Program-made: the position numbers and the translations under genes
Shown here: positions 1-64,000 of the stretch, piece by piece
How positions within the stretch are numbered: position 1 is the stretch's first letter
Layout of the letters: the number at the start of each line of letters is the position of its first letter
DNA from: Clostridiales bacterium
GTDB lineage: Bacteria > Bacillota > Desulfotomaculia > Desulfotomaculales > VENG01
Direction: 5' to 3'
Length of the DNA: 64,000 nucleotides
Assembly (NCBI GenBank): GCA_021736985.1
Contig: JAIPEW010000008.1
Span: forward strand, 27,893-91,892
Notes under the pieces: model-generated
What the model was told of the DNA's origin: nothing
What the model saw: the letters and a program-made list of their open reading frames with translations, nothing else
Databases searched by the model: none

Positions 1-2576
1 ACCTTGGGGCTACTGATGTCAAGGCTGTGGAGTTTCTCCGGGGATTACCTAATACTGAGATAAAGGTTTCCTACGAAACCAGGAATACCAGGCTTCATGC
101 TAAGGCCTACGTTTTTTACCGACAAAACGGTTTTACCACAGCTTATGTGGGGTCATCTAACCTTTCTGGAGCTGCTGTATCCTCCGGGTTGGAATGGAAT
201 GTGAAGTTAACTCGAAAAGATCAGCCCGATATTATCAAAAAGATTGAAGCCACCTTTGAGACTTATTGGAATGACAGGGAGTTCGTTTCCTATAGTAAAG
301 AAGATAGGCAATTTCTTCAGCATGCCATTAAGGCTGAACGCAATATAAGTGATGAGATTGTATCATTTAATTTTGATATCGCTCCCTATTTGTACCAGAG
401 GGAAACACTGGATAAGCTGGAAGCGGAGAGAAAGGTAAAGGGGCGCTGGCATAACCTGGTGGTGGCGGCAACAGGTACAGGTAAAACAGTGCTCTCTGCT
501 TTTGACTATAAGCGCTTTTGCCATGAAAACAAAGGCCGGCCGGTTCGCCTGCTGTTTGTGGCCCACCGGGAAGAGATTTTAAAGCAGAGCCTGGCCTGCT
601 TTCGTACTGTGCTCAAAGAGCCTAATTTTGGTGAGTTATTTGTTGGGGGATACACTCCGGAGAGTATTGACCACCTTTTTATTTCCATACAGACTTTTAA
701 TTCCCGGGAGCTTTACAGCCATACTTCACCTGATTATTATGATTACATAATTGTAGACGAATTTCACCATGCTGCAGCGTCAAGCTATCAAAAACTGCTT
801 TCCTATTATCAACCTAAAATTCTTCTTGGACTTACTGCTACCCCGGAGCGGATGGATGGCAAAAGCGTACTTGAATATTTTGGTAACCGCATTGCAGCTG
901 AAATTCGCCTGCCCGAGGCCATAGATAGAAAGCTCCTGTGCCCGTTTCAATATTTTGGCGTTACAGATACCGTGGATTTAGATAACCTGTGTTGGTCCAG
1001 GGGAGGTTATGACCGGGGAGAATTGAGTAATGTTTATACCGGAAATGAGACCCGGGTCAAGCACGTAATTACTTCGCTGGATCGTTATGTAACGGATATA
1101 AATGAGGTAAAGGGACTAGGGTTTTGTGTTTCTATCGAACATGCTGAGTATATGGCAAAATCTTTTAATCACTTCGGCATTCCGGCTATGGCCCTGTCTG
1201 CCCGGTCCGGGAAAGAAGAGAGAAATAATGCTAAAATGCTGCTAGTCAGAGGTGAGATTAAATTTATCTTTGTGGTGGACCTTTATAATGAGGGCGTTGA
1301 TGTTCCGGAGGTAAATACTATCCTGTTCCTGCGTCCCACCGAGAGCTTGACGGTCTTCTTGCAGCAATTGGGCCGGGGATTGCGCCTGCATGATGATAAG
1401 GACTGCCTTACCGTACTGGACTTTATTGGCCAGGCGAATAGAAAATACAATTTTGAAGAAAAGTTCAAAGCGCTCTTGATCAAAACTGCCCGCGGCATAC
1501 AGCGAGAGATGGCAGAAGGTTTTACCGGCTTGCCCAAGGGTTGTTTTGTACAGTTGGAAAAGAAAGCACAGGAATATATTTTAAACAATATTCGCAGCAA
1601 CCTGGGACGGCTGTCAGGATTTGTCGCCAGGTTGGCGTCTTTTGAAGAAGATACCGGTGAAAAGCCTACTCTGGCTAAATTTTTGGAATATTATCATTTA
1701 GAGACCAGGGTGTTTTACAGTAAGACTTCTTTTAGCCGTTTATCTGTTAAGGCAGGAATAAGAGAGGATTTCGACGGGCCCGATGAAAAAGTATTGGAAA
1801 AGGCACTGTCCCGATTGTGTACCATCGACTCCCGCCGGTGGATTGAATTTCTGTTAAGAGTTTTACAGGCTGAAGAAAGTATTGAAGAAAATGTTTTAAC
1901 TGAAGTAGAACGCAGAATGCTGTTGATGGCCCACTATACAGTATGGCAAAAAAGTCTGCCTAAAAGCGGTTTTAATACTATTGGTGAAAGTATTAATCGC
2001 ATCAGGCAAAACCCCGTCATGTTTGAGGAGATGGTAGAACTTTTGCGATACCGCTATGAAAAGATAGACTTTGTTGACCAGCCGGTTGATTTAGGTTTCA
2101 ATAGTCCCATGGACCTGCACTGCACCTATACCCGGGACCAGATCCTGGCAGCAGTTGATTATTATACCGGAGACCGCATGCCGTCCATGCGGGAGGGGGT
2201 TAAATATTTGCAGGACAAGAAGCTAGATATATTTTTCATAACCTTGAACAAAGCGGATAAGCAATATTCGCCCTCTACAATGTATGATGATTACTCAATA
2301 AATGAATGGCTGTTCCACTGGCAGTCCCAGAGTACCACTGCCGAGCAATCACCAACAGGGCAGAGATATATTAACCACCGGGAAAATGGCAGCCGGGTGG
2401 CATTGTTTGTCCGGGAGTTTAAAAACGATGCTGCAGGGGCAGCGCCTTACACTTTCCTGGGATTGGCCTACTATGTACAGCACCAGGGCTCCAGGCCCAT
2501 GAGTATCGTTTGGAAGTTGGAGCAGCCCATCCCGGCCAAGTTCTTGAAAAAGACCAATAAAATGATTGTGGGGTAA
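1..2576 (+). CDS. DEAD/DEAH-box helicase with N-terminal phospholipase D-like domain, 5' end outside window
   Basis: PLD-like HAKAYVF...VGSSNLS; Walker [27 protein letters not shown]-terminal DUF3427-like region. Frame stays open upstream of GTG 27 to the window edge. Confidence 0.85.
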
Positions 2577-2580
2577 AGAG

Positions 2581-2967
2581 TTGAAAAAAGTAACCGCAGC
2601 CATCATTGAAAAGAATGGCAAAATTCTTATTACCCAGAGGCCCAGGACAGATAAACTTAGTTTAAAGTGGGAGTTTCCGGGTGGAAAAGTAGAATCAGGG
2701 GAAACGCCGGAGGAATGCCTGGTGCGGGAGATTAAAGAAGAGTTAAACCTTGATATAAAAATAACCGGGCATTTTATGAACAGCAATTATAAATACGAAT
2801 CCGGCGAAATTGAATTAATATGCTATTTTGCGGAAATTACCGGCGGGGAAATCACGTTAAATTTTCATGAGACGGCCAAGTGGATCGAAAGGGGTAATTT
2901 AAAGGATTTTGATTTTGCCCCGGCGGATATACCGGTTTGGAGATGTTATCAGGAGGGAGGAGGCTAA
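2581..2967 (+). CDS. NUDIX hydrolase, MutT/8-oxo-dGTP diphosphatase-like
   Basis: NUDIX box GGKVESGETPEECLVREIKEELNLDI. TTG 2581 start inferred; the listed ORF overlaps the helicase stop. Confidence 0.85.
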   Translation: MKKVTAAIIEKNGKILITQRPRTDKLSLKWEFPGGKVESGETPEECLVREIKEELNLDIKITGHFMNSNYKYESGEIELICYFAEITGGEITLNFHETAKWIERGNLKDFDFAPADIPVWRCYQEGGG

Positions 2968-3510
2968 TTAGGATTCAGATAAAAGGTTGGTTGAAACTGC
3001 TTACAGCATAAGCAATAAGGTATTATCCAATTATTGATTTCGCATTATCCATATGGTGCGGATGTATAAGAAAGTATTGTCCGACCAATTATCCCAGAGT
3101 GTACTTGACTAAAATTCTATCCAAGCAGCAACTGGATGGAGAATGTATATATTTCCATTGGCAAATACACACCAAGCGCTGCTTAAATCAGATTTTCCTT
3201 ACGGGGCAAACATGAATGAACCTGATATCTCTCAACCTTCAGTTATGATTAAGATTTACTGCAAAGAGCAGTATTTCTTTAATATTGAGTCCGGGCAGGC
3301 GGAAAATCTTAACTTAACTTATAAGGTAACATTAAGTTCTCCCCGACAAGCTTTTGCCAATGATGATGGACATTAGCCTTAATGGTTCTTAAGCTGCACA
3401 CTACATGTAAATAACGCAGCAAAATATCTTTTATTTGCTGCGCATGAAGGTAATATGTAACAATAATCATAAATACCGCAGGATTAAAAATATATTCCTG
3501 CATTCTGCTT

Positions 3511-4020
3511 TTATACTAAATGCATAGGAGGAACTTGTATCCACCCTTTTGTTTTACCATACTTCACTATTGCATCATATAGATCTAATTCTTCCTTAAG
3601 AAAATTGATAAGTGTTTTTCGTAGAGGATCATTAGTAGTTGTAGAACGTATAAAGCGAGTATGGCTATCTAAAAAGTGTTGTATACCAGTGAATATATCT
3701 TTAAACATAAAACTATCTCCAAGTATACCACTATTGACATTAACTCTAACACTTTTTGGTGGTCTTTCAGGCAAGTTTATTTTAAATGTGTTCATTTCTT
3801 CTTCTAAGATATCTACTTGTTTTTCTAAAATTTTAATGCCTTGTTGAAGTAAAAATATAAAATCAGGATCGTGGGCGAAATTTTGATATAATTGATTCTT
3901 TTCTAAAATATCATACCTGGAAATCAATTGGTCCCATAATAAATATGCTTCCCCAGCATTTAGTTCGGGTTCTTTAGCCGTTTCTGCTTTTCCGATATGA
4001 TACCTTCCTATTTGCACCAT
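3511..4020 (-). CDS. DUF3231-like protein
   Basis: Start trimmed to MVQIGRYHIGKAE with an AGGTG SD just upstream on the minus strand; architecture resembles DUF3231 proteins of spore formers. Confidence 0.6.
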   Translation of the reverse strand: MVQIGRYHIGKAETAKEPELNAGEAYLLWDQLISRYDILEKNQLYQNFAHDPDFIFLLQQGIKILEKQVDILEEEMNTFKINLPERPPKSVRVNVNSGILGDSFMFKDIFTGIQHFLDSHTRFIRSTTTNDPLRKTLINFLKEELDLYDAIVKYGKTKGWIQVPPMHLV

Positions 4021-4695
4021 AAATACACCTCGTTTTCCAGTATTTTGGTATCTTTTAAACGAAAAAAATATTTTATTAAGTTTAGTTTGGATTATTAAAT
4101 ATATTGTATTCAAAACATACTGTAGTAAATATTTGCAATTTGCTGTGTATTTTAGGTATGATGCGCAACAATACTAATTATCAATCATTGTGTACATTTA
4201 TTACCGATAAAAAATATAAAACAGATTTTCTAAATATAACCAGTTAATAGCAAAAAAAGGCATAGTTACTCCCTCCCCATAATAGGAAGAATATGCTAGT
4301 TTACAAGAAATCTTGTGATTCGGTTAAGAATTTTGCGTAGTTTTTAATGAGAATGTTTTAATTATGAAATTGCCTGTAACTCTTAAATGTTGTGTGAAAA
4401 GGGAATTTCAGTTAACTTTTCCGTTAATTAATTATCCATTATTAGGCAGATAAGTATTTTATTTATGTTATTGCAGCAGTTGTTACCTGGTGGTGGTCCA
4501 CCCTCCCGCACTCTATTATTAATCTCTCTCACAGAATATGTTATATCCTGTCTTTACTGCATTTATGAGATATTTTTCTTAACCTACATAGGACAGGTGT
4601 ATCGTCACATTCTTTCCATATAACGACAGGGGGAATGATTTGCACAGTTGAATATTAATAAAAAACTTAAAAAAATTAAATAACAAGAATCGTAA

Positions 4696-4812
4696 AATTT
4701 GTACATAAAAAAAGAACAGCCTTGAGGACAGCATGTTATAAGATTATATGATCCGGATAAGCACATTGTTGAAGTTGGTGAATCCATGGAAAGTGTAATA
4801 AGGCGCTTTTAG
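4696..4812 (+). pseudogene. Fragment of a VOC/glyoxalase-superfamily gene
   Basis: Frame reads NLYIKKEQP*GQHVIRLYDPDKHIVEVGESMESVIRRF*; matches the typical VOC tail with TGA where Trp is expected. Confidence 0.6.
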
Positions 4813-4981
4813 TCTAGGATTATTTGTAGAATAAATATGCAGAACGCACTTTTATGCCGGTGGAATTCTAAAATAATGCTTATAGATATTTGCTATCCTA
4901 ATTTATAATAGCAATGCAATCTAAGAATGAGTTTGTTACCATATACAAAAATCATTTGTTTATAGGGGGAGGTGGAATAGT

Positions 4982-6208
4982 ATGAACTTTGCGCAAGAGA
5001 AATACCGCCTACTAGTAGAAAACTTACCGGAAGGCTTTGCCTATCACCAAATTGTTACCGATATCAAAGGCAACCCGGTGGACTATATCATTCTTGAAGT
5101 GAACTCGGCCTTTGAAAAAATGACAGGTCTTTTAAGGGATCAGGTAATAGGCAGAAAAGCTACAGAAGTTTATCCAGGTATTGAAGAGTCGAAGCTAGAC
5201 TTGATTGGCATATACGGGAAAGTGGCTCTTACGGGAGAGACTGCCCATTTAGAACAATATTTTGAGGAGGCAGACTGCTGGTGTGATATTACTGCCTACA
5301 GTGGTGAGCAAGGTTTTTTTGCTGTGATCTATCGTGATATTACGGCTGTTAAATCACTGCGAGAGAGTGAGGAAAAGTATAGAGAACTTGTAGAGAACCT
5401 GAATGAAATAATTTACATTCTTGATGAAAATGCCAAAGTCAAGTATATTTCTCCAAATGTTGAATCGATAAGCGGCTACACTCCTGATGAGTTGGCTAAA
5501 ATGCGATTTACTGATTTTGTTCATCCAGAAGACATAAAAGGGCGTATAAATCAATTTCAAAAGATAATGTCAGGTGTCAACGAAGCTACAGAATATCGTT
5601 TTGTTACCAGGGACGGTGGCACTGTCTGGGTAAGAACTGCTGCTCGTCCTGTAGTCAGGGAAGGGCGGGTAGTTGGCGTCCAGGGAGTATTAACCGATAT
5701 CACTGAACGAAAGCAGGCAGAAGAGAAGTTGCGTTACATAAGTTTTCACGATGTTCTCACGGGGCTGTATAACCGGTTTTACCTGGAAGAAAAAATGAAG
5801 AGTTTGGATACTGAAATGCAGATACCCATCAGCATAATCATGGCAGATGTGAATAATCTCAAACTGGTAAATGATACTTATGGACATAGTGCTGGAGATG
5901 AAATGTTGAAGCAAGCAGCTGAAATTTTGACAGTTTCCTGCCGTGAAGATGATATTGTTGTCCGCTGGGGTGGCGATGAATTTATAATCCTTCTTCTCCA
6001 AACGTCAGAAAAAGAATTAAACAGAATATGCAAAAAGATAAATGAAAAGTGCTGCTGCACTTACGTGAAAGATGTGCCTAATTCCATAGCATTAGGTTGC
6101 GCGATCATGGAAAGTGCTAAAATAGACTTGAGAGAGATTTTTAAAGAGGCTGAGGATGATATGTACAAGCAAAAGTGGGAATCTAAAGTGAAAAGAATGC
6201 AGATATAA
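4982..6208 (+). CDS. PAS-PAS-GGDEF diguanylate cyclase
   Basis: Two PAS-like regions and RWGGDEFIILL signature; SD GGGGGAGGTGG upstream. Confidence 0.9.
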   Translation: MNFAQEKYRLLVENLPEGFAYHQIVTDIKGNPVDYIILEVNSAFEKMTGLLRDQVIGRKATEVYPGIEESKLDLIGIYGKVALTGETAHLEQYFEEADCWCDITAYSGEQGFFAVIYRDITAVKSLRESEEKYRELVENLNEIIYILDENAKVKYISPNVESISGYTPDELAKMRFTDFVHPEDIKGRINQFQKIMSGVNEATEYRFVTRDGGTVWVRTAARPVVREGRVVGVQGVLTDITERKQAEEKLRYISFHDVLTGLYNRFYLEEKMKSLDTEMQIPISIIMADVNNLKLVNDTYGHSAGDEMLKQAAEILTVSCREDDIVVRWGGDEFIILLLQTSEKELNRICKKINEKCCCTYVKDVPNSIALGCAIMESAKIDLREIFKEAEDDMYKQKWESKVKRMQI

Positions 6209-6229
6209 TTTTTGACGGGGGATATTTTT

Positions 6230-6613
6230 ATGGAAATTCGGGTTTATTACGAGGATACTGATGCAGGCGGGGTAGTTTATTACGCAAATTATTTGAAGTA
6301 TTTTGAAAGAGGAAGGACTGAATACCTTCGTAACCGGGGATTTTCTGTAGGAGACCTGGCCCGGCAGGGTTTTCTCTTTCCAGTTGTACACTTGGAGGTT
6401 GATTACTGCGTTCCGGCTTTGCATGACGATTTGTTAAGGGTGGAAACATCCGTGTTGGAAGTTAGAAAATCTTCTTTTACCCTTGTTCAACGGGTTTTTC
6501 GAGCCGCTGATGAAAAGTTGCTTGTTGAAGGCAAAGTGAAATTGGCATGTGTAGGACCGGAACTGAAACCCAGGCGGATACCTGAGGAGATTATACAGGC
6601 TATTAAAGAATAA
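6230..6613 (+). CDS. Acyl-CoA thioesterase, YbgC/4-hydroxybenzoyl-CoA thioesterase family
   Basis: MEIRVYYEDTDAGGVVYYANYLKYFERGRTE hotdog-fold motif; ATG 6230 preferred over TTG 6212. Confidence 0.88.
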   Translation: MEIRVYYEDTDAGGVVYYANYLKYFERGRTEYLRNRGFSVGDLARQGFLFPVVHLEVDYCVPALHDDLLRVETSVLEVRKSSFTLVQRVFRAADEKLLVEGKVKLACVGPELKPRRIPEEIIQAIKE

Positions 6614-6930
6614 ATTTTGAACGAGCTCAAAAAAAAGAAGTCGTTTTTTTACCAGTAAATAAGTTGCAAGAGTTGAATGTTATAAGCATCTTATCCTTAG
6701 CATAGTGTTCAAAAAATATAGATAGGATTTAGTTTGCAAGATGGAAACAATAGCTGGCAATATATGATTATAATATTTTGTAATTTTAATTTATCTTACA
6801 GCCCGCTTTCTCAAACAGAGAGAAATACATTCCACAGATGCTAAAGACTCAGACGTATTTATCCTTGTTATCAGAGTAAGAATATATTTTATAAGTTAGA
6901 GGGCAAGGAACCTGTTAAATGTAAAAGGAA

Positions 6931-7731
6931 GTGAAAAACGTGGAATGGGCACAACCTGATAAGTTATATGCGATTTTTAGGTGTACTAATGCTAAGCATG
7001 CAGATGATTTGGTAAATAAAGGGACTATAATGTTTAATAATGCTCGAGCATGGGCTGATATAGAGAAAAAAAAAGGAAAAGGTCAGGGAGATTTATACGA
7101 AGGGGTGTTTGCAGCTTGTCACCCTTCAGACGTGGATTCAGTGACTTTTTACAATAAAAAATATAATGATGTTGAATGTGTGTCTAATGGGAAATTATTA
7201 TATTTTAGGCGTAAAAGTGTAATGCAAATGCCGGCTTTTTGTTTCTTTTTATTAAAGCAAAGTCTTTTTGATTGTAGTGGAAAAGAGGGGAAACACACTC
7301 TTTCAACTTATATACCAGGAACATTTTTTCAGGAGTTTGCAGATGGACTATCGGCAGATGAAGAAAAGCAGCCCTCCTTAGTTTTAATACATGACATGGA
7401 GGAGTTTGTAAAAATGATAAAGAGAAAACTTATATCCATGGGAGTTAATGAGTCGGATGTATTAGTTCGATGTGTTCAATATTTGAATAAACATATTCCT
7501 TTTTACAATTCAGCAGGGTCTCCAGAAGAATTGTTTCTCAAAGATAAATCATTTTCATATCAAGCTGAGGGTAGAATTTTAGTTAATACTACCAACAAAT
7601 TATTGATAGATAAGCTGGTGCGGAACCCTATAAATATAGGACCAATTAAGGAGTTTTCTGAACAAAGCAATACAGATTGTGATCAAGGAATATTTGTTAA
7701 GATGACAGCAGATGTACATGCTGTAGATTAA
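6931..7731 (+). CDS. Hypothetical protein, DUF2971-like features
   Basis: Single 266-aa ORF; GTIMFNNARAWAD...GQGDLYEGVFA resembles DUF2971-type proteins, otherwise unassigned. Confidence 0.6.
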   Translation: MKNVEWAQPDKLYAIFRCTNAKHADDLVNKGTIMFNNARAWADIEKKKGKGQGDLYEGVFAACHPSDVDSVTFYNKKYNDVECVSNGKLLYFRRKSVMQMPAFCFFLLKQSLFDCSGKEGKHTLSTYIPGTFFQEFADGLSADEEKQPSLVLIHDMEEFVKMIKRKLISMGVNESDVLVRCVQYLNKHIPFYNSAGSPEELFLKDKSFSYQAEGRILVNTTNKLLIDKLVRNPINIGPIKEFSEQSNTDCDQGIFVKMTADVHAVD

Positions 7732-7775
7732 ATAATAACTTTCCTTTATCTTTATAATGTGGAATAAGTACCGAT

Positions 7776-7808
7776 CCCGGAGTAATAAAAAGCTCCGGGT
7801 TTTTATTT
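7776..7808 (+). terminator. Rho-independent terminator
   Basis: CCCGGAG-N10-CTCCGGG followed by TTTTTATTTT. Confidence 0.85.
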
Positions 7809-7936
7809 TATATTATAAAAATCATTGCAGGATTTTATAAACTTTGAACGAATTTTTAAGTTTTAGGTGAAGAGTATGTTTTTTTGTAAAAGTATCTGTT
7901 TTTCTTGTTTATTTTGACAAATGGAGGAGGAGACTT

Positions 7937-8734
7937 ATGAAAAAATTATTTAGCTTGGGGTTGTTGGTTTTATTTGCCATGGCCCTTGTTGTTGCAGCCG
8001 GTTGTGGCGGCGAGGACTCTAGCGATGCAAAGAAAGTTGTAGTTGGTACTAACCCTACTTTTGCACCTTTTGAGTCAGTTGATGAAAACGGAGAATATGT
8101 GGGTTTCGATATTGACCTTATTCGTGCAATTGGTGAAGTTAATAACTGGAACGTAGTTATTAAAGATTATCCTTTTAAAGGACTGGTACCGGCACTGGAA
8201 AGTTCCAGTATTGATGCTTGTATTGCTGCAATGACTATTGATGAAGAGCGCGAGAATAAAGTTGATTTTACAGTACCATATTACCAGTCTGGTCTTTGTA
8301 TTGCCGTTTTGGAAAGTAATGATAGTGTAAAAGGCATAGAAGATCTGGAAGGTAAGCGTATAGGTGTGCAGCTGGGGACTACAGGGGCAAAGGCTGCAAG
8401 AGAAATTCCCGGTGCTGATGTAGTGGACTATAAGGATGTTAATTCGGCTTATATGTCCCTGGGGAATGAGAGTATTGATGCTGTTTTAAATGATTATCCG
8501 GTTACAGCTAATTATATTAGTAAAAGTAAAGATGATGATGTAAAAATCGTGGGCGAAATATTAAACAGTGAGTTTTACGGAATTGCAGTTCCCAAGGATA
8601 AACCGGAAATTCAGGAGGAAGTTAACAGCGCGCTCGAGACTTTAAAAGAAAACGGTGAGTACGCTGAAATATATAAGGAATGGTTTGCAGAAGCACCAGC
8701 AGAATTTTTGCCAGGAGAACCTGCAGAAAAATAA
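7937..8734 (+). CDS. Polar amino-acid ABC transporter, substrate-binding lipoprotein
   Basis: Lipobox VVAAGC; SBP_bac_3 pattern VGTNPTFAPFESVDENGEYVGFDIDLI. Confidence 0.92.
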   Translation: MKKLFSLGLLVLFAMALVVAAGCGGEDSSDAKKVVVGTNPTFAPFESVDENGEYVGFDIDLIRAIGEVNNWNVVIKDYPFKGLVPALESSSIDACIAAMTIDEERENKVDFTVPYYQSGLCIAVLESNDSVKGIEDLEGKRIGVQLGTTGAKAAREIPGADVVDYKDVNSAYMSLGNESIDAVLNDYPVTANYISKSKDDDVKIVGEILNSEFYGIAVPKDKPEIQEEVNSALETLKENGEYAEIYKEWFAEAPAEFLPGEPAEK

Positions 8735-8746
8735 TGATAAGCTAAA

Positions 8747-8786
8747 AGGAAAATATGCGTAAACTTAGTTTTGCGCATATTTTCCT
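8747..8786 (+). promoter_or_regulatory. Intercistronic hairpin between SBP and permease genes
   Basis: Perfect 13-bp inverted repeat AGGAAAATATGCG / CGCATATTTTCCT. Confidence 0.7.
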
Positions 8787-8809
8787 GTTTGGCCCGGTGA
8801 GGTGACAAA

Positions 8810-9505
8810 ATGGAAGTAGCTATAAAAAGTATACCAGTATTAATGCAAGGAGCAGGAATAACATTATTTATAACTATTGTGTCAATATGTTTTGGACTTA
8901 TATTGGGTTTGTCAGCCGGGCTGGCCCGTTTGTCCAAGAATCGCATACTGTCTTTTTTTGCCACATGTTATATTGATTTCTTCCGGGGTACCCCTTTATT
9001 GGTTCAGTTGGTTCTCATTTATTTCGGGATCCCTGATATATTAAGAGATATACAGGAGGGTTTGGTAGCAGCTTTCGGTATAGATCCTTTTTTTAATAAT
9101 ATACCTACTCTGGCAGCTGTTTTAATAGCATTGAGTTTAAACAGCGGGGCTTATATAGGTGAAATATTCCGTGCCGGCGTACAGTCTATTGAGAAAGGCC
9201 AAATAGAGGCGGCAAGATCCCTGGGAATGACTTACCGGCAGGCTATGCGGCATGTAATACTTCCCCAGGCATTTAAAAGAATGATACCGCCGCTTGGAAA
9301 TGAGTTTATTACATTGTTAAAGGATACTGCACTGGTATCAGTTATTGGCTTTGGGGAACTCTTTCACAGGGGTGATCTAATTGTGTCCCGTACTTTTGAG
9401 GCATTTGCTGTATACATGGAAGTAGCGTTAATATATTTAATTATGACATTGACTTTTTCTCGTTTCGTAGATTACCTGGAGAGGAGGCTGAAATACGGTG
9501 ATTGA
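8810..9505 (+). CDS. Polar amino-acid ABC transporter permease
   Basis: HisM/GlnP-type [11 protein letters not shown] and [23 protein letters not shown]. Confidence 0.93.
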
Positions 9506-10220
9506 GATTAAAAATTTGTACAAGTGTTTTAATGAATTAGAGGTGCTGCGTGATATCAATTGTCGAATAGCCTCCCGGGAAGTGGTGGTAGTCATCGGGC
9601 CTAGCGGCTCAGGGAAAAGTACTTTTCTACGCTGTATAAATATGTTGGAAAAGCCCTCATCAGGCGATGTCTCTATTAATGGTGTGTCTTTAACAGATCC
9701 TAAGACAAATATTAATGAAATGCGTCAGGAAGTTGGGATGGTGTTTCAGCAGTTTAACCTTTTTCCTCATAAAACGGTCATGGAAAATATAACTTTGGCC
9801 CCGGTAAGGGTACGCTCGTTAGGTAATAAGCAGGCAGAAGAAGTTGGTATGGAGCTTTTAGAGAAAGTAGGACTTAGCGATAAAGCCTATGCTTATCCTC
9901 AGAAGCTTTCCGGCGGGCAGCAGCAGAGAGCAGCTATTGCCAGGGCCCTGGCAATGCGCCCGGAGATAATGTTGTTTGATGAATGCACATCAGCCCTGGA
10001 CCCCGAAATGGTAGGCGATGTGCTGACTGTTATGAAAGATTTGGCACGTGAAGGTATGACCATGGTCGTTGTAACTCACGAAATGGGATTTGCCCGGGAA
10101 GTTGGAGATAGGGTTATCTTCATGGATGAAGGAATGATTGTTGGAGAAGGTACGCCAGAGCAAATATTTAATAATCCTTCTCATGAGCGTACCCAGGCTT
10201 TTTTAAGTAAGATATTATAG
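9498..10220 (+). CDS. Polar amino-acid ABC transporter ATP-binding protein
   Basis: Walker [18 protein letters not shown] signature; [11 protein letters not shown]. Confidence 0.95.
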
Positions 10221-10257
10221 TTTGATGCTAGATTATTCCAGTTGTAATTTTTACTCA

Positions 10258-10283
10258 AAACCTGGCTTCCAGGTTTATTATTT
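10258..10283 (+). terminator. Rho-independent terminator
   Basis: AAACCTGG-CTT-CCAGGTTT then ATTATTTT. Confidence 0.75.
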
Positions 10284-10378
10284 TATATGAAAAGATTTTC
10301 GCTTACCGTTTATCCTGCAATTAGCAAATTTAGTTTAGCAGGGGTAGCTGGTAAGCCTAGTTAGTTAAAAGGGTTGTT

Positions 10379-11569
10379 TCACCTGGCAGTATCTTTATGG
10401 CTGCTAGGGGTTTTGAGAATTGTTGCGATAATGACGATACCAAATAAGGACAGGGCTGCACCGGCCCAAAAGGGCCCGTTGTATCCCGTGTAAGTAAATA
10501 TAATACCAATTACAACGGGGCCCAGTGTTTGCCCTAATCTCAACATTGTACCGTTTAAAGACATTAAAACACCCCTGTATTCCAGTGATACTAGTTCTGA
10601 TAAGTAAGTTTGTAAAACTGGTACAGTCAGTGCCTGAGAAGCGCCAAAAAGTATAACTGGTAACAGGAATAGCCACAAGTTATTTACAAAAGGAATAATT
10701 ATTAAAGATATTGTATAGCCTGAAAAGCCGGTAATGATAATGCTCTGCTTGTTAAAACGTTTATTAATTTTACCCAGCTGTGCTGAAACTAATGCTGTGC
10801 TTATAGATCCGGCGAATAAAAGTAGGCCTATTGTAAAAGAAGAAGCATTGAATACCTGTCCCAGTAGAATGCTAAAATATGTCAAATAGCTCCCGTAAAG
10901 TATTATGAATATAAGTATTCCAATAGTAAAGATGCCTATTACTTTTTTGTTTTTTATATCTTTCCAGGCACCTTTTAAGTAATGCTTAAGTTTTTGTTCA
11001 CTTTCAGGCTCGGGGTTTTTGAGATATTTCCATATAACCAGGACAAGCGGCAGAGACAGCCAGGGCAAAAGAAAAGGATAATACCAGGCAAATGTAGCCA
11101 GGATGCCGCCTATGATGGGATAAAAAGCTGTGCCTATACTGAGTATGCTAGCATTGAGTCCCATAGCCCGGGCCCTTTGGGTTCCCTGGTATAAATCACC
11201 GATAATAGTAATATTTAAAGATCCTAACGGGGCCCCGCCAATACCTTGCAGCGTGCGAAGAACAAGCAGGGTATTAAAGTCAGAGGTAAATCCACACAGT
11301 CCTCCTGCTGTGCCAAATAGCAATAAAGAGGGCAGCAGTATTCTTTTACGGCCTATTCTGTCTGCAGTTATCCCGTAGAAAGGAGTTAAAAAAACTCCCG
11401 GTAGTGTAAAAAAAGTAATTAAGAGTCCTACCTGGGTCTCAGAAAGGTTGAGCTCAGACATTATTTTGGGAAAAGCCGGGGTAATGCTGGATACTCCTAG
11501 CACAGCCATTAAAGTTATCCCAAAGATAATAAGTAAATTAGTGTCAAATGAATTTGCGTTTTTGTTCAA
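10379..11569 (-). CDS. MFS transporter
   Basis: Multi-TM protein with GITADRIGRKRILLPSL MFS motif. Confidence 0.88.
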   Translation of the reverse strand: MNKNANSFDTNLLIIFGITLMAVLGVSSITPAFPKIMSELNLSETQVGLLITFFTLPGVFLTPFYGITADRIGRKRILLPSLLLFGTAGGLCGFTSDFNTLLVLRTLQGIGGAPLGSLNITIIGDLYQGTQRARAMGLNASILSIGTAFYPIIGGILATFAWYYPFLLPWLSLPLVLVIWKYLKNPEPESEQKLKHYLKGAWKDIKNKKVIGIFTIGILIFIILYGSYLTYFSILLGQVFNASSFTIGLLLFAGSISTALVSAQLGKINKRFNKQSIIITGFSGYTISLIIIPFVNNLWLFLLPVILFGASQALTVPVLQTYLSELVSLEYRGVLMSLNGTMLRLGQTLGPVVIGIIFTYTGYNGPFWAGAALSLFGIVIIATILKTPSSHKDTAR

Positions 11570-11703
11570 AATAAGTTCTCCTTGTAAATACTGTCTTATT
11601 AGTGTAACATTTTTTAGGTAAATAATTATATCAGTATATTTATAAGTGCAATAGAAATTACACCAGTTAGTACTGATTTTTGTAGGATAAGAAAAGGAGG
11701 TGT

Positions 11704-12390
11704 TTGCTGCTGAAAACGGGCAGGTTTGTGGTAATTATAATTTTTTGCTTTATAATTTTTTGTGCCGGGTGTACTGGCGAACAAGATTCAGAGCAAAAAC
11801 TTATACCTGCTACTGTAACCCGCGTAGTGGATGGGGATACGCTGCATGTAATAATGCCGGGCGGGAAAAAAGAAAAACTGCGTCTAATTGGTATAGACAC
11901 CCCGGAATCCACCCGGGAAATAGAGCCCTATGGAAAAAAAGCTTCTTCTTATACTAAAAACAGGTTAGACGGTGAAAAAATATGGTTAGAAAAAGATGTT
12001 GAAGAGCGAGACCGGTACAACAGGTTTCTGGTTTATATCTGGCTTAGTGAACCTGAAAAGAAGATAAAAGAAGAAGTGCGGGAAAAAATGTTTAATGCCG
12101 AGCTGCTCTTGAAGGGCTATGCACAGTTGATGACTGTACCGCCGAATGTAAAATATGTTGATTATTTTAAAGAATACCAGCGAGAAGCTCGTAAAGCGGA
12201 TAGAGGCCTGTGGGAGCTTAAGGAAGAAAATACTGAAGATTACTATGTAGGCAGCAAAAACAGCGATAAATTTCACCGCCCTGGCTGTAAGTGGGCTCAA
12301 AAAATAGATGAAGATAATCTATTAAGATTTGAATCAAGGGATGAGGCTTATGACGCAGGTTATCAGCCCTGCGAGTGGTGTGATCCATAA
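11704..12390 (+). CDS. Thermonuclease-family lipoprotein with Ada-like Zn-binding tail
   Basis: Lipobox IFCAGC; SNase motifs VVDGDTLHV, LRLIGIDTPES; tail HRPGCKWAQ...PCEWCDP; SD AAAAGGAGGTG. Confidence 0.88.
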   Translation: MLLKTGRFVVIIIFCFIIFCAGCTGEQDSEQKLIPATVTRVVDGDTLHVIMPGGKKEKLRLIGIDTPESTREIEPYGKKASSYTKNRLDGEKIWLEKDVEERDRYNRFLVYIWLSEPEKKIKEEVREKMFNAELLLKGYAQLMTVPPNVKYVDYFKEYQREARKADRGLWELKEENTEDYYVGSKNSDKFHRPGCKWAQKIDEDNLLRFESRDEAYDAGYQPCEWCDP

Positions 12391-12453
12391 GAATGTAATA
12401 ATATAATATAAATATGTTATAAATTAAATCTTATTTCTATATGATCGGAGTGT

Positions 12454-13965
12454 ATGAAATTGCTGGTATGCGATTTTTTATTAAGGTCAGCGGATAAATA
12501 TCCTGAACATTCTGCAATTATTTATCAGGACAGAGAGGTAAATTACAGTGAGTTAGCTCAAAAGGTTGGACGTCTTGCTGCTGGTCTTAAAGCAGAGAAT
12601 ATAAAACCCGGTGAATACGTGGCAATCTTGATGCCAAACCACCTGGAGTATTCTGTGAGTTATTTGGCTCTTAATTTTCTCGGTGCCCCGGTAGTTCCAA
12701 TAAATCCATTACTTAAAGAACAGGAAATCTCTTATATACTAAGTGATAGCAAAGCAGTTGCCGTTATTACAATACCTCCATTTGTACCGGTAATCAAAAA
12801 TATACAGAACGAACTTCCTTTTATGCGTAAAATAATTGTTATGGGAGAAGAAGATGATGGTGACCTGGTTAAATACGAAAAACTCTTTGACCAGCAGCCT
12901 GACTTAAATAGGCCGCGGGTAAGTGAAGATGATGTCTCAGCTTGTTTGTACACTTCTGGTACTACCGGTAAACCTAAAGGTGTTATGCTGACGCATAATA
13001 ACCTAGTTTTTGATACTGAAGCAGTGACAAGTGCCATTGGAGTGGATTACCGGGAGCGTTATTTAGGTGTGCTTCCCTTTTACCATGCTTTTGCCGAAAC
13101 AGTCTGTATACTGGCGCCTTTGTGTACCGGGGCTTCAGTAGTTATTTTAGAGCAGTTTTTACCGCACAAGGTATTAGAAGCTATAAATAAACACAGAGTA
13201 ACTATATTTCCTGCAGTTCCGGCCATGTATGCAGCTATTTTAAGGGTTACAAAAGATGCTTCTCCGGAAGAACTGGAGTCTTTATATATGTTTGTGTCCG
13301 GGGGATCAGCAATGCCGTTGGAGATGATGCGAACGCTGGAAGATAAATACGGTATAATAGTTATTGAAGGAAATGGTCCAACAGAAACATCGCCTATATC
13401 TTATGTTAACCGGCTTGAAAAGCGCAAACATGGTTCAGTAGGCCCGCCTTTACCGGAGGTAGAGGTGAAAATAGTTGATAAAGAAGATAATGAAGTACCA
13501 ACTGGAAATATAGGTGAAATTACTGTGAAAGGTGATAATGTAATGAAAGGATATTTAAACCTGCCGGAAGTTACTGCACAATCAATACACAGCGGATGGT
13601 TTCATACCGGAGACCTGGGTAAAAAAGATGAAGATAATTATGTATATATAGTAGATCGCAAAAAAGATTTAATCATTGTAGGCGGGTTTAATGTGTACCC
13701 GAGGGAAGTTGAAGAAGTGTTATACACTCATCCAGCTGTTGCAGAAACAGCTGTGGTTGGGATGCCGGATAAATTGCGTGGAGAAGTGCCAAAAGCTTAT
13801 GTGGTTCTTAATCCCGGATGCAGTTTAACAAAGAATGAAGTCACTAGTTTCTGCCGTGAAAATATTGCCAATTATAAATGTCCCAGGGACGTTGAATTCA
13901 GGGATGAATTACCCAGGGGAGCAAGTTCCAAAATATTAAAAAGAATGTTAAGGGAAGAATATTAA
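12454..13965 (+). CDS. Long-chain fatty-acid/acyl-CoA ligase
   Basis: AMP-binding motif YTSGTTGKPKGVMLTH; GWFHTGDLG; C-terminal PRGASSKILKRMLRE. Confidence 0.92.
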   Translation: MKLLVCDFLLRSADKYPEHSAIIYQDREVNYSELAQKVGRLAAGLKAENIKPGEYVAILMPNHLEYSVSYLALNFLGAPVVPINPLLKEQEISYILSDSKAVAVITIPPFVPVIKNIQNELPFMRKIIVMGEEDDGDLVKYEKLFDQQPDLNRPRVSEDDVSACLYTSGTTGKPKGVMLTHNNLVFDTEAVTSAIGVDYRERYLGVLPFYHAFAETVCILAPLCTGASVVILEQFLPHKVLEAINKHRVTIFPAVPAMYAAILRVTKDASPEELESLYMFVSGGSAMPLEMMRTLEDKYGIIVIEGNGPTETSPISYVNRLEKRKHGSVGPPLPEVEVKIVDKEDNEVPTGNIGEITVKGDNVMKGYLNLPEVTAQSIHSGWFHTGDLGKKDEDNYVYIVDRKKDLIIVGGFNVYPREVEEVLYTHPAVAETAVVGMPDKLRGEVPKAYVVLNPGCSLTKNEVTSFCRENIANYKCPRDVEFRDELPRGASSKILKRMLREEY

Positions 13966-13990
13966 TATTTTAATAACAGTCATAAATAAT

Positions 13991-14021
13991 AAAGTGGCAC
14001 TTTTATTTAAAGTGCCACTTT
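13991..14021. terminator. Bidirectional terminator between convergent genes
   Basis: Perfect 13-bp stem AAAGTGGCACTTT-TATTT-AAAGTGCCACTTT. Confidence 0.85.
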
Positions 14022-14594
14022 ATTATTTGTATCGTGAAATTTATAAGTTGTAATTTTATTGTCGATCCTGTTCTTGTATTGGTCATTATATTCCATTTTA
14101 GTCCACTTTATATCACTGAATTGTACTTTAAAGCCTAGCTTTTTATACAGAGATAAAGCAGGTTTATTGTTGTTACCTACCCAGAGGCCTATGTTATAAG
14201 TGCCGCTTTGGGTTAGGTAATTTATTCCGGTCCTTAGTAAGTTATAGCCTATTTTATGCCCCTTTAGTTCGTATTTAACTGCAAATTCATGTATTTCACC
14301 TACGGGTTCATTATTGCGCGTTTCCCAATTCCTATCCAGAATTATAAATCCTTCAATCATTTCTTTACATCTTGCAACTAAAATTTCTGGTGTACCTTTT
14401 TCCCAGAAATGAAGCAGATAGTTATATACACTCTTTCCCATAGTATCTGCATATTCCGGGTAATCCCTGTACGCATTGTTATAAATGCTAGCAAGATAAG
14501 AAATTTTTTTCCTGGGATAACTTAACTTCGTAATACTTGTTTTTCTGGTTAACCATCGTCGGTCGTAGTCGCCGGTATCCATGCTGGCACACAC
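14007..14594 (-). CDS. GNAT-family N-acetyltransferase
   Basis: VGEIHEFAVKYELKGHKIGYNLLRTGI and NKPALSLYKKLGF acetyl-CoA binding signatures. Confidence 0.8.
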   Translation of the reverse strand: MCASMDTGDYDRRWLTRKTSITKLSYPRKKISYLASIYNNAYRDYPEYADTMGKSVYNYLLHFWEKGTPEILVARCKEMIEGFIILDRNWETRNNEPVGEIHEFAVKYELKGHKIGYNLLRTGINYLTQSGTYNIGLWVGNNNKPALSLYKKLGFKVQFSDIKWTKMEYNDQYKNRIDNKITTYKFHDTNNKVAL

Positions 14595-14918
14595 GGATTT
14601 TCAAACCTCCCATATTTTTTAAATTTTGAGTCTTTAATTTTAATTTTTAGTTTATTTACATTAATAATATAACAATATAATTATTAAATATCAATAAATC
14701 TTAAATTTAACCGGCAGCATTAATACGTTTTAAAGAATGGTCAATACCTTTTGTGATTTCAAAACTAAAATTTTAATAAATAAATGTTTTATATTTTACT
14801 TTATTAAATTACATAATCTTAGTTAACTTGGTTTATCATATAAAAAATTACAGTTATTAGTATGATTACATTAAGAGAGCATTCCTGTAATGAAATAAAT
14901 AATGTTTGAATAAAAAAG

Positions 14919-14977
14919 TACCTCTTGCTCAAAATAGGTATCGTTGCACAACGACACCTATTTTGAGCAGATGAGGT
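14919..14977. repeat. Long inverted repeat (palindrome)
   Basis: TGCTCAAAATAGGTaTCGTTG-CA-CAACGAcACCTATTTTGAGCA, 21-nt arms with one mismatch, flanked by TACCTC/GAGGTA. Confidence 0.85.
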
Positions 14978-15473
14978 ATTTACTATGAAGTATAATCAAA
15001 ATTATAAAATTGTAATGGCAAGGAACTGGAAAAGAACAGTTTAGTAATTTCGTTGCAGGAAGCAGCCTGAGCAGAATATTTGGGTTTACACTATAACGTT
15101 GATAAATTCTTTAAATGCGTTAATCATAATAATAGGAGCACGGATATGCCAGTCGTTACATAAAACCATTTGAGCCTAGGCCCTTCGAGGAGCTTATCTG
15201 GCCTCAACCCTCTGGAGGTAGAGCGAAGGAATGTAGAGGGTCATAAGGACCTCGTGAGATATGGAAGGGTAAACTACTAGGGGTAATGTGGAGATCCAAT
15301 GTACCATCATTTTTTCCAAACAAAGCAACCCCCTATTGATGGGTATACCTGACTTACAGATAATTGCATTACTTCAACTTTTATCTATCGCTTAAATTGT
15401 TGATAGTAACAAAATTTTGAGAATGAGTGAGTATATAGAAGAAAAATGAATTATAAAGAGGGAGGGCAAATAA

Positions 15474-17252
15474 ATTTTTCAGTTAAATAAATTTAGAGAG
15501 TTATTAACTTTTCACCCCCCGCATAAAGAAGATGCTTTTGGTGATGACGAACATGATAACGAATCTGATGATAATTATATTGGATTAAGTTCCCGGGATG
15601 AAAGTGATCCGGGAGAAAAAAAGTCAAGAGGAAGAGTGAAGCCAAAACCCTTAATTTCTAATGATAACGGTTCGTCTCGTGAAAGTAAGGATAATGAGCC
15701 TATCATTAATACAGGTAATTTAGAAATTACCGGCTGTTTGGATGAAGATACCGCTTTTTTAAGGAAGGCTTTTCATGTCCCTAAAAACAAAGATGTGATT
15801 TTTAGGGAGTTTTCCCTGGGGATAAATCCTCCTGTAAGGGCGAATGCCGTTTATATTGAAGGCCTAACAGATAAGGCACTGCAGGATGATTCGGTTTTTC
15901 AACCTTTGATGCTGTTAAGTCGGCTGAGATGGGATACCGAAGAAGGGGAATTGCATGAAATAGTGCATAAAAAATTGCTTCCTGGAAATCAAATTAAAGT
16001 AGTAAGCGAATATAGAAAAGTTATTGATGGCATTTTGAGCGGGGACACTGCCATTTTATTTGATGGTGGGAAAAAAGCATTAATAATGGAAACAAAAGGG
16101 TGGGAGCACCGTTCTGTTGAGCAGCCAGGGATTGAGAGGGTGGTTAGGGGCCCTCACGAGGCTTTTACAGAAACTTACCGGGTAAACACTGCATTAATTC
16201 GCAAGGCTTTTCACAGCCCGGACCTGGTGACCGAGATGGTAAAGCTTGGTTACAAGGATAGAAAGAATTGCGGTATGATGTACCTGCAGGGTGTAGTTAA
16301 CCCGAAATTAGTAAAAGAGGCCAAGAAGCGTTTGGATCAGATAAAAACAGATTACATAGGTGCCAGCGGTTTATTGGAGCAGTTCATGGAAAATAATACT
16401 TTTGCTCTTGCCCCGCAGGTACTGACAACAGAACGCCCGGATAGGGTGATCAATCATATAATTGAAGGTAGGATAGCTATAATATTAGACGGGTCTCCGC
16501 ATGTATTAATATTACCTATGACATTTTTAAGTATATTACAGACAGCTGAAGATGCTTACTTGAGGTGGCCTTATGGATCAATACTTCGTATTATACGTGC
16601 GTTAGGTGTTTTTTTAGGTCTTTTTTTACCTGGAATATATATAGCAGTAACTGCTTATCACCATGAAATGATACCTACTGATTTGTTATTAGCTATTGCA
16701 GGTTCCAGGGAACAGGTGCCTTTCCCCGGTGTAGTAGAGGTCTTAATTATGGAGTTATCTTTTGAATTAATCAGGGAGGCTGGTATAAGAATCCCCGGGC
16801 TTATAGGTACTACCCTGGGTATTGTAGGAGCTTTAATACTTGGACAGGCTGCTGTTGCTGCAAAAATAGTTAGTCCCATTTTAATTGTCGTTGTAGCTGT
16901 GACTGCTATCGGTTCTTTTACAATTCCCAATCATAATCTGGTAATGTCAATACGTTTCGTGCGGTTTATTTATATTATCTTAGGGGCTACATTGGGAGTC
17001 TGGGGGCTAGTGTTGGGATTTTTTATTCACCTGAATCACCTTGCAAGCTTAAAATCTTTTCAAGTTCCATTTCTTTCACCTATGGGAGGACACCCGGCCG
17101 GGCCCGGAACAGATATTTTCTGGAGGAGGCCTGTCTGGGAACAAAAAGGGAGGCCCGGTTTTATAGATCCGCTGCAGGATAAGGTACAACCAAATGTTAG
17201 CCGTTATGGGGGGAATCGCAATAAGGGAGGAAAACCCGGTGACGATAGTTAA
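15474..17252 (+). CDS. gerA: Spore germination protein, GerA family
   Basis: GerA-family sequence; coding-like frame continues upstream of GTG 15636 to stop TAA 15471, first sense codon ATT 15474 after GAGGGAGGG. Start uncertain. Confidence 0.88.
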   Translation: MFQLNKFRELLTFHPPHKEDAFGDDEHDNESDDNYIGLSSRDESDPGEKKSRGRVKPKPLISNDNGSSRESKDNEPIINTGNLEITGCLDEDTAFLRKAFHVPKNKDVIFREFSLGINPPVRANAVYIEGLTDKALQDDSVFQPLMLLSRLRWDTEEGELHEIVHKKLLPGNQIKVVSEYRKVIDGILSGDTAILFDGGKKALIMETKGWEHRSVEQPGIERVVRGPHEAFTETYRVNTALIRKAFHSPDLVTEMVKLGYKDRKNCGMMYLQGVVNPKLVKEAKKRLDQIKTDYIGASGLLEQFMENNTFALAPQVLTTERPDRVINHIIEGRIAIILDGSPHVLILPMTFLSILQTAEDAYLRWPYGSILRIIRALGVFLGLFLPGIYIAVTAYHHEMIPTDLLLAIAGSREQVPFPGVVEVLIMELSFELIREAGIRIPGLIGTTLGIVGALILGQAAVAAKIVSPILIVVVAVTAIGSFTIPNHNLVMSIRFVRFIYIILGATLGVWGLVLGFFIHLNHLASLKSFQVPFLSPMGGHPAGPGTDIFWRRPVWEQKGRPGFIDPLQDKVQPNVSRYGGNRNKGGKPGDDS

Positions 17253-18354
17253 TGAAGGGCGTATAGGTGTTGGAGAAGCAATTTTTATTACAGTTGTATT
17301 TATTATTGCCAAGATATTTCTTACTTTCCCGGCCTACATGGTGTATTTAGGAGATTCTGCTGCATGGATGGTAATGCTGCTGGGGATTGTATTAAGCCTG
17401 TTTGCATTTCTCCCGCTTATCTATCTTTTAAACAGATTTCCCGGCAGAACTATTGTAGAGGTAGGAAATGAATTGGTGGGGCCCTACATCAACTTGTTTT
17501 TTTGTCTGGGGTACCTGTTTTTTTTATTAGCAGTTGAATCCATGGTGGCCCGCCAGTTTGCTGAACGCGCGCTAACAGTTGCAATTCCAGATTTACCGGT
17601 GAGCATAGCTATAATTGGGTTATTATTTGGGGCTGTATTAGCAACATACTTCGGATTAGAAAGTATTGGGCGCAGCACTAGAATATCTTTTTATATTGTG
17701 GGATTAATGTTTGTACTAGTAATTATCTTGACAAATCAATACTGGGAAACAAATAACCTGTTTCCTGTTTTAGGTCTGGGAGCGGATAATATTTTAACAG
17801 GAGGATTGTTAAGCGTTTCCAGTTTTTATGAAATATTTGTAATTGCAGTAATTTATCCTGCTATAAAAAACTCTAATAGTAAAATATTAAGATATGGAAT
17901 AACCAGCCTGGTTATATCAGGGGTAATCATGCTGTTGACAGTGCTGGCATTTATTTTAGTATTTCCGCCAGTTTTAGGGAAAGAGATGTCACTACCTACA
18001 TTTGAAATGGCCAGGCTGATAAGTTATGGCGGTTTTTTCGAAAGAATGGAGGTTGTTTTTTTACCAATGTGGGGAATAGCAGCTCTTCTAAAATTAACCA
18101 TAGGTTTATATGCAATTGTAGCTATAATTACACGTATGCTTAGACTACCGTATTACCGTCCCTTTATATTACCCAGTGCTGTAATAATAATATCTCTATC
18201 ATTAATACCTTCCAATGTCAGTACTGCTTTATATGTAGATGAAAAAATAATTAGAGTGTGGGGATGGATACCTACTTTTGCCTTGCCTGCAATACTGCTT
18301 ATTATAGCAATATTGCGCAGAAAGGGTAGAGTGCTAAATGAAAAAACTACTTAG
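17239..18354 (+). CDS. gerB: Spore germination permease, GerB family
   Basis: Multi-TM APC-type protein between gerA and gerC; GTG 17239 after AAGGGAGG preferred to ATG 17194; overlaps gerA end. Confidence 0.88.
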   Translation: MTIVNEGRIGVGEAIFITVVFIIAKIFLTFPAYMVYLGDSAAWMVMLLGIVLSLFAFLPLIYLLNRFPGRTIVEVGNELVGPYINLFFCLGYLFFLLAVESMVARQFAERALTVAIPDLPVSIAIIGLLFGAVLATYFGLESIGRSTRISFYIVGLMFVLVIILTNQYWETNNLFPVLGLGADNILTGGLLSVSSFYEIFVIAVIYPAIKNSNSKILRYGITSLVISGVIMLLTVLAFILVFPPVLGKEMSLPTFEMARLISYGGFFERMEVVFLPMWGIAALLKLTIGLYAIVAIITRMLRLPYYRPFILPSAVIIISLSLIPSNVSTALYVDEKIIRVWGWIPTFALPAILLIIAILRRKGRVLNEKTT

Positions 18355-19594
18355 TATTTTAGTAATAATATCAACAACGTTAGTGATGCACGGTTGCTGG
18401 GGATACTCAGATCCAGATCAAACCGCTTATGTGCTTGCACTTGGTGTAGATGAAGGTGAAGAAAATGTGCTTACTTTAACTGCACAGATTGCAGTCCCCA
18501 AGAATATAGCCGGCGGCGGGGGTGGAGGTGCTGGCGGTGGTGGTGGTGATAAGTCTACTATGATTGTTTCAGTTGAGACACCTACTATTATAGGTGGATT
18601 AAACATGTTTGGCTCTTTTCTAGAAAGACGTCCTACATTAAAACATACAAAGGCTATTGTCTTTTCCAGTGGATTGGCCAGGAATAACATGGAAACGTAT
18701 TTAGCGCCCCTGGTAAGGTATCATGAATTCAGGCGGAATACTCATATCCTGGTAAGCGATAAAAAAGCTAAAGATATAATAAAAGATACTCAACCTATTA
18801 TGGAGGATAATCCTGCCAAGTATATTGAAACGTTAACTGATAGCAGGCGTCATTCTGGTTTTTTTCCTGAAAGCCGGGTGAATAATTTTTATAATTCTGC
18901 TAAGTCTATTGGGGCGGAACCGGTAGCTATCATGGCCGGGATTAATGAAAAGAAAATTGATGAGATTAAGACTAATACAAAAAAAATCAACGAAGGTAGT
19001 TTTATAGCAGGAAAAATCCCCCGTGAAGGCGGCAATAAATTGGAATTCATGGGGGCAGCTGTTTTTCGGGATGGTAAGATGGTAGGAGAAATAAACGGCC
19101 AGGAAAACGTTGTTGTTGACATGATAAAAAATACTTTTCGAGAAGGTGTATATTCTCTCCCCGACCCAAATACAGAAAATAAATACATAATATTAAGTAT
19201 AACTTCGGAGAGAAATACTGATATTAAAATAAACATGAAAGGTGAAGTACCTCGAATTAACGTAACAGTACCGCTGGATGCATCTTTTTTATCAATACAG
19301 AGCAATATACATTATGAAAAACCTGATAAGATAAAAGAAGTGGAAAAATCTCTGGAAAAAACTTTAAAAGGCCAGGCAGATAAACTAGTGAAAAAAACTC
19401 AGCAAGAATTTGAATCTGATATATTTGGTTTTGGGAACGAAGCGAAGAGTAAATTTTTGACCTTACAGCAGTGGAAAAAATATAATTGGCTTGAAAATTA
19501 TCCAAACTACAATATAAATACAACTTTTGATGTTAATATACGGAGAATAGGTCTTATAAGAGATAGTTCTAAAATGAATGAGGGGAACTCATGA
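18338..19594 (+). CDS. gerC: Ger(x)C-family spore germination lipoprotein
   Basis: Signal peptide with lipobox-like MHGCWGYSDPDQTAYVLALGVDEG; GerC position in operon. Confidence 0.88.
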   Translation: MKKLLSILVIISTTLVMHGCWGYSDPDQTAYVLALGVDEGEENVLTLTAQIAVPKNIAGGGGGGAGGGGGDKSTMIVSVETPTIIGGLNMFGSFLERRPTLKHTKAIVFSSGLARNNMETYLAPLVRYHEFRRNTHILVSDKKAKDIIKDTQPIMEDNPAKYIETLTDSRRHSGFFPESRVNNFYNSAKSIGAEPVAIMAGINEKKIDEIKTNTKKINEGSFIAGKIPREGGNKLEFMGAAVFRDGKMVGEINGQENVVVDMIKNTFREGVYSLPDPNTENKYIILSITSERNTDIKINMKGEVPRINVTVPLDASFLSIQSNIHYEKPDKIKEVEKSLEKTLKGQADKLVKKTQQEFESDIFGFGNEAKSKFLTLQQWKKYNWLENYPNYNINTTFDVNIRRIGLIRDSSKMNEGNS

Positions 19595-19761
19595 TAACTT
19601 TGTTAGCTTTGTTAATAATTGTTTCAATTGCTTTTTACTTATCAAGTTATGGTTTTTGGTCGCTGAGAAATGGGTACAGGATGGGTGCTGCAGGTGTTTT
19701 TATTATTGCTGTAACTGCCTTTTTATTGCCGGTATTTGTATGGATTTACCATAATATTTGA
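19591..19761 (+). CDS. Small two-TM membrane protein (56 aa)
   Basis: ATGA overlap with gerC stop, SD GAGGGG; MITLLALLIIVSIAFYLSSYGFWSLRNGYRMGAAGVFIIAVTAFLLPVFVWIYHNI. Absent from the supplied ORF track. Confidence 0.65.
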   Translation: MITLLALLIIVSIAFYLSSYGFWSLRNGYRMGAAGVFIIAVTAFLLPVFVWIYHNI

Positions 19762-19782
19762 AACTGTGAAAAGAGGTGGAGT

Positions 19783-20589
19783 ATGCGTCCTTTATGGAAA
19801 GGTGCTGTAAGTTTGGGCCTTATTTATGTTCCGGTAAAAATGTATGCTGCCACTGAAAGAAAGGATATACGGTTTAATTACCTTCATGAAAAGTGTAAAA
19901 ATCCTGTTAAATCTAAAAAATATTGTCCTTATTGTGATGAAGAAGTAGCTCCGGATGAAATAGTTAAGGGATACCAGTACGAAAAAGGGAAATATGTAGT
20001 TATAAGAGATGAGGATTTTGAAAATATTCCCGGAGAAACAACTAAGAGTATAGATATTATGGATTTTGTAGATATTTCTCAGATAGACCCGGTGTATTAT
20101 GACAAGCCTTATTTTTTAGTTCCCGGGGAAGGTGGAGAAAAAGTTTATGAACTTCTAAAAAGATCTATGAATGATACGAAAAAAGTGGCAGTAGCACGGG
20201 TTATTATACGCAGTAAGGAGTCTCTTGCGTCTATCAGAGTAGTAGACAATGTAGTGTTGATGAGTACTATGCATTATCCGGATGAAGTGAGAGACAGCAG
20301 TCAGTTAGAAGAGTTAAAGTATAATGTAAATATTCATAATAACGAATTAAAGATGGCGGTAAATTTAATCGAAAGCCTTTCTGGTGATTTTGAACCCTCC
20401 AAGTATAATAATGAGTATAGAAAGTCTTTAATGGAGATGATCCAGGCAAAAATTGCAGGAGAAGAAGTAGAGGAACCGGCACAGGCAGAAACTGAAAAAG
20501 TTGTAGATCTAATGTCAGCTTTAAAGGCAAGTATTGATAAAGTAAATGAAGAAAATAAAGGCGGGGAAGAATTAATTGAGTCGAAATAA
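19783..20589 (+). CDS. ku: Non-homologous end-joining protein Ku
   Basis: MRPLWKGAVSLGLIYVPVKMYAATERKDIRFNYLH is the bacterial Ku N-terminus. Confidence 0.96.
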   Translation: MRPLWKGAVSLGLIYVPVKMYAATERKDIRFNYLHEKCKNPVKSKKYCPYCDEEVAPDEIVKGYQYEKGKYVVIRDEDFENIPGETTKSIDIMDFVDISQIDPVYYDKPYFLVPGEGGEKVYELLKRSMNDTKKVAVARVIIRSKESLASIRVVDNVVLMSTMHYPDEVRDSSQLEELKYNVNIHNNELKMAVNLIESLSGDFEPSKYNNEYRKSLMEMIQAKIAGEEVEEPAQAETEKVVDLMSALKASIDKVNEENKGGEELIESK

Positions 20590-21531
20590 TATTCCCTTTT
20601 TAAAACCAATGCTTGCTGTAGATTCTAACCCTTTTAATAGTGAAAATTATTTGTTTGAAATAAAATGGGACGGTTACCGCTGTCTTTTCTATTTTGAGGG
20701 AAAAATAAAATTAATATCCCGGAACGGTAATAATTTAACCGATACTTTTCCTGAATTCTGTACAGTTAATTTTTTTGAAAATATTAAGCCGTGTTTATTT
20801 GATGGGGAAATCATTGTTTTAAATAATGGTTTACCTTCATTTAATAATTTACAACAGCGCGGGAGATTAAAAGATAAAATTAAAGTTAAAAGTGCAGCAG
20901 TTAAGTATCCTGCTGTTTTTGTTGTTTTTGATATTTTATATATTAATGGCCGGGAAATTATGAAATTGCCATTATTAAAAAGAAAAAAATATTATCTAGC
21001 AACATTAAAACTTCAGATCATTTGTTGTTATCTGAGTATGTCTTAAATAATGGTAAGGATTTTTTTGATGCTAGCGCTGGTATGGATTTGGAAGGTGTTA
21101 TGGCAAAAGAGGTTAACAGTGTATATTTGCCTGGAAAACGTTCTGCTCACTGGAAAAAAATAAGAAATATAAAGGAAGCAGACCTGGTTATTTGCGGGTA
21201 CCAGCCCGGTAAAAGAGGTAATATTCTTGGGGCCCTGGTGCTCGGCGGTTATAGGGGAGAGATGCTGGTTTACCAGGGAAAAGTCGGTACGGGGTTTTCA
21301 GAAAAAGAAAAAGAGTTATTATTAAGTAAATTGAATCCTATAAGAGATGTTAATACTGAATTATATGCACTAAACATTGATTGGAAAAATATATACCGGG
21401 TAAAGCCCCTTTTAGTATGTATAGTTAAATACTCATCTTTAACAGAAGCGGGTTTGTTAAGGCATCCGGTATATAAGGGGCTGCGTCATGATAAAAGTCC
21501 AGGAGATTGTAAAACTGTGAATACGTGTTAG
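20576..21531 (+). CDS. ligD: ATP-dependent DNA ligase (LigD ligase domain), split by a frame change near 20983-20989
   Basis: KPMLAV...FEIKWDGYR ligase motif I in the first ORF; LEGVMAKEVNSVYLPGKRS.HWKKIR in the second; continuity restored by -1 shift at A AAA AAA. Confidence 0.85.
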
Positions 21532-21579
21532 TTAGTTTTAATGCAAAATAAAAATTTAGGAACCGAGAGGCGTTTCTGT

Positions 21580-22512
21580 ATGAATGATAAAACTATAAAA
21601 GTAGATGATAAAAAAATACGGCTTACTAACCTGGATAAGGTATTCTGGCCGGGACAAGAGTTTAAAAAAGTGCATTTAATTAAATATTATTCTGAAATGG
21701 CCCCGTATGTCTTGCCATATATAAAAAATCGTCCCCTGGTGATGAAAAGATACCCAAATGGAATTAATGCAGAGTCTTTTTATCAGAAAGAATGCCCGGA
21801 TTATGCTCCTGATTGGTTAGAAACATTCCCCGTAAAGCATACTCGGAAAATTATAAATTATATTATTTGTAATGATACAGCTGCTTTAGTATGGATTTGC
21901 AACCAGGGGTGTATTGAAGTACATGCATGGCTAAGTACCTTAAAAAATGTATATAACCCTGATATAGCCGTAATGGATCTTGATCCTGCCGAAGGTACCA
22001 GCTTTAATATGGTTGTTGAAACTGCACTGTTAATCAAAGAAATATTAACTTATTTTGATTTGAATTCTTATATCAAAACATCTGGTTCTACTGGAATGCA
22101 TGTTTTTATTCCAATGCTGCCGCGTTATACCTTTAAAGAAGTTACCCTGTGCATGAAGTTTGCAGCAGAATTAGCTGTAAATGCTCAGCCGCAAAAGAAT
22201 ACTATAGAGAGGAAAATACAAAAACGCTATGGTAAGGTATACATAGATTATCTGCAGAATGCAAAGGGAAAAACTATGGCTTATCCGTACAGCCTGCGTC
22301 CTTTACCGGGTGCGCCTGTATCTGCACCGCTGGACTGGAAAGAAGTATCTAAAATAACATCTTCTACTTGTTATAATATGTATAACATTAAAACAAAAAT
22401 TGCTGAAAAAAGTGAGTTGCCCTGGTTGAACATGTGGCAGAACGAGCAGTCTATAGACAAATTATTTAATGCTTTTTCCAGGAAAAAAAGTACGGTGAAT
22501 ATAAGACAATAA
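21580..22512 (+). CDS. LigD-type polymerase/primase domain protein
   Basis: LTNLDKVFWPGQ.. IKYY..MAPYVLPYIKNRPLVMKRYPNG; VMDLDPAEG; SGSTGMHVFIPM. Confidence 0.93.
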   Translation: MNDKTIKVDDKKIRLTNLDKVFWPGQEFKKVHLIKYYSEMAPYVLPYIKNRPLVMKRYPNGINAESFYQKECPDYAPDWLETFPVKHTRKIINYIICNDTAALVWICNQGCIEVHAWLSTLKNVYNPDIAVMDLDPAEGTSFNMVVETALLIKEILTYFDLNSYIKTSGSTGMHVFIPMLPRYTFKEVTLCMKFAAELAVNAQPQKNTIERKIQKRYGKVYIDYLQNAKGKTMAYPYSLRPLPGAPVSAPLDWKEVSKITSSTCYNMYNIKTKIAEKSELPWLNMWQNEQSIDKLFNAFSRKKSTVNIRQ

Positions 22513-22600
22513 CCTGAACAAAAAATTTATTATTGCAGGAAATTCCATTCAGATCCCGAAAAGTAAGCGTAATGTTTTTGTTTATTTTCGGAGGTTTTAT

Positions 22601-23692
22601 ATGGATCAAAAACAGTATTTACTAGGATGGCAGCTCTTACTGCCGGGGTCTTCTGCAAAGATATGGTCCCTGGTGAATTATTTTGATTCTTTTGAGGCTG
22701 CATGGAAGGCTTCTGGCAGTGAATTGGGCAAGGTTATGGGCTCTGGCAGTAGTAGTGGCGAAAAATTAATAAAGCGGCGGGAAAGTATAAATTTAGTTGA
22801 AGAAATAAACCTTTTAGATAGTAAAAATATTGAATTTGTTTGTTATTATGATAAAAATTATCCCGAGACCCTGAAAGATATTTATGATCCTCCTCCAGGG
22901 ATATTTGTAAAAGGGGAATTGCAAGAGTTTAATGCAGTAAGCCTGGTAGGTTCTCGAAAACCAACTCCAAATGGTATTAAAATTGCTGAGAAATTGGGCT
23001 GTGATCTGGCCCGGGCCGGTGTTGCTGTAGTAAGTGGTATGGCTCGAGGAATTGATGCAGCAGCTCACAAGGGTGCTTTGGATGCAGGGGGGTATACTAT
23101 TGCGGTATTAGGGTGTGGTGTAGATGTTTTATATCCCCCGGAAAATGATAAGCTTAGTAAGCAGATTGCGAGTACCGGGGCCCTGTTATCTGAATTTCCG
23201 CCGGGAACAGCTCCTGAGGCGTGGCATTTTCCGGTTCGTAACCGCGTGATAAGTGGTCTATCAAAAGCAGTAGTAGTAGTGGAAGCTGCTGAGCGAAGTG
23301 GGGCCCTTATTACTGCAGATTCAGCCCTGGATCAGGGGCGGGATGTGGCTGCTGTTCCAGGAAACATTTTAAACCGAATGAGTAAGGGCCCCAATGGCCT
23401 GATAAAACAAGGGGCTAAACTGGTAGAAAGTGCTGCAGATATATTAAATGAAATCGGATTATATAAACTCTTTTCTGAAGAGGAATTGTCAAAATGTAAT
23501 GTAAGTGTTAATCTATCTGATATTGAGCAAAAAATATTTAAAGAGTTATCTGAGGAACCTCTTTATCTGGATGATATTGTAAATAGGTCATGTGTTGCTC
23601 CTAAAGATGTTTTATCAATTCTTATGTATTTAGAAATAAAAGGATTAATAAAACAGCTTCCTGGAAAAATGTTTATTAAATACGGTGCTTAG
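22601..23692 (+). CDS. dprA: DNA-processing protein DprA
   Basis: SLVGSRKPTPNG, VVSGMARGIDAAAHKGAL, RNRVISGLS motifs. Confidence 0.95.
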   Translation: MDQKQYLLGWQLLLPGSSAKIWSLVNYFDSFEAAWKASGSELGKVMGSGSSSGEKLIKRRESINLVEEINLLDSKNIEFVCYYDKNYPETLKDIYDPPPGIFVKGELQEFNAVSLVGSRKPTPNGIKIAEKLGCDLARAGVAVVSGMARGIDAAAHKGALDAGGYTIAVLGCGVDVLYPPENDKLSKQIASTGALLSEFPPGTAPEAWHFPVRNRVISGLSKAVVVVEAAERSGALITADSALDQGRDVAAVPGNILNRMSKGPNGLIKQGAKLVESAADILNEIGLYKLFSEEELSKCNVSVNLSDIEQKIFKELSEEPLYLDDIVNRSCVAPKDVLSILMYLEIKGLIKQLPGKMFIKYGA

Positions 23693-23729
23693 TTACTAGT
23701 GCCGCTACAATTAAATTGGGGTGACTTCT

Positions 23730-25868
23730 TTGGGTAAGAAGTTGGTAATAGTTGAGTCTCCTGCAAAGGCGAAAAGTTTAACCAAGTTTTTAGGAAAAAA
23801 CTATAATGTAAAAGCTTCAATGGGACACGTTAGGGATTTACCCAAGAGCCAATTCGGGGTTGACGTGGAAAATGGTTTCAAACCCAAGTACATAACTATA
23901 CGGGGTAAGGGAGAAACGATAAAAGAGCTAAAATCTGCAGTTAAAAAATCTGAAAAAGTTTTGCTGGCATCTGACCCTGATCGAGAAGGTGAGGCAATAG
24001 CCTGGCACCTGACTAATTCCCTGGGGTTAAACGAGGATCAGCCATGCCGTATAGAATTTAATGAAATTACTAAAGATGCAGTTAAAGAAGCTGTAAAACA
24101 TCCCCGGCCAATCGACCGCGATAGAGTTAATGCCCAGCAGGCCAGGCGTATTTTAGATCGCCTTGTAGGATATAATCTCAGCCCGCTGTTGTGGAGGAAG
24201 ATAAAAAAAGGTTTAAGTGCCGGGCGTGTACAGTCTGTAGCAGTTAAACTTATTTGTGACCGGGAAGAAGAAATCAGTGATTTTGTGCCCCAGGAATATT
24301 GGACAATAACAGCAAAACTAGCCAAGGGCCGCAGTGTTATTGAAGCATACCTGAACAAAATAAAAGGCAAAAAAGCAGAAATATCTAGCCAGGAGCAGGT
24401 AGACGGTATAGTAAAAGACTTGAATGGTGTCAACTACGTTGTTGAAAAAGTTCAAAAAAGAGAAAAGAAGCGCAACCCGCCTGCCCCTTTTATTACCAGT
24501 AGCCTGCAGCAGGAAGCATACCGTAAGCTTAATTTTACAGCTAAAAAAACAATGATGGTAGTTCAGCAGCTTTATGAAGGAATTGAACTGGGTAAGGAAG
24601 GTCCTATCGGGTTAGTTACTTATATCAGAACAGATTCTACAAGAATATCTGCAACTGCGCAGGAAGAAGCATCTGTTTATATTAATAATAATTACGGACA
24701 GGAATACCTGCCTGAAAAAAAACGCCAGAGTGGTAAGAAAGGAAGAGTGCAGGATGCTCACGAAGCTATCAGGCCTACCTCCGTTATTAGAGACCCTGAA
24801 GCGTTAAAGTCTCATCTAAGCAGGGAACAGTTAAGATTGTACCGGTTAATCTGGCAGCGTTTTATAAGCAGCCAGATGAGTCCTGCACTTATAGAAACTA
24901 CAAGTGTGGATATTTCTGCCGGGGAATATACGTTCAGGGTTTCGGGATCAGTAACGAAGTTCCCGGGATTTATGAAAGTATATACAGAGGGTAAAGATAC
25001 AAAGGAAGATGATAAAAGTAATAAAGCTCTTCCTGTGTTATACAAAGATGACGAATTAAAATTACGGTCGCTTGTGCCTGAGCAGCATTTTACCCAACCT
25101 CCCCCCCGGTATACTGATGCTACATTGGTAAAGACACTTGAAGAAAAAGGAATTGGCAGGCCCAGTACTTATGCTCCTATTGTAGATACTGTTTTAAATA
25201 GAGGCTATATAGTAAGAGAAAATAAAAAGTTTTATCCTACCGAACTGGGAACGTTAGTTATTGATCTGTTAAGGCAGCATTTCCCTGATGTTTTAAATGT
25301 AGAGTTTACTGCAGAAATGGAAGGGCAGCTGGATAATGTAGAAGAAGGAGAAGTAGACTGGGTTAAAATTTTAGATAAGTTTTATTGGCCTTTTTCGGAA
25401 AACCTGAAAAAAGCAGAGGAAGAAATCGGCAAGGTAGAAATTGAAGACGAGGTTACAGATGAAGTATGTGAGCAATGTGGCAGGAACCTGGTTGTAAAAA
25501 TGGGGAGATATGGTAAATTCCTGGCATGTCCGGGGTTCCCAGACTGCAGGTATACCAAGCCTTTATTGGAACATACGGGGGTTAGTTGCCCTGAGTGTGG
25601 GGGCGAACTGGTGATACGGCGAAGCAGAAAAGGTCGTAAATTTTACGGGTGCAGCAATTATCCTAATTGTGAGTTTGTCACCTGGGATCAGCCAACTGCA
25701 CGGAAGTGTCCGGAGTGCGGCAGCATGATGGTACAGAAAAATGTAAGAGGCAAGGAAGTTTATCGCTGTATTAACAAAGAGTGTGACTCAAATAAAAAAG
25801 AAAAGAAAAAAACCACTAAAAAAAGTTCTAGTAAAGCTAAAAGGACTAAAAAAGCAGCAGTACATTAA
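23730..25868 (+). CDS. topA: DNA topoisomerase I
   Basis: VIVESPAKAKSLTKFLG; ASDPDREGEAIAWHL; GLVTYIRTDSTR; C-terminal Cys4 zinc ribbons. Listed ORF starts GTG 23721; TTG 23730 has better SD spacing. Confidence 0.97.
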   Translation: MGKKLVIVESPAKAKSLTKFLGKNYNVKASMGHVRDLPKSQFGVDVENGFKPKYITIRGKGETIKELKSAVKKSEKVLLASDPDREGEAIAWHLTNSLGLNEDQPCRIEFNEITKDAVKEAVKHPRPIDRDRVNAQQARRILDRLVGYNLSPLLWRKIKKGLSAGRVQSVAVKLICDREEEISDFVPQEYWTITAKLAKGRSVIEAYLNKIKGKKAEISSQEQVDGIVKDLNGVNYVVEKVQKREKKRNPPAPFITSSLQQEAYRKLNFTAKKTMMVVQQLYEGIELGKEGPIGLVTYIRTDSTRISATAQEEASVYINNNYGQEYLPEKKRQSGKKGRVQDAHEAIRPTSVIRDPEALKSHLSREQLRLYRLIWQRFISSQMSPALIETTSVDISAGEYTFRVSGSVTKFPGFMKVYTEGKDTKEDDKSNKALPVLYKDDELKLRSLVPEQHFTQPPPRYTDATLVKTLEEKGIGRPSTYAPIVDTVLNRGYIVRENKKFYPTELGTLVIDLLRQHFPDVLNVEFTAEMEGQLDNVEEGEVDWVKILDKFYWPFSENLKKAEEEIGKVEIEDEVTDEVCEQCGRNLVVKMGRYGKFLACPGFPDCRYTKPLLEHTGVSCPECGGELVIRRSRKGRKFYGCSNYPNCEFVTWDQPTARKCPECGSMMVQKNVRGKEVYRCINKECDSNKKEKKKTTKKSSSKAKRTKKAAVH

Positions 25869-25889
25869 ATTTTAAACGGAAGTGTCAGG

Positions 25890-27236
25890 ATGAAAAACAA
25901 AAATATAAATATTACAGTTATAGGTGCCGGTTTGGCCGGAGTTGAAGCTGCATGGCAGGCGGCTAAAGCAGGTATAAATGTTGATTTGTATGAAATGAGG
26001 CCTGCTAAATTAACTCCAGCTCACCATACTGGTGATTTTGCAGAATTAGTATGCAGTAATTCTCTAAGGGCTGATGCCGTGGAGAATGCTGCAGGTTTAT
26101 TAAAAAAAGAAATGCGCTTGCTGGATTCGCTTATCATGAAATGTGCTGATGCAAATCAAGTACCGGCAGGTGGCGCGCTGGCTGTTGACAGAAAAAATTT
26201 TGCACGTGAGGTTACTGAAAAAATAAATAATCATCCTCAAATAACTGTGTACCGCAAAGAATTAGAAGAAATACCTGAAGGTTTTGTTGTAATTGCTACC
26301 GGTCCACTTACTTCTGAAGCAATATTTGAAAACTTTAAAAAAATAACCGGTGAAAATTACCTGTATTTCTATGATGCTGTTGCACCTATTGTCACTCTTG
26401 AATCAATAAATAAAGATGTAGCCTTTTGGTCTACCCGGTATGGAAAAGGACAGGCAGATTACTTGAATTGTCCTATGAATGAAGAAGAATACGAGCATTT
26501 CTGGGAAGAATTATTGGCAGCCGAAAGGGCGCCCAGGAAAAGTTTTGAAAAAGAAGTAAATTTTGAAGGATGTATGCCCATAGAAGTTATGGCCGCGCGG
26601 GGAAAGGATACAATGAAATTTGGCCCTCTAAAACCGGTCGGCCTAGTAGATGCGCGTGACGGAAAACAGCCGTATGCCGTAGTACAGCTGCGCCAGGACA
26701 ATAAAGAAGGTACCTTGTATAATATGGTTGGTTTTCAAACGCACCTCAAGTGGGGGGAACAGGAAAGAGTTTTCAGGAAAATTCCCGGGCTTGAAAATGC
26801 TGAGTTTGTAAGATTTGGTGTTATGCACAGAAATACTTATATTAATGCTCCTGCTCTGCTGGGACCTACTTACCAGTGTACATATAGAAAAGAACTGTTT
26901 ATGGCCGGGCAAGTCACAGGTGTAGAAGGATATATAGAATCGGCCTCTTCAGGTATAGTTGCCGGGATTAATGTTGCCAGGACAGCAGTTGGCCTGGATA
27001 CTGTTGTTTTTCCCCAGGAAACAGCTCACGGGGCGCTGGCTAATTATATATCTTCTGCAAATAGACGAAATTTCCAACCTATGAATATTAATTTTGGGCT
27101 TATGCCTCCCCTGGGTGAAAAAGTTAAAGATAAGTTTCAGCGCAGAGAAAAAATTGCTCGCCGTGCGTTAACAACAATGGAACAATGGGTAAAGGATACG
27201 GCAGCATTGGGTTTTGTACCAGGAGATGAGATTTAA
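25890..27236 (+). CDS. trmFO: Methylenetetrahydrofolate-tRNA-(uracil-5-)-methyltransferase TrmFO
   Basis: [29 protein letters not shown]; location before xerC. Confidence 0.95.
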
Positions 27237-28144
27237 TGTATAGTTACATAGATTCTTATATGTTATATTTGGAAGTGGAGAAAAACTGTTCTGAAAAAAC
27301 TTTAGAAAATTATCGCATGGATTTGTTTGACGGCATTGATTTTTTTTCACAAGTTTCAGGTAAAAATGATGCAAATATAGCTCCGGTTGATCTCAGTTAT
27401 GAACTGCTGCGTAAATATTTAGGGAGATTGCGGGCCCGTGGTTTATCAAGGGCAACTATGTCTCGGAGGTTATCTGCGTGGAGGAGTTTCTGTAGATTTT
27501 TGGCACGAGAAGGTTTTTTAAGTGAAAACCCTGTGCAGCGTCTATCAGTTCCTAGGCAGGGCAGGCACTTGCCTAGTTTTTTGTTCGCTGAAGAAGCAAG
27601 ACAACTTGTTGAAATTCCTTCACTGGATAATAACTTGGGAATACGAAACAGGGCAATATTGGAAGTATTGTATGCAAGCGGAATCAGGGTGGGTGAACTT
27701 GTTAGTCTTGATACAGATGATGTATCTTTGCAGGAAAAAACTTTAAGTGTTTGCGGAAAGGGTGAAAAAGAAAGAATAGCTTATATAGGCAAATATGCTG
27801 TAAATTCACTTGAAAGTTATCTACAAAAGTCGCGCGATAAATTATCCAGAGGAAAAGAAAGTAATGATAAAGCATTATTTTTAAATTATCGTGGGGGAAG
27901 AATTACAGCCAGGGGGATAAGGGGTGTAATTTCAAAATATGTGCAACAATTACAAATAGAGAAAGGTATTAGTCCTCACACAATCAGGCACACTTTTGCT
28001 ACTCACCTTTTGGATAATGGAGCTGACTTGAGAGCAGTTCAGGAACTTTTGGGGCATGTACGCCTTTCAACTACACAAATATATACTCATGTCACAAAAG
28101 AGAGACTTAAAGCAGAATACAAAAAAGCACATCCACGTGCATAA
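27236..28144 (+). CDS. xerC: Tyrosine recombinase XerC
   Basis: R..H-x-x-R..Y catalytic pattern: [36 protein letters not shown]. Confidence 0.94.
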
Positions 28145-28164
28145 ACCATAAAAAGGAGATTAAA

Positions 28165-28695
28165 ATGTTTCACGGAACTACTATAGTAGCAGTAAAAAAA
28201 GGAAATGAAGTCGCTCTGGGCGGGGACGGCCAGGTAACGTTTGGTCAAAATACTATATTAAAACACAATGCCAATAAAGTACGCCTTCTGCATAATAAAA
28301 AGGTTCTGGCCGGTTTTGCCGGTTCAGTGGCGGATGCTATTACATTGTTTGAAAGTTTTGAGGGCAAGTTAGAAGCATATAATGGAAATCTGCAACGCGC
28401 TGCCGTGGAGTTAGCCAAGGAATGGCGCCAGGATAAATATTTGCGCCGGCTTGAAGCCTTGCTCATTATAGCAGACAAATCGAAACTTCTTGTTATAAGC
28501 GGTAGCGGAGAAGTTATAGAGCCAGATGATAATGTAATATCTGTCGGGTCAGGAGGGGGATACGCTCTTGCCGCTGCAAGAGTACTAGTTAAAAATACTG
28601 AAATGCCGGTATCTGAAATAGTTAGAGAATCTCTACGGGTGGCAGCGGATATTTGTATATATACTAATGACAGTATAACAGTAGAAGAGCTGTAA
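28165..28695 (+). CDS. hslV: ATP-dependent protease subunit HslV
   Basis: [26 protein letters not shown]. Confidence 0.97.
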
Positions 28696-28742
28696 TTAGT
28701 TTTGTTTAATACTTGTTTGAATTATAAGGTGAGGTGTTTATC

Positions 28743-30134
28743 ATGATGACTCCGAAAGAAATTGTAACAGAGCTTAATAAATATATTATAAGCCAGAAAG
28801 AAGCAAAAAAAGCAGTTGCCCTGGCACTGCGCAATCGATACCGGCGCAGTCTGCTTAGCGGTGATCTCCAGGAAGAAATCTTACCCAAAAATATATTAAT
28901 GATTGGCCCAACAGGTGTAGGGAAAACAGAAATTGCCCGTCGATTGGCTCGATTAGTCAATGCTCCTTTAATTAAAGTAGAAGCAACTAAATTTACTGAA
29001 GTTGGTTATGTAGGTAGAGATGTGGAGTCAATCATTCGTGATTTAGTAGAAACTTCAGTTAGAGAAGTAAAGAAGGAAAAAATGAGTGATGTACAGGTAA
29101 AAGCATCTCAAAGAGCTGAAGAGCGCTTGGTGGAATTGCTTGCTCCGATGCCGGAAGATAATTCACAACCTAAAAATCCTCTTGAAATGATCTTTGGTGG
29201 CGGCAAACAGAATGAGCAGGATGATTCTTCTCAAGAACAGATGAAGCAAAGAATATATTTTGAGAGAGAAACAATTAAGGAAAAACTTGCCCGGGGAGAA
29301 ATGGAAAAAGAGCAAGTAGAGATTGAAGTTGAAGAAGAATCACCTTCTATGCTTGAAGTTTTTAGCGGTTCAGGCTACGAAGAGATGGGGATAAATATAC
29401 AGGATATGCTGGGAAACATGTTTCCCAAGAAAAAACAAAAGAGAAAAGTTTCAGTCAACGAAGCAAGAAAGGTTCTTACCCAGCAGGAAGCGCAAAAACT
29501 GATAGATATGGATGAAGTAAAATCTGAAGCTGTAACGCGGGTAGAAGAACATGGGATTGTATTTATAGATGAACTTGATAAAATTGTTGTTAACGAATCG
29601 AATACCGGTGGAGATGTATCTCGTGGGGGAGTCCAGAGGGATATTCTCCCCATTGTTGAAGGGTCAAATATTGTGACTAAGTATGGGCCAGTAAAAACCG
29701 ACCATATTCTTTTTATAGCAGCAGGGGCTTTTCATATGTCAAAACCTTCAGATTTAATACCAGAACTTCAGGGCCGGTTTCCTATCAGGGTTGAGCTTGA
29801 AAATCTTTCTGAAAATGATTTCCTGCAAATACTTACCGAGCCAAAGAATTCTTTAATAAAGCAATATACATCGTTATTGTTTACAGAAGGAATAGAAATT
29901 AAATTTTCTAATAACTCTCTTGTCGAAATTGCAAAAATCGCGTATACTGTTAATGAGCAAACAGAGAATATAGGTGCTCGTAGGCTGCATACTATTATGG
30001 AAAAGCTAATTGAAGATATTTCATTTGATGCCCCTGAATTAAATGAAAAATCTTTTACAATTGATGAAGAATATGTGTGGATCAAACTTGGTGAAATAGT
30101 AAAAGATCAAGACCTGAGTCGGTACATTCTTTGA
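28743..30134 (+). CDS. hslU: ATP-dependent protease ATPase subunit HslU
   Basis: [49 protein letters not shown]. Confidence 0.97.
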
Positions 30135-30153
30135 GGAAAAGAGGCGATAAAAA

Positions 30154-30939
30154 TTGCGTAATTTATTAGAAAAAACTCGTGCTATAAATAAGCTTTTACA
30201 AAAGTCTGCGGGATATCCTGTAGATTATAAAGAAATTGCTGCAGTACTGAGTGAAAATATGGAATGTAGTGTTTATATAATAGATCGTCGCGGAAAACCT
30301 TTAGGTTTTAATTATCTTAAAGGATTTACATGTGAAGTTATGCAAGAAATAGTAGAATCTCCTGCTGGTTTTCCGGAAGAATACAACGAATATTTGCTCA
30401 GAATAAATGAAACTCATGCTAATTTTTGTCAGGCAGCCAATGCTTGCGTTTTTGACCATAATACGCCCTGTAAATTTAATAGTAAAGTAACTACTGTAGT
30501 ACCTATTATTGGTGCCGGCTCTCGCCTGGGTACTCTTGTTTTGGCCAAGTTTGATAAGCACTTTACTGATGAAGATTTAATATTGGCAGAATATGGAGCT
30601 ACGGTTGTAGGTATGGAAGTATTGCGTGCACGAGCAGATCGTATGGAAGATGAAGCCCGGAAAAGAGCAGGCGTACAAATTGCACTGGGGACATTATCAT
30701 ATTCAGAATTGGACGCAGTTCAACATATTTTTGATCAATTAGATGGAGATGAAGGTTTATTAGTTGCCAGTAAAATAGCAGATAGGGTAGGTATAACACG
30801 CTCTGTTATTGTTAATGCCCTGCGTAAATTTGAAAGTGCAGGTGTTATTGAATCAAAGTCGCTAGGAATGAAAGGAACATATATAAAGATTTTAAATGAT
30901 CGGTTGTTAGAAGAATTAGATCGTATATCAAAACATTAA
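30154..30939 (+). CDS. codY: GTP-sensing transcriptional regulator CodY
   Basis: GAF-like N-terminus and [45 protein letters not shown]. Confidence 0.96.
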
Positions 30940-30940
30940 T

Positions 30941-30977
30941 AAAAAATCCACAGTAGTATTAGCTGTGGATTTTTTAT
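30941..30977 (+). terminator. Rho-independent terminator after codY
   Basis: AAAAAATCCACAG-N9-CTGTGGATTTTTT. Confidence 0.9.
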
Positions 30978-30987
30978 TTGAGGTTCC

Positions 30988-31016
30988 TTGCACCCTGGCA
31001 AACTTTGTGTTAGAAT
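30988..31016 (+). promoter_or_regulatory. Putative sigma-A promoter of rpsB
   Basis: TTGCAC, 17-bp spacer, TAGAAT, just downstream of the codY terminator. Confidence 0.7.
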
Positions 31017-31117
31017 ACATCCGGTATAAATCACACACGTTGCTTGGATTTCACGGGGGGTGCCTCTGGGTGCCTGTGATTAAATGCAGCGGAGGAAAAA
31101 CCAAAGGAGGACTGTTA

Positions 31118-31819
31118 GTGTCTGTAATTACAATGAAGCAATTGCTTGAGGCAGGTGTGCATTTTGGACACCAAACGCGGCGCTGGAATCCCAAAATGGC
31201 TTCCTACATTTTTACTGACCGTAATGGAATTTACATTATTGATCTGCAAAAAACAGTTAAAATGGTGGAAACTGCTTATAATTTTGTTAAGGGTCTGGCT
31301 GAGAAAAATGAAAGTGTATTATTTGTTGGAACTAAGAAACAGGCTATGCAATCAGTAAAGGAAGAGGCTGAGCGTTGCGATATGTTCTTTGTTAACCAGC
31401 GCTGGCTGGGAGGTATGCTCACAAATTTCCAAACTATACGCAAGCGTATATACAGGCTGCATGAATTGGAAAGAATGGAGGAAGAAGGAAAGATGGCCTT
31501 GCTTCCTAAAAAAGAAGTTAGTGAGCTAATGCATGAGAAAGATAGACTGAATAAATTCCTTGGTGGAATTAAACATATGAAAAAGCTTCCTGCTGCATTG
31601 TTTATAATAGATCCTCGTAAAGAGCGGATAGCAGTAGCGGAGGCGCGCAAACTGGGGATACCTATTGTTGCAATTGTAGATACTAATTGTGACCCGGACG
31701 AAATAGACTATATTATACCGGGAAATGATGATGCTATCCGAGCAGTGCGGCTTTTAACTGCTAAAATGGCTGATGCTGTTTTAGAAGGTAAGCAGGGTGA
31801 ACAGATTGCTGCTGAATAA
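31118..31819 (+). CDS. rpsB: 30S ribosomal protein S2
   Basis: [30 protein letters not shown] 31118 behind AAAGGAGG. Listed ORF start 30965 is too far upstream. Confidence 0.97.
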
Positions 31820-31825
31820 ATAAAT

Positions 31826-31866
31826 GGTAGGGGATGTTTATATAGGCAGTTCCCCTGCCTTTTTTC
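31826..31866 (+). terminator. Terminator/attenuator between rpsB and tsf
   Basis: GGTAGGGGA...TCCCCTGCC (one G-U) followed by TTTTTT. Confidence 0.7.
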
Positions 31867-31941
31867 TGTATATGTTGCTTTTGTTAATCGAATTAATGGG
31901 AATAATAATAAGAAGAAAAAACGCAACGAGGAGAGTGAATT

Positions 31942-32598
31942 ATGGCCGAAATAACTGCAAACATGGTGAAAGAGCTGCGGGAAAGTACTGGTTGTGGAAT
32001 GATGGATTGTAAGAAAGCTCTGCAAGAAACAGGTGGAGATATGGAAAAAGCTAACCAGTACTTAAGAGAAAAAGGGCTTGCTACTGCTGCAAAGAAAGCA
32101 GGAAGAACTACATCAGAAGGTATTGTAGATTCTTATATTCACGGTAACGGCCGGATAGGTGTGCTGGTTGAGGTGAATTGTGAAACTGATTTTGTAGGAA
32201 AAACTGATGAATTTAAGCAATTTGTGCGCGACATTGCTATGCAAGTAGCAGCTTCAAATCCGCAGTATGTATCTAGAGAAGATGTCCCGGCCGAGATAAT
32301 TGAAAAGGAAAAAAATATACTTCGAGTTCAGGCTAAGAATGAAGGTAAACCGGACAATATAGTTGAAAAAATGGTAGAAGGTCGGATAGACAAATATTTT
32401 AAAGAAATATGTTTAATGGAACAGTTATTTATAAAAGATACTGATATCACAGTATCTCAGTTAATTACAGACAAAATTGGTAAAATAGGTGAAAATATTA
32501 ATGTTCGCCGTTTTGAGCGCTATGAATTAGGTGAAGGTATAGAAAAGAAAAAAGATGATTTTGCTGAAGAGGTAGAGGCTGCTGCAGGTAAAAAATAA
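31942..32598 (+). CDS. tsf: Elongation factor Ts
   Basis: [29 protein letters not shown]. Confidence 0.97.
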
Positions 32599-32612
32599 AT
32601 TATGTTAATTAA

Positions 32613-33954
<1,342 letters not shown>

Positions 33955-33959
33955 AGGAT

Positions 33960-34184
33960 ATGGGTAATATGGAAGGGTACTTGCTATTAGCCCAGGAGCT
34001 CGATGTAGCGATGTCCAGCTATAGTGAATCAGGGTGGGACGTGGATATATTATATACAGCACCCCCTGTACAAAAAACCCAAGGTAAACTGAGAGTTGTA
34101 AGATGTAAAAAAGTTTCCGCGGGGAAAATCATGTTAACAGTGGCAAGGGAACAAGATGTGAACATTAAACCCCCTCAGCGTTAG
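33960..34184 (+). CDS. Hypothetical 74-aa protein
   Basis: ORF closely following frr and ending inside a terminator hairpin. Confidence 0.5.
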   Translation: MGNMEGYLLLAQELDVAMSSYSESGWDVDILYTAPPVQKTQGKLRVVRCKKVSAGKIMLTVAREQDVNIKPPQR

Positions 34185-34196
34185 AGGGGGTTTAAT
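34164..34196 (+). terminator. Rho-independent terminator
   Basis: ATTAAACCCCCTC-N7-GAGGGGGTTTAAT. Confidence 0.8.
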
Positions 34197-34307
34197 ACTA
34201 AATATCAAATAATATATTAGTATTATAGAATAATAATTTTATTTTGTTTATATTAATAAATATTATTTATATAATCTACATGGAAAAATTAGAGGGGGTA
34301 GTGTTTT

Positions 34308-35090
34308 TTGTCAACAAGCGATAATCCCTTGTTTAAATCAGAAAACATAAATGAGGATGAATTGAAAAGAGCTTTAAATTGCTCTAAACTACCCTGTCAT
34401 ATTGCTATAATTATGGATGGTAACGGGCGCTGGGCTGTTAATAAAAATATGCCGAGGGCTGAAGGGCACCGTGCGGGTGTAGAATCCCTCAGGAAAGTTG
34501 TTGAATTATGTGTTGAATTAAAAATAAATATTCTTACGGTGTATGCTTTTTCTACGGAGAACTGGAAGAGGCCGCAAGAAGAAATAAATATTTTAATGAA
34601 ACTTTTAGTGGAGTACCTGTATAGTGAAATAAATAATTTACACAAAAATGGTGTACGCGTAAGTACGATAGGGAATACCTGGGTACTGCCGCAAAGTGCC
34701 CAGGAAGCTTTGAAGATGGCTATGACTAAGACTTGTAATAATAATGGTTTAACTTTAAACTTGGCTCTTAATTATGGTGGACGTATGGAATTAGTTGATG
34801 GTATAAAAGATATTGCCAGAGAAGTATTCGAAGGAAAATTATCACCTGAAGATATAGATGAAAACACTGTATCCGGGCATTTGTATACTGGTGATTATCC
34901 TGATCCCGACCTTTTAATCCGCCCTTCAGGAGATTTTCGAGTTAGTAACTTTTTGTTATGGCAGCTGGCATATACGGAATTCTGGCTAACTACTATTATG
35001 TGGCCGGATTTTGACAGGCATACATTCTTATATGCTTTAATTGATTTTCAAAATCGAAAGAGACGTTTTGGGGGTTTGGAACACTCGTGA
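34308..35090 (+). CDS. uppS: Isoprenyl transferase (undecaprenyl diphosphate synthase)
   Basis: HIAIIMDGNGRWA; YAFSTENWKRP; DLLIRPSGDFRVSNFLLWQLAYTE. Confidence 0.97.
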   Translation: MSTSDNPLFKSENINEDELKRALNCSKLPCHIAIIMDGNGRWAVNKNMPRAEGHRAGVESLRKVVELCVELKINILTVYAFSTENWKRPQEEINILMKLLVEYLYSEINNLHKNGVRVSTIGNTWVLPQSAQEALKMAMTKTCNNNGLTLNLALNYGGRMELVDGIKDIAREVFEGKLSPEDIDENTVSGHLYTGDYPDPDLLIRPSGDFRVSNFLLWQLAYTEFWLTTIMWPDFDRHTFLYALIDFQNRKRRFGGLEHS

Positions 35091-35893
35091 TGTTGTGGCA
35101 GTCTTCATTTTTTAAAAGAGTTTTCAGTGCTGTCCTGGGAATACCTTTTATTTTAATATCTGTATGGTACGGCGGGGTTAGTTTAATGCTTTTGACTGCA
35201 TTAATAATGCTTTTGGGATTATCAGAAATGATATCCTTAATGTTGGGTTTAGGAATAAAGACCAAGCCTTTCCTTGTTTTTTTTGGCGGGGTAATATTAT
35301 TATTAGGAGCTTATATTAACGGAGTTACATATTCAATAAATTCACTTACTATCTTAATATTAATATATTTTATATTTCCCCTTTTTTATATAGAAAAAAT
35401 AAGTTTTATAAATGTTTCAGTCATGTTTTTTTCTACTTTATACGTGGGAATGATTACATATTTGTACCTGCTGCGCAATGTTGATGGCGGGTTAAAATGG
35501 TTGATTTTGTTACTGTTGTGTACCTGGGTAAATGATACAATGGCTTATTTGGGTGGAAAGAAATTTGGGAAAGTGCCTCTGGCTCCAAAAGTTAGTCCAG
35601 GGAAGACCCGAGAGGGTGCATTTTTTGGAGTTATCGGGAGTGTTTTTGTTGCTTTTTTGCTTCCCCTGGTTTATCCTTCTATGACATATTTAGTTGTTCT
35701 TCCGCTAGGGATCTTGATTGCAGTAGCAGGCCAGTTTGGAGATCTTGTACAGTCTGCGATCAAACGTGAAGCAGGTGTGAAGGATACTGGTAATTTAATT
35801 CCTGGTCACGGGGGTATCCTTGACAGGTTTGACAGTATGCTTTTTACTGCTCCGACAGTATATGTATATGTATGTTTGTTTATTATAAGATGA
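35087..35893 (+). CDS. cdsA: Phosphatidate cytidylyltransferase
   Basis: SPGKTREGAFFGVIGS...FGDLVQSAIKREAGVKDTGNLIPGHGGILDRFDS. Confidence 0.96.
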   Translation: MMLWQSSFFKRVFSAVLGIPFILISVWYGGVSLMLLTALIMLLGLSEMISLMLGLGIKTKPFLVFFGGVILLLGAYINGVTYSINSLTILILIYFIFPLFYIEKISFINVSVMFFSTLYVGMITYLYLLRNVDGGLKWLILLLLCTWVNDTMAYLGGKKFGKVPLAPKVSPGKTREGAFFGVIGSVFVAFLLPLVYPSMTYLVVLPLGILIAVAGQFGDLVQSAIKREAGVKDTGNLIPGHGGILDRFDSMLFTAPTVYVYVCLFIIR

Positions 35894-35894
35894 G

Positions 35895-37010
35895 GTGACG
35901 CGAGTGCACCGTCATATTGAAAGATTGTCTTTAATATTAATAGGTGCTCTAACTGTACTTGCATTATATGCAGCTGCTAATTTTGTTGTACCGCAAGTAT
36001 TTACCTGGTTCAAATATTTATTGCTTGTATTAATGCCGTTCATAATTGCAATATTGATAAGCCTGTTTATGGAACCTATAATAAAGAATATTCAAGAATT
36101 AACCAGGGTTTCCAGGGCAGTTGCAGTTTTGTTTTCAATGTTAGTTTTTTTTGGTGGTATTGGCTTTTTAATTACAATATTAATAATTCACCTGGCAGCT
36201 GAACTTACTGATCTTTCGATTGTTCTTCCTGCTTATGTAGATTCACTGCAATTGTATTTAGAAGATATTATTGTTAAAGGGCAAGGTTTTTATTTGAATT
36301 TGCCTGAAAGTGTAACCAGTCAGCTTGAGCAAGTCTTTAACCTTGAGAAAGTATTGAATACACTGGGAGGTACGCTGCAGCATTGGGCGCGTTCATTGGC
36401 AAATTCATTATTGACATTAATATCAAGCTTACCGGGAGCACTTATAATCATAATGATTAGTCTTGTATCATCTTATTTTATTAGCAAGGATAAGGAACGT
36501 TTGATTAACTTGTGGGTTAAAATAGCTCCTGAACCATGGGGAGAGCGAACAGTAAACGTGAGTCAGCAGTCAGCACGTGCTTTTATGAGTTTTATTAAAG
36601 CACAGTTGATCCTGGTATTCATAACAAGTGTACTTAGTATATTAGGATTAAGTTTAATAGGAAACAGTTATGCAATAACCATGGGTTTAATTATTGGATT
36701 TTTTGATTTAGTTCCGGTATTAGGACCAGGAGCAGTATATGTACCATGGGCAGCAGGAGCTTTTATAATGGGATCACCGGGGTATGGATTTAAGCTTTTG
36801 GGGTTATATCTTATTGTAGTAGTTATCAGGGCAATGCTTGAAGCCAAGGTTGTAGCTTCTAACCTGGGTTTGCACCCGCTAGCTGTCTTGTTAGCAATGT
36901 ATGCTGGTCTAAAAACTATTGGAGTGGTTGGGCTTATTGTCGGGCCTATTGTAGTAATAACTTTGCAGGCAGCAATAAAAACACGCTCTAATATATATAA
37001 AATTCATTAG
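35895..37010 (+). CDS. AI-2E family transporter / sporulation integral membrane protein YtvI-like
   Basis: Multi-TM; FFDLVPVLGPGAVYVPWAAGAF motif. Confidence 0.8.
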   Translation: MTRVHRHIERLSLILIGALTVLALYAAANFVVPQVFTWFKYLLLVLMPFIIAILISLFMEPIIKNIQELTRVSRAVAVLFSMLVFFGGIGFLITILIIHLAAELTDLSIVLPAYVDSLQLYLEDIIVKGQGFYLNLPESVTSQLEQVFNLEKVLNTLGGTLQHWARSLANSLLTLISSLPGALIIIMISLVSSYFISKDKERLINLWVKIAPEPWGERTVNVSQQSARAFMSFIKAQLILVFITSVLSILGLSLIGNSYAITMGLIIGFFDLVPVLGPGAVYVPWAAGAFIMGSPGYGFKLLGLYLIVVVIRAMLEAKVVASNLGLHPLAVLLAMYAGLKTIGVVGLIVGPIVVITLQAAIKTRSNIYKIH

Positions 37011-37027
37011 TTTATAGAAGGTGTATT

Positions 37028-38179
37028 ATGAAAGGAATAGTTATATTAGGTAGTACTGGATCTATAGGTTGTCAGGCTTTAAATGTGATAAAAGAGCTTG
37101 GATCAGAATATAATGTTTTAGGCCTTGCAGCAGGCTTAAACAAAAAGTTGGCTCTACAGCAGGTTAAAACCTTCAACCCAGCTGTTGTTTCGCTGGCAAA
37201 TAAAGAAGACGCTGATTGGTTAAGGGATAATTTAAACTCTGGAGATAATACAAAAGTAGTTTACGGGTATGAGGGGTTAATTGCTGCTGCTACATGGGAG
37301 GATGCGGATATTGTTTTGACGTCTGTTTCAGGTGCTGTAGGTCTTACACCTTCTATTGAAGCTTTGAGAGCAGGAAAGGATCTTGCACTTGCAAATAAGG
37401 AAACCTTGGTAGCAGCCGGAGAATTGGTTACAGACTTAGCACAAGAAAATGGCAGGCGTATTATGCCGGTGGACAGTGAACATTCGGCTATTTGGCAGTG
37501 TCTTTGGGGAGAAGATGAACACGAGGTTGAAAAGATAATTCTTACTGCATCAGGTGGTCCATTTAGAGAGAAGAGTATGGATTATTTGTTTAAAGCTGCT
37601 CCTGAAAATGCCTTGAAGCATCCTAATTGGGATATGGGTGCAAAAATAACAATAGATTCTGCTACGCTTATGAATAAGGGCCTGGAAGTTATAGAAGCCA
37701 GATGGTTGTTTGGTGTAGATTATGATAATATCGAAGTTTTGATTCATCCCCAGAGTATAATTCATTCCATGGTAGAATTTATTGATGGTTCAATAAAAGC
37801 CCAGATAGGTGTTCCTGATATGAGTTTGCCTATACAGGGTGCATTAACTTACCCGCATCGCGTGAAGGGACTAGCCCCGAGACTTTCCCGGCCTATACGC
37901 GATCTTACTTTTGAGTCGCCTGATCTGGAACGTTTTCCGTGTTTGAGGATGGCATACGAGGCAGGTAAGGCTGGAGGAACTATGCCTGCTGTCTTAAACG
38001 CAGTAAATGAAGTTGTTGTAAGAGGGTATTTGAACAAAGAAGTTGGTTTAATGGATGTACCTAAAATTATTGAAAAAATTATGCACAGGCACGCAATAGT
38101 GCTTAAGCCGGCACTGGAAGATATCTTGATGGTTGATGAATGGGCAAGAAAAGAAGCTCAACAGTATTTACACTATTAA
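37028..38179 (+). CDS. dxr: 1-deoxy-D-xylulose-5-phosphate reductoisomerase
   Basis: ILGSTGSIGCQALNVI; PVDSEHSAIWQCL; HPNWDMGAKITIDSATLMNKGLEVIEA. Confidence 0.97.
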   Translation: MKGIVILGSTGSIGCQALNVIKELGSEYNVLGLAAGLNKKLALQQVKTFNPAVVSLANKEDADWLRDNLNSGDNTKVVYGYEGLIAAATWEDADIVLTSVSGAVGLTPSIEALRAGKDLALANKETLVAAGELVTDLAQENGRRIMPVDSEHSAIWQCLWGEDEHEVEKIILTASGGPFREKSMDYLFKAAPENALKHPNWDMGAKITIDSATLMNKGLEVIEARWLFGVDYDNIEVLIHPQSIIHSMVEFIDGSIKAQIGVPDMSLPIQGALTYPHRVKGLAPRLSRPIRDLTFESPDLERFPCLRMAYEAGKAGGTMPAVLNAVNEVVVRGYLNKEVGLMDVPKIIEKIMHRHAIVLKPALEDILMVDEWARKEAQQYLHY

Positions 38180-38188
38180 TATGTAGGG

Positions 38189-39238
38189 GTGAGTCTTATG
38201 ACTACCTTTTTGTCATCCGTTATAGTATTTGGAATGCTCATTTTTTTTCATGAATTAGGCCATTTTACTATTGCAAAGCTCACAGGAGTTCAGGTCCATG
38301 AATTTAGTCTGGGGTTTGGTCCCAGGCTAGTAGGGTTTAGAAAAAGTGAAACAAATTACAACATTAGGATTTTCCCCCTGGGTGGATTTGTTAAAATGGC
38401 AGGAATGGATCCAGAGGAGGAAAGTATAGAAGAAGGTAGAGGGTTTAATGATAAAACTGTACTGCAGCGCGCAGGGGTTATATTTGCCGGTCCTTTTATG
38501 AATTTTATACTGGCGATAGTGTTGTTTGCCAGTATATTTATAATTCAGGGTATACCTGTGCCCAGTACAACTGTTAGTAAAACTGTCGCTGATGATCCAG
38601 CAGAAGAAGCTGGAATAAAATCGGGAGATCGCATAGTTGCTATTGAAGGCCAGAGGGTTGATAAATGGGAAGATATAACGAGGTTAATAAGTAAAAATGC
38701 TGAAGAGGATATTAATATAACTATTAACCGGGATGGTAATAACTTAATTCTTGATATGGTACCTGCTGTTGGTGATGACGGGCAAGGGCACATAGGAATT
38801 TATCCTGAGAATAGTTTTCAAAGACAAAATCCTTTTTCAGCCCTGGTACAGGGAACTAAATTTACTGGACAAATAACTTTTTTGATTGTTGATTTTCTAG
38901 GTAAAATGATTACCGGGGAGGCGCCTGCAGACCTAGGGGGACCGGTAAGAGTTGTTTACGAGATTAATAAGGCTACGGATCTAGGTATGGCTTATTTGTT
39001 TAGATTAGCGGCTTTTTTAAGTATAAACCTCGGGTTGTTTAATCTGTTCCCCATTCCCGCTTTGGACGGTAGTAGAATTATGTTTTTAGCTTTAGAAGGA
39101 ATACGGGGTAAGCCATTGGACCCGGCAAAGGAGAATTTTATTCATATGGTAGGATTTGGCTTGCTTTTGATGTTAATTGTGTTTATTACTTACAATGATA
39201 TATTACAGTTATTTACTGTTAACAAGAGTCTACCGTAG
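38189..39238 (+). CDS. rseP: RIP metalloprotease RseP
   Basis: HELGHFTIAKLTGVQVHEFSLGFGP; PDZ region; NLFPIPALDGSRI. Confidence 0.95.
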   Translation: MSLMTTFLSSVIVFGMLIFFHELGHFTIAKLTGVQVHEFSLGFGPRLVGFRKSETNYNIRIFPLGGFVKMAGMDPEEESIEEGRGFNDKTVLQRAGVIFAGPFMNFILAIVLFASIFIIQGIPVPSTTVSKTVADDPAEEAGIKSGDRIVAIEGQRVDKWEDITRLISKNAEEDINITINRDGNNLILDMVPAVGDDGQGHIGIYPENSFQRQNPFSALVQGTKFTGQITFLIVDFLGKMITGEAPADLGGPVRVVYEINKATDLGMAYLFRLAAFLSINLGLFNLFPIPALDGSRIMFLALEGIRGKPLDPAKENFIHMVGFGLLLMLIVFITYNDILQLFTVNKSLP

Positions 39239-39248
39239 GAGTGTTGTC

Positions 39249-40310
39249 ATGTTAAAAAGAGATAATACAAGAGGGGTTAAACTGGGCGGGATACAGGTTG
39301 GCGGCGGAGCCCTTGTTAGCGTGCAGTCAATGACTAACACTGACACGAGGCACGTAGAAGATACAGTGAAGCAGGTGAAAGAACTGGAGGATATAGGCTG
39401 TGAAATAATTAGAGTAGCAGTTAAAGATTTAGAAGCTGCTCGTGCATTAAATAAAATATTGCCGCAGATAAATATACCATTGATAGCAGATATACACTTT
39501 AACCACAAGCTTGCCATAGAAGCAATTAATGCCGGGGTGCATGGATTGCGGTTAAACCCGGGAAATATCGGTGGGGAAGAAAATGTTGCCTCTGTTGTTT
39601 CGGCTGCTTCCCGAAAGAAAGTTCCTATCAGGATTGGTGTTAATGCAGGGTCACTGGAAAAAGATTTGCTGGATGTGGACGGTGTTCCTACCGCAGAAGG
39701 TATGGTGAAAAGTGCTTTAAGGCATATCAGGTATTTGGAAAAGTTGAATTTCAAAGATATTAAAATATCTTTGAAAGCGTCTCATATACCTCTAATGCTA
39801 AAGGCATACAGAATACTGTCAGACAAGGTAGAGTATCCCTTGCATGTTGGGGTTACTGAAGCAGGCACGTTGCGCACAGGTTCGATAAAATCCGCAGTAG
39901 GGATAGGTGCTCTTCTAGCAGAAGGTATTGGCGATACAATAAGGGTTTCATTAACAGGGCATCCAAGACATGAAGTTAAAGTTGGGTATGATATTTTAAA
40001 GTCCCTTGGGTTAAGGCAGCGTGGAATTGAACTTATTTCTTGTCCTACCTGTGGAAGAACTGAAATAGAGCTTATTCCAATTGCACAGGAGGTGGAGGAT
40101 CGCCTACAGGGAATAGAAAAGCCGTTGAGAGTGGCAGTGATGGGATGTGCGGTGAACGGGCCCGGCGAGGCAAAACACGCGGATGTCGGTATTGCCGGGG
40201 GGAAAGGTGAAGGAGTGCTTTTTCGAAAGGGACAGGTAATGAGAAAAGTTTCCGGGGACAAGCTTGCTGATGAATTAGTAAAAGAGGTTTATAAACTTTG
40301 TGAAGAATAA
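39249..40310 (+). CDS. ispG: Flavodoxin-dependent 4-hydroxy-3-methylbut-2-enyl diphosphate synthase
   Basis: VSVQSMTNTDTRHVEDTVKQVKEL; SCPTCGRTEIELI; MGCAVNGPGEAKHADVGIAGG. Confidence 0.97.
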   Translation: MLKRDNTRGVKLGGIQVGGGALVSVQSMTNTDTRHVEDTVKQVKELEDIGCEIIRVAVKDLEAARALNKILPQINIPLIADIHFNHKLAIEAINAGVHGLRLNPGNIGGEENVASVVSAASRKKVPIRIGVNAGSLEKDLLDVDGVPTAEGMVKSALRHIRYLEKLNFKDIKISLKASHIPLMLKAYRILSDKVEYPLHVGVTEAGTLRTGSIKSAVGIGALLAEGIGDTIRVSLTGHPRHEVKVGYDILKSLGLRQRGIELISCPTCGRTEIELIPIAQEVEDRLQGIEKPLRVAVMGCAVNGPGEAKHADVGIAGGKGEGVLFRKGQVMRKVSGDKLADELVKEVYKLCEE

Positions 40311-40352
40311 TTAGCGTGGGATATGAAAGCAGCGAAACAGGAGGTGTTTTAC

Positions 40353-42059
40353 ATGAGGGTATCCCAGATGCTTATACCTACTTTAAGAGAGGTTCCTGCT
40401 GAAGCTGAAGTTGTTAGCCATAAGCTGCTTCTTAGAGCTGGTTTTATACGAAAATCTGCTGCCGGTGTCTATACCTATTTACCGCTGGCGTGGCGTGTAC
40501 TGGAAAAAATACAAAAAATTGTGCGGGAAGAAATGAATCGTGAAGGCGGACAGGAAGTGCTGATGCCTATAATGCAGCCGGCAGAGTTATGGCGGGAGTC
40601 AGGCCGGTGGGATGTTTATGGCGAAGAATTGATAAGATTTAAGGATCGCCATGATAGAAATTTTTGTCTGGGACCTACACATGAAGAAATTATTACTGAT
40701 CTAGTAAGGGGAGAAGTTAATTCCTATAAACAAATGCCTCTTCTTCTTTACCAGATGCAAAATAAGTACAGGGATGAAAGAAGACCGCGTTTTGGTTTAT
40801 TGCGTGGAAGAGAATTTATTATGAAAGATCTTTATTCTTTTGATCGTGATGAAAAAGGTTTGGATATAAGTTATAAAAAGATGTATAGAGCTTATTCAAA
40901 TGTGTTTTCCCGGTGTGGAATGCAGTTCAGGGTTGTAGAAGCTGACTCCGGAGCTATCGGCGGGAGTGATACCCATGAATTTATGGTTTTGGCTGATTCA
41001 GGAGAGGCGGAAATCGTTTATTGTGAAAATGATGACTGTAGTTATGCAGCCAATGTAGAAAGAGCGATTTCAGCAGTTGGCGAGGATTCATCAAATGAAG
41101 TGCCTAGCAGATTACAGGAAGTACATACTCCAGATGTAGGTACTATTGAGGAGTTAACATCTTTTCTTGATATTTCTGCAGAGAAAACAATAAAAACAAT
41201 AATTTATAGTGCTGATGATGAAATAATCGCAGCATTAGTACGTGGTGACCGCGAGGTTAACGAGGTGAAATTGTATAATGAGCTTAATTGTTTACATATG
41301 GAGTTGGCTAGTGCTGAAATGATTAGCAGAGTCACAGGAGGAAATATGGGGTTTTCGGGCCCGGTTAACCTGGACATTTGTATTATAGCCGACCATGAAG
41401 TCAAAAATATTACTAATGCAGTTACAGGTGCTAATAGAACTGATTATCATCTAATCAATGTTAATGCAGGGCGGGATTTTGAGCCGGACAAGGTTGCAGA
41501 TATTAGAATGGTTCAGGCTGGTGAGGCCTGCCCGTATTGTTCATCGCCCATGACCGGTGCCAGGGGAATAGAGGTCGGCCAGGTATTTAAGCTAGGTGAT
41601 AAGTATAGCCGGGCATTGGAAGCAACTTTTTTAGATGAAAGAGGAAAAGAGCAATATATCGTAATGGGTTGTTACGGAATTGGAATTAGCAGAGTGTTAT
41701 CTGCATGCGTGGAACAAAATAATGATGAACAAGGTATTATCTGGCCCGGAGCAATTGCACCGTATCATGTAGTAATCGTCCCAATAAATGTTAAAGACAA
41801 TGATCAACTCAATATGGCTGAAAGAGTTTACAATACCCTTTCTGATAATGGAATAGAAACAGTACTTGATGATCGCCAGGAACGCCCGGGAGTTAAATTT
41901 AAAGATGCTGATCTCATTGGTTATCCACTGCGAATTACAATTGGTTCAAAAGCCTTGGAGTCAAGTGAATTAGAAGTTAAAAAACGCTCTTCCGGGGATA
42001 TTGTAATGATACCTGAAGAAAATGTTTGCGAAAAAGTTAAAAGTATGTTAAGTTACTAA
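40353..42059 (+). CDS. proS: Prolyl-tRNA synthetase
   Basis: [53 protein letters not shown]. Confidence 0.97.
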
Positions 42060-42082
42060 AATTGATGTAAGTCCTGTGCTTC

Positions 42083-42111
42083 TTGCTCATGAAATACATC
42101 TATGATATACT
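42083..42111 (+). promoter_or_regulatory. Putative sigma-A promoter of the rimP-nusA-infB operon
   Basis: TTGCTC, 17-bp spacer, TATACT. Confidence 0.65.
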
Positions 42112-42163
42112 TACCATGAATTAAGTGCGGGAACGTTTTAACTTTTTAGCAGGTTATTTTCAG

Positions 42164-42190
42164 GAGTGGGTATATCCCACTCTTTCATTT
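42164..42190 (+). terminator. Hairpin terminator/attenuator in rimP leader
   Basis: GAGTGGG-TATAT-CCCACTC followed by TTTCATTTTATT. Confidence 0.65.
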
Positions 42191-42228
42191 TATTATGTGA
42201 AAAATAAAAAATAGGGAGGGTAATTAAG

Positions 42229-42702
42229 GTGGGCAAAAATATTCCCACAGCAGTTGAAAAACTGGTTGCTCCCGTAGTTGAGTCAAAAAACATGGAGTTG
42301 GTAGATGTAAACTATATTAAAGAAGGTGGGCGCTGGTTTTTGCGATTGTTTATAGATAAGCCTGAAGGAGTAGATTTAGATGATTGCGAATTGATATCTC
42401 AGAGTGTAGAACCGGTACTTGATAGTAATGATCCTATTTCGGGCCCGTATACTCTGGAAGTTTCGTCTCCTGGTCTAGATCGCCCTTTGAGGAAAGTTGC
42501 GGATTATGAGCGTTTTCAAGGATATGCTGTTAATATAAGCACTTTTGCACCGGTTAATGGCCAACGTCGCTTTAAAGGAGTCTTAAAAGGTGTACTTGAA
42601 GATGAGATAAAGTTAAGTGTAGATAAAAGCGATGTGTATATTCCCTTGGACCAAGTGGCTAAGGCTAAATTAGCTCCTGAATTTCAGGGCCTTGGAGGAT
42701 AA
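42229..42702 (+). CDS. rimP: Ribosome maturation factor RimP
   Basis: LRLFIDKPEGVDLDDCELISQSV; YTLEVSSPGLDRPL. Confidence 0.96.
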   Translation: MGKNIPTAVEKLVAPVVESKNMELVDVNYIKEGGRWFLRLFIDKPEGVDLDDCELISQSVEPVLDSNDPISGPYTLEVSSPGLDRPLRKVADYERFQGYAVNISTFAPVNGQRRFKGVLKGVLEDEIKLSVDKSDVYIPLDQVAKAKLAPEFQGLGG

Positions 42703-42708
42703 TTTTAT

Positions 42709-43794
42709 ATGAATACGGATTTTTTAGATGCATTGCGGGATATTGAAAAGGAAAAGGGAATTGAATTAGAAGTGCTTCTAGAAGCTATAGAAGCAGCATT
42801 ATTGTCTGCATATAGGAGGAATTTTGGCTCTTCACAGAATGCCCGGGTAGAGATTGACAGAGACACCGGTGATTTTAAAGTTTATGCACAAAGAACGGTT
42901 GTTGAATTAGTAGAAGACCCTAGAATGGAAATCCTCCTGGAAGAAGCACAAAAAATTGACCCCCGGTATGAACTGGAAGATATTGTTGAGAACGAAGTTA
43001 CTCCTAGTAATTTCGGGCGCATAGCGGCTCAAACGGCGAAACAGGTTGTTGTGCAGCGTATCAGAGAAGCAGAAAGAAACATAGTATATGAAGAATTTGC
43101 TAACCGGGAAGGCGATATTGTAAATGGAGTTGTACAGAGAACAGAGCAAAAAAATGTTTTAATAGAGCTAGGAAAAACTGAAGCTATACTTGCCCCGACA
43201 GAACAAATTCCGGGGGAGAAATATCCCCAGGGAAGTAGAGTAAAAACATACATTGTAGAAGTTAGAAAAACTACAAAAGGGCCTCAAATTTTTGTTTCAC
43301 GCACACATCCGGGTTTATTAAAACGTCTTTTTGAAATGGAAGTCCCTGAATTACAAGAAGGTATAATAGACTTGATATCAGTATCCAGGGAAGCTGGACA
43401 GCGGGCTAAAATTGCGGTTTATTCAGAAGAAGAAAATGTAGATCCTGTGGGTGCGTGTGTCGGGCCCCAGGGAATGCGTGTGCAGTCAATTGTTAATGAA
43501 TTACAGGGTGAGAAAATAGATATTATTAGTTGGGATGCAGATCCTTCCAAGTATATTGCCAGTTCACTTAGCCCGGCAAAAGTAGTTGCAGTAGAAATTT
43601 GGGAAGAAGAAAAAGTTGCCAGGGTTATAGTGCCTGATTATCAGCTTTCACTGGCCATAGGAAAAGAAGGTCAAAATGCCCGGCTTGCTGCAAAATTAAC
43701 CGGATGGAAGATAGATATAAAAAGTGAGAGCCAAATGGCTGAACTGTTTCCTGATGAATATAAAGAATTGTTTCATGATCAGGTAGAAAATTAG
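42709..43794 (+). CDS. nusA: Transcription termination/antitermination protein NusA
   Basis: VSRTHPGLLKRLFEMEVPE; S1 and KH domains; AIGKEGQNARLAAKLTGWKIDI. Confidence 0.97.
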   Translation: MNTDFLDALRDIEKEKGIELEVLLEAIEAALLSAYRRNFGSSQNARVEIDRDTGDFKVYAQRTVVELVEDPRMEILLEEAQKIDPRYELEDIVENEVTPSNFGRIAAQTAKQVVVQRIREAERNIVYEEFANREGDIVNGVVQRTEQKNVLIELGKTEAILAPTEQIPGEKYPQGSRVKTYIVEVRKTTKGPQIFVSRTHPGLLKRLFEMEVPELQEGIIDLISVSREAGQRAKIAVYSEEENVDPVGACVGPQGMRVQSIVNELQGEKIDIISWDADPSKYIASSLSPAKVVAVEIWEEEKVARVIVPDYQLSLAIGKEGQNARLAAKLTGWKIDIKSESQMAELFPDEYKELFHDQVEN

Positions 43795-43804
43795 GAGGGG
43801 GTTT

Positions 43805-44077
43805 ATGCCTAAGAAAAAAAAGAAAATACCACAGCGGATGTGTGTGGGGTGTCAGCAGGTTAAACCCAAGAAAGAAATGATTAGAGTAGTTCGTACACCA
43901 GAAGATAATGTAGAAATTGATTTTAAAGGAAAGCTGTCAGGAAGAGGAGCTTATTTGTGTCTGAGCAGTGAATGTTTTAAACAAGCCTATAAAGCAAAGC
44001 GCTTGGAGAAGAATCTGAATGTTACGATACCACCCGAAATATATGAAGAGTTATTAGCAAAAATTGAAGAAAAATAA
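43805..44077 (+). CDS. YlxR/RnpM-family protein
   Basis: RMCVGCQQVKPKKEMIRVVRTPED...GRGAYLCLSSECF. Confidence 0.92.
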   Translation: MPKKKKKIPQRMCVGCQQVKPKKEMIRVVRTPEDNVEIDFKGKLSGRGAYLCLSSECFKQAYKAKRLEKNLNVTIPPEIYEELLAKIEEK

Positions 44078-44168
44078 AAAAAGATTATAATATCGCCCTT
44101 ACGTTATAAGGGCTTGGAAAGGGGAGTAGGCCATATTATGAGTGGCTTAAAATCTTGGAGGTGATTTA

Positions 44169-46742
44169 ATGGTCAAAAAGCGAGTGCATGAACTTGCAAA
44201 AGAACTTGATATAGAAAGTAAGACATTGATCAATAAAGCAATAGAGTCTGGAATAAATGTAAAATCTCATATGAGTACTCTTGATATATCAGAGGTAGAA
44301 AAATTAACAAAAGAAATTAAACCCAAAAGTACAGCTAACACTCAGCAGAGTGAGAATCACAATTCCCCGGGTAAAAAACTTGATCCTAAAACCGGAGGAG
44401 ATAGAAAAAAGGAACAGCCGACAAATAATAAAAAACATGAGAGTACAGGAAAAAATGAGAACCCTGGTTTGGTTGATAAGGTGCCTTCAAGACCTCCGGA
44501 CAGGAGGTTTTCAGATAAACCGTCATCTTCTAAAAGTGGTGGTTACAAACACCCTAATAAGCGAAATCAACCACAAACAAATGCTGCTAAAAGTGAACAA
44601 AGTACAGGCAGTACTTCAAATGTAGAAGTTAAGACCAAGAGATATAATACTCAGGATAAAACTAATACAGACAAAGCTAATGGGAATAAGCCAGCCGGAA
44701 ATAAACATGCAGATAATCGCAATCAACAGTCAAGAAGTAAAGGCAAGCCTGTAGATAAAGCTAAAGCTGCGGAAAAGGCTAAACCAGACCGGACAAAGGC
44801 ACAAGAAAAAGAACACGCGCATGAAAAAGCCAAGAATGCAGAAAAACAAGCTTACAGAGAGTCTCAAAAGCAAAAGCAAAAAAATGATAAACTAAAAAAA
44901 TATAATGAAGGTAAAATGCCGTCTATTCCAAACAAAAAGAGAAAAACTGTAGATAATAACAAAAACAATATACAGGTTAAAGGAAAAACTATTAGTATAC
45001 CATCTTCGATAACTATAAAAGATATATCAACAAAGATGGGCGTTAGGTCTTCAGAAATTATAAAGAAATTAATGTCCATGGGAGTAATGGCCAATATAAA
45101 CCAGGAAATTGATTCTGAAACAGCAGTTATTGTTGGTGAAGAATTTAATGTAGAAGTGAAAGTTAAGCAAGAAAAAGATAATGAGTCATTACTTTTGCAA
45201 GAAATAGAAGATAACCCATCAGAATTACAATCAAGGCCATGTGTTGTTACCGTAATAGGCCATGTTGATCACGGAAAAACATCATTATTAGATGCCGTAA
45301 GGGAAACAAAAGTTACAGCAAGTGAAAGTGGTGGAATTACACAGCATATAGGTGCATACCAGGTTGAACGAAATGGCAAAAAAATAACTTTTTTAGATAC
45401 TCCGGGCCACGAGGCATTTACTGCTATGCGTGCACGAGGAACACAGGTTACAGATATAGCAATACTTGTTATTGGTGCAGATGACGGTGTAATGCCGCAG
45501 ACTGTTGAGGCTATTAATCACGCTAAAGCAGCCGGGGTATCAATCATTGTTGCTATAAACAAGATTGATAAGGCCAATGCAGATCAGGATAAGGTTAAAA
45601 GGGAATTAACAGAATACGAATTAATACCCGAAGAATGGGGTGGAGATACAATTTGTGTTCCAGTTTCTGCGACAATGCATGAAGGACTGGACGATTTGCT
45701 TGAAATGATATTGCTTGTTTCAGAGATGCAGGAACTCAAAGCAAACCCTAATTGCTATTCTAGGGGTATAGTTATAGAATCTAAATTAGATAAAGGGCGC
45801 GGCGCTGTAGCTACTGTTTTAATTAAAAAAGGCACTTTAAAAGTAGGAGATGCCCTGGTAGCCGGTACTTCCCATGGAAAAGTTCGAGCCATGATGGATT
45901 ATAGAAGAGAACGAGTAGATTCAGCAGGTCCATCTTTTCCTGTACAAGTGCTTGGTTTTTCAGAAGTTCCTGATGCGGGTGATAAATTTTTTGCCCTGGA
46001 AGACGAGAAAAAGGCACGAGATATATGCGAAAAACGCAAGGATCGCAAGCGTGAAGAAGAACTAAAAGTACCTGCTCCTAAAGTATCATTGGATGATGTA
46101 TTTAATCAAATTAAGGAAGGGCAAGTAAAAGAACTTTCTTTAATTATAAAGGCTGATGTACAGGGATCTGTAGAAGCGTTAAAACAATCACTTGAAAAAT
46201 TATCTACAGATGAAGTGAAAGTAAATATAATACACATAGGTGTTGGAGCAATAACAGAAACGGATATAATGCTTGCTTCTGCATCAAATGCCATTGTAAT
46301 AGGTTTTAATGTTCGCCCTGATGCTAATGCTAGAAAAGCTGCGGAATTAGAAAAGATTGATGTTAGAACTTACAGGGTAATTTATGATGTTATAGAAAAT
46401 ATTAAATCAGCAATGACTGGTTTATTAGACCCCGAATATAAAGAAGTTATTCTGGGGCATGCACAAGTCCGTAAAACTTTTAAGGTCTCCAAGTTGGGTA
46501 CAATTGCAGGATGTTATGTGACTGACGGAAAACTTGTACGTGATTCAGGTGCACGCCTTATTCGAGATGGGGTAGTTGTCTATGAAGGAAAAATGGATTC
46601 CTTGAAAAGATATAAAGATGATACCAAGGAAGTAGTAGAAAATTATGAATGCGGGCTAACCTTGGAAAAATTCAATGATATTAATGAAGATGATATAATA
46701 GAGGCATTTACAACAGAGGCAGTTAAAAGGGAACTTACTTAA
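44169..46742 (+). CDS. infB: Translation initiation factor IF-2
   Basis: [34 protein letters not shown]; long Lys/Asn/Glu-rich N-terminus. Confidence 0.97.
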
Positions 46743-46773
46743 CAGGAACGATTAATGTTAGGGGGTGGTCCGG

Positions 46774-47139
46774 ATGTCTCGTCGTCCGGAACGATTAGCA
46801 GTTAGAATTAAACAGGAAATTTCGGATATGCTTACAAGTGATTTAAAGGACCCCCGTGTTGGGTTTGCAACCATAACCAGGGTTGATGTATCTGCTGATT
46901 TGCGGCACGCAAAAATATATGTCAGTGTTATGGGTAAAGAAGATGAGCAAAATACAACCATAGATGCTTTACAGAAAGCCAAAGGTTTTGTGCGGACAGA
47001 ACTTGGTAACCGCATAAGATTGCGTTATGTACCTGAGATATATTTTATTCATGACCAATCCATGGATTACGGTATGAAAATAATGGATTTGATTGATAAA
47101 GTGAACAAAGAGGATAAAGGTGAAAAGGTAGATGAATAG
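46774..47139 (+). CDS. rbfA: Ribosome-binding factor A
   Basis: KQEISDMLTSDLKDPRVGFATITRVDVSADLRHAKIYVSVMG. Confidence 0.95.
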   Translation: MSRRPERLAVRIKQEISDMLTSDLKDPRVGFATITRVDVSADLRHAKIYVSVMGKEDEQNTTIDALQKAKGFVRTELGNRIRLRYVPEIYFIHDQSMDYGMKIMDLIDKVNKEDKGEKVDE

Positions 47140-48133
47140 CCTGGAGGAAATTATTACTGTAATTAATAAAAATAATAAGTTTGTACTGTGCGGTCATATA
47201 ATGCCGGACGGGGATTCTCTAGGTTCGGTACTGGCACTGGGTATAGTATTGAAGAGTCTTGGTAAGCAAGTTACCATGGTAAGTAAAGATCCGGTGCCAG
47301 ATAATTTAACATTCTTACCCGGATTGAATGAGTTAATTATTGGAGATAAAGAATTTGATGAAGATTATTATGATGTAGGCATTATTTTAGATTGTTCAGT
47401 ACCGGACCGTATGGGTGATTACGAGAGAATTTTGGACTGGAATATTATAACCATAAATATTGACCACCATCCTGATAATGGCATTTCTGCAGATTATAAT
47501 TATGTTGATTTTAAGGCTGCAGCTGCCGGGGAGATTCTATACGATATGATGATGCAAGCAGAGATGGATATCAATATTGATGCAGCTGTATGTTTATATA
47601 CTGCCATAATTACTGATACAGGTTCTTTTCAATACGAAAATACTACCCCGTCTACACACCGGCGTATAGCTGATTTATTGGAGAAAGGTATACAGCCCGG
47701 GATAATCAATGTTCTAATTTTTGATCAAAAACCTTTACCGTCATTGTTTTTACTTCGCAATGTGCTGCAGACTCTTAAAATAAGTGAATGTGGTAGGATA
47801 GCCTGGATGTCAGTTTTTAAAGGGGATCTGGACCGGGTAAATGCTCGTGATGAACATACAGAAAGCCTTATAAACTATCCTCGTTCTATAAAAGGAATAG
47901 AAGTGGCTATCCTTATTCGAGAACTAGATCCCGGGGTGTTTAAAATCAGTTTTCGCTCTAAGGGTGCTGTGAATGTCAATAATTTAGCCGGTAAGTTTGA
48001 CGGCGGAGGTCATGTGAAAGCATCCGGCTGTATATTGAAAGGTGATTTTCGGAAGATAGAAAATAAATTAGTAAATACAGCCTTAGGAGTTTTACCAGAG
48101 AAAGGCAGTGAGCCAAAATGGACGGGGTTTTAA
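47132..48133 (+). CDS. nrnA: Bifunctional oligoribonuclease/PAP phosphatase, DHH/DHHA1 family
   Basis: GHIMPDGDSLGS; IDHHPDN; DGGGHVKASG. Confidence 0.93.
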   Translation: MNSLEEIITVINKNNKFVLCGHIMPDGDSLGSVLALGIVLKSLGKQVTMVSKDPVPDNLTFLPGLNELIIGDKEFDEDYYDVGIILDCSVPDRMGDYERILDWNIITINIDHHPDNGISADYNYVDFKAAAAGEILYDMMMQAEMDINIDAAVCLYTAIITDTGSFQYENTTPSTHRRIADLLEKGIQPGIINVLIFDQKPLPSLFLLRNVLQTLKISECGRIAWMSVFKGDLDRVNARDEHTESLINYPRSIKGIEVAILIRELDPGVFKISFRSKGAVNVNNLAGKFDGGGHVKASGCILKGDFRKIENKLVNTALGVLPEKGSEPKWTGF

Positions 48134-49044
48134 ATATTTTAAAACCTCCCGGAATGACTTCGCACGATGTCGTTAATTTTGTAAGAAAACTAACGGGTAA
48201 AAAGAAGGTAGGTCATACGGGAACCTTGGATCCGGGAGCTGCAGGTGTCCTGCCTGTATGTATTGGTAAGGCAACAAAAATTATACAGTACATGTCTCAT
48301 GATAAAGAATACCGTGCTGAAATGACTTTGGGCCAAACAACAACTACTCAGGACAGTTTTGGTTTGGTTACCGAGGTTAAGGATTGTTCTACATTAAAAG
48401 TTGAGCAAGTTGATAGAATCCTCAAGGAATTTACAGGTAATATTGAACAAATACCTCCTATGACATCAGCTGTTAAACACAAGGGTAAAAAATTATATGA
48501 GATTGCCAGGGCAGGGGAAGAAGTTGAGAGAAAAGTTCGAAGGGTTAGTGTTCATGAGTTATTAATTATCGACAGTTTTGATACGGGTTTACCCTTACCT
48601 AAATTTATTATTAATATAAAGTGTTCTGCAGGTACATATGTAAGAACTATTTGCTCTGATATAGGAAAGCGGTTAGGTCTTTGTGCTCATATGTCTTTTC
48701 TTTTGCGTACTAGTGCTGGGTATTTTGATATTGATAACACTTATACTCTGGAAGAACTTAAGGAGTTACAAGAATCAAGTAAATTGCGAAATGCCTTGAT
48801 ATCTATTAATAATACTTTAAATGATCTGTGCTGTGTAGAGGTCAGGGAAAACTTGGTAAACGCTGTACATAACGGGAATCGTGTAGTATTACAAGTTGAT
48901 AAAATTAATAAAAATGAAATTGAAAAAGATAATTATATAAAGTTGAATTTTTATAATAAAACACTGGCTATTGGTAAGACAGCAGGAAAAGTGAGTGGAA
49001 GTGAGAATACATATTATTTTCAACCTGTTAAAGTATTGGAATGA
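48118..49044 (+). CDS. truB: tRNA pseudouridine(55) synthase
   Basis: GVLNILKPPGMTSHDVV; KKKVGHTGTLDPGAAGVLPVCIGKATK. Confidence 0.96.
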   Translation: MDGVLNILKPPGMTSHDVVNFVRKLTGKKKVGHTGTLDPGAAGVLPVCIGKATKIIQYMSHDKEYRAEMTLGQTTTTQDSFGLVTEVKDCSTLKVEQVDRILKEFTGNIEQIPPMTSAVKHKGKKLYEIARAGEEVERKVRRVSVHELLIIDSFDTGLPLPKFIINIKCSAGTYVRTICSDIGKRLGLCAHMSFLLRTSAGYFDIDNTYTLEELKELQESSKLRNALISINNTLNDLCCVEVRENLVNAVHNGNRVVLQVDKINKNEIEKDNYIKLNFYNKTLAIGKTAGKVSGSENTYYFQPVKVLE

Positions 49045-49053
49045 ACTGAAAAG

Positions 49054-50001
49054 TTGGAGGCTTTAAATACGGTGAAAATTTATCGAGACTGGACAGATGT
49101 TACTGGTAAATATGAAAATTTAGCAGTAGCCCTTGGAAATTTTGACGGGGTTCATCTTGGACACAAGCGGTTAATACAAAACTTAATTGCAAAGGCTCAG
49201 GAAGAGCAGGTTGCCTCCTCAATTTTAACTTTTCACCCACACCCGTCAGCTGTATTGAACCCGGAAAATACTCCGCCCATGCTTTTAACTCAAGAAGCAA
49301 AACAAGAAAAGATTTCTAATTTGGGCGTTGACATAATGATAAAGTCCAGGTTTACTTCTGAATTTGCAAAAATGACGCCAGAAGAATTTGTCTGCCGGGT
49401 TTTAAAAGAATCATTGCATGCCAGGTGGGTTTTTATAGGGTATAATTATAATTTTGGATATAAAGGACGTGGAAATCCCGATTTATTAAAGGCATTAGGA
49501 GATAAATATGGTTTTAGTGTACATATAATGCCACCAGTTTCTATAGATGGGCAAGTTGTTAGCAGTACTTTAATTCGTAATATATTATCTGACGGGGATA
49601 CAGTTCTTGCCAGGAAATTTTTGGGGTGCATTCCCTGCGTTGAGGGATATGTAATATCAGGACAAAAATTGGGAAGAAAACTAGGATTTCCTACTGCAAA
49701 TTTAGAAATAGATTCACGTATCATGGTGCCTGCTAATGGTGTTTATACTGTGAAAGTGCTGATAGATAAAGATGAATTTATAGGTGTTGCTAATATAGGT
49801 GTTAAACCAACTTTCCAAGGAGAAACCCAGAAAAGGAATATAGAAGTACATCTTTTAAATTTCTGTAGCGATCTTTATGGGAAAAAAATTAAAGTTTGTT
49901 TTATCAGGCGATTAAGAGGAGAAAGACGTTTTTCTTCAGCTTCAGAGCTTATTGATCAAATAGAACAAGATATTTATTATGCAAGAGCAGAATTAGAATA
50001 A
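49054..50001 (+). CDS. ribF: Bifunctional riboflavin kinase/FAD synthetase
   Basis: LGNFDGVHLGHKRLI; FTFHPHP-like LTFHPHPSAVL; GRKLGFPTANLEID. Confidence 0.96.
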   Translation: MEALNTVKIYRDWTDVTGKYENLAVALGNFDGVHLGHKRLIQNLIAKAQEEQVASSILTFHPHPSAVLNPENTPPMLLTQEAKQEKISNLGVDIMIKSRFTSEFAKMTPEEFVCRVLKESLHARWVFIGYNYNFGYKGRGNPDLLKALGDKYGFSVHIMPPVSIDGQVVSSTLIRNILSDGDTVLARKFLGCIPCVEGYVISGQKLGRKLGFPTANLEIDSRIMVPANGVYTVKVLIDKDEFIGVANIGVKPTFQGETQKRNIEVHLLNFCSDLYGKKIKVCFIRRLRGERRFSSASELIDQIEQDIYYARAELE

Positions 50002-50106
50002 AATTATTGTTTGTTAATATAATTTTTTTAGAAAGTTTACTTACTTAACAGATTATGCTACAATAAACGCGATAAACGCCCCGAAAAGAAGGGAGACGTT
50101 TAGCTA

Positions 50107-50334
50107 ATGACTTTTCCTAATTTTAATTCCCCCGATGAAGAAATTAAAAAGTGGCTTCACCAGATAGCTTTTATATGTTTAAGTGAAGAATTTAAAAGTT
50201 TAAAATTAGAATTGGAAAAAATATATTTAGAGTATGGTGAAAAAAACTACAGGCTTGCGGCTTTTCAGGATGCTTTGTATGCTTTTTTAACTGAAAAAGA
50301 AAATGAAGAGATTAAGCAGTCAGAGGCCTACTAG
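50107..50334 (+). CDS. Hypothetical 75-aa protein
   Basis: ORF MTFPNFNSPDEEIKKWLHQIAF; stop overlaps the next start (TAGTG). Confidence 0.55.
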   Translation: MTFPNFNSPDEEIKKWLHQIAFICLSEEFKSLKLELEKIYLEYGEKNYRLAAFQDALYAFLTEKENEEIKQSEAY

Positions 50335-50561
50335 TGGTAAAAAAAATTATTATTACAGAGCATGCGCGCAAACGGCTGCAGAATTTTAGGCAGGAAAAAA
50401 TTATTGCAGTTGATGTTGTTGAGGCTGCTGGTAGTATCCCAGGCCGTATACCGACTGCAACACGATTTCGGGGGTTTTTTGCCAAGTCGGGCCGTATGTT
50501 TGATATTGTAGCCAAGGATATTTCCGGAGGGCGCCTGGTAATAACTATTATTGGGAAATAA
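50334..50561 (+). CDS. Hypothetical 75-aa protein, possibly DUF4258-like
   Basis: ITEHARKRLQNFRQEKI...RFRGFFAKSGRMFDIVAKDISGGRLVITII; overlaps upstream ORF by 1 nt. Confidence 0.55.
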   Translation: MVKKIIITEHARKRLQNFRQEKIIAVDVVEAAGSIPGRIPTATRFRGFFAKSGRMFDIVAKDISGGRLVITIIGK

Positions 50562-50616
50562 TAATCCAGGACACGGAAAATAAATTTATAAAGTTTATGC
50601 AAAAGGGGGTGAGATT

Positions 50617-50886
50617 TTGACACTTACGTTAGAAAAAAAGCAATCACTAATTGAAGAACACAAGACGCATGAAAATGATACAGGTTCTCCTGAAGTACAG
50701 ATAGCAATATTGACCCAACGTATTACAGAACTTACTGAACACTTAAAAATTCATAAAAAGGACCATCATTCCAGGCGTGGATTGTTAAAAATGGTAGGAC
50801 AGCGCAGAGCATTGCTGAATTATCTTCAAAACCGTGATTTTGGACGTTACCGTTCTATAATTCGCAAGCTTGGTTTGCGTAAATAA
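50617..50886 (+). CDS. rpsO: 30S ribosomal protein S15
   Basis: [50 protein letters not shown]. Confidence 0.98.
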
Positions 50887-50889
50887 ATT

Positions 50890-50911
50890 GAAGCGGGAAA
50901 TTACCCGCTTC
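50890..50911 (+). terminator. Hairpin after rpsO with weak U tract
   Basis: GAAGCGGG-AAATTA-CCCGCTTC. Confidence 0.6.
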
Positions 50912-51041
50912 TTGGTGTATAAAGGATAAATCTTAACACATGTATGTTTAGAGATAAGATATGCAATACTAATTATAACGTATTTATAATTTATTGTGAT
51001 ATGATAAGTTAATTTAATTAAATAATATAGTATACCAGGAA

Positions 51042-51098
51042 AGGAGGAAAACCGGTTACTGACCAGAGGTTGGTCGTTTTTGCCGGTTATAACCTTCT
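51042..51098 (+). promoter_or_regulatory. Structured pnp 5' leader
   Basis: AGGAGG 51042-51047; AACCGG 51050-51055 / CCGGTT 51083-51088; GACCA 51061-51065 / TGGTC 51071-51075; CCTTCT 51093-51098 abuts ATG. Confidence 0.65.
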
Positions 51099-53351
51099 AT
51101 GCAAGAACAAAGCATTTTAAAAAAAGAAATGGAACTGGGTGGTAGAACCTTAAGTATTGAAACCGGGCGAGTGGCCAAGCAAGCTAATGGCTCGGTGCTT
51201 ATAAGGTATGGAGATACAGCTGTGCTGGTTACTTCAACTATGTCTAAAAAACCACGTGAGGGCATAGACTTTTTGCCTTTGACTGTTGATTATGAAGAAC
51301 GATTGTATTCAGTCGGAAAAATTCCCGGTGGTTTTATAAAAAGGGAGGGTCGTCCTAGTGAAAAGGCGACTCTGTCAGCACGGTTGATAGACAGGCCCCT
51401 GCGCCCTTTATTTCCTAAAAAGCTTAGAAACGATATTCATGTAATATCTACGATAATGTCAGTTGATCAGGATAATCCACCTGAAATAACTGCAATGATT
51501 GGTGCATCGAGTGCCCTGACAATTTCAGATATACCTTTTGATGGCCCAATTGCCGGAGTTATAGTAGGAAGGGTAGATGGAGAATACGTTGTAAACCCTA
51601 CGACAAGTCAAGCAGAAAAAAGCGACATGCATTTAGTTGTGGCAGGTACCAAAGACGCTATTATGATGGTTGAAGCTGGAGCTTCGCAGGTACCAGAAGA
51701 TATTTTAATGAATGCCATCTTTTTTGGACATGACGCTATTAAAGAAGTAATTGAATTTATAAATAGTTTTCACGAAGAAGCCGCGAAAATGAACCTGGTC
51801 AGCTCTAAAATTGAGTTAGAAGAAGAGAATGAGACAGATTTAATGGACGTAGTTTCTGAGGTAGCCAATAAAAAAATAAAAGATGCTGTAAGAGAATGTA
51901 TAGTGAATAAGTATGGTAAGAAAAAAAGAGAAGATTATTTGGATTCAATAAGAGATGAAATTATTGAATATTATTCCGAGGAGTATCCTGATAGTGAAGA
52001 TGAAATTATTAAGATAATAAAAGATATTGAAAAAAGAGAGATACGCCTGTCTATTTTAAATGACCATATTCGAGTAGATGGTAGGGCTCTTAATGAGGTT
52101 AGACCTATTAATGTGGAAGTAGGTTTGCTGCCGAGAACCCATGGTTGTGGATTATTTACACGGGGAGAAACTCAGGTCTTATCCAGTGTTACTCTTGGTG
52201 CTGTGTCTGAAGAACAAATACTTGACGGTTTGGGTGCAGAGGCAACAAAACGTTTTATGCATCATTATAACTTTCCCCCGTACAGTGTTGGTGAAACTAA
52301 GCCTTTGAGGTCACCTGGGCGCCGAGAAATTGGTCACGGGGCTCTAGCAGAAAGAGCATTAGAGCCAGTGATTCCTTCTGAAAACGACTTTCCTTATACA
52401 GTACGTATTGTATCCGAAGTTTTAGAAAGTAATGGTTCTACGTCCATGGGAAGTGTTTGCGGCAGTTGCCTGGGGTTAATGGATGCTGGTGTTCCCATTT
52501 CTGATCCTGTTGCAGGTGTTGCCATGGGGTTAGTTAAAGAGGATGCTAATTTTGGCGTTTTGACAGATATTCAAGGTCTTGAAGATCACATGGGAGATAT
52601 GGATTTTAAAGTTGCTGGAACTGAAAAAGGTGTTACAGCACTGCAAATGGATATTAAAATCTCCGGTATTGACAGGGATATACTTAAACAAGCTCTATCT
52701 CAGGCAACAGAAGGTAGAATGCACATTTTAAACAAAATGAAAGAAGTAATTGATGAGCCAAGAAGGGAATTGTCACCTTATGCACCGAGAATTATTCGCA
52801 CTTATATAGAGCCTGAAAAAATACGTGATGTTATCGGGCCCGGAGGAAAAACTATAAAGAAAATTATTGAAGAAACAGGGGTAGAGGTTGACATTGAAGA
52901 TGACGGTAGAGTCTTTATTGCAGCAGTAAACCCTGAAGCAGGGAAAAAAGCTGAAGAAATAATAAAACAGCTTACTGAAGAAGTTAAAACAGGCCAAATG
53001 TATGACGGAAAAGTTACAAAAGTAACTGATTTTGGTGCTTTTGTAGAGGTTGTGCCCGGAATACTGGGTATGCCCGGTAAAGAAGGGCTTGTTCATATTT
53101 CTCAACTGGCCCACAATCGTGTTAACAAGGTAGAAGATGTTGTTAGCGAAGGTGATGAAATACAGGTAAAATCAATAGGTTATGACAACATGGGCAGATT
53201 GAAACTATCTAAAAAAGAGGCAATGCCGCCACCGCCTCCGGAGGATAATCAGGAAGAATCATCTAACGGAAAAAAGCAGAAAGACAATAATAATAATAAT
53301 AAAAAATTTACTCAACATAAGCCAGGCCCCAAACGGAATAATAACCAATAG
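51099..53351 (+). CDS. pnp: Polyribonucleotide nucleotidyltransferase
   Basis: [34 protein letters not shown] domain [16 protein letters not shown]1 domain. Confidence 0.97.
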
Positions 53352-53353
53352 AT

Positions 53354-53379
53354 AAATCCCTACATAGTAGGGGTTTTTT
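53354..53379 (+). terminator. Rho-independent terminator after pnp
   Basis: CCCTAC-ATA-GTAGGG followed by GTTTTTT. Confidence 0.75.
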
Positions 53380-53436
53380 AATTTATAGAATTATAATTTA
53401 AACTATCTTTGCATATTATCTACATATATTAGATTA

Positions 53437-54207
53437 ATGAAAAAGAGGTGTATATATCAATTGCCAGTGTTAATTATAAAAAGAGCAAGGATTATGCTGG
53501 TGATATGTGTAGTACTGGTGGTTTCATCAATAACAATATGTATGTGTATGAGAAATAATAATACTTCGAAAACAGTATCTACGGATATAAAACCGATTTA
53601 CCAGGGAAATACAGGGAAAAAAGAAATAGCACTGACATGTAATGTTTTTTGGGGAGAAGATATATTACCTGCAATGTTAAAAATTTTAGACGACAACAAT
53701 GTTAAAATGACCTTTTTTATTGGTGGTACATGGGCTGAAAAAAATGAGGAACTTACAGAAGAAATTTATGAAAAGGGTCACGAAATTGGCAACCATGGAT
53801 ATTCTCACCCACACCCGGATCGCCTGTCGAAGGAAGATAATTTACAAGATATACAAAAATGTGAAAAAGTATTAAATAATATAATAGAGAAAAAAACAAA
53901 TCTCTACGCTCCTCCTTATGGAGAAAGAGGGCCAGCGGTACTTCAAGCTGCGGACCAGGCAGATTACTTGACTGTACTCTGGAGTATAGATACTGTTGAT
54001 TGGAAAAATCCAACCCCCGATACTATTTTAAATAAAATAAATGAAAAGGCGCATAACGGAGCTATAATACTGATGCATCCTACATTTCCCATATTGCATA
54101 CATTACCTGAGATAATTCAATCTTTACGCGAACAGGGGTATTCACTGGTTACAGTTAGCCAGCTGCTTAATGACAATAAAGACAGTTACATAAAATCTTC
54201 GCGATAG
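53437..54207 (+). CDS. Polysaccharide deacetylase family protein
   Basis: KEIALTCNVFWGEDILPAMLKILDDNNVKMTFFIGGTWAEKN...GNHGYSHPHPD. TTG 53461 after AAGAGGTG is a possible start. Confidence 0.9.
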   Translation: MKKRCIYQLPVLIIKRARIMLVICVVLVVSSITICMCMRNNNTSKTVSTDIKPIYQGNTGKKEIALTCNVFWGEDILPAMLKILDDNNVKMTFFIGGTWAEKNEELTEEIYEKGHEIGNHGYSHPHPDRLSKEDNLQDIQKCEKVLNNIIEKKTNLYAPPYGERGPAVLQAADQADYLTVLWSIDTVDWKNPTPDTILNKINEKAHNGAIILMHPTFPILHTLPEIIQSLREQGYSLVTVSQLLNDNKDSYIKSSR

Positions 54208-54329
54208 GGAATTATTATAATCAGATCTAAAAGGCTATGGTCTTAAACGTAAATAACAATTTGCTGGAAGGTAGAGGAATCTAGGTGCGTTGCATAGCCA
54301 ATCAAATTCCGAGATCCCGGCTACTCAGG

Positions 54330-54492
54330 ACGTAAAAACTTGCTGTGCAGTATCACAAAGCGTTTACATTAAAATATACTTTATGCTCAAAGTAAAAATG
54401 CGGAGTCTCCTGGAGGAAACCATTGGTTCTTTACCAAGGTCTTAGAAGAGTTTTCATACTCTGTTGTGAACAAGAAGCTCATGGGAGTTTAA
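54330..54492 (+). mobile_element. Decayed transposon 3' tail, possibly TnpB-type (left limit approximate)
   Basis: In-frame tail KVLEEFSYSVVNKKLMGV* homologous to the tail at 63661-63702 on the minus strand. Confidence 0.45.
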
Positions 54493-54493
54493 T

Positions 54494-55633
54494 ATGAAAA
54501 AATATGTCCTAAAAATAACAACATACTTAATTTTATTTTATATATTTTTATGTATGTATCCTGTGCATAATGCTTGTTCAAACCCGTGCATTTCTATAAC
54601 GGCCGATGCTGCAGTGCTATTAGATGCACGAACAGGGCAGGTGTTATATTCAAAGAATTCACATCAAGCTCGTCCCCCGGCAAGTACTACTAAAGTTGCT
54701 ACGGCTTTGATGGCATTACAAATAGGTAATTTAGATAATGTAATAACTGTGAGTAAAAAGGCAGCCAATGTTGGAGAATCAAGTATTCATCTTATTGAGG
54801 GAGAAGAATTGACGTTAAAACAGTTATTAACCGGTGCACTAATAAAATCTGGTAATGATGCTTGTGCTGCTATAGCTGAAGGTCTGAGCGGAACAGAAAA
54901 AATGTATATGCAACTTGTAAATAACAGGGTTAATTTACTGGGGGCAAATGATACTGTATTTATAAACAGCAATGGTTTACCAATTGCAAATCACCTGTCT
55001 TCAGCTTATGATCTTGCTTTAATAACACGGTATGCATTTTTGAACTCAACATTTAGAGAAATTGTGAAAACTCCGTTTACTAAAATAAACAGGCAAAAAA
55101 ACTGGATGTATTCAATTAAAAATACAAATAAACTTCTATGGATATATTCAAATGCTAACGGAGTAAAGACTGGCACGACAAATAAAGCCGGGTCGTGCCT
55201 AATTGCATCCGCTGAAAGAGATAATAAATTTTTAATTAGTGTTGTATTACACAGTGACAGTCGTTATGAAGATTCTATTAAATTAATGGAATACGGCTTT
55301 AATAATTTTGAAGAAAAAGAAATAATAAAAAGTGGGGAAAAAATAAAAGAAATTAAAGTATCCGGTAGTAACGGAAAAACGCTAGAGGCATCAGCAGCAA
55401 GTTCAAAAGTTTTTTTAAGTTCCCAAAACACATTAACAAACTTTAAAACAAAATGTATTATTAAAGATGATATTAAAGTTCCGGTGCAGAGTGGAGATAT
55501 AATAGGTATAGTTAAAATTTTTTACCGTGAAAAACCAGTAGGATATGTTAACCTGGTAGCAAGAAACTCTGTTCAAACTGAGTATAAAGGTTTAAAAATA
55601 ACAAGATATATAAAGAACCTTTTTCCCTGGTAA
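54494..55633 (+). CDS. D-alanyl-D-alanine carboxypeptidase
   Basis: PPASTTKVATALMAL (SxxK); SGNDACAAIAE (SxN); NGVKTGTTNKAGSC (KTG). Confidence 0.93.
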   Translation: MKKYVLKITTYLILFYIFLCMYPVHNACSNPCISITADAAVLLDARTGQVLYSKNSHQARPPASTTKVATALMALQIGNLDNVITVSKKAANVGESSIHLIEGEELTLKQLLTGALIKSGNDACAAIAEGLSGTEKMYMQLVNNRVNLLGANDTVFINSNGLPIANHLSSAYDLALITRYAFLNSTFREIVKTPFTKINRQKNWMYSIKNTNKLLWIYSNANGVKTGTTNKAGSCLIASAERDNKFLISVVLHSDSRYEDSIKLMEYGFNNFEEKEIIKSGEKIKEIKVSGSNGKTLEASAASSKVFLSSQNTLTNFKTKCIIKDDIKVPVQSGDIIGIVKIFYREKPVGYVNLVARNSVQTEYKGLKITRYIKNLFPW

Positions 55634-55670
55634 CTTATTCGGGAAGGAGTAATTTGTTTCACAACGAATA

Positions 55671-56966
55671 TTGACAATTAGATGTTCTAATTTTTGTTTA
55701 GGAGGGCAAGTATTGCATAAGAGAAATGTATTGGACAATGGTATGCAAGTTTTAACTGAGAAAATCCCCCATGTAAGGTCTGTCACGATTGGATTTTGGG
55801 TAAATGTAGGTTCCAGGGATGAATTTCAGGAAGCAGCAGGTATATCGCATTTTATAGAGCACCTGATGTTTAAAGGAACTAATAACCGTAAAGCCAGAGA
55901 TATAGCTGAAGCACTTGATGCAGTAGGGGGGCATTTAAATGCCTTTACTACAAAAGAATATACATGTTATTACGTACGGGTATTAGATGAATTTTTTGAG
56001 TATGCTTTTGATATAATAAGCGATATGTTGTTAAATTCATGTTTTTCTGCGGAAGACCTGGAATGTGAGCGCAATGTGATTTTGGAAGAAATTAAAATGA
56101 ACGAGGATACGCCTGATGAGCAGGTATATGATATATTCGCACATACTCTTTGGGGTGAGCATCCACTGGGTAGGCCGGTAATTGGTTTTGAAGAAATTAT
56201 TAATAATTTAACCAGGCAGGAAATAATCGACTTTTTTAATAAATATTATATATCATCTAACTTAATTATTGCTGCTGCTGGAAATATAGAACATGAAAGA
56301 GTTGTTGATAAAGTAAACAATATTTTTGGACATGTAAGATCTAAGGAAAATAACCGTTTATTTCAAAAAGCTCAACCTCACAATGACATAAAATTTTTAA
56401 AAAAGGAAACAGAACAAGTACATATATGTACTGGCGGGCCAGGATTGCCGTTAGCCCATGAAAATTTATATGTGTTTCAGTTAATCAATACTGTTTTGGG
56501 CGGCGGCATCAGTTCCAGGTTATTTCAACAGGTTAGGGAAGAAAAGGGGCTGGTATATACAATATTCTCACATCACAGTTCATATCATGATGGGGGAGTT
56601 TTTTGCATTTATTTAGGACTAAGTAGAAAAAATATAGAAAAAGCTCTGGAATTAGTGTATGGCCAGGTTAGAGATATCCAGGAAAATGGTGTCACACAAG
56701 TTGAGCTGCAAAGAGCGAAAGACCAGATGCGAGGTAACTTGTTATTAAGTTTAGAACATGTAAACAGCCGCATGAGCAGGTTAGGTAAATCACAGATGTA
56801 TCTAGGTAAAATTATACAGCCAGAGGAGATAGTGAAACAAATAAATAATATAGATAATGAGCAAATAAAACAGGTTGCTAGAGAATATTTAAAACCTCAA
56901 GATTTTTGCCTTGCCAGTGTAGGTTCATTGGATGATATGGAATTAGTAAAAAAACTAAAAGATTAA
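55671..56966 (+). CDS. M16-family zinc protease (insulinase/MPP-like)
   Basis: HFIEHLMFKGT (HxxEH) inverted zinc motif; GGGISSRLFQQVREEKGLVY. Confidence 0.94.
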   Translation: MTIRCSNFCLGGQVLHKRNVLDNGMQVLTEKIPHVRSVTIGFWVNVGSRDEFQEAAGISHFIEHLMFKGTNNRKARDIAEALDAVGGHLNAFTTKEYTCYYVRVLDEFFEYAFDIISDMLLNSCFSAEDLECERNVILEEIKMNEDTPDEQVYDIFAHTLWGEHPLGRPVIGFEEIINNLTRQEIIDFFNKYYISSNLIIAAAGNIEHERVVDKVNNIFGHVRSKENNRLFQKAQPHNDIKFLKKETEQVHICTGGPGLPLAHENLYVFQLINTVLGGGISSRLFQQVREEKGLVYTIFSHHSSYHDGGVFCIYLGLSRKNIEKALELVYGQVRDIQENGVTQVELQRAKDQMRGNLLLSLEHVNSRMSRLGKSQMYLGKIIQPEEIVKQINNIDNEQIKQVAREYLKPQDFCLASVGSLDDMELVKKLKD

Positions 56967-57006
56967 TAATCAATACTTAATACAAATAATATAAGGGTTT
57001 TTAAAA

Positions 57007-57549
57007 ATGGATAATAATGAGCTAAATTTAAAGAGTATAAAAACAGAAAATCTGAAGAAGTTTATTGAGCTAGCTGAGCTAGAATTAAAAAAGCGCCAGG
57101 GACGTGGTTTTGAAGCAGCATCAGGTTTTGAAAAAAAAGTAAAGTATTTGCCTCAACGAGCTACTCCCTGTTCTGGAGGTTACGATATCTGGCCCCTGGA
57201 AGAAGTAACCTTGTATCCTGGAGAAAGTCACGTATTTTACACGGGTATAAAAGTTTATATGCCAGAGGATGAAATTTTTATTATAAATATACGTTCCAGC
57301 TATGGTATAAAAAACGATATTCAGCTTTGCAACGAGCAGGGGTGGATAGATGCGGATTATTATTCTAACAGCGAGAATGATGGTGTAATAATTGTAAAGG
57401 TTAAGAATTTTGGTTCTGAGCCATTTATTTTTAAAAAAGAAGAATCTTTTGCACAGGGTTTATTTGTGAAATATTATATAACAGATAATGACAGTCCCCG
57501 TATGTCCAAAAGAAGTGGGGGGATAGGGCATAGTACAAAAAGGGAATAA
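57007..57549 (+). CDS. dUTP diphosphatase-like protein
   Basis: GGYDIWPLE, IRSSYGIK, GWIDADYYSNSENDG and RSGGIGHST correspond to dUTPase motifs. Confidence 0.75.
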   Translation: MDNNELNLKSIKTENLKKFIELAELELKKRQGRGFEAASGFEKKVKYLPQRATPCSGGYDIWPLEEVTLYPGESHVFYTGIKVYMPEDEIFIINIRSSYGIKNDIQLCNEQGWIDADYYSNSENDGVIIVKVKNFGSEPFIFKKEESFAQGLFVKYYITDNDSPRMSKRSGGIGHSTKRE

Positions 57550-57590
57550 TTTCTAGTCCTGCTCATAAAATTTTATAAGGGGGTGGGACA

Positions 57591-57929
57591 ATGTTTACCG
57601 GTACAGTAATTATTACTATAATTACTTTTCTTTTGTTATTTTTATCTATAAGAGAAAGAGTAAGATTAACCAGGTATCGTGAAAAGGACTGGGATGTTAT
57701 AGGAGAAGGAAAATCCAGTCCATTGTCCCGGGCTTTAACAAGCCTTGTTGGAACTGCAGGAGGTATATACTTATCAGTTATCTTACTAATAACTTTTCTA
57801 GAATTTCAAATTCCCGAGCGTATTGATATAGGAGTGGTAAGAATAGAACCTATTGCTGCGATATCTATTATTTTAGCTATTTTGCAGCCATTTATTCTAA
57901 GAGTAATTGAATCACGTAAGCGTTTATAG
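57591..57929 (+). CDS. Hypothetical membrane protein
   Basis: SD GGGGGTGGG; hydrophobic segments. Confidence 0.6.
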   Translation: MFTGTVIITIITFLLLFLSIRERVRLTRYREKDWDVIGEGKSSPLSRALTSLVGTAGGIYLSVILLITFLEFQIPERIDIGVVRIEPIAAISIILAILQPFILRVIESRKRL

Positions 57930-57953
57930 TGAATATGAAATCGGAGGGAAACG

Positions 57954-58223
57954 ATGAGAATGGCGGAGTTTGCCGGTAAAGAAATTGTTAATATTTTTGA
58001 TGGGGCGAGATTGGGTGTTGTTGGTGAATCTGATATAGCAGTGGATATTAATACCGGATATGTTGAATCAATAATTTTACCTAGAAAACCTGGATTGGTT
58101 AATTTTTGGGTAGACAGGCAAAGTTTAATTATACCGTGGCAATCTGTAAAAAAAATAGGTGCAGAAGTAATAATTGTAGAACTAGATCAAACTAATCTAG
58201 ATTACCGAAGGTTTTCAATCTAA
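57954..58223 (+). CDS. YlmC/YmxH family sporulation protein (PRC-barrel)
   Basis: GKEIVNIFDGARLGVVGESDIAVDINTGYVESIILP. Confidence 0.85.
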   Translation: MRMAEFAGKEIVNIFDGARLGVVGESDIAVDINTGYVESIILPRKPGLVNFWVDRQSLIIPWQSVKKIGAEVIIVELDQTNLDYRRFSI

Positions 58224-58256
58224 AAACCCAGTGGGAATTCACCACTGGTTTTTTTA
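58222..58256 (+). terminator. Rho-independent terminator
   Basis: AAAAACCCAGTGG...CCACTGGTTTTTTTATTTT. Confidence 0.8.
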
Positions 58257-58320
58257 TTTTATAGAATATATCAGGCAATAATAAATGTAGAAGCTATTAT
58301 AAGGACTGGATGTTGAGATA

Positions 58321-58977
58321 ATGAGCAGGAAGGACAGGAAAGAACTTATACGTCAGATTGAAGAATTAAGAGGTTCACGCCTGATTTGTTATATTACAGG
58401 AGATCGGGAAAACTTAAAAACTAGAATAGCCCCGGATGTAAACCATGTTTTTTACCGGCACTTGGAAATGATATCTAAAAAAATGCCAGTAGATTTATTT
58501 TTATATACACGGGGTGGTGATATATTAACACCATGGCGACTTGTATGTTTAATCAGGGAATATACACCTGATTTTAATGTTTTAGTACCTTTTCGTTCGT
58601 ACAGCGCAGGTACTTTAATATGCTTGGGGGCAAGTAATATTATAATGGGAAAATGGGGTGAACTTGGTCCTATTGACCCGAGTGTTGATAATCCTTTTAA
58701 TCCCGAAGATCCTAATGATAAATCAGCAAAAATTTCAATAGACATAGAGAATGTTTATTCTTTTATTTCACTTGTTACTCAAAAAGCTGGTATAGTGAAC
58801 CAGGTAGAGTTGTCGAAGATAATACGTATGCTCGCTGAAAAAATACATCCACTGGCACTAGGAAATGTCTACCGTTACCATCTTTTAACTTTCCATCCGG
58901 GAAGTCCCCTTCCTGAGCGAAGCGAAGGGAGGGATAGTGTGTGCAGAAACAGGATTTTCCTGACGGGCACAGAGTAA
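58321..58977 (+). CDS. Clp-fold serine protease, SDH family, with apparently aberrant C-terminus
   Basis: LFLYTRGGDILTPWRLV...VPFRSYSAGTLICLGASNIIMGKWGELGPIDPS; sequence changes character after LALGNVYRYHLL. Confidence 0.7.
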   Translation: MSRKDRKELIRQIEELRGSRLICYITGDRENLKTRIAPDVNHVFYRHLEMISKKMPVDLFLYTRGGDILTPWRLVCLIREYTPDFNVLVPFRSYSAGTLICLGASNIIMGKWGELGPIDPSVDNPFNPEDPNDKSAKISIDIENVYSFISLVTQKAGIVNQVELSKIIRMLAEKIHPLALGNVYRYHLLTFHPGSPLPERSEGRDSVCRNRIFLTGTE

Positions 58978-59163
58978 ATGTTAATATCATTGAGCAGGGA
59001 TGGAAAAATATGAGTTAACCAGTGTATACTATGAAAAATTCTAACATTTTAAAAGGAAATGTTTAAATTATTATTGAATACACAAAATACTGCTTTGTTT
59101 AAATCATTATTTGCTTTCTTGACAACTTTTTAATACATTAGAAAATAAGTTTTAAAAAAAGAA

Positions 59164-59214
59164 AAGGGGGGAACTGGTTTTTCCGGTTATTTTTGCGGTA
59201 AAATCAGTATTTTT
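59164..59214 (+). promoter_or_regulatory. Structured dapB 5' leader
   Basis: AAGGGGGG 59164-59171, then AACTGG-TTTTT-CCGGTT hairpin, then 27 nt to ATG 59215 with no other SD. Confidence 0.55.
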
Positions 59215-60018
59215 ATGATTAAAGTTATAGTTACTGGAGCTGCAGGCAGGATGGGTAAAGAAGTGGTAAAAGCTGTCCAGCGTGAAAATGATATTGAGAT
59301 AGTTGGTGCGGTTGATCAGCAGTTTATAGGATATGATATAGGTATTTTGATGGGGCAAGAAAGAATTGGTGTAACATTACAAGATAACCTGGAAAATGCT
59401 ATAAATATTTCTTGCCCTGATGTTGTAGTTGATTTTACAAATTCGGATTCTGTAATAAGTAATATATTTATTGCTTTAAAGCACAATGTTAAGCCTGTTA
59501 TAGGTACTACTGGTATGAGTTCGGATGAAATTGAATCGATACGTAACGAATGCAAAAATAAAAAAATTGGCTGCATTATTGCGGCTAATTTTGCAATCGG
59601 TGCTTTATTAATGATGAGATTTACTCAAGAAGCTGTAAAATACTTTCCTAATGTAGAAATAATAGAGCAGCATCATGATCAAAAAATTGACGCTCCTTCT
59701 GGTACGGCAATAAAGACTGCAGAGTTATTATCTGAAAACCGGGGTGAGTTCCAGCAGGGACTTCCTACAGAAGTTGAGAAAATTCCAGGTTCCAGGGGAG
59801 GGGAATTTAACGGTGGTGTAAGGATTCATAGTGTGCGTTTACCAGGTCTTGTAGCACATCAGGAAGTTATTTTAGGTGGTTTAGGTCAGACACTTAAAAT
59901 CAGGCACGATTCGATAACGCGTGAATCATTTATGCCTGGAGTTATTGTAGCAATAAAAAAAGTGGGTAACATTGAAGAGATGGTATATGGTTTAGAGAAA
60001 ATACTTTTCGAAGATTAA
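59215..60018 (+). CDS. dapB: 4-hydroxy-tetrahydrodipicolinate reductase
   Basis: IKVIVTGAAGRMGKEVVKAV; EIIEQHHDQKIDAPSGTA. Confidence 0.97.
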   Translation: MIKVIVTGAAGRMGKEVVKAVQRENDIEIVGAVDQQFIGYDIGILMGQERIGVTLQDNLENAINISCPDVVVDFTNSDSVISNIFIALKHNVKPVIGTTGMSSDEIESIRNECKNKKIGCIIAANFAIGALLMMRFTQEAVKYFPNVEIIEQHHDQKIDAPSGTAIKTAELLSENRGEFQQGLPTEVEKIPGSRGGEFNGGVRIHSVRLPGLVAHQEVILGGLGQTLKIRHDSITRESFMPGVIVAIKKVGNIEEMVYGLEKILFED

Positions 60019-60103
60019 GTTTTACTAATTAATAAACAAGCACCTCTTGAGTAACTAGTTCATATACTAAGTTATTATAGCAAGAATATTGGAGGGTCTG
60101 CGT

Positions 60104-60988
60104 ATGCAACCTAACCTAAGCGGGATAAGCCTGGCAATTTTAGGTGGTGATTACAGGGAAGTTTTATTAGCTGAACATTTAGTTAAATTAAGCGCCCGTG
60201 TAAAAGTATTTGGAATAAATATTGAAAATAAAACAATAGAGCAATGCAGTGGTTTGTGGGAGACAGTTGAAAATATAGATGCTTTAATATTGCCGGTCCC
60301 GGGAGTTAGTGAGGATTTAAAGTTGTATACACCTCGTTATAAGGAATCAGTATATGTTGACGAGGAACTATTTTCAGTGATTTCTAATAGATTTCCCGTT
60401 TTGGTAGGAGTTGCAAAAACGTCACTAAAAAACATGGCAAAAAAATATAACCTGAGGTTAATAGAAGTTATGAATATAGATGAAGTAGCAATATTAAATT
60501 CTATTCCTTCGGCCGAAGGTGCTGTACAGAGAGCTATGGAAAAAATGCTAATAACTATTCATGGCTGTAATGCAGTAGTATGCGGGTTTGGTAGAACAGC
60601 AATAACACTGGTGAGAATGCTGCATGCACTGGGTGCCAATGTAACTGTTTTGGCCCGGGATCCAGCTCAAATAGCCCGAGCCGTGGAGATGGGGGTAAAT
60701 GTTGAAGCGTATTCAAAAGTAAAAGAAATTGATAAGATAGATATTATATTTAATACTGTACCTGCACTTGTATTAACACGTGAATTTTTAAAATCCTTAC
60801 TAACTGCTCCCTTAATTATTGATATTGCTTCAGCCCCGGGAGGAACGGATTTTGAAACTGCAAAAGAACTGGGTTTTGATGCTGAATTAATACCAGGAAT
60901 TCCTGGTAAAGTAGCTCCTGAAACAGCAGGCCAGATATTAGCCCAGGTTGTTCCAAAACTGTTAGTTGAAGAATTAACCCTCCGTTGA
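60104..60988 (+). CDS. dpaA: Dipicolinate synthase subunit A
   Basis: LAILGGDYREVLLAEHL; NAVVCGFGRTAITLVRMLHALGANVTVLARDP; adjacent to dpaB-asd-dapA. Confidence 0.93.
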   Translation: MQPNLSGISLAILGGDYREVLLAEHLVKLSARVKVFGINIENKTIEQCSGLWETVENIDALILPVPGVSEDLKLYTPRYKESVYVDEELFSVISNRFPVLVGVAKTSLKNMAKKYNLRLIEVMNIDEVAILNSIPSAEGAVQRAMEKMLITIHGCNAVVCGFGRTAITLVRMLHALGANVTVLARDPAQIARAVEMGVNVEAYSKVKEIDKIDIIFNTVPALVLTREFLKSLLTAPLIIDIASAPGGTDFETAKELGFDAELIPGIPGKVAPETAGQILAQVVPKLLVEELTLR

Positions 60989-61017
60989 TTTTGACTTTGT
61001 TGGAGGTGTTTGTTTTA

Positions 61018-61602
61018 ATGCGTTTTAAGAATTTGACTATTGGTTTTGCGCTAACAGGGTCTCATTGTACAATTAATGAAGTTATGCCGCACCTTGACAA
61101 TTTAAAAAAAGAAGGTGCTGAGATTTATCCTATTATAAGTGAATCTTTAGATAAAACAGATACAAGATTTGGTAGTGCCGGAGAGTGGAAGAATGCAATT
61201 GAAAAGATTACACAGAAATCTTTAATAAAAACTGTAGTGGATGCTGAGCCCATAGGGCCCCAGAAAATGTTGGATGTACTGGTTATTGCACCATGTACAG
61301 GAAACACTCTGGCTAAAATTACACAGGCTATAACAGATGGTCCGGTACTTATGGCAGTAAAATCACAATTGCGTAATAAACGCCCGGTTGTATTAGCTGT
61401 TTCTACAAATGATGGGCTTAGCTTTAATGCTAAAAACTTGGGATTACTTCTCAATATAAAGAATATATATATGGTACCATTTGGTCAAGATAATCCAACC
61501 GGCAAGCCTAATTCATTAAAATCTAAGATGGATTTAATGCCAGATACAATTGAATGGGCTTTAGAAGGTAGGCAAAAACAACCAGTTTTGCAGTCCTTTT
61601 GA
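61018..61602 (+). CDS. dpaB: Dipicolinate synthase subunit B
   Basis: Flavoprotein-like TIGFALTGSHCTINEVMPHLDNLKKEGAEIYPIISES. Confidence 0.93.
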   Translation: MRFKNLTIGFALTGSHCTINEVMPHLDNLKKEGAEIYPIISESLDKTDTRFGSAGEWKNAIEKITQKSLIKTVVDAEPIGPQKMLDVLVIAPCTGNTLAKITQAITDGPVLMAVKSQLRNKRPVVLAVSTNDGLSFNAKNLGLLLNIKNIYMVPFGQDNPTGKPNSLKSKMDLMPDTIEWALEGRQKQPVLQSF

Positions 61603-61659
61603 ATTTTTTTAAGCCGGTCCGGAATTGAAGTAATACAAAAATCCAGGGGGGAATTATAT

Positions 61660-62679
61660 ATGAAGTATTTTAATGTTGCAGTAGTTGGCGCTACCGGGGC
61701 GGTAGGTCAAGAACTCTTAAACTTACTGGAAGAGCGCAATTTTCCTATAAATGAATTGCGTCTTTGTGCTACTTCTCGTTCTGCCGGGCGAAAAGTTGAG
61801 TTTAAGGGAAGTACTTATAGAGTAGAAGAAACAACTTTTGATTCTTTTAAAGGTATGGATATTGCTTTATTTGCAGGAGGTTCTGCCAGTAAGGAGTTTG
61901 GACCTGCGGCAGTAGAGTGTGGTGCAGTAGTAATAGATAACAGCAGTAATTTTAGACTTGATAATGAAGTTCCGCTGGTTGTACCTGAAGTTAATCCTGA
62001 AGATGTTATTTGGCACAGGGGGGTTATTGCTAATCCAAATTGTTCAACAATCATTATGACGCTTCCACTAAAAGCTGTACATGATGTTTGTAAAATAAAA
62101 AGGGTGGTTGTATCTACTTATCAAGCTGTTAGTGGTGCAGGTGCTGAAGGTATTAATGAACTAAGCGAACAAACAAAGGCAGTTATGTCCGGAGGAGAAT
62201 ATAGCCCCCAAAAATTTCAACATCAAATTGCTTTTAATCTTATACCTCATATAGATGTATTACAGGAAATGGATTATACAAAGGAAGAATGGAAAATGGT
62301 TAAAGAAACACATAAGATAATACATGATGACTTTGGTATAACTGCTACTACGGTTAGAGTCCCGGTTTACAGGAGTCACGCTGAATCAATTAATATAGAA
62401 ACATATGAAAAAATCACCGCTTCCAAGGCAAAAGAAGTATTTGATGCATTTCCAAATTTAATTGTAGATGATAACCTTGCTGATAACAGGTACCCCATGC
62501 CGCTTTATACTTCTAACAGAGATGAGGTTTTTGTAGGCAGAATTAGAGAGGATAATACTATAGATAAAGGTTTAAATATTTGGATATCAGCTGATCAAAT
62601 ACGTAAAGGTGCTGCTACTAATGCAATACAAATTGCAGAGCTGGTAATAAAATATGGATGCCTACTGCAGAAAAAATAA
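61660..62679 (+). CDS. asd: Aspartate-semialdehyde dehydrogenase
   Basis: VAVVGATGAVGQELLNLLEERNFP; IANPNCSTIIMTLPLK. Confidence 0.97.
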   Translation: MKYFNVAVVGATGAVGQELLNLLEERNFPINELRLCATSRSAGRKVEFKGSTYRVEETTFDSFKGMDIALFAGGSASKEFGPAAVECGAVVIDNSSNFRLDNEVPLVVPEVNPEDVIWHRGVIANPNCSTIIMTLPLKAVHDVCKIKRVVVSTYQAVSGAGAEGINELSEQTKAVMSGGEYSPQKFQHQIAFNLIPHIDVLQEMDYTKEEWKMVKETHKIIHDDFGITATTVRVPVYRSHAESINIETYEKITASKAKEVFDAFPNLIVDDNLADNRYPMPLYTSNRDEVFVGRIREDNTIDKGLNIWISADQIRKGAATNAIQIAELVIKYGCLLQKK

Positions 62680-62732
62680 TATATAAAAAAGCACTTATAA
62701 ATATATATATATTGTAAAGAAGGTGAGAGAAA

Positions 62733-63617
62733 TTGAATGCTGATTTTGGTAGATTATTGACTGCTATGGTAACACCTTTTAACAAGGACCTGTCTATTAA
62801 TTATGTCCAGGCAAAAAATTTAGCTTGCAGTTTAGTTGATGCAGGTTGTGATGGGCTAGTCATAGCAGGAACTACTGGTGAGTCCCCTACATTGTCAAAA
62901 GATGAAAAAATTGAGCTGTTTAAAGTTGTAGTTGAAGAAGTTGGAGGAAAAGCTGTAGTAATTGCAGGTACTGGAAGTAATAATACTGCAGATAGTATTG
63001 CGCTTACCAGTGAAGCTGAAAAAGTGGGTGTAGATGGTGTGATGCTGGTAGGTCCTTATTATAATAAACCTTCTCAGGAAGGTTTATACCAGCACTTTAA
63101 GACTGTGGCTGAAAGTACAAAATTACCGGTAATGTTGTATAATGTACCAGGAAGAACTGGAGTGAATATTTTACCTGGATGTGTAAAAAAATTATCGCAT
63201 GTAGATAATATTGTGGCAATTAAAGAGGCCGCTGGTAGTTTAGACCAGGTAAGTGAATTATACAGGACTTTGCCGGGTGACTTCTCTATTTATAGTGGCG
63301 ATGATTCTTCTACGCTTCCTTTTATGGCAATTGGTGGAAAAGGAATTGTAAGTGTAGCAGCGCATGTAGCATGTTCAGGGATGAAAGAGATGATTGATGC
63401 ATTTACATCAGGAGATGTAACATCTGCTGTAAAACAGCATGCTGAGTTGTTTCCGGTATATAAGGCTATGTTTGCAGCCGGTAACCCGGTTTCTGTAAAA
63501 GCAGCCCTGAACATTATGGGGTGCCAGGTAGGATCTCCCAGGCTTCCACTGGTAGAAGCGGGCGAAGTAGAAAAGGAAAACATTAAAAATGTATTATTAG
63601 AAAAAGGTTTAATATAA
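62733..63617 (+). CDS. dapA: 4-hydroxy-tetrahydrodipicolinate synthase
   Basis: [48 protein letters not shown]. Confidence 0.97.
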
Positions 63618-63626
63618 AAGTAAGGT

Positions 63627-63659
63627 AAGCGACCATACTTAATAGTGGTCGCTTTTTTA
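63627..63659 (+). terminator. Rho-independent terminator after dapA
   Basis: AAGCGACCA-N10-TGGTCGCTTTTTTAATT. Confidence 0.88.
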
Positions 63660-63660
63660 A

Positions 63661-63846
63661 TTAGTCTCCCACGAACTTCTTGCTCACAACGGAGAATAAA
63701 AACCCTTTCAGCAGCCGTTTTATGGCCGGTGATGCTCGGAGTGGACGTACGGAGGCATATTCAGAGAGCGAATGAGGCCGAGGAAAAGCGCCGGTGCATG
63801 TCTGAGCGACTGGAGTGGGGAGTGGAGAATACCACCGGCCTAGCAA
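63661..63846 (-). mobile_element. Transposon tail on minus strand, possibly TnpB-type fragment
   Basis: Minus-strand frame ends IKRLLKGFLFSVVSKKFVGD*, homologous to the tail at 54451-54492. Confidence 0.45.
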
Positions 63847-64000
63847 AACAAAGTTTTCTTATTACTCAGCTTTCGCACCTAGAAAAATGTAATTCATTCA
63901 ACTCCGGTGGTGTTGATGTCCGTTATAGTATAGTACTTGATTTTTTAAAAAAAGCATGAAAAACACCTCAACGTCTGGTATAGTTGGTTTGCCAAGAACC

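What the first reader, a model, noticed from the sequence alone, without database searches (positions are those of the whole stretch)
20960..21060. LigD ligase split at an exact A AAA AAA slippery heptamer
The ligase is split between ORF 20576-21046 and ORF 21022-21531. Zero-frame codons at 20981 read AGA AAA AAA TAT. A -1 slip on A83-A89 gives ...LLKRKKILSSNIKTSDHLLLSEYVLNNGKDFFDASAGMDLEGVMAKE, an uninterrupted ligase sequence, so the break falls exactly at the A7 tract in X XXY YYZ register. It could be programmed -1 frameshifting or polymerase slippage producing full-length and truncated ligase, or a plain indel. I saw no obvious strong downstream stimulatory structure.
Basis: partly seen in the sequence, partly recalled or inferred. 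Interest (0 to 1): 0.72.

Follow-up and report, generated by a model that had tools for sequence, protein, structure and literature searches.

The report
Ordinary one-base frameshift in ligase gene
A DNA-repair ligase gene in a Desulfotomaculum-like bacterium is split by what is most likely an ordinary one-base frameshift at a run of A's; related bacteria have intact copies without that run, and the run is far too common in this genome to be a special frameshift signal.

Summary
The ATP-dependent ligase of a Ku-ligase-polymerase operon is split, and the frame changes by -1 at A7 (20983-20989), read AGA AAA AAA TAT. Programmed recoding is not supported:

(1) 34 of 60 order relatives hold a close orthologue and none is split by a frameshift. 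The relatives read at DNA level lack the A7; the sister genome reads AGG AAA GAA ATA.
(2) In-register A_AAA_AAA is commonplace here: 107 copies in 92 of 304 sampled genes, against 114 +/- 9 expected. Avoidance of A-runs begins only at A9.
(3) I found no Shine-Dalgarno-like stimulator, no downstream structure beyond shuffles, and no start signal for the second half.
(4) The truncated product lacks the conserved LEGVMAKE region and the C-terminal domain.
(5) Other genes here are privately damaged: a TrkA-type channel gene with a one-base frameshift away from any homopolymer, and a ClpP-like protease gene missing its middle.

All 36 near-invariant positions after the break are kept, so the break is recent or a sequence error; reads are needed to tell which. 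My estimates: real mutation 0.55, sequence error 0.38, recoding of any kind 0.06.

The parts
19783..20589 (+). Ku, intact, first gene of the NHEJ operon
   Evidence: PF02735 and TIGR02772 full length; 75% identical to sister genome
20576..21046 (+). 5' part of the ATP-dependent NHEJ ligase (adenylation domain up to about residue 138, then out-of-frame residues to the stop)
   Evidence: PF01068 2-141, TIGR02779 2-125
20983..20989 (+). A7 run, in A_AAA_AAA register, where the -1 frame change is best placed
20990..21531 (+). 3' part of the ligase in the -1 frame (ORF listed from TTG 21022), including LEGVMAKE and the C-terminal domain; no Shine-Dalgarno before 21022
21541..22512 (+). Stand-alone LigD-type primase-polymerase, intact
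   Evidence: PF21686 2-252 of 254, TIGR02778

Best explanation
The ligase gene of a normal Ku-ligase-polymerase operon carries a private one-nucleotide frameshift in a run of A's, a very common kind of indel. It is either a recent real mutation, by replication slippage (about 0.55), or a one-base error of the draft sequence (about 0.38). No recoding is needed. If the sequence is right, translation ends at 21046 and yields a fragment without the later ligase motifs and C-terminal domain, so end joining through this ligase is lost while Ku and the polymerase remain. Shown: the split, its frame and place, intact relatives, lack of tract conservation, ordinary frequency of the heptamer. Inferred: recency, loss of function, origin of the indel.
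For: 34 order relatives have a close orthologue with no frameshift. The closest relative reads AGG AAA GAA ATA, and about 30 other order-level loci read at DNA level have no A7 there. In-register A_AAA_AAA: 107 in 92 of 304 genes, expected 113.7 +/- 9.1. No stimulators. Only 1 of 71 syntenic genes is split by a frameshift, but other private damage exists: a TrkA-type channel gene and an SDH_protease gene at 58321-58977. All 36 near-invariant columns after the break are kept, as expected of a recent or unreal break. Frameshift singletons validated by homology are classed in the literature as sequencing errors or recent indels (PMC3711429).
Against: Downstream conservation is also what recoding would give, and this is the only ligase of its Pfam family in the genome. 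The break does sit at a homopolymer in slippery register. Nothing here separates mutation from sequence error.
Confidence: 0.93

Rival explanations
1. Sequence error: the gene is intact in the organism and the 65-contig draft miscounts the A-run. This is one of the two versions of the best explanation, listed apart because its consequence differs; its probability is included in the 0.93 above.
For: No decay specific to the part after the break: 36 of 36 near-invariant columns kept, and branch excess over the sister smaller after the break (1.4x) than before it (2.2x). Ku and polymerase intact. Homopolymers are a common place for such errors (general knowledge).
Against: The rest of the contig is clean: 70 other syntenic genes without a frameshift, many with A6-A8 runs. 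The other one-base frameshift found is not at a homopolymer.
Confidence: 0.38
2. Programmed or adventitious -1 ribosomal frameshifting on A_AAA_AAA makes full-length and truncated ligase.
For: Exact heptamer register and an open -1 frame giving an uninterrupted ligase; the downstream part is conserved.
Against: Site absent in relatives. No Shine-Dalgarno-like word upstream; downstream folds have z from -1.0 to +0.5. E. coli heptamers without stimulator gave at most about 10x a 0.055% background (PMC4066793). The same heptamer sits in 92 of 304 genes without avoidance. The truncated product lacks essential ligase parts.
Confidence: 0.04
3. RNA polymerase slippage on the A-run yields a mixed mRNA population and rescues some full-length ligase.
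For: Precedent: the A11 tract of Citrobacter rodentium tssM1 (PMC4256274).
Against: The tract is 7. E. coli RNA polymerase showed no detectable slippage below eight A's (PMC6260861). In this genome avoidance of A-runs appears only at 9 or more (A9 4 vs 14.1, A10 0 vs 3.4; A7 and A8 not avoided).
Confidence: 0.02
4. Phase variation of the A-run, or a two-piece ligase with a separately translated second half.
For: A homopolymer lies at the break, and the second ORF is long and conserved.
Against: The run is short, of ordinary length and not conserved. The second ORF has no Shine-Dalgarno before TTG 21022, and the cut lies inside the adenylation domain.
Confidence: 0.01

Closest known systems
Homology-validated singleton frameshifts (recent indel or sequencing error), as classed in PMC3711429
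   Same: One genome only, intact homologues elsewhere, both halves match one Pfam family
   Different: Nothing of note; it happens to fall on an A7
Programmed -1 frameshifting on A_AAA_AAR heptamers (dnaX, IS elements)
   Same: Heptamer sequence and register
   Different: No stimulators, no conservation, truncated product not a plausible functional protein, heptamer commonplace in this genome
Transcriptional slippage rescue (Citrobacter rodentium tssM1, PMC4256274)
   Same: Frame change at a run of A's
   Different: 7 rather than 11 A's, below the E. coli threshold and the avoidance threshold measured here
Nonconventional NHEJ with ligase and polymerase as separate proteins (PMC7719229)
   Same: Ku, ligase and polymerase as adjacent separate genes, as in the sister and most order relatives examined
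   Different: Here the ligase gene is additionally broken

Membership tests
Programmed -1 ribosomal frameshifting | Slippery heptamer in X_XXY_YYZ register at the frame change | tested here: met
   A_AAA_AAA at 20983-20989; best junction there by 1-5 bits
Programmed -1 ribosomal frameshifting | Site and split conserved among homologues | tested here: not met
   Close orthologues of 34 order relatives without frameshift; no A7 in those read at DNA level
Programmed -1 ribosomal frameshifting | Stimulator: upstream Shine-Dalgarno-like word or downstream structure | tested here: not met
   None in the 30 nt upstream; folds no better than shuffles
Programmed -1 ribosomal frameshifting | Measured frame change, functional products | not testable with these tools
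   Needs a reporter or proteomics
Transcriptional slippage site | Tract long enough for RNA polymerase to slip | tested here: not met
   A7; avoidance in this genome begins at A9; E. coli shows none below A8 (PMC6260861)
Singleton frameshift (indel mutation or sequence error) | Both halves match one family; homologues intact; split seen in one genome only | tested here: met
Singleton frameshift (indel mutation or sequence error) | Tract length in raw reads | not testable with these tools
   No reads held; no second isolate of the species held
NHEJ ATP-dependent ligase (TIGR02779) | Adenylation and C-terminal domains with conserved residues, beside Ku and polymerase | tested here: met
   71 of 73 near-invariant columns kept across the two frames. 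In one continuous frame: not met

The most novel reading that the evidence does not exclude
Low-level ribosomal or transcriptional slippage on the A7 rescues a recently broken NHEJ ligase, the only one of its family in the genome, so that some full-length enzyme is still made and the downstream part stays under selection.
Probability: 0.06. Interest if true: 0.35.

Novelty: already known. Interest (0 to 1): 0.07.

Why it matters
It matters little by itself. It is a useful caution: in this AT-rich genome almost a third of sampled genes carry an in-register A_AAA_AAA, so a frameshift that lands on one is weak evidence of recoding. If the break is real, the strain is a natural case of an NHEJ operon that has recently lost its ligase.

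Tried and rejected
Programmed frameshifting: site not conserved, no stimulators, heptamer commonplace. Transcriptional slippage: tract too short. Separately translated second half: no start signal. A second ATP-dependent ligase of the family: none; the NAD-dependent ligase LigA is present. A generally poor assembly: the contig is otherwise clean of frameshifts. Dating by relaxed selection: the ligase branch is 1.8x that of the sister, but the excess is not confined to the part after the break and Ku shows 1.6x, so it dates nothing. Literature: the search made found no report of recoding in ligD. Rfam on the window: no match. The whole genome was not available as a file, so a 405-kb sample was used; the frameshift scan of that sample is incomplete, and only selected pairs were checked with Pfam. 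No congener or second isolate is held, so dN/dS across the break could not be done.

Full report
The observation. The window lies in contig C28 of a 2.84-Mb, 65-contig draft genome. Relatives found by the ligase include Pelotomaculum, Desulforadius and Desulfotomaculum records. ORFs 20576-21046 and 21022-21531 cover consecutive parts of one NHEJ ATP-dependent ligase, and the A7 at 20983-20989 is read AGA AAA AAA TAT in the zero frame. A profile of relatives scores best when the frame changes inside the A7, but junctions from about 20963 to 21005 score only 1-5 bits lower. The gene sits between an intact Ku gene and an intact stand-alone LigD-type polymerase gene. The sister genome and most of the order relatives examined have the same three genes together. 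NHEJ with these domains on separate proteins is over-represented in Firmicutes (PMC7719229).

Relatives. Of 60 relatives searched, 47 have a match, of which 34 are close orthologues (E of 1e-80 or lower); the rest are weaker, probably other ligases. None of the close orthologues is split by a frameshift. One is listed with a TAA; the fetched record of the same contig (L035) matches through query residue 312, so I infer that this is its normal end. The closest relative held, G001, is only about 57% identical in this protein. It reads AGG AAA GAA ATA at the corresponding place, and the other order-level loci read there (about 30, some of them duplicates) have at most A6. Some distant bacteria have A6-A8 there in intact frames, because the protein often reads RKK at this point.

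How special is the heptamer? In a 405-kb sample of the genome, 304 predicted genes contain 107 in-register A_AAA_AAA heptamers in 92 genes; shuffling synonymous codons within genes gives 113.7 +/- 9.1. It is neither rare nor avoided. Runs of 9 and 10 A's are avoided (4 against 14.1 expected, 0 against 3.4), while runs of 7 and 8 are not. This agrees with the survey in PMC1088944, where selection against slippage usually becomes evident at nine. E. coli RNA polymerase showed no detectable slippage on fewer than eight A's (PMC6260861). E. coli heptamers without a stimulator gave at most about ten times a background of 0.055% (PMC4066793). Here there is no Shine-Dalgarno-like word upstream, and the downstream RNA folds no better than shuffles.

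Is the break isolated? On C28, 71 genes have an orthologue on the syntenic contig of G001 and only the ligase is split by a frameshift. A ClpP-like SDH-type protease gene at 58321-58977 has lost its middle: the sister protein has 353 residues, whereas here about 195 conserved residues are followed by unrelated sequence and then, in another frame, by the conserved last 25 or so. Elsewhere in the sample, a TrkA-type potassium channel gene (L139, G000:C17:6969-7315) is split by a one-base shift that is not at a homopolymer. The genome, or its assembly, thus has a low background of privately damaged genes, and the ligase is one of them.

How old is the break? Across both frames 71 of 73 near-invariant columns are kept, including all 36 after the break. 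The ligase branch is longer than the sister's (0.77 against 0.43), but the excess is larger before the break (2.2x) than after it (1.4x), and Ku shows 1.6x. There is no decay specific to the downstream part: the break is recent, or it is not real. The genome has no other ligase of this family; the NAD-dependent LigA is present.

Mechanism. The most likely account is a plain one-nucleotide indel in an A-run, by replication slippage if real. The resulting fragment would lack the LEGVMAKE region and the C-terminal domain, and from established knowledge of ATP-dependent ligases it should not seal nicks (not tested here). A sequence error explains the data nearly as well. Recoding is not excluded, but nothing observed requires it, and every recoding feature tested beyond the heptamer is absent. 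The literature treats such singletons the same way: sequencing error or recent indel (PMC3711429).

Verdict. Ordinary. Finding the heptamer in register within a given gene is expected for roughly one gene in three in this genome.

Noticed in passing
window 58321-58977 (+): ClpP-like SDH-type protease gene (PF01972) lacking its middle relative to the sister genome, with the conserved C-terminal residues downstream in another frame. A GC-rich stretch at the scar contains a 16-mer with four copies in the whole genome, all on one strand of their contigs, perhaps a small dispersed repeat.
   Followed up: partly
L139 (G000:C17) 6651-7591, minus strand: TrkA-type potassium channel gene split by a one-base frameshift that is not at a homopolymer.
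   Followed up: partly
405-kb sample of G000, including the window: Runs of 9 or more A's are depleted in coding sequence against synonymous shuffles, while runs of 6-8 are not, which suggests a slippage threshold near nine in this organism.
   Followed up: yes
L054, Chryseosolibacter indicus ligase: An intact ligase in a distant phylum has a longer A-run at the corresponding codons, so this RKK site gathers A-runs by convergence.
   Followed up: no
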